Shown: positions 1-32,921 of the stretch, one piece after another
How positions within the stretch are numbered: position 1 is the stretch's first letter
Layout of the letters: each line of letters begins with the position of its first letter
Assembly (NCBI GenBank): GCA_001510275.1
Contig: LFEY01000006.1
Span: forward strand, 1 to 32,921
DNA from: Thaumarchaeota archaeon casp-thauma3
GTDB lineage: Archaea > Thermoproteota > Nitrososphaeria > Nitrososphaerales > Nitrosopumilaceae
Direction: 5' to 3'
Length of the DNA: 32,921 bases
The notes under the pieces: model-generated
Told to the model about the DNA's origin: nothing
Seen by the model: only the letters and a program-made list of their open reading frames with translations
Databases searched by the model: none
Translations under genes and position numbers: made by a program

Positions 1-1
1 G

Positions 2-871
2 TCAATAATTAAAGCAATGTCAAGAGTAAAAGAAGGAGTGTATGGTGAAAAAATTGAATATTCAGGAGCTGATGAAGTGGGACAATTAGTTCAGAACTTT
101 AACATAATGTCAAACACCATTAAAGAAAAAGAAGAAGAGTCAAGGAAAACAGATATTGCAAAAGATGAATTTCTTGCAATGATCACTCACGAACTAAAAA
201 CTCCACTAGTTCCAATTCAAGGATATTCAGACATGTTACTTAGTGAGCACTTGGGAAAACTAACAATTAAACAAAAAGAAAGAATACGCATCATCAAATC
301 AAGTTCTGAGTCATTGTTATCATTGATTTCAGATTTGCTTGATGCACAAAAATTAGAATTAGGCCAATTAAGAATGAAAAAAGAAGATAGTAATATCAAA
401 GATACAATAGAACAAGCAATTGAGAAATTAAAACCACAATGTGATCAAAATAATATTCAAATTAGTTCCAATGTAGTGAATTTCACTATAAACCATGATT
501 CACAAAGAATAGGTCAAGTCATTACAAATCTAATTAAAAATAGTGCGATTGCAGTAAAGCCAGATTCTGGAAAGATTGATGTAAGTTTAGAAATTCTTCC
601 TACAGAAATAAAAATTAGTGTTAAAGATAACGGAATAGGAATTCCTAAAGAAAAACAAAAGAATCTATTCAAGAAATTCTACCAAGTAGATGCCAGTCAT
701 ACAAGAGAAAAAGGAGGAAGTGGATTGGGACTAGCCATCTCTAAAGGAATTATCGACAGTCATAATGGACAAATTTCTGTGGATAGCACCCCAGATCAAG
801 GAGCTACATTTTCATTTACACTACCAAAAAAGACAACTGGGCAAACAAAATTTCCTGTAAGTTCCACTTAA
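2..871 (+). CDS. Sensor histidine kinase, 5' end outside window (HAMP-HisKA-HATPase_c)
   Basis: C-terminal part of a membrane-associated two-component sensor kinase. The reading frame is open to the left edge, so the ATG at 17 is internal, and the sensor and membrane segments lie outside the window. Counting from that ATG, residues 1-35 look like the end of a HAMP linker (GADEVGQLVQNFN). The HisKA H-box follows with phospho-acceptor His58 in ITHELKTPL. The ATPase domain shows an N-box (NLIKNS), G1 (DNGIGIP) and G2 (GSGLGLAIS). No receiver domain follows, so phosphotransfer must go to a separate response regulator not present here. The family autophosphorylates the His using ATP; the signal sensed cannot be told from this part. 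Kinase assignment is firm; partner and ligand are unknown. Confidence 0.93.
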   Translation, partial: SIIKAMSRVKEGVYGEKIEYSGADEVGQLVQNFNIMSNTIKEKEEESRKTDIAKDEFLAMITHELKTPLVPIQGYSDMLLSEHLGKLTIKQKERIRIIKSSSESLLSLISDLLDAQKLELGQLRMKKEDSNIKDTIEQAIEKLKPQCDQNNIQISSNVVNFTINHDSQRIGQVITNLIKNSAIAVKPDSGKIDVSLEILPTEIKISVKDNGIGIPKEKQKNLFKKFYQVDASHTREKGGSGLGLAISKGIIDSHNGQISVDSTPDQGATFSFTLPKKTTGQTKFPVSST

Positions 872-939
872 AGAAAACAAACTTTTAGACCTAAAATCAC
901 TCACTCTCCTAAAAAAATGCACATTTAGACATAGAGGAT

Positions 940-1080
940 ATGGAGCAATGCCAGGAAAAAAATAAGGAATTTTACAAAAATTGTAGCACATATTTTGAAT
1001 TTTTGCGTAAAAAAGGTGCAATAGACTATGATTTTGAGGACGAATACTATTTCACCATGCCTGGAATTTCAAATCATTAG
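940..1080 (+). CDS. Small uncharacterised protein, 46 aa
   Basis: Short open frame from ATG 940 to TAG 1078-1080, encoding 46 residues beginning MEQCQEKNKEFYKN and ending in TMPGISNH. It sits in the 250-base gap between the kinase and the tldD-like gene. A purine-rich AGAGGA directly precedes the start. The composition is protein-like: charged and aromatic residues, two Cys, and an acidic run DYDFEDEYY. The Cys at residues 4 and 15 are not in a CxxC pair. I do not recognise the family. It fills the gap in the sense direction of its neighbours, which favours a real gene, but length alone does not exclude chance. Confidence 0.5.
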   Translation: MEQCQEKNKEFYKNCSTYFEFLRKKGAIDYDFEDEYYFTMPGISNH

Positions 1081-1121
1081 TCATACAGAAGATTTACGAA
1101 CCCCTCCAAGTTTCATAAATT

Positions 1122-2543
1122 ATGGATTCAAGCCTGCAAGATCTGGCAGACAAAGCAATTAGATATGCAACAGATTCTGGTGCCCAATATTGTGATGCAA
1201 GAGCTGAACAACAAAAAATAAAATCAATACTCATAGAGGATGGAGAAATAGAACATGTTAGAAGCAGTAATGATGTTGGGATAGGTATTAGATTAGTAAA
1301 AGAAGGAGCATGGAGTTTTTGTTCAATCACACATCCAAATTCTTTCGAACAAATCAAAGAAGCAGTAAATGAAGCTATAAGAAATTCTTCACATTATACA
1401 AAAAACAAAATAAATGAAATTAACCTATATCCAAATTCTACCAATAAAGCTAAGATAGATTTTCCAGTTTTAAAAAAACCAGAATTAGAAGAATTAATGT
1501 CAATAGGATTTGAATGTAATAAAATTATTTCAGACACACCAAGAATCATCAAGTCAATTGTTAATCCAGGGTATGCAGTTAATTCAAAATATTTTGTAAA
1601 TAGTGAAGGTTCAGAAATTATACAAAATTATACAGATGTGATAGTAGACATGGTAGCTACATCTCATGAATCAGGACTTACACAATCAGTAAACATAACA
1701 GAAGGAGGCAGAGGAGGAATGGAACAAATTACAGACAAAAATAATATTCAACATAGTGCACAAGAGATTGCTTTAAAGGCATCACAATTAATTGATGCAA
1801 AACCAGCAAAGGAAGAAAAAGCAACGGTAGTAATGAATCCAGATTTTGTGTCATTACTCACACATGAGATATTAGGTCATCCATCTGAGGCAGATAGAGT
1901 TTTAGGAAAAGAAATGGCATGGGCAGGCGGTGCCTGGTGGAAGGGAAAGATTGGAGAAAAAATTGGTTCGGAGAAATTAAATGTCTTTGATGATCCCACC
2001 ATCAAAGAAAGTTTAGGATGGTATTATTTTGATGATGAGGGAGTTGAAACTAAAAAGACTACTCTTGTTGAAAATGGAATTCTAAAAAATCATATGCAAA
2101 ATAGAGAAACAGCGAATATTTTCAACACCCCCTCTACTGGAAACATGAGAGCAACAAACTACAGATTCATGCCTTTGATTCGTATGGCATGTACATGTAT
2201 TGAGAATGGAGATTGGAATGTAGAAGAGATGATAAAAGAAGTCAAAAATGGATATCTAATATCAAATATGAAAATTCCATCAATTGATATGAACCGATAC
2301 AATTGGAATATTTCATGTCAATATGCACAAAAAATTGAGAATGGGGAAATTACGGATTTACTAAGAGATGTAATTGTGATGGGAACAGCCCCAGAATTTT
2401 TTGATTCAATTAATGCTTGCGGGAATGATTTTACTGTAAGACCAATAACTAATTGTGGAAAAGGAGATCCTATGCAATCTATGATAATGGGGAATGGAGG
2501 GCCATCAATACGAGGAACTGCAACAGTAAAGAGTGTAAACTAG
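1122..2543 (+). CDS. tldD: TldD/PmbA-family metalloprotease
   Basis: Predicted zinc protease of the TldD/TldE (PmbA) family, which degrades unfolded peptides or matures small modified peptides. The 473-residue length fits the family. The zinc motif HExxxH is seen at His248-Glu249-His253 (THEILGHPSEADR), followed by the conserved region around GWYYFDDEGV and the Gly-rich C-terminus GNGGPSIRG. Having the HExxxH motif makes this the catalytic TldD-type subunit rather than the TldE-type partner. Bacterial TldD works as a TldD-TldE heterodimer, but no TldE-like gene is next to it. The next gene (uracil-DNA glycosylase) starts 4 bases after its stop, so they are probably co-transcribed without an obvious functional link. 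The ATG start matches a normal family N-terminus. Confidence 0.92.
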   Translation: MDSSLQDLADKAIRYATDSGAQYCDARAEQQKIKSILIEDGEIEHVRSSNDVGIGIRLVKEGAWSFCSITHPNSFEQIKEAVNEAIRNSSHYTKNKINEINLYPNSTNKAKIDFPVLKKPELEELMSIGFECNKIISDTPRIIKSIVNPGYAVNSKYFVNSEGSEIIQNYTDVIVDMVATSHESGLTQSVNITEGGRGGMEQITDKNNIQHSAQEIALKASQLIDAKPAKEEKATVVMNPDFVSLLTHEILGHPSEADRVLGKEMAWAGGAWWKGKIGEKIGSEKLNVFDDPTIKESLGWYYFDDEGVETKKTTLVENGILKNHMQNRETANIFNTPSTGNMRATNYRFMPLIRMACTCIENGDWNVEEMIKEVKNGYLISNMKIPSIDMNRYNWNISCQYAQKIENGEITDLLRDVIVMGTAPEFFDSINACGNDFTVRPITNCGKGDPMQSMIMGNGGPSIRGTATVKSVN

Positions 2544-2546
2544 AAA

Positions 2547-3140
2547 ATGAATCAAAAATTAGAGACAATAAAACAAAATGTAATAACATGCACAAAGTGT
2601 GATCTTTGTAAAACAAGAACCAATGCAGTACCAGGTAAAGGAAATATTCAATCAGATGTAATATTTGTTGGTGAAGCCCCTGGAAGAAATGAAGACAAAA
2701 GTGGAGAGCCATTTGTCGGAGTAGCAGGAAAAAAACTCTCCATTGCACTTGAGGAAGCAAAAATCTCAAGGGATTCAGTGTACATAACAAATATTGTAAA
2801 GTGTAGACCGCCAAACAATAGAGTTCCAAGTACAAGTGAAAGAGAGACATGCCAGAAATATCTTAAAGAAGAAATTTCCATAATCAAACCAAAAATAATA
2901 TGTATTTTAGGAAATACAGCATTCAATTCAATTTTAGGAGGATCTGAAATCACAAAATTTAGAGGTAAAATAGTACGAAAAGATAATCAATTGTATTTTC
3001 TAACAATTCATCCAGCTGCGACAATATACAATCAGAAATTAATTGATGTGCTAAAGAGTGACATTGTAAAACTATTTGATTTGATCAGAGAATTAAAAAA
3101 TGACAAAGAGATCAAAATAGATATTGAATATGCTTCCTAG
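2547..3140 (+). CDS. udg: Family 4 uracil-DNA glycosylase (4Fe-4S)
   Basis: Removes uracil from DNA, the first step of base excision repair after cytosine deamination. At 197 residues it fits thermophile/archaeal family-4 UDGs. The N-terminal cysteines (CTKCDLC, residues 15-21) and two later Cys (KCRPPNNR and ETCQKY) are placed to hold the family's iron-sulfur cluster. The active-site segment GEAPGRNEDKSGEPFVG and the C-terminal HPAA motif (TIHPAATIY) are intact. It starts 4 bases after the TldD stop. Its 3' end overlaps the 3-methyladenine glycosylase gene in another frame, so two DNA-base glycosylases are translationally linked. Confidence 0.95.
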   Translation: MNQKLETIKQNVITCTKCDLCKTRTNAVPGKGNIQSDVIFVGEAPGRNEDKSGEPFVGVAGKKLSIALEEAKISRDSVYITNIVKCRPPNNRVPSTSERETCQKYLKEEISIIKPKIICILGNTAFNSILGGSEITKFRGKIVRKDNQLYFLTIHPAATIYNQKLIDVLKSDIVKLFDLIRELKNDKEIKIDIEYAS

Positions 3141-3681
3141 AGAATTTTATTCGAAAGATACAGTAACTGTTGCAAAAAATCTTCTTGGAAAGAGAATTGT
3201 CAGAAAAATAGGAAGGAATGAAGTATCAGGAATAATCACAGAAACAGAAGCATACAGGCACAAAGATGATCCTGCAAGTCACGCATTTAGAAAAATTACT
3301 GAAAGAAACAAAGCAATGTTTGGAGATGTTGGAATGGCCTATGTTTATTTCACCTATGGAATGTATTACTGCTTTAATGTTGTAGCGAGACATCCAAAAA
3401 TTAAAGCAGGTGCAGTCCTTATTCGTGCAATTGAGCCTGAAAAGGGAGTCAAGATAATGCAAAAAAATAGAAAAATTACAAATTTGAAAAATCTCACAAA
3501 TGGCCCGGCAAAATTAACTCAAGCATTAGAAATAACTAAGAAGCATTATGGTGTAGATTTAACAACCCATTCAAAGTTATTCATTACTGAAGGAATAAAA
3601 TCAAAGAAGATTTCGGCATCATCTAGAATAGGAATCAGAGAAGCAACTGATAAGTTGTGGAACTTTAAAATAAAAATTTAA
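3130..3681 (+). CDS. 3-methyladenine DNA glycosylase (AAG/MPG family)
   Basis: Excises alkylated purines such as 3-methyladenine and hypoxanthine. Family hallmarks are visible: LPREFYSKDTVTVAKNLLGK at the N-terminus, the catalytic-Glu region ITETEAYRHKDDPASHA, the YVYFTYGMYYCFNVV strand/helix and the NGPAKLTQAL motif. At 183 residues it is a compact, complete family member. I place the start at ATG 3130 rather than the in-frame TTG at 3124, because the conserved region begins at MLPREF. It overlaps the upstream UDG frame by about 11 bases, suggesting co-expression of two base-excision enzymes. It ends in a TTAA that also contains the stop codon of the convergent membrane-protein gene. Confidence 0.95.
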   Translation: MLPREFYSKDTVTVAKNLLGKRIVRKIGRNEVSGIITETEAYRHKDDPASHAFRKITERNKAMFGDVGMAYVYFTYGMYYCFNVVARHPKIKAGAVLIRAIEPEKGVKIMQKNRKITNLKNLTNGPAKLTQALEITKKHYGVDLTTHSKLFITEGIKSKKISASSRIGIREATDKLWNFKIKI

Positions 3682-4319
3682 CTAGTTTCATCTTCATTAT
3701 TTTCATCCAAAGTCCATGGAGCAAATTTTCCAAGAATCCTTTGCCAATCTAATCTTAAAAGTAAAATTACAACAGAAGTCATCATTACACCAAAAATAAC
3801 AATTCCAATGTAAATCGGGGTTGCATCATTAATATTTTCTAGAAATGGTTCTAATATAGATAATCCAAGATAATGAGAAATGAAAACTATAGCATAACTA
3901 AGAATAATTTTGCCAGCAAGGGTTGCAACAAGGAATTTTTTTGGATTATATTTTGCTAGTCCTAATGGAACATATACTAAATCATCAGGAATTGGAGTTG
4001 CTGCAGCAAAAAATGCCGCAGCTGCACCATATCTTTTAACTAGTCTCTCAAATGGGCGCATTCTCTTTCGAGTTTTTTCATTAATGATTTTTCTGCCACC
4101 ATAGCTAACATAAAAGATAATTTGTTTTGCAGCAGTAGCAGTAACTGCAGATAATAATGCCAAAACATGAAGATCAAATTGATCACCTACAGACATTGTA
4201 GCAAGCACCAAAAATCCCGGTAATGGAACAAATGGTACAAGAGACCCAAAGAAGTTGATTAAAGATAAACTAAGATAACCTACTTCCGGGGCAAAGGGAA
4301 ATAGACTAACAAAATCCAC
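3678..4319 (-). CDS. VTT/DedA-like (SNARE-associated family) membrane protein
   Basis: Integral membrane protein of 213 residues. Hydrophobic stretches are seen near residues 15-45, 50-70, 105-125, 130-155 and 165-190. The pattern of a re-entrant hydrophobic segment (VPFVPLPGFLVLAT), a charged cytosolic loop (KTRKRMRPFERLVKRYG) and a second proline-containing hydrophobic segment (FAAATPIPDDLVYVPLGLAKY) is typical of the VTT/DedA fold. Members are proposed lipid or ion scramblases/transporters; substrate is unknown here. The start is GTG at 4319, followed closely by hydrophobic sequence. It is convergent with the glycosylase gene, sharing the terminal TTAA, and divergent from the 4412 gene. 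Confidence 0.8.
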   Translation of the reverse strand: MDFVSLFPFAPEVGYLSLSLINFFGSLVPFVPLPGFLVLATMSVGDQFDLHVLALLSAVTATAAKQIIFYVSYGGRKIINEKTRKRMRPFERLVKRYGAAAAFFAAATPIPDDLVYVPLGLAKYNPKKFLVATLAGKIILSYAIVFISHYLGLSILEPFLENINDATPIYIGIVIFGVMMTSVVILLLRLDWQRILGKFAPWTLDENNEDETS

Positions 4320-4411
4320 AAATCAAACTGTTTTCAGGCGGTATTTAATTAAAACGAGACAAATATGATCACAATAATCATTAAAATATCATATTTTTAC
4401 AACTCAATCAA

Positions 4412-4786
4412 ATGACAAAAAAAGACTTTGAAAAAATTTGTAACTCTATAGCATCAATAAGCCCATTTATCAGATTTGTAGGCGTAATCGGGGAGAGGGG
4501 AGAGTTGTTAGCATATAATAGAAGACCGGCGTTGGAGCCACTTTTAGATGCCAAAAATACACAGTATCAATTCTCACATATTGCAATAAAGACAGATTTG
4601 GAGGGATTTTTTGATAAGAATCTAGGAGAGCTTGAATTTGTTTGGGAAGAAAGAAAGAAAGTTCAAACCATTTCTTTTGCAATCAAAAAATTAAGAGTAT
4701 GGATATCAATTGATAAAAAAGTGATAAGATCTGAAATATTAAGAATCATAGACTCATGTCTGCCAATTGTAAAAAAGCATTCTTAA
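4412..4786 (+). CDS. Small protein, possibly roadblock/profilin-like fold
   Basis: A 124-residue soluble protein. The pattern IRFVGVIGERGELLAYNRR, a central stretch of short strands (ISFAIKKLRVWISIDKK) and a final helix (RSEILRIIDSCLPIV) recalls small roadblock/LC7-like proteins, which are numerous in archaea and usually act as regulatory partners of small GTPases. This is fold-level resemblance by eye, not a firm match; no GTPase gene is in the window. It is divergently transcribed from the VTT membrane protein. An AT-rich promoter-like stretch (TAAAATATC around 4383-4390) lies 22-29 bases before the ATG. Confidence 0.7.
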   Translation: MTKKDFEKICNSIASISPFIRFVGVIGERGELLAYNRRPALEPLLDAKNTQYQFSHIAIKTDLEGFFDKNLGELEFVWEERKKVQTISFAIKKLRVWISIDKKVIRSEILRIIDSCLPIVKKHS

Positions 4787-4799
4787 ACATTGAACAAGT

Positions 4800-4891
4800 T
4801 TGAAGTGTCCTTATTGTGAAATTGATTTGGATTCATTATGACGGATGGTCTAAAGCATATTTTAGAACATAAAAAGAAACCCCAAAGTTAA
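4800..4891 (+). pseudogene. Frameshifted mini C2H2 zinc-finger gene (candidate)
   Basis: Frame 1 begins at TTG 4800 and reads LKCPYCEIDLDSL before a TGA at 4839. Frame 2 begins at ATG 4838, overlapping that stop, and reads MTDGLKHILEHKKKPQS to TAA 4889-4891. Joined, they give one compact zinc finger, C-x2-C-x13-H-x3-H, about 30 residues. Neither half binds zinc alone, so the simplest reading is a small zinc-finger gene with a one-base deletion near 4836, or a sequencing error there. Programmed frameshifting or chance are alternatives. It lies in the 136-base gap between two uncharacterised genes. Confidence 0.45.
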
Positions 4892-4922
4892 CTTTTTTGT
4901 ATAACTTTATGCCATTAAAAAC

Positions 4923-5216
4923 ATGGAAAACCAAAGTGAAATTAAGAAATTAATTGATGAGATCAATTTCAGAAATTCAAATTCCAAAGATTATAAAAAA
5001 ATGAGAGTCGAGGAAATTAGTAAAGAACTCAGAGATGTGATGAGATTTGAGCAAGACTCGTTTAAAAAAATTGAAGAATTTGAAAAAACACAAGATAATT
5101 CAGATTTGGTAAAATATGCAAAAATGATTTGTAAAAATACAGTTGAAAGAGAAATTGTACAGATTCAAGAAATCTATTTAAAAAAAATTGATAAAGAATA
5201 TCTTAATTCAAAATAA
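4923..5216 (+). CDS. Uncharacterised small charged helical protein, 97 aa
   Basis: Hydrophilic, Lys/Glu-rich 97-residue protein predicted to be almost entirely helical (MENQSEIKKLIDEI..., EFEKTQDNSDLVKYAKMICKN). A single Cys is in KMICKN; there is no signal peptide or membrane segment. Possibly a helical hairpin or coiled coil. I do not recognise a family. A TATA-like ATAACTTTAT lies about 12-22 bases before the ATG. It ends 2 bases from the convergent ABC ATPase gene. Confidence 0.65.
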   Translation: MENQSEIKKLIDEINFRNSNSKDYKKMRVEEISKELRDVMRFEQDSFKKIEEFEKTQDNSDLVKYAKMICKNTVEREIVQIQEIYLKKIDKEYLNSK

Positions 5217-5218
5217 AA

Positions 5219-6157
5219 TTATTTTTCATCTTCATAAAGCCAACATCGAACATATCCAGTCTTTGTTTTAAATTTTGGTGGAAGTTGTTTACATTTTTCA
5301 ATTGCTTGTGGACACCTTTCTATAAATCGACATTCAGTTGGTGCATCAAGTAAGCTTGGAGGAATTCCTTTAATGTATTTTGGAGTATTTCCTTTTAGTG
5401 TAGGAATTGATTCTAAAAGCCCTTGTGTGTAAGGATGTTTTGGATTTTTGTAAATTTCTTCAGAAGAACCAAATTCCACCATTTGCCCGCCATACATAAT
5501 ACCAATACTGTCAGCAATTTCAGATAATACCGCCAAATCATGCGTAATTAGCATAAAAGACATACCATCTTTTTTGAGATTTTTTAATAAAGTTACAATT
5601 TGTGCTTGAATTAGTACATCAAGTGCAGTAGTTGGTTCATCAGCAATCACAAATTTTGGTTTGAGAAGCAACGCCATTGCAATAACAACTCTTTGTTTCA
5701 TTCCTCCACTTAATTCATGAGGATATTTTTTCAAAACAGATTCATCTAGACTAACTGAATGAATAGCGTCTGAAATTATTTTGTTAGAATCACTATCAGA
5801 ACTATGTTGTTTTAAAATTTCAATGAATTGTTCTTTAATAGTAAAAACAGGATCTAGTGAATTCATGGCACCTTGAAAAACCATAGAGATTTTCTTCCAA
5901 CGGTATTTTTCATTAAAAGTAGATTCATCTAATTCTAAAAGTGATTGTCCATCAAATAGAATTTCACCAGTGGTCTTACCACCAGAAAGCATTCGAATAA
6001 GGGATAATCCCAGTGTACTTTTTCCACATGCACTCTCACCAGCAATACCTATTGATTTTCCAGCATCTAATTCAAAATCTACATCATCTACGGCATAAAC
6101 TGGGCCATTTGAGGAAGCATACTTTGAGGATAATCCGTTAACAATTAGAAAAGTCAT
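5219..6157 (-). CDS. Oligopeptide/nickel-type ABC transporter ATP-binding protein (DppD/OppD family)
   Basis: Cytosolic ATPase subunit of a peptide/nickel-type ABC importer, 312 residues. Motifs in order: Walker A GESACGKST (Ala where most members have Gly, still GxxxxGKS/T), Q-loop in MVFQGAMNSLDPVF, signature LSGGMKQRV, Walker B FVIADEPTTALD, H-loop ITHD. The C-terminus carries the oligopeptide-transporter extension with Cys residues (CRFIERCPQAIEKC, then RCWLYEDEK). The ATG start at 6157 gives a full family N-terminus. No permease, binding protein or second ATPase is nearby: the genes on both sides are unrelated and on the other strand. It must pair with components encoded elsewhere, or serve another role. 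Confidence 0.92.
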   Translation of the reverse strand: MTFLIVNGLSSKYASSNGPVYAVDDVDFELDAGKSIGIAGESACGKSTLGLSLIRMLSGGKTTGEILFDGQSLLELDESTFNEKYRWKKISMVFQGAMNSLDPVFTIKEQFIEILKQHSSDSDSNKIISDAIHSVSLDESVLKKYPHELSGGMKQRVVIAMALLLKPKFVIADEPTTALDVLIQAQIVTLLKNLKKDGMSFMLITHDLAVLSEIADSIGIMYGGQMVEFGSSEEIYKNPKHPYTQGLLESIPTLKGNTPKYIKGIPPSLLDAPTECRFIERCPQAIEKCKQLPPKFKTKTGYVRCWLYEDEK

Positions 6158-6201
6158 ATTTTTCTTAGATCTTCACTAGAATTTTTGTTTTGCACTAAGG
6201 G

Positions 6202-6229
6202 ATATAAACAACTTTATCAAAACGATAAA
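6202..6229 (+). promoter_or_regulatory. aspS promoter with TATA-like box and small palindrome
   Basis: ATATAAAC at 6202-6209 is a good archaeal TATA-like element about 30 bases before the aspS ATG at 6239. Between it and the expected transcription start lies a perfect 6-bp-arm palindrome, TTTATC (6213-6218) and GATAAA (6224-6229) with a 5-base spacer. The position would suit a repressor site, but the arms are short and AT-rich. Confidence 0.5.
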
Positions 6230-6238
6230 AGATAAGAT

Positions 6239-7525
6239 ATGGTTTTTGTTAAAACTCATGATATTGCAGAATTAACAACAGAATTAATTGGAAAACAAGT
6301 TGTGTTAGGCGGATGGATTGAGGATCTTCGAAAGCTAGGAAAGATGACATTTATCACGTTACGAGATGTATCAGGAATTTCTCAAATTATTGTCAAAGGA
6401 GAGTTAAATGATAATCTGGGAGAAATTAATCGTCAAAGTGTTGTAAGTGTAAAAGGAATTGTGCAAGAAACTAAAGCCAGGGATTTTGCTTTTGAGATTA
6501 AAGCTGAAGAAATTGATGTTTTAGGAAAAGCAATTCACCCATTACCAATTGACCCAATTGGTAGACTAGAGAGTAACATTGACACAAGATTAAACCATCG
6601 TGCATTAGATATGAGAAACCAAAAAACTGCTTCAATTTTTAAATTAAGACACCATGTATTACAATCATTACGTAAAACATTAACAGAAAAAAAATTCATA
6701 GAAATCACTACACCAAAAATTATTGGTAGCGCAAGTGAAGGAGGAGCAGATCTCTTTTCATTAGATTATTTTGGTAAAACAGCATATCTTGCACAGAGTC
6801 CACAGCTATACAAAGAACAGATGACAATTGGATTAGAAAGAGTATTTGAGATTTCAAATTTTTACAGAGCAGAAAACTCCCACACAGGAAGACATTTGAG
6901 TGAATTTACTAGCATTGACATTGAAGCAGCATTTATGGACTATAATGATGTCATGGATATTTTAGAATCTCTAGTAATAGAGGTTTACAAATTTACATCT
7001 GAAAATTGTAAAAAAGAGCAAGAAGCAATTGAACATACTATAGAAATTCCATCATCGCCATTTAAGCGAATTACATATAATCAATGTATTGAGGAATTAA
7101 AACTAGCAGGAGAAAAAGTAGAGTTTGGAGATGATCTACTTGATTCACATCTTAGAATCATTGGAAATAATCATCCAGGATTTTATTTTTTGATGGACTG
7201 GCCAATGAAGTTAAAACCATTTTACATTAGAGAAAAAGATGAAGATGTAACATTATCACGCTCATTTGATTTACAATATGGGTATCTAGAATTATCATCA
7301 GGTGGAACTAGACTTCACGACTCAGAGATGCTAAAAACTAGATTAAAAGAACAAGGCTTGGATCCTGCACAATTTACAGACCATCTAAAAACATTTGATT
7401 GGGGAATGCCACCTCATTCAGGATGGGGAATGGGATTAGATAGATTGATGACCACACTTATCGGAGTAGATAATGTACGTGAAGTAGTTTTGTATCCAAG
7501 GGATCCTGACAGACTCAGTCCATAA
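6239..7525 (+). CDS. aspS: Aspartyl-tRNA synthetase, archaeal type
   Basis: Class II synthetase that charges tRNA with aspartate, 428 residues. It has an N-terminal OB-fold anticodon-binding domain (about 1-105, GKQVVLGGWIEDLRKLG), then the catalytic core with motif 2 (FYRAENSHTGRHLSEFT) and motif 3 at the C-terminus (GWGMGLDRLMTTLIG). Length and absence of the large bacterial insertion mark the archaeal/eukaryal type. The linker reads HPLPIDP; a proline here is a feature I associate with non-discriminating AspRS, which also makes Asp-tRNA(Asn) for later amidation. That specificity is inference. A TATA-like box sits about 30 bases before the ATG. It is divergent from the ABC ATPase gene. Confidence 0.97.
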   Translation: MVFVKTHDIAELTTELIGKQVVLGGWIEDLRKLGKMTFITLRDVSGISQIIVKGELNDNLGEINRQSVVSVKGIVQETKARDFAFEIKAEEIDVLGKAIHPLPIDPIGRLESNIDTRLNHRALDMRNQKTASIFKLRHHVLQSLRKTLTEKKFIEITTPKIIGSASEGGADLFSLDYFGKTAYLAQSPQLYKEQMTIGLERVFEISNFYRAENSHTGRHLSEFTSIDIEAAFMDYNDVMDILESLVIEVYKFTSENCKKEQEAIEHTIEIPSSPFKRITYNQCIEELKLAGEKVEFGDDLLDSHLRIIGNNHPGFYFLMDWPMKLKPFYIREKDEDVTLSRSFDLQYGYLELSSGGTRLHDSEMLKTRLKEQGLDPAQFTDHLKTFDWGMPPHSGWGMGLDRLMTTLIGVDNVREVVLYPRDPDRLSP

Positions 7526-7563
7526 TAATTCAGTTTTTATTGTAATAGAAGATACATTTTACC

Positions 7564-7812
7564 ATGATTGAACACAATGATGCAAAAAAAGTTGTAGAAG
7601 TTATTGGAAACAATCTGATAGGCGTATCGCATGATTCAAACAATTTTCAAAAACTACCAGATTCATTTTGGGGGTATTTTGCAAGAGGACATGACAAAAA
7701 AGGGACATTTGGAGTAATTCTAACTTATTCTGAGGATGGAAAAGATGTTGATGAATTAATCAAAATGTACGAAGAATGGGCAAAAAAGAACAAAACAAAA
7801 GAATTAGAATAA
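7564..7812 (+). CDS. Uncharacterised small protein, 82 aa
   Basis: An 82-residue soluble protein 38 bases downstream of aspS on the same strand. It begins MIEHNDAKKVVEVIGNN and has a central strand-like stretch (FWGYFARGHDKKGTFGVILTYS) and a final charged helix (VDELIKMYEEWAKKN). No Cys motif, signal or membrane segment. I do not recognise the family. It may be co-transcribed with aspS. Confidence 0.7.
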   Translation: MIEHNDAKKVVEVIGNNLIGVSHDSNNFQKLPDSFWGYFARGHDKKGTFGVILTYSEDGKDVDELIKMYEEWAKKNKTKELE

Positions 7813-7813
7813 T

Positions 7814-7945
7814 CTATTTTGTTTCTTTCAAAAGTTTACGATAGTCACTACATTCTTTACAAATTGGCTTTCCTTTGTATGCAGGATTCCCATCAGTAAT
7901 TTTGAGTGTGGCTGTACTAATCTTGCAAATACAACAAACTACCAT
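7814..7945 (-). CDS. Zinc-ribbon-like mini-protein, 43 aa
   Basis: ATG at 7945 to TAG at 7814-7816, encoding 43 residues. Two CxxC-type knuckles are visible, CCICK near the N-terminus and ICKEC near residue 30, separated by about 20 residues that include a Gly/Pro turn (GNPAYKGKPIC). This spacing suits a single zinc ribbon or rubredoxin-like knuckle pair. The tail is basic (YRKLLKETK). It ends a base after the convergent 7564 gene. Small zinc proteins like this are common in archaea as nucleic-acid or protein-binding adaptors; the role here is unknown. The regular Cys spacing makes a real gene likely. Confidence 0.72.
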   Translation of the reverse strand: MVVCCICKISTATLKITDGNPAYKGKPICKECSDYRKLLKETK

Positions 7946-8013
7946 TTACATTAAGGTAAAATCTCTAATTAATAAAAATTGGTAATTTGTGAAAAAGGCA
8001 AATGAAGATCTAA

Positions 8014-8322
8014 TTAATCAGTTTTTTCGAAAATTTCAGAAGGCATGATTTTGTTTTTCATGTAAGGAATGAGTTTACCTAAATCTTCTACAGCTTCATC
8101 GATTTTATTTTTCTGATACATACTAAGATTAGATCCCATTCTTTGTTCATACTCAGAAATTTCTAGAAAAAGTTTTTGTCCTTGACTCATTAATTCATGT
8201 GCTTGTCGAATAGAATCTGAATAATTATTCCAATTCCATGTAAGTTTGGTAATTTTTTCAGATAATTCAAAAGTCTTTATGACTTTAAGCAGACCTTCTT
8301 CATCAAAATTTTCTATTGCCAT
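8014..8322 (-). CDS. Uncharacterised helical protein, 102 aa
   Basis: A 102-residue soluble protein, mostly helical (DEEGLLKVIKTFELSEKI, SIRQAHELMSQGQKLFLEI, KIDEAVEDLGKLIPYMKN). Aromatic cluster TWNWNNY near residue 30. No metal motif, signal or membrane segment. I do not recognise the family. The ATG at 8320-8322 is the natural start. It lies 71 bases downstream of leuB on the same strand and could be its distal operon partner or have its own promoter. Confidence 0.68.
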   Translation of the reverse strand: MAIENFDEEGLLKVIKTFELSEKITKLTWNWNNYSDSIRQAHELMSQGQKLFLEISEYEQRMGSNLSMYQKNKIDEAVEDLGKLIPYMKNKIMPSEIFEKTD

Positions 8323-8393
8323 TAAACTAGCAAAAAGTTTCTTGATAATAAAGGATTAGAAAAAACTGCGCACAAAGAAATTGGATGTTGTTT

Positions 8394-9407
8394 TTAGAGG
8401 TTATCTGTAATTTGTTTAGTAAATTCAATAGTGGTTTTATCTCCTCCAATGTCTTTTGTCTTGACACCAGATTTTACTAAATCAAAAATTGTAGATTCTA
8501 ATTTTTGAGCAACTTCAAAACACTTTGAATCATTATGTTTAGTACCAAGCCAATCAAGCATCATTTTAATTGAAAGTAAAAATGATGAAGGATTTGCAAT
8601 GTTTTGTCCGGCAATATCAAATGCAGCCCCATGAACGGGTTCAAACAATGCAAAGTTATCACCAATATTTGCAGCTGGTGCCATTCCTAGCCCTCCTACA
8701 ACTTGAGATGATTCATCAGAGAGAATATCACCAAACAAATTCGTTGTAACTATTACATCAAATTGTTCTGGTTGACGAATTAAATTCATAGCACATGCAT
8801 CCACATACATCTGCTCAAATGTAATGTCAGGATAGTCTTTTGAGACATCAGTACATGCTTTTAAAAATAATCCATCTGTAACCCTCATGACATTTGCTTT
8901 ATGAACACATGTTACTTTTTTCATAGAATTACGTTGTTTTGCAGTCTCAAATGCATATTTTGCAATTCTTTTTGATGCAACCTCAGAAATTATTCTTAAT
9001 GCTACTGCAGAATCCCCCATACTGAATTCTTTACCAGTGTAAAGATCCTCTGTGTTTTCTCGAACTATTACCATATCAATATCATCACGTAAGGCGGGCA
9101 TGTTGGGATATGATTTTGCAGGTCTAATATTGGCATAAAGATCAAGCATTCTTCTTAATACAACTATAACATCAGCTGCACTCTCACCAACAGGGGCTTT
9201 CAAACATACATCAGATTGTTTAATCACATTAATTGTCTCATCAGGAAGCGCCTTTCCTGTCATTTCAAGTGCTTTGTCCCCAGCTAACAATTTTGTGATT
9301 TCAAATTTTAAATCAAATTTATCATTAATGGTATTTAATACAGAAATTGCAGCCTCAGATAATTCAGGGCCAATTCCATCACCAGTAATTAATGAGATTT
9401 TATACAT
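8394..9407 (-). CDS. leuB: 3-isopropylmalate dehydrogenase (isocitrate/isopropylmalate dehydrogenase family)
   Basis: NAD(P)-dependent beta-decarboxylating dehydrogenase. In leucine synthesis it oxidises 3-isopropylmalate to 2-oxoisocaproate. The 337 residues include the N-terminal GDGIGPE, substrate-binding arginines in LRRMLDLYANIRP, VRENTEDLYTG, the metal site in NLFGDILSDE and the cofactor region EPVHGAAFDIAGQNIANP. The family includes isocitrate and homoisocitrate dehydrogenases with nearly the same motifs. I choose LeuB because leuA, ilvN and ilvB lie just upstream on the same strand. The PII-type gene on the opposite strand separates it from leuA, so it likely has its own promoter. leuC and leuD are not in the window. 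Confidence 0.85.
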   Translation of the reverse strand: MYKISLITGDGIGPELSEAAISVLNTINDKFDLKFEITKLLAGDKALEMTGKALPDETINVIKQSDVCLKAPVGESAADVIVVLRRMLDLYANIRPAKSYPNMPALRDDIDMVIVRENTEDLYTGKEFSMGDSAVALRIISEVASKRIAKYAFETAKQRNSMKKVTCVHKANVMRVTDGLFLKACTDVSKDYPDITFEQMYVDACAMNLIRQPEQFDVIVTTNLFGDILSDESSQVVGGLGMAPAANIGDNFALFEPVHGAAFDIAGQNIANPSSFLLSIKMMLDWLGTKHNDSKCFEVAQKLESTIFDLVKSGVKTKDIGGDKTTIEFTKQITDNL

Positions 9408-9475
9408 GGAGTAATTTAGGACATGGTAATTTTAAATCATTAGTTTTTCCATAAAACCCACGATAATGCAGATAA

Positions 9476-9484
9476 ACTATTTAT
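9476..9484 (+). promoter_or_regulatory. TATA-like box of the PII-type gene
   Basis: ACTATTTAT lies 24-32 bases before the ATG at 9508, the spacing expected for a leaderless or short-leader archaeal transcript. A second possible box (TTTTAAAT, 9431-9438) would fit the earlier in-frame ATG at 9466, so the start is not settled by spacing alone. Confidence 0.4.
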
Positions 9485-9507
9485 CTACAAAGTATTTTCA
9501 AAAAATT

Positions 9508-9855
9508 ATGAAGCGAGTTGAAATTCACACAAAATATGAATTCGTAAGACCAATTTTAGATGCTCTATCAGCTGTAGGAGTTGGAGGAGTGACAGTATTA
9601 CAAGTCAGAGGAAGAGGAAAAAATGCGGTTCCAGCAGTTAGAGGACTAAGAGGAACTGCAAAGTTTGTAGTAGATTTCAATACAAGAGATTTGATATACA
9701 CCATAGTTGATGATAGTCAAACAGATGCTGTGATAAATGCAGTTGTAGATACAGTCAAAAACCAAGACATGGAAGCGTTTGGAAAAATATTCATCACAAA
9801 TATTGAAGAAGCAGTAGACTTGACTAATGGTGAAAGAGGAATTAAAGCATTATAG
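9508..9855 (+). CDS. PII-type signal transduction protein
   Basis: Trimeric PII/GlnB-family regulator that binds ATP/ADP and 2-oxoglutarate and controls nitrogen or carbon enzymes and transporters. Family landmarks are MKRVEIHTKYEFVRPILDAL, VGVGGVTVLQVRGRGK, the end of the T-loop leading to AKFVVDF, GKIFI and the C-terminal TNGERG. I choose ATG 9508 (115 residues) because PII proteins start at this MK-x-(I/V)-E strand; ATG 9466 would add 14 residues not usual for the family. The T-loop position that is the uridylylated Tyr in E. coli GlnB reads GLRG here, so that modification is not possible. The B-loop segment (NQDMEAFGKIF) also differs from the usual TGKIGDGKIF. It is embedded between leuA and leuB on the other strand. 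Confidence 0.88.
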   Translation: MKRVEIHTKYEFVRPILDALSAVGVGGVTVLQVRGRGKNAVPAVRGLRGTAKFVVDFNTRDLIYTIVDDSQTDAVINAVVDTVKNQDMEAFGKIFITNIEEAVDLTNGERGIKAL

Positions 9856-9872
9856 AAAATGTTTTGATTAAT

Positions 9873-11387
9873 TCAACTTAGTTCTTTTTCTTTCAGCATC
9901 TTTTTTAGCATGATTCTATTGATTCCATCAATTACTGCTTGAACACTAGTAGTGACAATATCTTCTCCAACGGATTTTGCTGAAACTCTGTTCCCTTGTG
10001 CATCCTCTACACTGATTGTAACCTCACACAATGCATTTGAACCACCTGAAATTGATGCTAACGCATAATCTTTTATTCGAATCTCTGAAATTTTTCCAGT
10101 AATCTTTTGAATTGCATTTAATGATGCATCAACTGGACCAACACCGTGATCAGTTCCGCTATACTCTTTTCCATCAATGTTTAATTTTACAAATGCATAA
10201 GGCATCGTTCCAATTCCAGTGGATACTGAAAATCCAGTTAATTGAACAATTCTTTTGATTCCTTTGTCCCCCAAGACATCACTTGCAATAGAAAGTAACT
10301 CTACATCTGAAATTTGTTTTCCTTGATCACCTAACACTTTGACTTTAGCAAGAATCTGTTGTGATTGTTCTTCGGTTGGTTTGACTCCAAAGTCTGCAAG
10401 CATTGCATTCATTCCATGAATTCCTGCATGTTTTCCAACACGAAGTCGTCTCTTTCTTCCAACTAATTCAGGACTGATTGGTTCGTATGTAAGAGGATTA
10501 TTTAACACACCATGAGTATGAATTCCAGACTCGTGTCCAAATGCATTGTCCCCAACTATAGCCTTGTTTGGCTGGACTTTAATGCCTATAATTTTTGAAA
10601 CATATCGTGAAGTATCATAGATTAATTCAGATTTAATGTTAGTTTCATATTTTTGATCATAAGGGAGACATTGCAATGCCATGACAAGTTCTTCTAATGA
10701 TGCATTTCCTGCGCGCTCACCAATTCCATTAATTGTAACATGTGCACATGATGCTCCTGCATGAATTCCAGATAATGCGTTTGCAACTGCTAATCCAAAG
10801 TCATTATGACAGTGAACACTTACTGGAAGTTTTGTTACTTGGACGGTATCACGAGTTAATTCTGCCATGTATTCAGGAGTAGCATACCCTACAGTATCAG
10901 GAAGGTTAACTCTGTCTGCTCCTGCTTTTGCAACTTCACCAAATACTTTTTTTAAGAATTCTCTATCAGTTCTTGTAGCGTCCTCAGCTGAGAATTCAAC
11001 TTGAAGACCACGTGATTTTCCATACTCTACTGCTTCAATTGCTTTTTCAAGTGCTTGATCTCGAGTCATATGGAGCTTATACTCCAAGTGAATATCAGAC
11101 GTTGCAATGAATGTGTGAATGTAGTTTAATCCAGCATCAATTGCAGCATCGATATCTTTTTTGATAGTTCTTGTCAATCCAGCAATCTCACAAGATAATC
11201 CTTCACTAGTAATCATCTTGACTGCTTTGAATTCACCATCTGAAATTACTGGAAACCCAGCTTCAATTGCATCAACACCCAATGCATCAAGTTTTTTGGC
11301 AATAGATAATTTTTGATCTGGGGATAATGAAACCCCAATGGTTTGTTCTCCATCTCTTAATGTTGTATCAAATATCCTAACTTTCAT
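9873..11387 (-). CDS. leuA: 2-isopropylmalate synthase
   Basis: Condenses acetyl-CoA with 2-oxoisovalerate, the committed step of leucine synthesis. The 504 residues match a full-length enzyme. The catalytic TIM barrel starts with RIFDTTLRDGEQTIG, has the metal-binding HCHNDFG and the GIGERAGNASLEE segment. The C-terminal allosteric domain (about 385-500) binds leucine in the family. Its ATG overlaps the ilvN stop (ATGA), indicating translational coupling in an ilvB-ilvN-leuA operon. Citramalate synthase is the main alternative given shared motifs; operon context favours LeuA. Confidence 0.92.
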   Translation of the reverse strand: MKVRIFDTTLRDGEQTIGVSLSPDQKLSIAKKLDALGVDAIEAGFPVISDGEFKAVKMITSEGLSCEIAGLTRTIKKDIDAAIDAGLNYIHTFIATSDIHLEYKLHMTRDQALEKAIEAVEYGKSRGLQVEFSAEDATRTDREFLKKVFGEVAKAGADRVNLPDTVGYATPEYMAELTRDTVQVTKLPVSVHCHNDFGLAVANALSGIHAGASCAHVTINGIGERAGNASLEELVMALQCLPYDQKYETNIKSELIYDTSRYVSKIIGIKVQPNKAIVGDNAFGHESGIHTHGVLNNPLTYEPISPELVGRKRRLRVGKHAGIHGMNAMLADFGVKPTEEQSQQILAKVKVLGDQGKQISDVELLSIASDVLGDKGIKRIVQLTGFSVSTGIGTMPYAFVKLNIDGKEYSGTDHGVGPVDASLNAIQKITGKISEIRIKDYALASISGGSNALCEVTISVEDAQGNRVSAKSVGEDIVTTSVQAVIDGINRIMLKKMLKEKELS

Positions 11388-11866
11388 GATCCACTCCTCT
11401 GCAAAGCAGCAACACCAGTTCGTGCAACATCAAGAATTCCAAATGGCTGTATTAATTCCTCAAATGCTTTAATTTGATCAGGAGTTGCAGTCAATTCTAC
11501 CATAAGAGACTCCTTTTTCACATCATGTATCTTTCCGCCATATGCATTAGCTAATTTGTTAATTTCCATACTATCACTAGCATTACTGATCTTTATCTTA
11601 AAAAGACTGAGTTCCCTGTATACTGTTTTATGCTCATCTAAGTGTTTGACTTCTATAGTATCAATCATTTTATCGAGTTGTTTTACAATCTGTGCCACTT
11701 GCTTTTCATCACCAAAAGTAGTAATAGTCATCCTAGAATAAGCAGGATTTTCAGTTACACCTACTGAAATACTATCAATATTGAAATTCCTAGATCTAAA
11801 AAGATGAGTTATCTTAAACAAGATTCCAGGTTTATTTTCAACTACAATAGAAAGAATTGCCCACAT
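11384..11866 (-). CDS. ilvN: Acetolactate synthase small (regulatory) subunit
   Basis: ACT-domain subunit that activates IlvB and gives feedback inhibition by valine or related amino acids. At 160 residues it has the usual two-part layout: an N-terminal ACT domain (MWAILSIVVENKPGILFKI, then RNFNIDSISVG) and a C-terminal domain (TATPDQIKAFEELIQPFGILDVARTG). It starts 9 bases after ilvB and its stop overlaps the leuA start by 4 bases. Confidence 0.95.
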   Translation of the reverse strand: MWAILSIVVENKPGILFKITHLFRSRNFNIDSISVGVTENPAYSRMTITTFGDEKQVAQIVKQLDKMIDTIEVKHLDEHKTVYRELSLFKIKISNASDSMEINKLANAYGGKIHDVKKESLMVELTATPDQIKAFEELIQPFGILDVARTGVAALQRSGS

Positions 11867-11875
11867 GATTAATCA

Positions 11876-13588
11876 CTATGATGGTAAGATCATATCCGCA
11901 AGCGAAGTTCCAGGAGCTACAAATGGCAATACATCTTCTTCAGGGTCAATTGGAATATCAATTACAGTTGCAACATCACTGCTTAATGCAGCTTTGATTG
12001 CCTTGTCAAGCTCATCCATTGATTGTGCTCTAATTCCTTGAGCTCCATATGATTCTGCTAATTTTACATAATCAGGACAATGTTGTTGATCTACACCAAT
12101 CATTCTTCTGTCATAGAAAGTTCTTTGCCATTGAGCTACCATTCCTAAAGTATAGTTGTTTAAGATAAACACGATTACTGGAATGTCTTCTAATACTGCA
12201 GTTGCAAGAGAGTTCTCGGTCATAGCAAAGCTTCCATCGCCTGCAATATCCACTACAGGAACATCAGGTCTTGCAACTTTTGCGCCAATTGATGCTGGAA
12301 ATCCCCAACCCATAGTACCAAGTCCAGTAGAACTAAAGAAAGTACCAGGTTGGATTACATCATAGAATAATGATGCCCACATTTGGTGTTGCCCTACTTC
12401 AGTCGTGATAATAGATTCTTTTGGTAACAATTCTCTGAGTTTACGTAAAATTTTTGCAGCACCCATTTCACCTGGATGAAGTTTCAAGTTTTCTTTCCAA
12501 TATGCTTTAGTCTCTTTGACATGTTTAACCCAAGGAGTTTCATCAGTTTTTTTGATGGCTCTTTGTAAAAGTAATTTTATCATTATTCGAAGTGACACTT
12601 TAACATCTCCTACTACTGCAACTTGGGCTGTTTGATTTTTACCAATCTCAGCAGGATCAACATCCATGTGAATGATTTTGAGCCTCTTTTCAAATGCCTC
12701 AAAGGTTCCAACTGATCTATCAGAGAATCTAGTACCTATTGCTAATACACAGTCAGCTTCTGTCATCATTTTATTTGCCTCGGCATGTCCATGCATTCCA
12801 ATAGGACCTAATGACAAAGGATGAGTTTCAGGAAATGCCCCCTTTCCTTTGAAAGTAGTAACTACTGGAAGCATAAGAGTTTCAGCAATAGCTTGTAATT
12901 CAGCAAAAGCTGATGAGATAATAGTTCCGCCACCAGCTAAAATGATAGGTTTTTCTGAATTAAGAAGCATATCAATTGCTTTTTCACATGCAACAATATC
13001 AGGATCAGTCCAAGGATGATAACCTTGTATTTTAAATTCATCGGGAAATGTCATCTCTGCTTCATTTTGTTGAACATCTTTTGGAATATCGATTAGTACA
13101 GGTCCTGGTCGTCCAGTTTCTGCAATGTAAAATCCTTTTCTTACAGCTTCTGGAACTTCACCAGCTGTTCTTGGTTGAAACGCATATTTTACAACAGGGT
13201 TTGACATTCCAATAATATCACTTTCTTGAAATGCATCTTTTCCAATCATTGCTACAGGTACTTGACCAGTTACAGCAATCATTGGTGAAGAATCAGCTTG
13301 CGCTGTTGCAAGCCCTGTCAATATATTAGTGGCACCAGGTCCGGATGTTGCAAAACAAACACCTGGTTTTCTGCTAACTCTACCAAACCCATCAGCCATA
13401 TGAGCTGCGGATTGTTCATGTCTTGCTAAAATATGTCTAATATTACATCTAGCAAATTCATCATACATTGGAAGATTTGCACCTCCAGGTATGCCAAACA
13501 CTTGTTTGACACCTTCCTTTTCCATGGCCATCATCAAGGCCTTTGCACCAGTCATAGTTTCCATTTTATTCATCAATTCAATCTCCAT
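11876..13588 (-). CDS. ilvB: Acetolactate synthase large (catalytic) subunit
   Basis: Thiamine-diphosphate enzyme joining two pyruvates (or pyruvate and 2-oxobutyrate), the first common step to valine, leucine and isoleucine. The 570 residues include the N-terminal TPP domain with catalytic Glu in ARHEQSAAHMADG, the central FAD/nucleotide domain (GGGTIISSAFAELQ, GTRFSDRSVGTF) and the C-terminal TPP-Mg motif GDGSFAMTENSLATAVLEDI...NN. The first ATG is at 13588; a later one (MNKMETMTGAKAL) is also possible because conservation begins around TGAKALM. It heads the ilvB-ilvN-leuA operon. ilvC and ilvD are not in the window. The upstream region carries nested inverted repeats (13610-13675). Confidence 0.97.
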   Translation of the reverse strand: MEIELMNKMETMTGAKALMMAMEKEGVKQVFGIPGGANLPMYDEFARCNIRHILARHEQSAAHMADGFGRVSRKPGVCFATSGPGATNILTGLATAQADSSPMIAVTGQVPVAMIGKDAFQESDIIGMSNPVVKYAFQPRTAGEVPEAVRKGFYIAETGRPGPVLIDIPKDVQQNEAEMTFPDEFKIQGYHPWTDPDIVACEKAIDMLLNSEKPIILAGGGTIISSAFAELQAIAETLMLPVVTTFKGKGAFPETHPLSLGPIGMHGHAEANKMMTEADCVLAIGTRFSDRSVGTFEAFEKRLKIIHMDVDPAEIGKNQTAQVAVVGDVKVSLRIMIKLLLQRAIKKTDETPWVKHVKETKAYWKENLKLHPGEMGAAKILRKLRELLPKESIITTEVGQHQMWASLFYDVIQPGTFFSSTGLGTMGWGFPASIGAKVARPDVPVVDIAGDGSFAMTENSLATAVLEDIPVIVFILNNYTLGMVAQWQRTFYDRRMIGVDQQHCPDYVKLAESYGAQGIRAQSMDELDKAIKAALSSDVATVIDIPIDPEEDVLPFVAPGTSLADMILPS

Positions 13589-13609
13589 AATTTTAATGTG
13601 TTAAAATTT

Positions 13610-13710
13610 TGAGCAAACTTTACAGTAAAACAACTTGCAAATCTTTGTCAAGTAATCCAGTAAATTTTTTGCTCATTGAAATCAAAAGAGAAATCTAATC
13701 TATAATTAAT
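13610..13710 (-). promoter_or_regulatory. Putative structured leader/promoter region of ilvB
   Basis: Perfect 8-bp inverted repeat TGAGCAAA (13610-13617) and TTTGCTCA (13668-13675), with nearby TTTAC/GTAAA continuing the symmetry imperfectly. Inside it lies a second hairpin at 13633-13653 (ACTTG/CAAGT, extended by CAAA/TTTG across one bulge). The best TATA-like sequence on this strand is ATTAATTATA at 13701-13710, which would start a transcript near 13678 and place both stems in a leader of about 90 bases. This leader would be long for this type of organism. Alternatively the repeats are DNA operator sites. Confidence 0.4.
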
Positions 13711-13780
13711 AAAGATTACCAGAAAAACAATCGTGATTTTACCTACACTGTGCGAAGACTTAAACTGATAATTTCCATAT

Positions 13781-14197
13781 TTGAAATTGGTTGTTTTGTC
13801 AGATAGTGAAGAAATCATAAAAGTTATTGAAACATTGTTTCAAGCAGGAATAACAAAAGATCTGACACAACTAAAAGACATTCATCTTAATGATCCTAAA
13901 TTTTCTAGCTTTAGTGATTTACCACCATATGATCTTAAAGATTATCAAACTACAATAGAATTAGAAGAATTACGATTTATTAGCATTTCAGATTATAGTT
14001 ATGAAATCAAAAATCCAAAAATTAGTATTTTTGAAGATGCTGCAATTGTAGCAATGGAATTAATTCAAAAAGGAATGCTAGTAGATAACAAAGCATACAC
14101 TGGAGAACACTTGATAATTAATGGACGTGCAACATTTGTTTTGGTAAAACAACCAACATGGAAAATTGCACACATTCATCTCTCAAAGTTAGAGTGA
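13781..14197 (+). CDS. NTF2/SnoaL-like domain protein
   Basis: A 138-residue single-domain protein with the look of the cone-shaped NTF2-like fold. It has an N-terminal helix (SEEIIKVIETLFQAGITKDL), a long middle with alternating strands (ISIFEDAAIVAMELIQKGML, EHLIINGRATFVLVKQ) and the closing PTWKIAHIHLS, typical of SnoaL/DUF4440-like proteins. No catalytic set can be assigned; members are isomerases, hydrolases or ligand binders. The frame opens with TTG at 13781; TTG codons at 13787 and 13796 are alternatives and no ATG fits. A TATA-like CTTAAACTG is about 20 bases before. It is divergent from ilvB. Confidence 0.72.
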   Translation: MKLVVLSDSEEIIKVIETLFQAGITKDLTQLKDIHLNDPKFSSFSDLPPYDLKDYQTTIELEELRFISISDYSYEIKNPKISIFEDAAIVAMELIQKGMLVDNKAYTGEHLIINGRATFVLVKQPTWKIAHIHLSKLE

Positions 14198-14201
14198 AAA
14201 T

Positions 14202-15059
14202 CTATTTCTTAGAAGGATTTGGTTTCTTTGGTTTGCTTGGATTAGGTTTGCTTGATTTTTGTTTCTTTTTTGGATCTTCATTGATGAATTGTTTGTAGAG
14301 GTCATATGCTTGATCAACATTTGAATTTCCATGAACTATAGATCGTACTGCTTTAATCATTGCAACAGGATGTTCTGATTGCCAGATATTTCTACCCATA
14401 TCAACACCAACTGCACCACCTTTGATTGAGTCGTATGTTAGTTGTAATGCATCACGTTCTGGAATTTTCTTTCCTCCTGCAACAATAATTGGAACAGGAC
14501 ATGATTGAACAACTTTTTCGAAATTATCACAATAGTATGTTTTGACAATATGTGCTCCTTGCTCAGCTGCAATTCTGCATGCCAATGAGAGATATCTTGA
14601 ATCTTTTCCTAATTCTTTCCCAACTGCTGTAACAGCCAAGACAGGAATTCCATATTTTTCTGCTTTATTGACTAATTTTCCAAGATTTACAATAGTTTGA
14701 TGTTCATATTTTGAGCCAACAAAGATAGACATTGCAACCGCACTAGCGTTAAGTCTAATTGCATCTTGGATAGAAACTGTGATGTCTTCTTGAGACAAGT
14801 CCTCACCAATAATACTTGAACCACCAGAAACTCTCAACACCATTGGAGTGCTAGTAGTTGCAGGAACGGATGTTCTTTGAATGCCTCTTGTAACCATTAA
14901 AGAGTCACAATATTTCAAAAGAGGCGCAATTACCTTTCTTGGATTCTCTAATTTTTCAGTGGGGCCAAGAAAGTATCCATGATCAACTGCTAACATTAAT
15001 GCACGATTATCTTGTGGTTTAATGATATTAGATAGTCTATTTTTTAATCCCCAATCCAT
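14202..15059 (-). CDS. Class I aldolase of the DhnA/LsrF family with Lys/Pro-rich tail
   Basis: Schiff-base TIM-barrel enzyme, 285 residues. It opens with MDWGLKNRLS, followed by AVDHGYFLGPTEKLE, LRVSGGSSI, GSKYEHQ, the Schiff-base Lys region HIVKTYYCDN, VAGGKK and VDMGRNIWQSEHPVA. This order and wording resemble E. coli LsrF (thiolase for the phosphorylated AI-2 breakdown product) more than archaeal FBP aldolase or the aminodideoxy-heptulosonate synthase MJ0400, though all are relatives. No other lsr genes are present. The last 22 residues are Lys/Pro/Ser only, with KPNPSK twice, beyond the normal end of the fold. The MDR dehydrogenase lies 46 bases upstream on the same strand; they may share a pathway. 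Substrate is uncertain. Confidence 0.85.
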   Translation of the reverse strand: MDWGLKNRLSNIIKPQDNRALMLAVDHGYFLGPTEKLENPRKVIAPLLKYCDSLMVTRGIQRTSVPATTSTPMVLRVSGGSSIIGEDLSQEDITVSIQDAIRLNASAVAMSIFVGSKYEHQTIVNLGKLVNKAEKYGIPVLAVTAVGKELGKDSRYLSLACRIAAEQGAHIVKTYYCDNFEKVVQSCPVPIIVAGGKKIPERDALQLTYDSIKGGAVGVDMGRNIWQSEHPVAMIKAVRSIVHGNSNVDQAYDLYKQFINEDPKKKQKSSKPNPSKPKKPNPSKK

Positions 15060-15105
15060 GTCTCTTCGATTTTGAAATAACCGAAATGCCTTTCTTAAGC
15101 CTTTC

Positions 15106-16134
15106 TTATTTTGTAATGATTATTTTCATTGCATTGTCACCACTTCGCGCATGATCAAATGCTTTTTGAGAATCAGTAATTGTATAGGTATGTGTAATTA
15201 GTTGCTTAACATCAATTTGGAAGGATTCTATCAAATTAAGAGCTTCTTTAGTATCGTTATCAGAAGCAGCATAACTACTAACAAGAGTAATCTCTTTGGA
15301 GTAAATTTTACTCATATCCAAATCTAATTTTGCTCCTTTTGAAGGAACACCAAACATCATAATAGCACCACCTTTTCTCACCACATCAATAGCATCATCA
15401 AGTGCATTCATACTACTAGTTGCAACAATTGCCACATCTACTCCTCTTCCATCAGTGTGTTCCAAAATCTTTTGTTTTCTATCTTCATCCATTGAATTAA
15501 TTGATTCAGTAATATTGAATTTTTTTGCAAAATTTAGCCTAAAGTCATTAACATCTAAACAGAAAATTTTTGAGAACTTTTTTGCCTGAGCCAACATTAC
15601 ATGCATCATTCCCGTAGGACCCACACCAAAAATTGCAGTAGAATCACCTTCCTGAAAAGAAAATTTAGTCCATGCTCGTACACAACATGCTAGTGGTTCA
15701 ATCATTGTAGCTTCTTCAAAACTTAGAGAATCAGAAATTTTTAGAACCCCACCATGAGTAACATTCCATTCGGGTACGACATATTCTTCAGATAGCCCAC
15801 AAGGTAAAAGATTGGTTTCATAGTATTTTTTGCACATTGTTTCATTACCATGATTACACAAATGACAATCATAGCAAGGAACATGATGGTGAGTAAATAC
15901 TCTATCACCTTTTTTGAATTCTGTTACATCAGAACCAACATCTAAAACCATACCAGCAGGTTCATGACCTAAACGCATAGAATGTTGTCCATATTGGCCA
16001 AAAACTTTTTCCAAGTCAGAACCACAAATTCCACAAGCATGCATCTGTACTAAAATATCACCAGACCCCAACTGAGGCTTTTCTGTTTCATCTACGGAAA
16101 TAATAGATGGTTCTTTAACAGATGCAGTTTTCAT
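15106..16134 (-). CDS. Zinc-dependent medium-chain alcohol/polyol dehydrogenase
   Basis: MDR-superfamily oxidoreductase of 342 residues. The catalytic-zinc Cys is in HACGICGSD, with the His in LGHEPAGMV and the Glu of MIEPLACCVRAW. The structural zinc site is CYDCHLCNHGNETMC (four Cys). The Rossmann nucleotide motif is FGVGPTGMM, followed by a strand ending in LDVND, suggesting NAD(H) preference. Sorbitol/threonine-dehydrogenase-like members are the nearest in appearance; the substrate cannot be deduced. It is upstream of the LsrF-like aldolase on the same strand. Confidence 0.9.
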   Translation of the reverse strand: MKTASVKEPSIISVDETEKPQLGSGDILVQMHACGICGSDLEKVFGQYGQHSMRLGHEPAGMVLDVGSDVTEFKKGDRVFTHHHVPCYDCHLCNHGNETMCKKYYETNLLPCGLSEEYVVPEWNVTHGGVLKISDSLSFEEATMIEPLACCVRAWTKFSFQEGDSTAIFGVGPTGMMHVMLAQAKKFSKIFCLDVNDFRLNFAKKFNITESINSMDEDRKQKILEHTDGRGVDVAIVATSSMNALDDAIDVVRKGGAIMMFGVPSKGAKLDLDMSKIYSKEITLVSSYAASDNDTKEALNLIESFQIDVKQLITHTYTITDSQKAFDHARSGDNAMKIIITK

Positions 16135-16176
16135 GGTAAATCATTGGAATATTGATTATAAGTAGATTAAAAGAAA

Positions 16177-16470
16177 TCATACACCAAGAATTTTCTTTAG
16201 CATTACTCTGTAATCAACTTCAGTTTTTTTACTTCCAATTGAAGGTAATGCAAAAACAAGTGTAGATTTTACAGCTCGAAGTGCTGTTAATTCATCATTT
16301 ATAGATTCTGTGATGTCATCACTAACAAGAACCAAGCCAACATCAGAATCATCTGTTAATTTCTTAATTTCATCCAAAGCCTTTTGAGGCGTTTCAGAAA
16401 TTATACCAGGCACTCCAGCCAATTGAAAACTAGTTACAAAAGACTTGCTTCCAACAGTGAAGATTTTCAT
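16177..16470 (-). CDS. atpF: A/V-type ATP synthase subunit F
   Basis: Small central-stalk subunit of the archaeal A-type ATP synthase (NtpF family). From ATG 16470 it has 97 residues, starting MKIFTVGSKSFVTSFQLAGV, with GLVLVSDDITESIND and a C-terminal helix (VDYRVMLKKILGV), matching the small Rossmann-like NtpF fold. An upstream in-frame ATG (16512) would add 14 residues absent in the family, and a TATA-like GGTTAAATTAG lies about 25 bases before 16470, so I prefer the shorter form. No other ATP synthase genes are near. It is divergent from the 16559 gene. Confidence 0.87.
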   Translation of the reverse strand: MKIFTVGSKSFVTSFQLAGVPGIISETPQKALDEIKKLTDDSDVGLVLVSDDITESINDELTALRAVKSTLVFALPSIGSKKTEVDYRVMLKKILGV

Positions 16471-16558
16471 AGTTAAAAATTTTGTCCATTCTAATTTAAC
16501 CCTTTTTGACATACATTAGATCAGGAAGATTGATTTAGTTTAGAAAATCAGAGAATTC

Positions 16559-16858
16559 ATGACAGAAATTGATACACAAAAAGACATCTATCTATTCCTA
16601 CATGGAAGAATGGATCTAAAAGAAAAAGCAATGAGTGTACTTACTGCAAAAGGATTTGCAAATGATAAAGTTACCATGGCTTTACCAAATAAAGTTGGAA
16701 ATGTAGGAGATTACATGGCAATGCTATGGATGCCACCAAATCCAGACCACATTAAGATTCAACAAATTACGAAAGTTGAAGATGTAGAACCAGAGGGAAT
16801 GATTGGTCTTTGGAAAGGGGTTTCAAAAGATGATATTGACACTATACCATTAGAGTAA
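16559..16858 (+). CDS. Uncharacterised protein, 99 aa
   Basis: A 99-residue soluble protein beginning MTEIDTQKDIYLFLHGRMDL. A helix follows (KEKAMSVLTAKGF), then a Met/Pro/Trp-rich middle (GDYMAMLWMPPNPDHIKI) and an acidic end. No metal motif or membrane segment. I do not recognise the family. It is divergent from the ATP synthase subunit F gene and its stop is 2 bases from the convergent 16861 gene. Confidence 0.68.
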   Translation: MTEIDTQKDIYLFLHGRMDLKEKAMSVLTAKGFANDKVTMALPNKVGNVGDYMAMLWMPPNPDHIKIQQITKVEDVEPEGMIGLWKGVSKDDIDTIPLE

Positions 16859-16860
16859 AG

Positions 16861-17112
16861 CTAACTAAAACCAGCGCCAAACTCATTACTTTTGTCTAAT
16901 ATATCACCAGAGTCAGAATTTTTTAATTTTCTATAAAGAAGTGCCTCATAAACGAGTTTCAGAGATTGTTCATCATCAAGACTGTAATCGTCTTTGATTT
17001 GATTTTTGTACTTTTCTAATTTTACAACATCTTGCTCATCTGGAGAAAGACCATCATGAATCATCAGATTTGCAATTTTCTCAATTTCAGAATTTTGTTG
17101 ATCATCATCCAT
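16861..17112 (-). CDS. Uncharacterised acidic protein, 83 aa
   Basis: An 83-residue acidic, soluble, probably helical protein. It begins MDDDQQNSEIEKIANLMIHDG and has LSPDEQDVVKLEKYKNQIKDDY and SLKLVYEALLYRKLKNS, ending with a Gly/Phe-rich tail (NEFGAGFS). No recognisable motif. It is 48 bases downstream of the SWIM protein gene on the same strand, suggesting co-transcription. Confidence 0.65.
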   Translation of the reverse strand: MDDDQQNSEIEKIANLMIHDGLSPDEQDVVKLEKYKNQIKDDYSLDDEQSLKLVYEALLYRKLKNSDSGDILDKSNEFGAGFS

Positions 17113-17160
17113 AATTTTTGATAGAATTTCTAGTTATTAACACATTCGAATAACAAATAG

Positions 17161-17463
17161 TTACAAATCAGAAAGTAACCCTAAAAGAAAATCAGAGAAT
17201 TCCTCATCAGAGAAAACAATTTTCTCAATTTTGTTTTCTCTTTGTGCAAGCGCTACAGATTCCAAATGATAGCAAATAGTTTTTCCATTTAATTTCCCAA
17301 AGTAGAACCCTGGACAAGAACAATAGCTACCATCAGGATCAATCCAGTGTTCTTTACCTTTACCTACAACGGTCCAAATTTTTCTTTGGCTAGGCTCGAA
17401 AATGTGTAATTTTACACGTTTTTCAGAAACTAATGTTTCAACTCTATCAAAGTCTTTGTTCAT
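17161..17463 (-). CDS. SWIM zinc-finger protein
   Basis: A 100-residue protein with a SWIM-type zinc finger, CxC...CxH: CSCPGFYFGKLNGKTICYHL at about residues 48-67. The preceding strands (KLHIFEPSQRKIWTVVGKGKEHWI) fit the usual start of the domain. SWIM domains bind nucleic acids or proteins; stand-alone archaeal SWIM proteins have been linked to RadA-paralogue recombination complexes (Sws1-like). It is divergent from an SbcD-related phosphoesterase with only about 34 bases between starts, which makes a DNA-repair link plausible but not shown. Confidence 0.85.
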   Translation of the reverse strand: MNKDFDRVETLVSEKRVKLHIFEPSQRKIWTVVGKGKEHWIDPDGSYCSCPGFYFGKLNGKTICYHLESVALAQRENKIEKIVFSDEEFSDFLLGLLSDL

Positions 17464-17497
17464 AAGGATTTAATCAGATATCTGCAGTATAACTTTG

Positions 17498-18247
17498 ATG
17501 CTACAAACTAGAATAGTCCCATCAAAACCTGCATTAATTCTAGAAGGTAAAAAAAAGAATCTCATAATTACTGATATCCATATTGGATTTGAAAACAGTA
17601 TGACATCAAATGAAATTTTCATAGGTAAAAACACTACAATAAATGAAACAATTCAAGAACTATCAGAAATTATCGATGCAGAAAATCCAGATTCAGTGAT
17701 TTTGTTAGGGGACGTCAAATCAAGCATTAAAAGTATTTCAAGAAATGAGTGGGATGAAGTTCCAATGTTTTTTAAAAAAATTAGAGAAAAATGTGATGTG
17801 ATATTGGTTCCTGGGAATCATGATGCAAGTATTCAGAGATTGGTTCCAGATAATATTTCTATGATTAGTTCAACAGGCATGGTTGAAGAAAATATTTTGT
17901 TGACACATGGACATACAATGCCATCAGAAAATTTTTCTCATGTTGATAAAATTATCATGGGTCACGTACACCCAGTATTTTTTCAAGAAGACTCTGTGAT
18001 GAACGGACAAAGAGTTTGGGTATCAATTAAGACAGACAAAGAAAAGATATTTCCAAACAAATCAGGGGAATTAGAAATTATAATTATTCCATCATTTAAC
18101 AAGTACTTTTATGCAACACATAGAAAAAAATACAAAAAATCAATTTCTCCCATCATTGATAAAATTAAACCCATATCTACTGCAAGAATATTCACACTTG
18201 ATGGAACAATTATTGGAAATGAATCAATGATTGATCAAGTAATCTAA
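17498..18247 (+). CDS. Metallophosphoesterase, archaeal SbcD-related (ICC-like)
   Basis: Calcineurin-like phosphoesterase of 249 residues. The metal-ligand series is complete: ITDIHIGFE (DxH), LLGDVKSS (GD), VPGNHDAS (GNHD), LTHGHT (H) and MGHVHP (GHxH). The stand-alone archaeal family is distantly related to the SbcD/Mre11 nuclease but lacks its capping domain. It may act as a nuclease or a small-phosphodiester hydrolase. I use ATG 17498 rather than the preceding TTG 17495. The archaeal family is often found next to Lhr-type helicases; here its divergent neighbour is the SWIM protein instead. Its 3' end touches carB. Confidence 0.85.
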   Translation: MLQTRIVPSKPALILEGKKKNLIITDIHIGFENSMTSNEIFIGKNTTINETIQELSEIIDAENPDSVILLGDVKSSIKSISRNEWDEVPMFFKKIREKCDVILVPGNHDASIQRLVPDNISMISSTGMVEENILLTHGHTMPSENFSHVDKIIMGHVHPVFFQEDSVMNGQRVWVSIKTDKEKIFPNKSGELEIIIIPSFNKYFYATHRKKYKKSISPIIDKIKPISTARIFTLDGTIIGNESMIDQVI

Positions 18248-21200
18248 TCAATCAAATTTGTCATAAGGCTCAATTGGTTCTTTAGTAGTTTTATTATCTT
18301 TAAGCCATTCCAAAGTCTTTACAAAAGAGTCTGCTAACTCAATAGTTGTCAAAACAGGAATTCCCAATTCCAAAGATTTTCTTCTAATTTGATATTCATC
18401 ATCTAGCATTCCAACATATTTTTCTAATGTGGAGGTGTTTGGGATGTTTATGATAAAATCAATCTTCTTCTCATATAGAAGATCAGCAATGTTTGGTTTT
18501 CTTTCAGGTTCTGAAATTTTGTGAACTATTTCTACTTCTCCAATTTTTTCTTCAAAGAATTCTGCTGTATGTTCAGTTGCCAAAATTTTGAATCCAAGTT
18601 GTTTGAGTTTTGCAATAGTTGCAACAAGTTTTTGTTTGTTTTTTTCACCTCCAACAGTTACAAGTGCAGTTCCTGTATCAGGCAGAGTGTAACCAACAGA
18701 TATCAAACCTTTTGCTAATGCATCATGAAAACTATTTCCAAAACATGCAGCCTCCCCAGTAGATTGCATCTCAACACCTAATGCAATATCGGCACCTTCT
18801 AGTTGCATAAATGAAAACTGTGGAACTTTGATTCCAAAGTTGTGAATCTTTTGCCACTTGTTTTCAGGGATTTTAGGCAGGGGTTTATCTAAAATTGCCT
18901 TAGCAGCAAGAGAAATCAGGTTCAGTTTAACAAGTTTTGAAACAAAAGGCATAGAACGTGATGCTCGAATATTTAGTTCAATTACATAGACATGATTATC
19001 ATGAACTAAAAATTGTAAATTAAATGGACCTTTGATATTAAAGGTCAATGCAATCTTTTTTGTATATTCATTTATAGTCTCAATAATTTTGTTATTTAGA
19101 CGCCATGGTGGGATACACATCATTGCATCACCAGAGTGAACACCAGCACTATCAATATGTTCAACAATTGCACCAATGATAACTTCTTTTCCATTACTAA
19201 TTCCATCAACATCTACTTCAAGTGAGTTTAACATGAATTTTGATATTACAACTGGATGATCAGGGGAAACATCAGCAGCTTCTTTGACATATGTTTTTAG
19301 TTCATCTTGAGACCAAACAACTTTCATTGCAGCCCCTGAAAGAACATAAGAAGGTCTAACAATTACGGGAAACTCTACTTTTTGCGCAAAAGTTTTAGCT
19401 TCATTTAGATTTGAAAATGCTTGCCAAAGAGGTTGTTGTATGTGAAGTTTGTCAAGTTCTGCACTAAATTTTGAGCGGTCTTCAGCTCTATCAACATCAT
19501 GTGCACTAGTTCCCAAAATGTTAACACCGTGTTGTGCAAGACCAAGAGTTAAGTTATTTGCAGTCTGCCCACCAACGCAAGTAATAATTCCTCTAGGATG
19601 TTCAAATTCAGTAATATCTAAAATTCGCTCCTGAGTTAATTCTTCAAAGTATAATCTTGTACAAATATCATAATCAGTAGATACAGTTTCTGGATTACAG
19701 TTTACAACAGAGATATTTTTTTCGCCATTTTCTTGTAGACCCCAAACCATGTTAACAGTGCCCCAATCAAATTCAACACTACTCCCAATTCTATAGGGTC
19801 CAGCACCAAGTACGACAATCCCTTTTTCTTCAGAAGAAATCTCAATATCATGAGAATGGCCACCATATGTGAGGTAAAGATAATTTGTGACTGCAGGCCA
19901 TTCTGCTGCAAGCGTATCAATCTGCTTTACAGAGGGTATGACACCTAATTTCTTGCGTAAATCACGCACTTGATCAGGAGTTTTTTCTTTGACGCGGGCA
20001 ATTTGCTTATCTGAAAAGCCCATTTTTTTTGCTTCCCAAAGAAGTGATTCATCAAGATCTGAATCTTTTAATTTTGATTCAATTTCTACAATATTTTTTA
20101 TCTTTTCAATAAACCAAGGATCAATTGTGGAAAGTTTGTAAATTCGCTCAACTGAAAGTCCCATTTTTAGTGCAATTGCCACATTATACAAAATTTGATC
20201 ATCGTGATGAGATAGTTGATTTTCAATTTCTTCTTCGTTGTAGGTTTTTCCATTGACACGATTTAGAACTAGTCCATCGTTTCCAATATCTAACATTCGA
20301 ATTGATTTTTGAAGAGATTCCTCAAAAGTTCTACCCACTGCCATGACTTCACCTACAGATTTCATTGCAGGTCCAAGCTTTCGATTCACAAGTTCAAACT
20401 TATCAAAGTCCCATCTGGGATGTTTACATACAATATAATCAAGGGATGGTTCAAAACATGCAGTTGTACTTTTTGTAATTTTGTTTACTAGTTCTGACAA
20501 ATTATATCCCAATCCAATTTTTGCAGACATGTATGCTAATGGATATCCAGTTGCCTTGCTTGCAAGTGCAGAAGAACGTGAAAGTCTTGGGTTTATTTCA
20601 ATTGCAACATATTTGTCAGAGTGAGGTTCAAGAGCATATTGAATATTGCATTCACCTACAATTCCAACATGTTTTGTTGCACGCAATGCTGCAGAACGCA
20701 ACATATGATATTCATGATTATCAATTGTTTGGGAAGGAGCAACTACAATATTATCACCAGTATGAACTTTCATAGAAAGAACATTTTCCATGTTACAAAC
20801 AACGATATTGTTTCCATCATAATCCTGCATGACTTCATATTCAATTTGTTTCCAGTGTCCAATGTATTCTTCAATTAGAACTTGGCCAACAAGACTTGCT
20901 CTAAGACCTCTTTCTACAATCTCGTGAAGTTCAATTTCATTATGAGCAATGCCTCCACCTCGCCCACCAAGAGTATATGCAACTCTAATTATTACAGGAT
21001 AGGTTAGTTCTTCAGCTGCTTTTTTAGCATCCTCAAAATTAGTGACAGTTTTGCTTTTCAAAACAGGGACCCCACATTCCTTCATAGAATCTTTGAATAG
21101 TTGTCTATCCTCAGTTTTTTGAATTCCTTTAATTTGAGTTCCAAGTACACTAACACCATATTTTTGAAGTATGTCAGATTCATCTAACTCAACACCACAA

Positions 21201-21490
21201 TTAAGAGCAGTTTGTCCACCATATGCCAGCATAATTCCATCTGGTCTTTCTTTTTCGATAATTGATTCTACATACTCTGGGTTTACAGGAAGAAGATACA
21301 CTTGATCTGCAAATCTAGTATCTGTCTGAATTGTAGCAATATTTGGATTAATTAAGACACTTTTTAATCCGTCTTCACGTATTGCTTTGAGGCATTGGCT
21401 TCCAGAGTAATCAAATTCACCGGCTTCTCCGATTTTAATTGCTCCACTCCCCAGTACAAGAATTTTCTTTAACGATTCATTCTTTGGCAT
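18248..21490 (-). CDS. carB: Carbamoyl-phosphate synthase large subunit
   Basis: Synthesises carbamoyl phosphate from bicarbonate, ATP and ammonia (delivered from CarA), feeding pyrimidines and arginine. At 1080 residues it is full length, with two homologous ATP-grasp halves. The first half has GSGAIKIGEAGEFDYSGSQ, GGRGGG and EINPRLSRSSALASKATGYP. The second half has GAGPYRIGSSVEFDW, RPSYVLSGAAM and ELNIRASRSMPFVSK. The C-terminal MGS-like allosteric domain begins near VTVGGEKNK. It starts 4 bases after carA stops, as expected for an operon. No truncation is seen. Confidence 0.97.
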   Translation of the reverse strand: MPKNESLKKILVLGSGAIKIGEAGEFDYSGSQCLKAIREDGLKSVLINPNIATIQTDTRFADQVYLLPVNPEYVESIIEKERPDGIMLAYGGQTALNCGVELDESDILQKYGVSVLGTQIKGIQKTEDRQLFKDSMKECGVPVLKSKTVTNFEDAKKAAEELTYPVIIRVAYTLGGRGGGIAHNEIELHEIVERGLRASLVGQVLIEEYIGHWKQIEYEVMQDYDGNNIVVCNMENVLSMKVHTGDNIVVAPSQTIDNHEYHMLRSAALRATKHVGIVGECNIQYALEPHSDKYVAIEINPRLSRSSALASKATGYPLAYMSAKIGLGYNLSELVNKITKSTTACFEPSLDYIVCKHPRWDFDKFELVNRKLGPAMKSVGEVMAVGRTFEESLQKSIRMLDIGNDGLVLNRVNGKTYNEEEIENQLSHHDDQILYNVAIALKMGLSVERIYKLSTIDPWFIEKIKNIVEIESKLKDSDLDESLLWEAKKMGFSDKQIARVKEKTPDQVRDLRKKLGVIPSVKQIDTLAAEWPAVTNYLYLTYGGHSHDIEISSEEKGIVVLGAGPYRIGSSVEFDWGTVNMVWGLQENGEKNISVVNCNPETVSTDYDICTRLYFEELTQERILDITEFEHPRGIITCVGGQTANNLTLGLAQHGVNILGTSAHDVDRAEDRSKFSAELDKLHIQQPLWQAFSNLNEAKTFAQKVEFPVIVRPSYVLSGAAMKVVWSQDELKTYVKEAADVSPDHPVVISKFMLNSLEVDVDGISNGKEVIIGAIVEHIDSAGVHSGDAMMCIPPWRLNNKIIETINEYTKKIALTFNIKGPFNLQFLVHDNHVYVIELNIRASRSMPFVSKLVKLNLISLAAKAILDKPLPKIPENKWQKIHNFGIKVPQFSFMQLEGADIALGVEMQSTGEAACFGNSFHDALAKGLISVGYTLPDTGTALVTVGGEKNKQKLVATIAKLKQLGFKILATEHTAEFFEEKIGEVEIVHKISEPERKPNIADLLYEKKIDFIINIPNTSTLEKYVGMLDDEYQIRRKSLELGIPVLTTIELADSFVKTLEWLKDNKTTKEPIEPYDKFD

Positions 21491-21494
21491 AAGT

Positions 21495-22634
21495 TCATTT
21501 CTCCATAAGGTGTTTTAGCTCTTCAAAGACGAACTTACAATCAAAAGGACCTGGTGCAGCTTCTGGATGAAATTGTACTGCAATACAATTTTGTGTTTTG
21601 TGTTTTATTCCTTCAACTGTTTTGTCGTCTGCATTTGTAAACCATAAATTAAAGTCAGATTTTTCTAAAGACTCTAGAGTAATGCCATATCCATGATTCT
21701 GACTAGTGACATAAACTTGATTATTTTCTAAATTAACACAAGGTTTGTTTTGTCCTCGATGCCCATACTTTAGTTTGTAAGTTTCTGTGTTTCCTGCAAT
21801 GCCAATAATTTGTGCACCTAAACAAATTCCAAGTGTTGGAATGTTGTTTTCAATTAATTTTTTAGCTGTTTCAATTGTATCTGGACATTTTTGTGGATCC
21901 CCGGGGCCACTACTAAGTACGACCCCTTTTGGATTGTAAGACATTATCTTTTCATAAGGCGTATTCCAAGGAACTAAAATTGCTTTGTAGCCAAGTTCAC
22001 GAATGTTTCTCAAAATTGCATTTTTTACACCAGTGTCAATTACGACAACTGATTTCTCCTCATCACCAAAAATCTGTTCTTGTTTTGTAGATACTATATC
22101 CATGAATTGCTCAGAGTTGTAATGAGTTGCAGATGTAAGTTCTTTTTTGACTTTTTCCACATCAATTTCAGAATCAGACACCACAAGGGCTGCCATCATA
22201 ACACCGCTAGTTCGAAGTGTCTTTGTTAGTTCACGAGTATCAATTCCAGATATTCCAGGTACCTTTTCGTTGTAAAGCCACTCATCAAGGGTCATTGAAA
22301 GATTCCAATGACTTGCAGTTAATGACAATTCATGTACTACCAATCCTCGAATTTGCATTTTATCTGATTCAAAGAATTTTGATATTCCATCATCATCTTT
22401 GATTAAAGGATCAGGAACACCGTAATTTCCAACTAGGGGATAAGTTAGTGTAAGAATTTGGCCATTATATGATGGATCTGTAAGTGCCTCAGGATACCCA
22501 ACCATTCCAGTGTTAAAGACAATTTCACCAAAAACAGTTGCAGAAAAACCAAAACCTTCACCATCAAGAAAAGAGCCATCATCAAAAACCAGCTTTCCAA
22601 ATTTTTTTGCGTGGCTTGATTTCTTTGTAGTTAT
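21495..22634 (-). CDS. carA: Carbamoyl-phosphate synthase small subunit, start codon not canonical
   Basis: Glutamine amidotransferase subunit that supplies ammonia to CarB. The catalytic Cys is in LGICLGAQIIG, and the His/Glu pair is in VQFHPEAAPG; the N-terminal CarA domain contains TDPSYNGQIL and GIDTRELTK. The first in-frame ATG (22505) lies inside the conserved INTGM-VGYPE region and would remove about 43 family residues. The frame continues upstream and encodes KLVFDDGSFLDGEGFGFS, which is clearly CarA. It stays open until a TAG at 22653-22655, yet contains no ATG, GTG or TTG. The ATA at 22632-22634 (reading ITTKKSSHAKK) is my best guess, since a TATA-like box lies about 25-35 bases before it. 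The true start is unresolved. Confidence 0.9.
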   Translation of the reverse strand: MTTKKSSHAKKFGKLVFDDGSFLDGEGFGFSATVFGEIVFNTGMVGYPEALTDPSYNGQILTLTYPLVGNYGVPDPLIKDDDGISKFFESDKMQIRGLVVHELSLTASHWNLSMTLDEWLYNEKVPGISGIDTRELTKTLRTSGVMMAALVVSDSEIDVEKVKKELTSATHYNSEQFMDIVSTKQEQIFGDEEKSVVVIDTGVKNAILRNIRELGYKAILVPWNTPYEKIMSYNPKGVVLSSGPGDPQKCPDTIETAKKLIENNIPTLGICLGAQIIGIAGNTETYKLKYGHRGQNKPCVNLENNQVYVTSQNHGYGITLESLEKSDFNLWFTNADDKTVEGIKHKTQNCIAVQFHPEAAPGPFDCKFVFEELKHLMEK

Positions 22635-22660
22635 TGTTACCCTCGTTGAGTCCTAATGAA

Positions 22661-22672
22661 TATTAATTTAAG
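22661..22672 (-). promoter_or_regulatory. TATA-like box of carAB
   Basis: On the minus strand CTTAAATTAATA (22672 to 22661) is a good archaeal TATA-like element. It would start transcription near 22640, just before the open part of carA, supporting a carA start well upstream of ATG 22505. Confidence 0.5.
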
Positions 22673-22725
22673 TTTTGTGAAGGAAAAGAAATGAAAAAAT
22701 ATTGATCGCAATAAAATTTCTATAA

Positions 22726-23919
22726 TCAGAGTGCTTTGAATTCTTCGCTCCATTTATGATAGGCGCGAATCATTTCAGTTGAAACACTTGGCTTTCTTCT
22801 TGTCATAATTTCTTTGAAATCAGCGGTTGTAAGCTCTCTTGGTTGTGCAGGTACTTCTCCATCTACGGGCTCATGATAATCAGGGGCATTGAATATTTCA
22901 TGAACTGTTTGAATTTGTGCTGCTTGACAGATATCTTTGATATCACTTGCACTGTATCCATCAAATAATTTTGCTAAATCACTAGTATTTACTTTGAGAT
23001 CTTTTCTTAGAGGTTCAGTATATTGATCAAATAGGCTTTGTCTAGCTTCTAGAGTTGGTAATGAAACATAGATTCTCTTTTGGAATCGTCTTAGGAAAGG
23101 CCAATCAAGACTCCAAGGTTTGTTTGTTGCTCCAATTACATACAACATCAAATCTTTTCCTTTGCCATTAACACCATCCATCTCAGTTAAGAATTGATTT
23201 TTAGTTCTTACTTCTCCACCAACTTCACTACTTCTAGAACCCAATAAAGAATCAACTTCATCTACAAACAAAATAACAGGTTTACCTTCTTTTTCAGCAT
23301 ATTGTCTTGCCATAGAAAATAATTTTGAAACATTTTTTTCTGCCTCACCTAGCCATTTACTCATCATAGATGATGCATCTACATTGATAAAGTAACCATC
23401 CATTTCATTGGCAGTAGCAGCTGCAAGCATAGTTTTTCCTGTACCAGGAGGACCATAAAGTAACATTCCTTTTGGCCACCCAAGAGGAAACAAATCAGGT
23501 CTTTTTGTAGGATATACAATTGATTCACGCAATGCATTTTTAGCATCATCTAAACCGATTACTTGTTTCCATGTGACATCAGGTTTTTCTTTCATCACTA
23601 ATTCTTCAAAATCATTTTCATTTTCTTGCCTCTTCACAGATGCCTTTTGATCATCTACTGAAGCTTTAGGATCAACTGCAGGCTCGACACCATGAGATTG
23701 TTGTAATGCAGTTATTCGATTATGATAAGAGTTGCATCTATCTTTGTAAATTTGGTTAAGTTTGCTAGTAGGATAAAGTTGTAATAGTTTTACAAGTACG
23801 TCAATTGCTTGCTGATAATGAGTAATTGCCATGCCACGGGCACCTTGAGAGTCAAATTTGATGGCTTCAGAAGCATATTTGCTTGCTGTGTTCTCTAATT
23901 CTTGTGGTGCTAAACTCAT
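22726..23919 (-). CDS. cdvC: CdvC, Vps4-like MIT-AAA ATPase
   Basis: ATPase that remodels or disassembles ESCRT-III-like filaments in the archaeal Cdv cell-division machinery. The 397 residues begin with an MIT domain (about 1-75, three helices, KYASEAIKFDSQG...HYQQAIDVLVKLL). A charged linker follows, then the AAA domain: Walker A GPPGTGKT, pore loop SKWLGEAEKN, Walker B ILFVDEVDSLLGSR, sensor IGATNKP and arginine fingers FLRRF. The C-terminal helix ends WSEEFKAL, as in Vps4/meiotic-clade AAA proteins. It is the third gene of a tight cluster behind an ESCRT-III-like gene and an unknown gene (9-base gap). A different meiotic-clade AAA protein is the only alternative; MIT plus neighbour makes CdvC strong. 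Confidence 0.94.
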   Translation of the reverse strand: MSLAPQELENTASKYASEAIKFDSQGARGMAITHYQQAIDVLVKLLQLYPTSKLNQIYKDRCNSYHNRITALQQSHGVEPAVDPKASVDDQKASVKRQENENDFEELVMKEKPDVTWKQVIGLDDAKNALRESIVYPTKRPDLFPLGWPKGMLLYGPPGTGKTMLAAATANEMDGYFINVDASSMMSKWLGEAEKNVSKLFSMARQYAEKEGKPVILFVDEVDSLLGSRSSEVGGEVRTKNQFLTEMDGVNGKGKDLMLYVIGATNKPWSLDWPFLRRFQKRIYVSLPTLEARQSLFDQYTEPLRKDLKVNTSDLAKLFDGYSASDIKDICQAAQIQTVHEIFNAPDYHEPVDGEVPAQPRELTTADFKEIMTRRKPSVSTEMIRAYHKWSEEFKAL

Positions 23920-23928
23920 CTTAATTAC

Positions 23929-24417
23929 CTACGCAGTCTCTTCTTGAGGATTTTGTTGGTATCTAGTGGTGTTAACCTCTGTAGCAAAAGTGGTTAAATT
24001 AATTGCACTTGTTTCATGCTCATAATAATCAGGCCCATCATGATACCTCTTTTTGAAATCAGATTTATCAGAGATATGAGTATGCATATCTTTTACTTTG
24101 TTAATAGAGTCTTCAGCTGATATTATTAGCTCAGAGATATCGTCATCTAAATTCTCTAGGGAATTAGCAGTATCAGAAATAATAGATACAAAGTGCTTCA
24201 AAATAGAATGAGTCTCTTTTTTGTCAGCGTATTTGCATAGCATAAAATCAGCAATTCCAACAATTTTGTTTAGATCCTGCAGTTCTTCTAAAGTTAGTTT
24301 ATCTATTTTGTCATCTGAAGATTTGAATTCAGATATTTTTTTATCAATTTTTGAAGAGATTGCCCTAATTCGGTCAACATCCTTTGAGAAATTCCGTTTA
24401 GAGTTCAATATTGCCAA
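23929..24417 (-). CDS. Uncharacterised helical protein in cdvC cluster, 162 aa
   Basis: A 162-residue protein between the ESCRT-III-like gene (overlap 13 bases) and cdvC (9-base gap). Residues 1-120 are predicted helical and rich in charge (FSKDVDRIRAISSKIDKKI, ISDTANSLENLDDDISELI, SAEDSINKVKDMHTHI). Residues 121-162 look unstructured (RYHDGPDYYEHE, ending NPQEETA). The only usable start is TTG at 24417, immediately after an in-frame TAA, so translation is probably coupled to the upstream gene. No Snf7 signature, winged helix or proline-rich MIT-binding motif is evident. I do not recognise the family. Position implies a role with CdvC and the ESCRT-III-like protein. Confidence 0.82.
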   Translation of the reverse strand: MAILNSKRNFSKDVDRIRAISSKIDKKISEFKSSDDKIDKLTLEELQDLNKIVGIADFMLCKYADKKETHSILKHFVSIISDTANSLENLDDDISELIISAEDSINKVKDMHTHISDKSDFKKRYHDGPDYYEHETSAINLTTFATEVNTTRYQQNPQEETA

Positions 24418-24977
24418 TTATTGCATGCTTTAGAAAAATCAAGATTAGGATACTGCTTATTAATTTTAGAGTCCACCATCAACTTTACTTCATTAAGCAA
24501 AATGGAAGATTTTTCATTTGACTGACTAAAATCAAATCTTGCCTTTGTAAGTACAGCAGAATCCAGCACTATACTACCCAAATGGACAGATAATTCAGAT
24601 AATTTTTGGCTACAGTTTGGAAGGAAATCAAATAATTGTGCACTAACTGTTCTAACCAGTGGAATAGATGTAGGAAGGATTTCAGGAATACTATTTACAC
24701 CAGATATCTTTCCAATTCTTTTTTTTATTTGAGAAAGAAGATCTAGAGAAAAAGATGTGATTCGTTCTAATTCAATTGCTTTAAGATGAGCCATATCAGT
24801 TTCATCAAAATCAGTGACAAGGAATTTGTTTAGTTTTTTTAGTTCATGTCTTTTCTTCTTGAGAATCTCAATAATTCCATCTAACAGATTTACAGAATAT
24901 TCCAATCTTGGAACAAGTGTAACTGAATTAGATATGGTTGCATTTTCTAATGTCTCAATATTGCATGTAATTAACAT
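24405..24977 (-). CDS. ESCRT-III (Snf7/CdvB)-like protein
   Basis: A 190-residue protein I assign to the archaeal ESCRT-III/CdvB family. A long helical hairpin occupies about residues 25-95 (LLDGIIEILKKKRHELKKL, then ELERITSFSLDLLSQIKKRI). A short proline-containing linker (SIPEILPTSIPLVRTV) follows, then AQLFDFLPNCSQKLSELSVHLGSI and a helix ending VDSKINKQYPNL. The LP...LxELSxxLGSI and the closing (F/Y)PxL are the CdvB-type Snf7 pattern. Unlike canonical CdvB it stops soon after the core, leaving no room for the proline-rich MIT-binding motif or C-terminal winged helix. It heads the three-gene cluster with cdvC and is divergent from the TrmB-family gene. These filament-forming proteins act in membrane scission. 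Confidence 0.8.
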   Translation of the reverse strand: MLITCNIETLENATISNSVTLVPRLEYSVNLLDGIIEILKKKRHELKKLNKFLVTDFDETDMAHLKAIELERITSFSLDLLSQIKKRIGKISGVNSIPEILPTSIPLVRTVSAQLFDFLPNCSQKLSELSVHLGSIVLDSAVLTKARFDFSQSNEKSSILLNEVKLMVDSKINKQYPNLDFSKACNNWQY

Positions 24978-25028
24978 TGTATTTTCTTGTTTTAGATTTT
25001 GTATTTGAGGACCTTGTAACAGTTAATT

Positions 25029-25062
25029 TTGTATCCACAGTTACACCTGCCTGTAGATACAA
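25029..25062. promoter_or_regulatory. Long dyad between ESCRT-III-like and TrmB-family genes
   Basis: Inverted repeat with 12-base arms, TTGTATCCACAG (25029-25040) and CTGTAGATACAA (25051-25062), 11 of 12 positions pairing, with a 10-base spacer. It lies 52-85 bases before the ESCRT-III-like start and 75-108 before the TrmB-family start, so it is between the two divergent promoters. A smaller perfect palindrome TAACAGTTA (25017-25025) adjoins. Size and place suit a dimeric regulator, perhaps the adjacent TrmB-type protein. In minus-strand RNA the mismatch becomes a U-G pair, so an RNA hairpin is the alternative. Confidence 0.55.
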
Positions 25063-25136
25063 TTTCGATTTTTTTTAAGTAATTGTCTAAAGGAATTTAG
25101 CTCTCAATTTTACGTAATAACAAATCTAGTTAAATC

Positions 25137-26297
25137 ATGGTAAATGAGCATGAGTTAACAGTTAGTTTAGAAGAATTTGGATTAAGTAAATATGAAGCAC
25201 AGGCATATGTATCGCTAATTGCAAAGGGGACAATCTCTGCAAGTGAATTAGCATATTATTCAGAGATTCCACGAACCAAGATTTACCCAACCTTACTAAA
25301 ACTGGAAAAAAAGAAACTGGTAGTAATTTCAAAGAGTAAACCAATAATGAGTACTGCAATTGCACCAGAAGATGCATTTGATGGAATCATTCATGAGCAA
25401 ATCAACAAAGTAAATGCAATGAATACACTAGTCTCAAGTTTGAAAAAAGCAAGTGAAGAGACTAGAAAGTCAAGAGGATCTGAAGAAAAAAGATACTTTC
25501 AACTTGGTGCAAATAATGTATTAACTCAACTTCAAACTATGATTGAAGGCTCTAAATCATCAATTAAAATTATGGCAGACCAATGGGGTCTGGGATTATT
25601 AGCTGAATGTAAAGAACAACTATTATCAGTGGTGCGTAGAAATCTTGATGTCAAAGTGCTTGTATCACCCACACAGATTTGCTCTGAATCATACAGAATA
25701 ATTCCTCAAGGAGTAGAGATTAGAGCATCAGAGATTACTCAAAATTGCTTTATTTTTGATGAAACTGAATTATTAATGATAAACAATGATAATGGAAAAG
25801 GTGCAATTTTTTCATCAACTGAAATTCTTGGAGTTAATCAAGAAAAAGTATTTTCTAATATCTGGAAAAATGCAATAAAAACAAAAGCTCTTGCAGATAT
25901 GACAAAAACAGAAGCACAGGAGATTTACAAAATAATTAAAACAGTTAATGAGACTGGTTTGAGATACATTCTAAATTCTGCAATGATATCAAAAAAACAG
26001 GAATTTGACATGTTCAAATTATTAGAAAAAAATGGAATTTCTTTAAAATCAAAATCACTTGATGAGATAATTGAGATAATAGATGCAATAATGCAAATTA
26101 CATGCTCAGGGCACGTAAATTTTGAGGCAAACACCCAAAACATTACAATTGAATCAAAACTAAACAGCGGACATTCGCTGCCTTGGGTATCTATTTTGGA
26201 TGGATGTCTACAAAAACAAGGCTACAAAACCAGAACAGTTTATCAAAATAATTCAAACAAGGGCGAAAAAGTGCACATCAAGATAAGTAAAAACTAA
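25137..26297 (+). CDS. TrmB-family transcriptional regulator
   Basis: A 386-residue DNA-binding regulator. The N-terminal winged helix-turn-helix (LEEFGLSKYEAQAYVSLIAKG then ELAYYSEIPRTKIYPTLLKLEKKKLV) is the TrmB signature. A middle domain (about 115-250) resembles the phospholipase-D-like ligand or dimerisation region of TrmB proteins (SIKIMADQWGLGLLAECKEQ). A C-terminal alpha/beta domain of about 110 residues (SLDEIIEIIDAIMQITCSG...VHIKISKN) is one I cannot name. TrmB proteins commonly sense sugars, but the ligand here is unknown. The ATG at 25137 has a TATA-like AATTTTA 25-31 bases upstream. It is divergent from the cdv-type cluster, with a long dyad in between, and 26 bases upstream of a RidA-like gene. 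Confidence 0.88.
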   Translation: MVNEHELTVSLEEFGLSKYEAQAYVSLIAKGTISASELAYYSEIPRTKIYPTLLKLEKKKLVVISKSKPIMSTAIAPEDAFDGIIHEQINKVNAMNTLVSSLKKASEETRKSRGSEEKRYFQLGANNVLTQLQTMIEGSKSSIKIMADQWGLGLLAECKEQLLSVVRRNLDVKVLVSPTQICSESYRIIPQGVEIRASEITQNCFIFDETELLMINNDNGKGAIFSSTEILGVNQEKVFSNIWKNAIKTKALADMTKTEAQEIYKIIKTVNETGLRYILNSAMISKKQEFDMFKLLEKNGISLKSKSLDEIIEIIDAIMQITCSGHVNFEANTQNITIESKLNSGHSLPWVSILDGCLQKQGYKTRTVYQNNSNKGEKVHIKISKN

Positions 26298-26323
26298 AAT
26301 CAGATAAAACAGACACAATAATC

Positions 26324-26779
26324 TTGATTGAAGAAAAACTTGAATCATTAGGAATAAAATTATCAAATCCCCCAACACCTGCAGGATCATATGTTCCTGC
26401 AGTAAGGACAGGAAACCTGCTTTACATTTCAGGACAAATTCCAATGGAGAATGGTAAAGTAATCTTTACTGGAAAGGTTTCAGATAATAATTTGGAGACT
26501 GCTCAAAAATCTGCAAGAATGTGTGCAATTAACATACTAGCACAAATAAAAAGAGAGATAGGAGATTTAGATAAAGTTACAAAAATTATAAGATTATCAG
26601 GATTTGTAAATTCTGTTTCAGAATTCTCACAACAACCCAAAGTGATTAATGCAGCATCGGATTTGTTTTTTGAGATATTTGGTGAAAAAGGAAAACATTC
26701 CAGAATTGCAGTAGGAGTAGTTAGCTTACCATTAGATTCAATGACTGAAATTGATGCAATAATTGAAGTTTCAGAATAA
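26324..26779 (+). CDS. RidA/YjgF/YER057c-family protein
   Basis: A 151-residue member of the RidA superfamily, whose founders deaminate reactive enamine/imine intermediates from PLP enzymes. Recognisable segments are PPTPAGSYVPAVRTGNLLYISGQIP, the trimer-core helix TAQKSARMCAINILAQIK, and the C-terminal HSRIAVGVVSLPLDSMTEIDAIIEV. The length and VNSVSEFSQQPKVINAASDLF segment mark the longer subgroup; the usual catalytic Arg (as in NP-x-RxxR region) is represented by HSRIAVG. The start is TTG at 26324, 26 bases after the TrmB-family gene, so an operon is possible. Confidence 0.9.
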   Translation: MIEEKLESLGIKLSNPPTPAGSYVPAVRTGNLLYISGQIPMENGKVIFTGKVSDNNLETAQKSARMCAINILAQIKREIGDLDKVTKIIRLSGFVNSVSEFSQQPKVINAASDLFFEIFGEKGKHSRIAVGVVSLPLDSMTEIDAIIEVSE

Positions 26780-26793
26780 GATTTGGAAATTTT

Positions 26794-26801
26794 CTTAAAT
26801 A
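26794..26801 (+). promoter_or_regulatory. TATA-like box for Cys-rich mini-protein genes
   Basis: CTTAAATA lies 22-29 bases before ATG 26823. This spacing supports that ATG over an in-frame TTG at 26808 as the start of the first Cys-rich protein. Confidence 0.45.
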
Positions 26802-26822
26802 GATTATTTGATAATTGTTTTC

Positions 26823-27020
26823 ATGGTTCAGATGTGTCGTGGATTATGTGAGCGACTAAAAGCAGACTCGTTTACAAATAATTTACGTTACAAAATTGGT
26901 CAAAAGTGGTGTTCACTGTGTGCATTGTTTTTTTTTACTGAAGAGAATTCATGTCCATGTTGTAAAACTAGATTAAGATCAAAACCAAGGAGCAAAAACT
27001 ATGAATTGTCAAGAATGTAA
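26823..27020 (+). CDS. Zinc-ribbon-like basic mini-protein, 65 aa
   Basis: From ATG 26823 the protein has 65 residues with three Cys groups: MCRGLCERL (CxxxC), WCSLCALFF (CxxC) and SCPCCKTRL (CxCC). The last two are spaced as a zinc ribbon. The C-terminus is strongly basic (RLRSKPRSKNYELSRM), suggesting nucleic-acid binding. An ATG at 26832 would keep all Cys. Its 3' end overlaps the start of a second Cys-rich ORF by 20 bases, so the two are probably expressed together. I do not know its function. Confidence 0.72.
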   Translation: MVQMCRGLCERLKADSFTNNLRYKIGQKWCSLCALFFFTEENSCPCCKTRLRSKPRSKNYELSRM

Positions 27021-27162
27021 TCATGAAAAAGGAAAATGTCAGTGTCTTTGTTGTTGCTCAATATCAAAAATAGGATGTATTTACTGTATTCTTCCAGTAT
27101 TAGGATATAGACAGATACAGAAAATTATTAGAAAAAGAAAAGACAAGAATAAATCAAATTAG
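27001..27162 (+). CDS. Very Cys-rich basic mini-protein, 53 aa
   Basis: ATG 27001 to TAG 27160-27162, 53 residues. Nine Cys are packed in the first 29 residues: NCQEC, KCQCLCCC and GCIYC. The rest is basic (IRKRKDKNKS). The Cys density suggests two or more bound zinc ions, an iron-sulfur cluster or a metallothionein-like role; no family is recognised. It overlaps the preceding Cys-rich gene by 20 bases in another frame and ends one base from the convergent membrane-protein gene. Cys clustering plus coupling argue it is real. Confidence 0.65.
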   Translation: MNCQECNHEKGKCQCLCCCSISKIGCIYCILPVLGYRQIQKIIRKRKDKNKSN

Positions 27163-27163
27163 A

Positions 27164-27643
27164 TTAAGTAATTTTTTGTAATTTCATCTCTTGCTTTAGT
27201 TTGTAAGCAGTTAGTCCTGCAAATCCAAAAATTATCGCCAATCCCACATAAGCTAAAACTTGACTATACTCGATTAATACAGCAGAGACTCCAGTTCCAA
27301 CAACACTTGGAAGTAAAGACAATGCATAGAGCCACCAACCACAACAACCAAGTGGCACTAGTGAGAAAAATGAGAAAAATGATGTAGTAGCAACACTACC
27401 TGAATTTCCACCAAATGCTTTTTTCTTGACATTTAGTTTACATCCTAATGATTTACTTTTCTCAGACAAGAAAACTTGCAACCCAATTCCAACCCCCATT
27501 CCAATTATTACTATAGAGTTTAGTTGAAATGCAGCGATAATCGCTGCTAATGGTTCTAATGCAGGAGTTGTAATTACAACAACTGAAAGATAAATGACTA
27601 TAGTAATTATTCCAACAATTGTTGCTTTTCTAATTGGCCTCAT
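27164..27643 (-). CDS. Four-helix membrane protein linked to DUF3179 gene
   Basis: A 159-residue integral membrane protein with hydrophobic segments at about 8-26, 32-60, 88-112 and 128-147, and a basic loop between the second and third (KSKSLGCKLNVKKK). The third segment contains PLGCCGWW, with adjacent Cys that could bind a metal or form a disulfide. It starts immediately after the DUF3179 stop (no gap), so the two are very likely co-translated. I do not recognise a transporter family. Confidence 0.75.
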   Translation of the reverse strand: MRPIRKATIVGIITIVIYLSVVVITTPALEPLAAIIAAFQLNSIVIIGMGVGIGLQVFLSEKSKSLGCKLNVKKKAFGGNSGSVATTSFFSFFSLVPLGCCGWWLYALSLLPSVVGTGVSAVLIEYSQVLAYVGLAIIFGFAGLTAYKLKQEMKLQKIT

Positions 27644-28753
27644 TTATCCATCACCATAAATTAGAGTTTCTGGATGAAATGCAACCCATTCAAACCAAAA
27701 TCCAGGCTCAATTGGCATTCGCAGTAATTGTTTTCCTTCATACTCACCAGATATAGATAATCCAGAATAATTCCATTTAGAATTAGTTTGTGTATCAAAA
27801 ATTGCATCATCAACATATACAAAGTCTAAGATTGTTCCATCAATAGTTCTCTCAAAGGCACGAGAGTTTTCAGAAAACAATGATACTAACACTACAGGAA
27901 CATCACCAATGAAATCATTGACTATAACATTTGATTCAATGTCATTTTGTTTGTAAGCTTTGTAGATATCATCTTGATTAAATCCAAGAATTATTTCCTT
28001 TGGATGCATTCTATCATCTAGATGTTCTACTGGAAATATTATTCGTGGTTCTGTGTAATAGCTTCCATAAGGATCAGTTGCATACGATCGGATGTAACCA
28101 GTATCAGTAGTTAATACCAAAGTATCAGGATGAAGTGTTTTCCAATCACCCCAAGTAATGACATCAAATGGAATTAAATTCAATTGATATCCAGTTAATT
28201 CACCTGTAACTGCCATTCCAAGTGCCTGACTCCAATACGATTCAGTAAATCTATCATACATCAACAAGTTACTGTTGTATAATTTTCCAGAAGTTCCAAA
28301 TTCTACTTCTTGTCCATCAATAACCCTCTCAAAGACCTGATTAGTATAACATAGTGGGCAATAAGTGACAGATACGGGAGTTCCACCAACTTTGTCATTT
28401 ACTATTTCATGCCAAACCAAAATAAAGAGAGGATATGCTTTGATATCCCCGTTAATCTCCAATCCAATAACAATATCAGAATTAGACATAAAGTGAGAAC
28501 CTTGAATATCTGCAAACACAGGATCATCAATTGATGGAATTCCATCCTTTGGAGGACCACCACCTTTTATCTTATCAAGTGGGATAATGTGTTTAACACC
28601 ATTTGTCTCCATGATGCCAAGTTCGGAGGATTCAAAATTATCAGACTCCAGTCTAGTAATAGTTTCAGGGATAGATTCACCATCAAATGAAATTAGCAAT
28701 ACTGCAAGTGCAGCCACAATTACAATAATTGGTGCAAGTAATTTTAGATTCAA
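27644..28753 (-). CDS. DUF3179 domain protein, membrane-anchored
   Basis: A 369-residue DUF3179-family protein of unknown biochemical function. Hallmarks are LVWHEIVNDKVGGTPVSVTYCPLCYT, with a CxxC pair that could bind a metal or act in redox, and ESYWSQALGMAVTGELTG. A single hydrophobic segment at residues 4-22 (LLAPIIVIVAALAVLLI) acts as signal anchor, so the domain is likely outside the cytoplasmic membrane. The start codon is TTG at 28753; the anchor begins right after, which supports it. It is followed without gap by a four-helix membrane protein and is divergent from a DoxX-family gene. Confidence 0.9.
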   Translation of the reverse strand: MNLKLLAPIIVIVAALAVLLISFDGESIPETITRLESDNFESSELGIMETNGVKHIIPLDKIKGGGPPKDGIPSIDDPVFADIQGSHFMSNSDIVIGLEINGDIKAYPLFILVWHEIVNDKVGGTPVSVTYCPLCYTNQVFERVIDGQEVEFGTSGKLYNSNLLMYDRFTESYWSQALGMAVTGELTGYQLNLIPFDVITWGDWKTLHPDTLVLTTDTGYIRSYATDPYGSYYTEPRIIFPVEHLDDRMHPKEIILGFNQDDIYKAYKQNDIESNVIVNDFIGDVPVVLVSLFSENSRAFERTIDGTILDFVYVDDAIFDTQTNSKWNYSGLSISGEYEGKQLLRMPIEPGFWFEWVAFHPETLIYGDG

Positions 28754-28852
28754 TTTTGAATAATTTTTGTCTATAAAATATTAAAAAATTGTTCCAATTT
28801 TATTTTTAATTTGGGGAAATCCTTTTAATAAGTTCCAAAAGCGTATAGAATT

Positions 28853-29272
28853 ATGAACGCAGATGCAATTCTAAAGGGAAATGTATTACACGATATTACT
28901 CACTTTGGAATAAGGGCAGCTATAGGTGTAATTTTTATTGTTCAAGGTTTAGGAAAATTCGATCCTGGTGTTGCAGGTTTTTTAGTAAATATTGGATTAC
29001 CAGTTGAGCTGCAGATTCCAATAGCTTTAGCAGAAACAATTGGTGGCATTCTTTTAATCATTGGTGTTTTGTCAAGAATCTCTTCATCAATTTTAGCTAT
29101 CATCATGCTGGGAGCAATATTCCATGTAAAAGGAGCAGCAAATCTAACTGGACAAGGTGGTTATGCATTAGATCTTGTGATCCTTGCTGGAGTCTTGTTA
29201 ATCATAGTAGCAGGTCCAGGAAGAATATCAATTTCACATATAGCAAAAAAAATTCCTAGATTCTTACAGTAG
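28853..29272 (+). CDS. DoxX-family membrane protein
   Basis: A 139-residue protein with four hydrophobic segments and the DoxX pattern: GIRAAIGVIFIVQGLGKFDPG in helix 1, ALAETIGGILLIIGVLSRISS, HVKGAANLTGQGGYALDLVILAGVL. DoxX proteins are small quinone/thiol-linked membrane proteins, some of which take part in thiosulfate oxidation or oxidative-stress responses. Its role here is unknown. It is divergent from the DUF3179 gene, and its stop abuts that of the convergent DHH gene. Confidence 0.88.
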   Translation: MNADAILKGNVLHDITHFGIRAAIGVIFIVQGLGKFDPGVAGFLVNIGLPVELQIPIALAETIGGILLIIGVLSRISSSILAIIMLGAIFHVKGAANLTGQGGYALDLVILAGVLLIIVAGPGRISISHIAKKIPRFLQ

Positions 29273-30346
29273 TTAGTTTATTTTTTTATTTAATTCTGTG
29301 ATAAATTTTTTTATTTTTGCTTTTGGAATTACTGCACCACATGCCTTATCGTGACCACCACCAGAACCACCAAGATCAGTTGCTAAAATATTAACAATCC
29401 TACCCAAGTGAACCTTACAATTCTTAGAGCCTCTAACTGAGACAGCATATATCCCATGATCAACTCTTTCTTTGTATGCAACACCAACATCTTTTCCAGA
29501 TAGTCCCATCACAAAATTAACAGCACCACTTGCACCAGCATCTAGAATTTCCATATGGCCGAGGTTTTTCATGGTTTTCATTCCTTTCTTTACTTTAGCA
29601 ATCATTTGAGAGAGTTTTTCAACTTGAATTTGAGCAAACTCAAAAGAATTTGGAATATCGTGTGGGAATTTAGAATCAGCTAATTCTTCTACTAAATACA
29701 ACAAATAGTCAGGTTCTTTTTGATGTCCAACAATATTGTATGTAAGTACTGTAGCACTAATTAGTGCAAATTGTCTATCGTAAATTTGGAGTAATTTAGA
29801 GCCAAGAGGTCTATCTTCCATATAGTCAGTAATTGCCGCACATGTTGCAACAAATGAAGCATGATCATCTAGTTTAGATTTGAATGCGGCATAAACCTGA
29901 ACTGTAGTGCATTCATTTGTATCATGAATAACTTTGACTTTGATTTTCTTTAGTGATTTTACAACGGTAGGATCAATATCGTGATGATCAATGTAAGTGA
30001 CGTTAACTTTATTTTTTCTTAGAGTAGTCATAATGTCTACAAATTCATCTTGTGTCTTTTTGCTTAGTCCCAAATCACAAATGTACAAAGACTTTAGTTT
30101 TTCATCTGAAACTACATATCGTAATGCATCCATTTGACCAGGATAGTCAACTAAAAGTGCATCTCCTCCAAATGCTTGTCGAATTAATGCAGCAGAGCTA
30201 ATTCCATCTGCATCTTCCTTATGAGAAATACAAATAACTTTTGTTCGTTGTTTCGTGACAGTTTTTTTGGCATTAGTTTTTTTAGTTACAGTCTTTTTTA
30301 CAGTAGTTTTTTTACTTGTAGATTTCTTGGTTTTAGATACTACCAT
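29273..30346 (-). CDS. DHH-family phosphoesterase with Lys-rich N-terminal tail
   Basis: A 357-residue member of the DHH/RecJ superfamily, which hydrolyses nucleic-acid or nucleotide phosphodiesters. The metal motifs are SHKEDADGISSAA, ICDLGLS and the name-giving YIDHHDID. The DHHA1-like C-terminus is GGSGGGHDKACGA. Residues 1-35 are an unusual tail of Lys, Thr, Ser and Val with repeated KKTVTKK-type units, resembling histone H1-like tails and likely to bind nucleic acid. Archaeal RecJ-like proteins associate with the replisome or degrade short RNA; which of these applies is unknown. It lies 37 bases downstream of a small gene on the same strand. Confidence 0.92.
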   Translation of the reverse strand: MVVSKTKKSTSKKTTVKKTVTKKTNAKKTVTKQRTKVICISHKEDADGISSAALIRQAFGGDALLVDYPGQMDALRYVVSDEKLKSLYICDLGLSKKTQDEFVDIMTTLRKNKVNVTYIDHHDIDPTVVKSLKKIKVKVIHDTNECTTVQVYAAFKSKLDDHASFVATCAAITDYMEDRPLGSKLLQIYDRQFALISATVLTYNIVGHQKEPDYLLYLVEELADSKFPHDIPNSFEFAQIQVEKLSQMIAKVKKGMKTMKNLGHMEILDAGASGAVNFVMGLSGKDVGVAYKERVDHGIYAVSVRGSKNCKVHLGRIVNILATDLGGSGGGHDKACGAVIPKAKIKKFITELNKKIN

Positions 30347-30383
30347 TACGATTGAAAAATTATATCCCTATTTAAATGCAGAA

Positions 30384-30575
30384 TCAAGAATTTCTAAAAG
30401 GCTTTTTGATACTTTGATTAATCAAGGAACTAGAATCAAGATACACATCGTAAAATGATAATCCATCCATCTGGGTTTGTTGGTCAATTTCTTGGATTTT
30501 TTTCAATTCTCCTTGTGATGCATTAAGCACCATATCATCTAATTTTTGCAAATCTTTACGTTCCTTGGGAGTCAT
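30384..30575 (-). CDS. Small protein with DxQxQxxGxxFYD motif, 63 aa
   Basis: A 63-residue protein beginning MTPKERKDLQKLDDMVLNASQ and containing IDQQTQMDGLSFYDVYLD. The second half of this motif (D-x-Q-x-Q-x-x-G-x-x-F-Y-D) recurs in the 31861-32121 protein on the other side of citrate synthase, which supports that both are real and related. No known domain is recognised; the helical charged N-terminus and lack of Cys suggest a small soluble adaptor. It precedes the DHH gene on the same strand. Confidence 0.72.
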   Translation of the reverse strand: MTPKERKDLQKLDDMVLNASQGELKKIQEIDQQTQMDGLSFYDVYLDSSSLINQSIKKPFRNS

Positions 30576-30602
30576 TTAATTTTTGATTAAAAATTTTCAT
30601 TT

Positions 30603-30704
30603 ATGAGCAAAAGTTGGCATATTAGACTAATTACTAAACTTCAGAGACATGATTTTGGCGAAAATATAATAGAAGATTTTCAGTATGCTCAGTATGGAGA
30701 CTAA
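30603..30704 (+). CDS. Possible micro-protein, 33 aa, overlapping citrate synthase start
   Basis: ATG 30603 to TAA 30702-30704, 33 residues (MSKSWHIRLITKLQRHDFGE..., ending AQYGD). The composition is balanced and protein-like, with an amphipathic first half. It overlaps the citrate synthase start in another frame and covers that gene's TATA-like box. Could be a real upstream ORF or chance. Confidence 0.25.
   Translation: MSKSWHIRLITKLQRHDFGENIIEDFQYAQYGD
30661..30670 (+). promoter_or_regulatory. TATA-like box of citrate synthase
   Basis: AAAATATAAT is centred about 28 bases before ATG 30694 and about 19 before ATG 30685, favouring the second ATG as the start of the enzyme. Confidence 0.5.
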
Positions 30705-31857
30705 AAATATTGGTTTACGAGGAATTGAGATTGCAGATACTAGAATCTCAAATATTGATGGGAAAAAAGGCAAGCTCATTTATCGCGGATTCGACATTTT
30801 GGATCTTACAAAAAATTCAACCTTTGAGGAAACAGCATATTTGCTGCTTTATGATAGGCTACCAAACAAACAGCAATTAGATGAATTCAAAGCAAAATTG
30901 ATTGATGCAAGGTACGTTCCAAAGCAAATGCAAAAGAACATGGGAAATTGGAGAAAAGATGCAGACCCTATGGATATGCTTCAGGCATTTGTTGCTGCGC
31001 TTGCAGGATATTTTGATGAGGAATTTGCAGATAAAGAATCTAGTTACGATAGAGCAATTAACCTAATTGCCAAAGTTCCCACTATCATTGCAAGTTGGCA
31101 TAGGATTAGAAACGGATTAAAAATTATTGAGCCTGACCCTTCTCTAAGTCATGCAGCAAATTTTCTATACATGATGTTTGGAGAAAGACCAGATCCTGAA
31201 GTAGAGAAAATCTTTGATGTGTGTTTAATTCTTCATGCAGAACATACTTTCAATGCATCAACATTTACAGCAAGACAAGTTGCATCAACAAGAGCACATA
31301 TGTATTCAGCGTCAAGTGCTGCAATTGGGGCATTAAGTGGGGAATTACATGGAGGTGCAAATACAGAAGTTATGAAAATGTTATCAGAGATTGGGAAAAT
31401 AGAAAAAGTTGAACCATGGATTAAAGAAAAAATTAGTAAAGGATACAGAATTATGGGAATGGGCCATGCAGTATACAAAACATATGACCCACGAGCACAA
31501 GTTCTAAAAGAATTATCAAGAAAACTAGCAGAAAAAACAAAAGAACCATGGTATGGCATTACAGAAAAAGTTGAAACCACAACCATTTCTGAGATGAAAT
31601 TGCAAAAAGGTATAGACATTTATCCAAATGTAGATTTGTACAGTGCTTCAATCTATTACATGTTAAAAATTCCAGTAGACCTCAATACCCCAATCTTTGC
31701 AATTTCAAGAGTTGTAGGATGGGCGGCTCACATCATTGAAGAAAAGTTTGCAGAAGCTGCACCTAAACCAGCATTATACAGACCAAAAGCAGTCTATGTT
31801 GGAAAGTATTGTGGTCCAGAAGGGTGTGAATATAAAACGCTAGACTTGAGAAAATAA
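30694..31857 (+). CDS. gltA: Citrate synthase
   Basis: Condenses acetyl-CoA with oxaloacetate, the entry step of the citric acid cycle. Active-site elements are intact: GALSGELHGGANTEV (His), GMGHAVYKTYDPRA (His) and PNVDLYSA (Asp), plus HAEHTFNAS. I use ATG 30694 (387 residues) from promoter spacing; ATG 30685 adds three residues. The end reads YVGKYCGPEGCEYKTLDLRK. Many citrate synthases end with YVGP-type sequence here, so the insertion carrying two Cys is unusual. Small genes with a shared motif lie on either side on the opposite strand. Confidence 0.96.
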   Translation: METKNIGLRGIEIADTRISNIDGKKGKLIYRGFDILDLTKNSTFEETAYLLLYDRLPNKQQLDEFKAKLIDARYVPKQMQKNMGNWRKDADPMDMLQAFVAALAGYFDEEFADKESSYDRAINLIAKVPTIIASWHRIRNGLKIIEPDPSLSHAANFLYMMFGERPDPEVEKIFDVCLILHAEHTFNASTFTARQVASTRAHMYSASSAAIGALSGELHGGANTEVMKMLSEIGKIEKVEPWIKEKISKGYRIMGMGHAVYKTYDPRAQVLKELSRKLAEKTKEPWYGITEKVETTTISEMKLQKGIDIYPNVDLYSASIYYMLKIPVDLNTPIFAISRVVGWAAHIIEEKFAEAAPKPALYRPKAVYVGKYCGPEGCEYKTLDLRK

Positions 31858-31860
31858 TTT

Positions 31861-32121
31861 TTAATTTCTTGTACGAAGCCAATCTTTTGCATTAGAGTTT
31901 ACATCATGTTTGTATAACACTTCAAAAACCATATCATAAAATGTAATACCTTTTTTCTGTGCTTGTTCATCAAGCCACCTTATTCCATCTGCTAATTCTG
32001 GATCATATTCAGAGAATTCTACTAATTCATCTACCATCTTTGAAAAGAATGCGTGTGACTCAAGCATAAGTACACCTTTCAATCTATGATCATAAGGAAC
32101 ATATTCAAAATATATAGACAA
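31861..32121 (-). CDS. Small protein with DxQxQxxGxxFYD motif, 86 aa
   Basis: Up to 86 residues; contains WLDEQAQKKGITFYDMVFEVL, related to the motif of the 30384-30575 protein. The first half (YDHRLKGVLMLESHAFFSKMVDELVEFSEYD) is helical and acidic. The frame opens with TTG 32121; TTG at codon 14 or ATG at codon 19 are alternatives. No known domain is recognised. It is convergent with citrate synthase (4-base gap) and divergent from the 32144 gene, with overlapping promoter sequences. Confidence 0.72.
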   Translation of the reverse strand: MSIYFEYVPYDHRLKGVLMLESHAFFSKMVDELVEFSEYDPELADGIRWLDEQAQKKGITFYDMVFEVLYKHDVNSNAKDWLRTRN

Positions 32122-32143
32122 AAGACCCCTTTTTGATTGACAA

Positions 32144-32557
32144 TTGCACCCTGTTTTTTATTCAGATGGAAATGCAAAGAAAATTTCAGTGGTCATTGAA
32201 ACTATGGATTCAAAAATTATACAAAATAGAGATCATGTAGAAATATACAAAGACAAAATAACAAATTTACAATCAAAGTATATTGCACTACATGTTGGTT
32301 TGTTTGGGGGAATCGGAGTCTTTATTATAAAAAAAAATGAATATACTATCAAAATAAAATTTGATGAAAAAATAATGTATGATCAAATTACATCCAATTC
32401 AAAAATTAAAGATGAGTTAATAGAAAAACGAATACAATTCATTAGACAATTAATAGAACAGAGAAAACTAAAAACAGAATTTGAAATTATAGATATTGAT
32501 AAAAATTTAGCCAGAAAAAATATCAAAGCAAAAGAGATTAAGACCAAAAACGGTTAG
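32144..32557 (+). CDS. Uncharacterised protein, 137 aa
   Basis: A 137-residue, mostly hydrophilic protein with one hydrophobic stretch (YIALHVGLFGGIGVFII, about 46-62) that is either a buried core or a weak membrane segment. After it come strands (NEYTIKIKFDEKIMY), a long Lys/Glu helix (ELIEKRIQFIRQLIEQRKLK) and a basic end. The frame starts with TTG 32144; AATATATAGA (32109-32118) lies about 26-35 bases before and supports it. The first in-frame ATG (METMDSK region) would lose about 20 residues. No family recognised. Confidence 0.65.
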   Translation: MHPVFYSDGNAKKISVVIETMDSKIIQNRDHVEIYKDKITNLQSKYIALHVGLFGGIGVFIIKKNEYTIKIKFDEKIMYDQITSNSKIKDELIEKRIQFIRQLIEQRKLKTEFEIIDIDKNLARKNIKAKEIKTKNG

Positions 32558-32863
32558 TTATTTGGTGACATCTCATTTGCGTTTATGATTATATCACGTG
32601 TCAAATTCATAAAAGAAGGAATTGTTTAACATCATTGACAACAGCTAATGTTTGATTAAAGCGATCATATAAAATTTTCAATTGATTTTTGAAATTTTTG
32701 TAAATATTTGAAAAATACCAAAAAATCGAGATTTTAAAAATAAAGCTAACATCAAATAAGTAAAAAAATAGATAATAGAATTCCAAATATATAAAAAATT
32801 GAAATTATGAACGTGATAATGACGATTAGATTTATTTACCATACATAGAATTTGAGATCAATT
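32558..32863. other. Intergenic region, 306 bases, no gene seen
   Basis: Very AT-rich. I see no tRNA, convincing ORF (only 14-18 codon frames) or strong repeat. TTTATTTA at 32831-32838 lies 26-33 bases before the ATG at 32864 and is the likely TATA box of that gene. The length, unusual for this compact window, could hold regulatory sites. Confidence 0.5.
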
Positions 32864-32921
32864 ATGGCAGGTATAGACAAAGCAGCAATTGCATTTACAA
32901 TTGCAATTATAGCTGTAGGTG
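32864..32921 (+). CDS. Start of a membrane or exported protein, 3' end outside window
   Basis: Only 19 residues are visible: MAGIDKAAIAFTIAIIAVG. A short N-terminus with one Asp and one Lys is followed by a continuous hydrophobic run, as in a signal peptide or first membrane helix. The upstream TATA-like box at the usual spacing supports the ATG. The product cannot be named from this fragment. Confidence 0.7.
   Translation, partial: MAGIDKAAIAFTIAIIAVG

Follow-up and report, generated by a model that had tools for sequence, protein, structure and literature searches.

The gene at 23929..24417 (-), here called X, appears from its sequence to encode a derived ESCRT-III protein, and is most likely orthologous, in degenerate form, to the gene for winged-helix CdvB that stands directly before cdvC in deeper families of the order and in much of the phylum (probability about 0.7). 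The link of X to winged-helix CdvB by profile chains, trees and gene order across the phylum is likely to be new. Homology of X to CdvB in general is held with good confidence, and descent from the winged-helix line specifically with a step less. The window, meaning the whole stretch of 32,921 nucleotides that was analysed, comes from an assembly of 31 contigs and 1.22 Mb, and its nearest relatives bear the names Nitrosopumilus and Marine Group I thaumarchaeotes. The family of the host is referred to as f1, and f2, f3, f8 and f15 are other families of its order.

X encodes 162 aa from a TTG start immediately after an in-frame TAA; it overlaps the upstream gene (24405..24977, (-)) by 13 bases and is separated from cdvC (22726..23919, (-)) by 9 bases, exactly as the earlier note on this DNA had described. 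The median dN/dS of its core is 0.17 and homologues are widespread in f1, and X is therefore regarded as a real gene. These homologues were detected in 155 of 200 genomes of the family, including 113 of the 119 near-complete ones (E<=1e-3), and a profile search added three more (L194, L199 and L201). Another TTG, at 24408, shares bases with the upstream TGA stop in the string TTGA (the −4 position). Among 76 relatives of X a start codon at −4 is by far the commonest arrangement, and the −4 TTG is the sole early start codon in L118-L121, four of its closest relatives. Since other relatives begin with ATG, at −13 or at +1/+2, an overlap of 13 bases is not a constant feature, and the distance between X and cdvC ranges within f1 from a small overlap to ~45 bases, with intergenic gaps in other families. 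The overlap and gap were thus read correctly for this genome, but the idea that they fix X in place does not extend to its relatives. From these comparisons, coupling of X to the upstream gene is a common arrangement of which the exact geometry is not fixed. Strict dependence of X on that gene for translation, also proposed earlier, is not general, because X is kept in five loci (L032, L036, L037, L047 and L050) where no ESCRT-III-like gene was detected upstream.

The upstream gene encodes a 190 aa derived ESCRT-III of CdvB1/B2 type without the MIM2 core. It matches NCBIfam CdvB1/B2 (E 1.5e-6), the PDB entry for CdvB2 (9s97, E 9.5e-19) and, by hhalign, a 215-aa CdvB (E 1.2e-20), and on these sequence matches it is a separate derived ESCRT-III. 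Domain scans identified cdvC as a Vps4-type AAA ATPase with MIT and Vps4_C domains, and a TrmB-family regulator gene divergent from the operon (25137..26297, (+)). An ESCRT-III-like gene lies directly 5' of X in all 76 named loci, and cdvC directly 3' in all 72 that reach that far, so orthologues commonly found far from cdvC, which the earlier note had named as evidence against a Cdv role, were not encountered. Genus g5, which has small genomes, and part of genus g19 lack both X and the 190-aa gene, leaving cdvC on its own. Three copies of canonical CdvB are located elsewhere in the genome of X. Rfam and tRNA scans of the window gave no matches.

Direct searches of Pfam, NCBIfam and the PDB with X produced no meaningful match, and the earlier statement that it has no recognisable domain is correct for such scans. 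It does not survive the remote-homology search that had been suggested alongside it, as a chain of profiles reaches CdvB/ESCRT-III through intermediates. Iterated HMM searches of the collected ORFs drifted until the X and ESCRT-III profiles merged, and were discarded; separate groups and hhalign with controls were therefore used. X of f1 aligned with X of f8 (E 1.3e-9, 109 columns), and the latter with X of f3 (E 1.1e-18), with winged-helix CdvB (E 1.2e-10, 133 columns) and with the 215-aa CdvB of the next slot (E 3.9e-4). Reversed and block-shuffled profile controls were null for the f1-f8 link and for that between f8 and winged-helix CdvB. Compared directly, X of f1 and winged-helix CdvB gave E 0.008, with the best shuffle at least as good, so this link is transitive. 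By profile homology X therefore falls within the ESCRT-III/CdvB superfamily, through intermediates only.

Other families of the order have proteins of 135 to 329 residues in the slot before cdvC. Those of deep families measure 245-329 aa and contain an ESCRT-III core (matches to NCBIfam CdvB and CdvB1/B2), with E 1e-20 to NCBIfam CdvB, one match spanning 18-259 of 260, and PDB matches to CdvB2 (9s97, E 1e-23) and CdvB (9s9j, E 7e-22). Most of them end in a C-terminal winged helix related to the winged helices of CdvB elsewhere in the phylum (E 3e-13; reversed control null). The slot proteins of f15, f3, f2, f8 and f1 are shorter and have no winged helix. Thaumarchaeal CdvBs have been stated to be without a winged helix (PMC10936438, PMC5797428); judged from the sequences this seems not to hold for the uncultured deep families, because they carry winged-helix CdvB, with the qualification that their thaumarchaeal label rests on a shared GTDB order. 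Loci of this order with winged-helix CdvB directly before cdvC are L096, L097, L099, L105-L110, L114 and L115.

Crenarchaeal CdvB (PDB 9s9j) consists of an ESCRT-III core, MIM2 and a winged helix. X is likewise encoded directly before cdvC and shares a homologous helical core through the intermediates, but its predicted alpha-helical hairpin is shorter, no winged helix was found in it, and a regular expression for the MIM2 core (Frohn 2022) matched none of 25 X sequences, against 17 of 18 for the 215-aa CdvB. Structure prediction, which had also been suggested, gave a helical core at low confidence: AF2, run with 42 sequences, placed helices at residues 10-29, 43-62 and 67-118 (mean pLDDT 63.8, pTM 0.23), and Foldseek with this low-confidence model returned no match. 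The conserved helical core, residues 10-118 (24064..24390, (-)), aligns to the ESCRT-III core of CdvB, and the tail, residues 119-162 (23932..24063, (-)), is predicted to be disordered from about residue 120. The X of L045 (2782-5427, (-)) has 881 residues, with a very long series of PPPAAEA heptapeptide repeats after its core, and it sits between an ESCRT-III-like gene and cdvC.

A thaumarchaeal coiled-coil Cdv component encoded upstream of cdvC has already been listed as arCOG08707, with no similarity to known proteins and a helical hairpin resembling ESCRT-III and CdvA (Makarova et al. 2024, PMC10936438). X fits that description in position, lineage, helical character and lack of direct matches, and is almost certainly of the same family, matched by position and description. 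The proposal of X as a new Cdv component therefore stands as regards its location beside cdvC, and only in part as regards novelty. What differs is that arCOG08707 was described without known relatives, whereas X is tied here to winged-helix CdvB through profiles and gene order. A full-text search of a single literature collection found no other papers naming arCOG08707. The thaumarchaeal ESCRT-III paralogues studied to date are of CdvB1/CdvB2 type (PDB 9s97), in N. maritimus Nmar_0816, Nmar_0029 and Nmar_0061; X belongs to the same superfamily but is a separate and much more derived line. In N. maritimus, bands of CdvA and CdvC are seen at mid-cell and the CdvB paralogues appear diffuse (PMC8970359, PMC5840170).

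In the best trees X (f3, f8 and f1) groups with winged-helix CdvB, with SH-aLRT support of 97 without f1 and 99.9 with it, and the 190-aa gene groups with the other cdvB line. Joining X to that other ESCRT-III line was not rejected by AU tests, either with the X of f1 (p 0.35) or with those of f3 and f8 only (p 0.32). Because these tests are indecisive and the branches are long, the orthology of X rests on the tree together with profile strength and position. The order cdvB - (cdvA) - cdvB(wH) - cdvC recurs across the phylum, with X fitting the winged-helix slot, and deeper families of its own order retain cdvB - cdvB(winged helix) - cdvC.

Three other origins were weighed against descent from winged-helix CdvB. 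X could be a thaumarchaeal coiled-coil protein of independent origin that was recruited into the Cdv locus and shares no descent with CdvB, as the lack of direct Pfam, NCBIfam or PDB matches and the failure of Makarova et al. (2024, PMC10936438) to find similar proteins would allow; this is unlikely given the stepwise profile links with null controls, the f8, f3 and f2 intermediates in the same slot and a gene order continuous with that of winged-helix CdvB. Rather less likely again is that X arose within the other ESCRT-III lineage, for instance if the 190-aa gene or the 215-aa ancestor of that gene had been duplicated in tandem. Both X and its 190-aa neighbour evolve fast, and the AU results leave room for such a grouping, but X of f1 compared with the 190-aa protein gives only E 0.68, and the X of f8 lies much nearer to winged-helix CdvB. 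In most families of the order both cdvB slots are occupied, and therefore no loss and duplication need be supposed. An origin from CdvA or an ESCRT-I-like hairpin is highly improbable: hhalign of X against CdvA gives E 0.17 for f1 and f8 alike and several genomes of both families carry cdvA elsewhere, although cdvA does lie between both cdvB genes in some members of the phylum and helical hairpins are common to these proteins (Makarova 2024, PMC10936438). A profile comparison of X with MIT domains, as possible relatives, was null.

The tail of X carries what looks like a conserved protein motif, NLTN..T.INT..Y, at residues 137-157, in which N140, L141, T142 and Y153 are kept in 69 to 73 of 73 orthologues. 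A conserved C-terminal motif is what the earlier note had suggested looking for, and it is present, but it reflects a DNA element of 64 nt upstream of cdvC (23947..24010, (-)) and would mislead. The dN/dS of residues 137-157 is 0.72, and where two sequences share an amino acid they also share the codon in 93% of cases in the motif, against 56% in the core of X (random 47-49%). The element, recognised from codon identity, alignment and a genome scan, reads GTnCAAwTAATTT, ~20 nt, ATTTACAC, ~5 nt, TAATnCnAA. An alignment of 32 diverse sequences from f1, f2, f3 and f8 needs no gaps inside the element, which keeps a nearly constant distance to the cdvC start codon; in most of these sequences its second block starts 50-60 nt 5' of that codon. 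The element occurs where X stops short of it (L047, L050, f8 and f3) and in loci that lack X (L195-L197, L202-L207 and L113), and was not found in the winged-helix CdvB families tested. The genome of X contains a single strong match to it (E 9.8e-14; the next is 0.09), and clear genomes elsewhere have one strong match each, with the reservation that some scanned loci had contributed to the element model and their matches are not independent. L113, L197, L202, L205, L206 and L207 were excluded from the model, and all still matched. A genome-wide regulon motif was rejected, since clear cases have one strong match per genome and other hits are weak.

From these comparisons the tail motif is not protein-driven and selection there acts on the DNA, because the last ~40 residues of X overlie a conserved, probable control element of cdvC. 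The element is very probably a real cis-element of cdvC, and probably a cdvC-specific internal promoter or operator; in f1 the extension of the X frame is read as overprinting it. That the tail is instead a protein motif, for instance one binding the MIT domain of CdvC, is quite improbable. The near-invariant residues would agree with it, but codon choice is constrained, the DNA is conserved even where no X frame covers it, and the tail is predicted to be disordered both alone and in a model joined to the MIT domain. In that joint model, for which the single TAG between the genes was read as Q and to which limits of linker and confidence apply, the tail stays disordered, giving no support to MIT binding. 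No RNA structure was found in the element, and a stem built from the inverted repeat that links blocks one and two was rejected because shuffles score equally well.

Many orthologues of X end in an in-frame 'QVI', which is due to the probable ribosome-binding site of cdvC (AGGTAATT, 23923..23930, (-), from sequence and comparison); as this is the site read in frame, 'QVI' was rejected as a C-terminal protein motif. X and cdvC are in the same reading frame in the window, separated by a single TAG and three codons (23920-23931). Their spacing is attributed to the ribosome-binding site and is not kept as a fusion.

In Sulfolobales, cell-division genes are under aCcr1-type control. Both the aCcr1-type site and the element are DNA sites before a cdv gene, but the element is longer and specific to cdvC. 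The TrmB-family gene is a candidate regulator of the cdvC locus. A gene of this family is also divergent from the cdvC operon at L032, L037, L102, L104 and L113, and directly adjoins cdvC even at loci without X and the ESCRT-III gene.

X, the 190-aa ESCRT-III and cdvC would probably be co-transcribed and translationally coupled. In the ammonia-oxidiser lineages the second cdvB probably lost its winged helix and, in f1, shrank to ~120 residues of core; with the winged helix lost and no MIM2 core, X would be left as a short alpha-helical core. Most likely X would act as a small accessory subunit of ESCRT-III type, joining or capping CdvB-type polymers and working on or within those that the three canonical CdvBs from elsewhere in the genome form, and, although it lacks the MIM2 core, might be turned over by CdvC.

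The data suggest that the ancestor of the order had a winged-helix CdvB, still retained in uncultured families, which decayed in place to X in the ammonia oxidisers. It is rather more probable than otherwise that winged-helix CdvB decayed in ammonia oxidisers and near relatives and that the cdvC-specific element of ~64 nt appears in the same lineages, overprinted in f1; if true, this would amount to a rewiring of the Cdv system in which the CdvC motor is under control of its own. The winged helix of CdvB binds CdvA in Crenarchaea, and decay of this domain would give an evolutionary explanation for the missing CdvA-CdvB link, with X as the subunit to localise. The element gives an entry point for studying how the cell cycle controls division in these abundant archaea, and it cautions that apparent conserved C-terminal 'motifs' may be regulatory DNA.

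Several further features of Cdv genes were observed. At L055 (6500-7714) cdvC is split by an in-frame TAA into 135 and 255 aa, possibly through an assembly error. At L112:566-1759 (G008) an additional cdvC-like gene, with no cdvB next to it, lies beside two genes that by eye are thymidylate kinase-like. CdvA proteins of this order, such as those in L263, L264, L265, L267-L270, L275 and L276, often have at their C-termini a short conserved motif around WLxR/WLxQ, for example NDWLARMEAQ, which is possibly a binding peptide.
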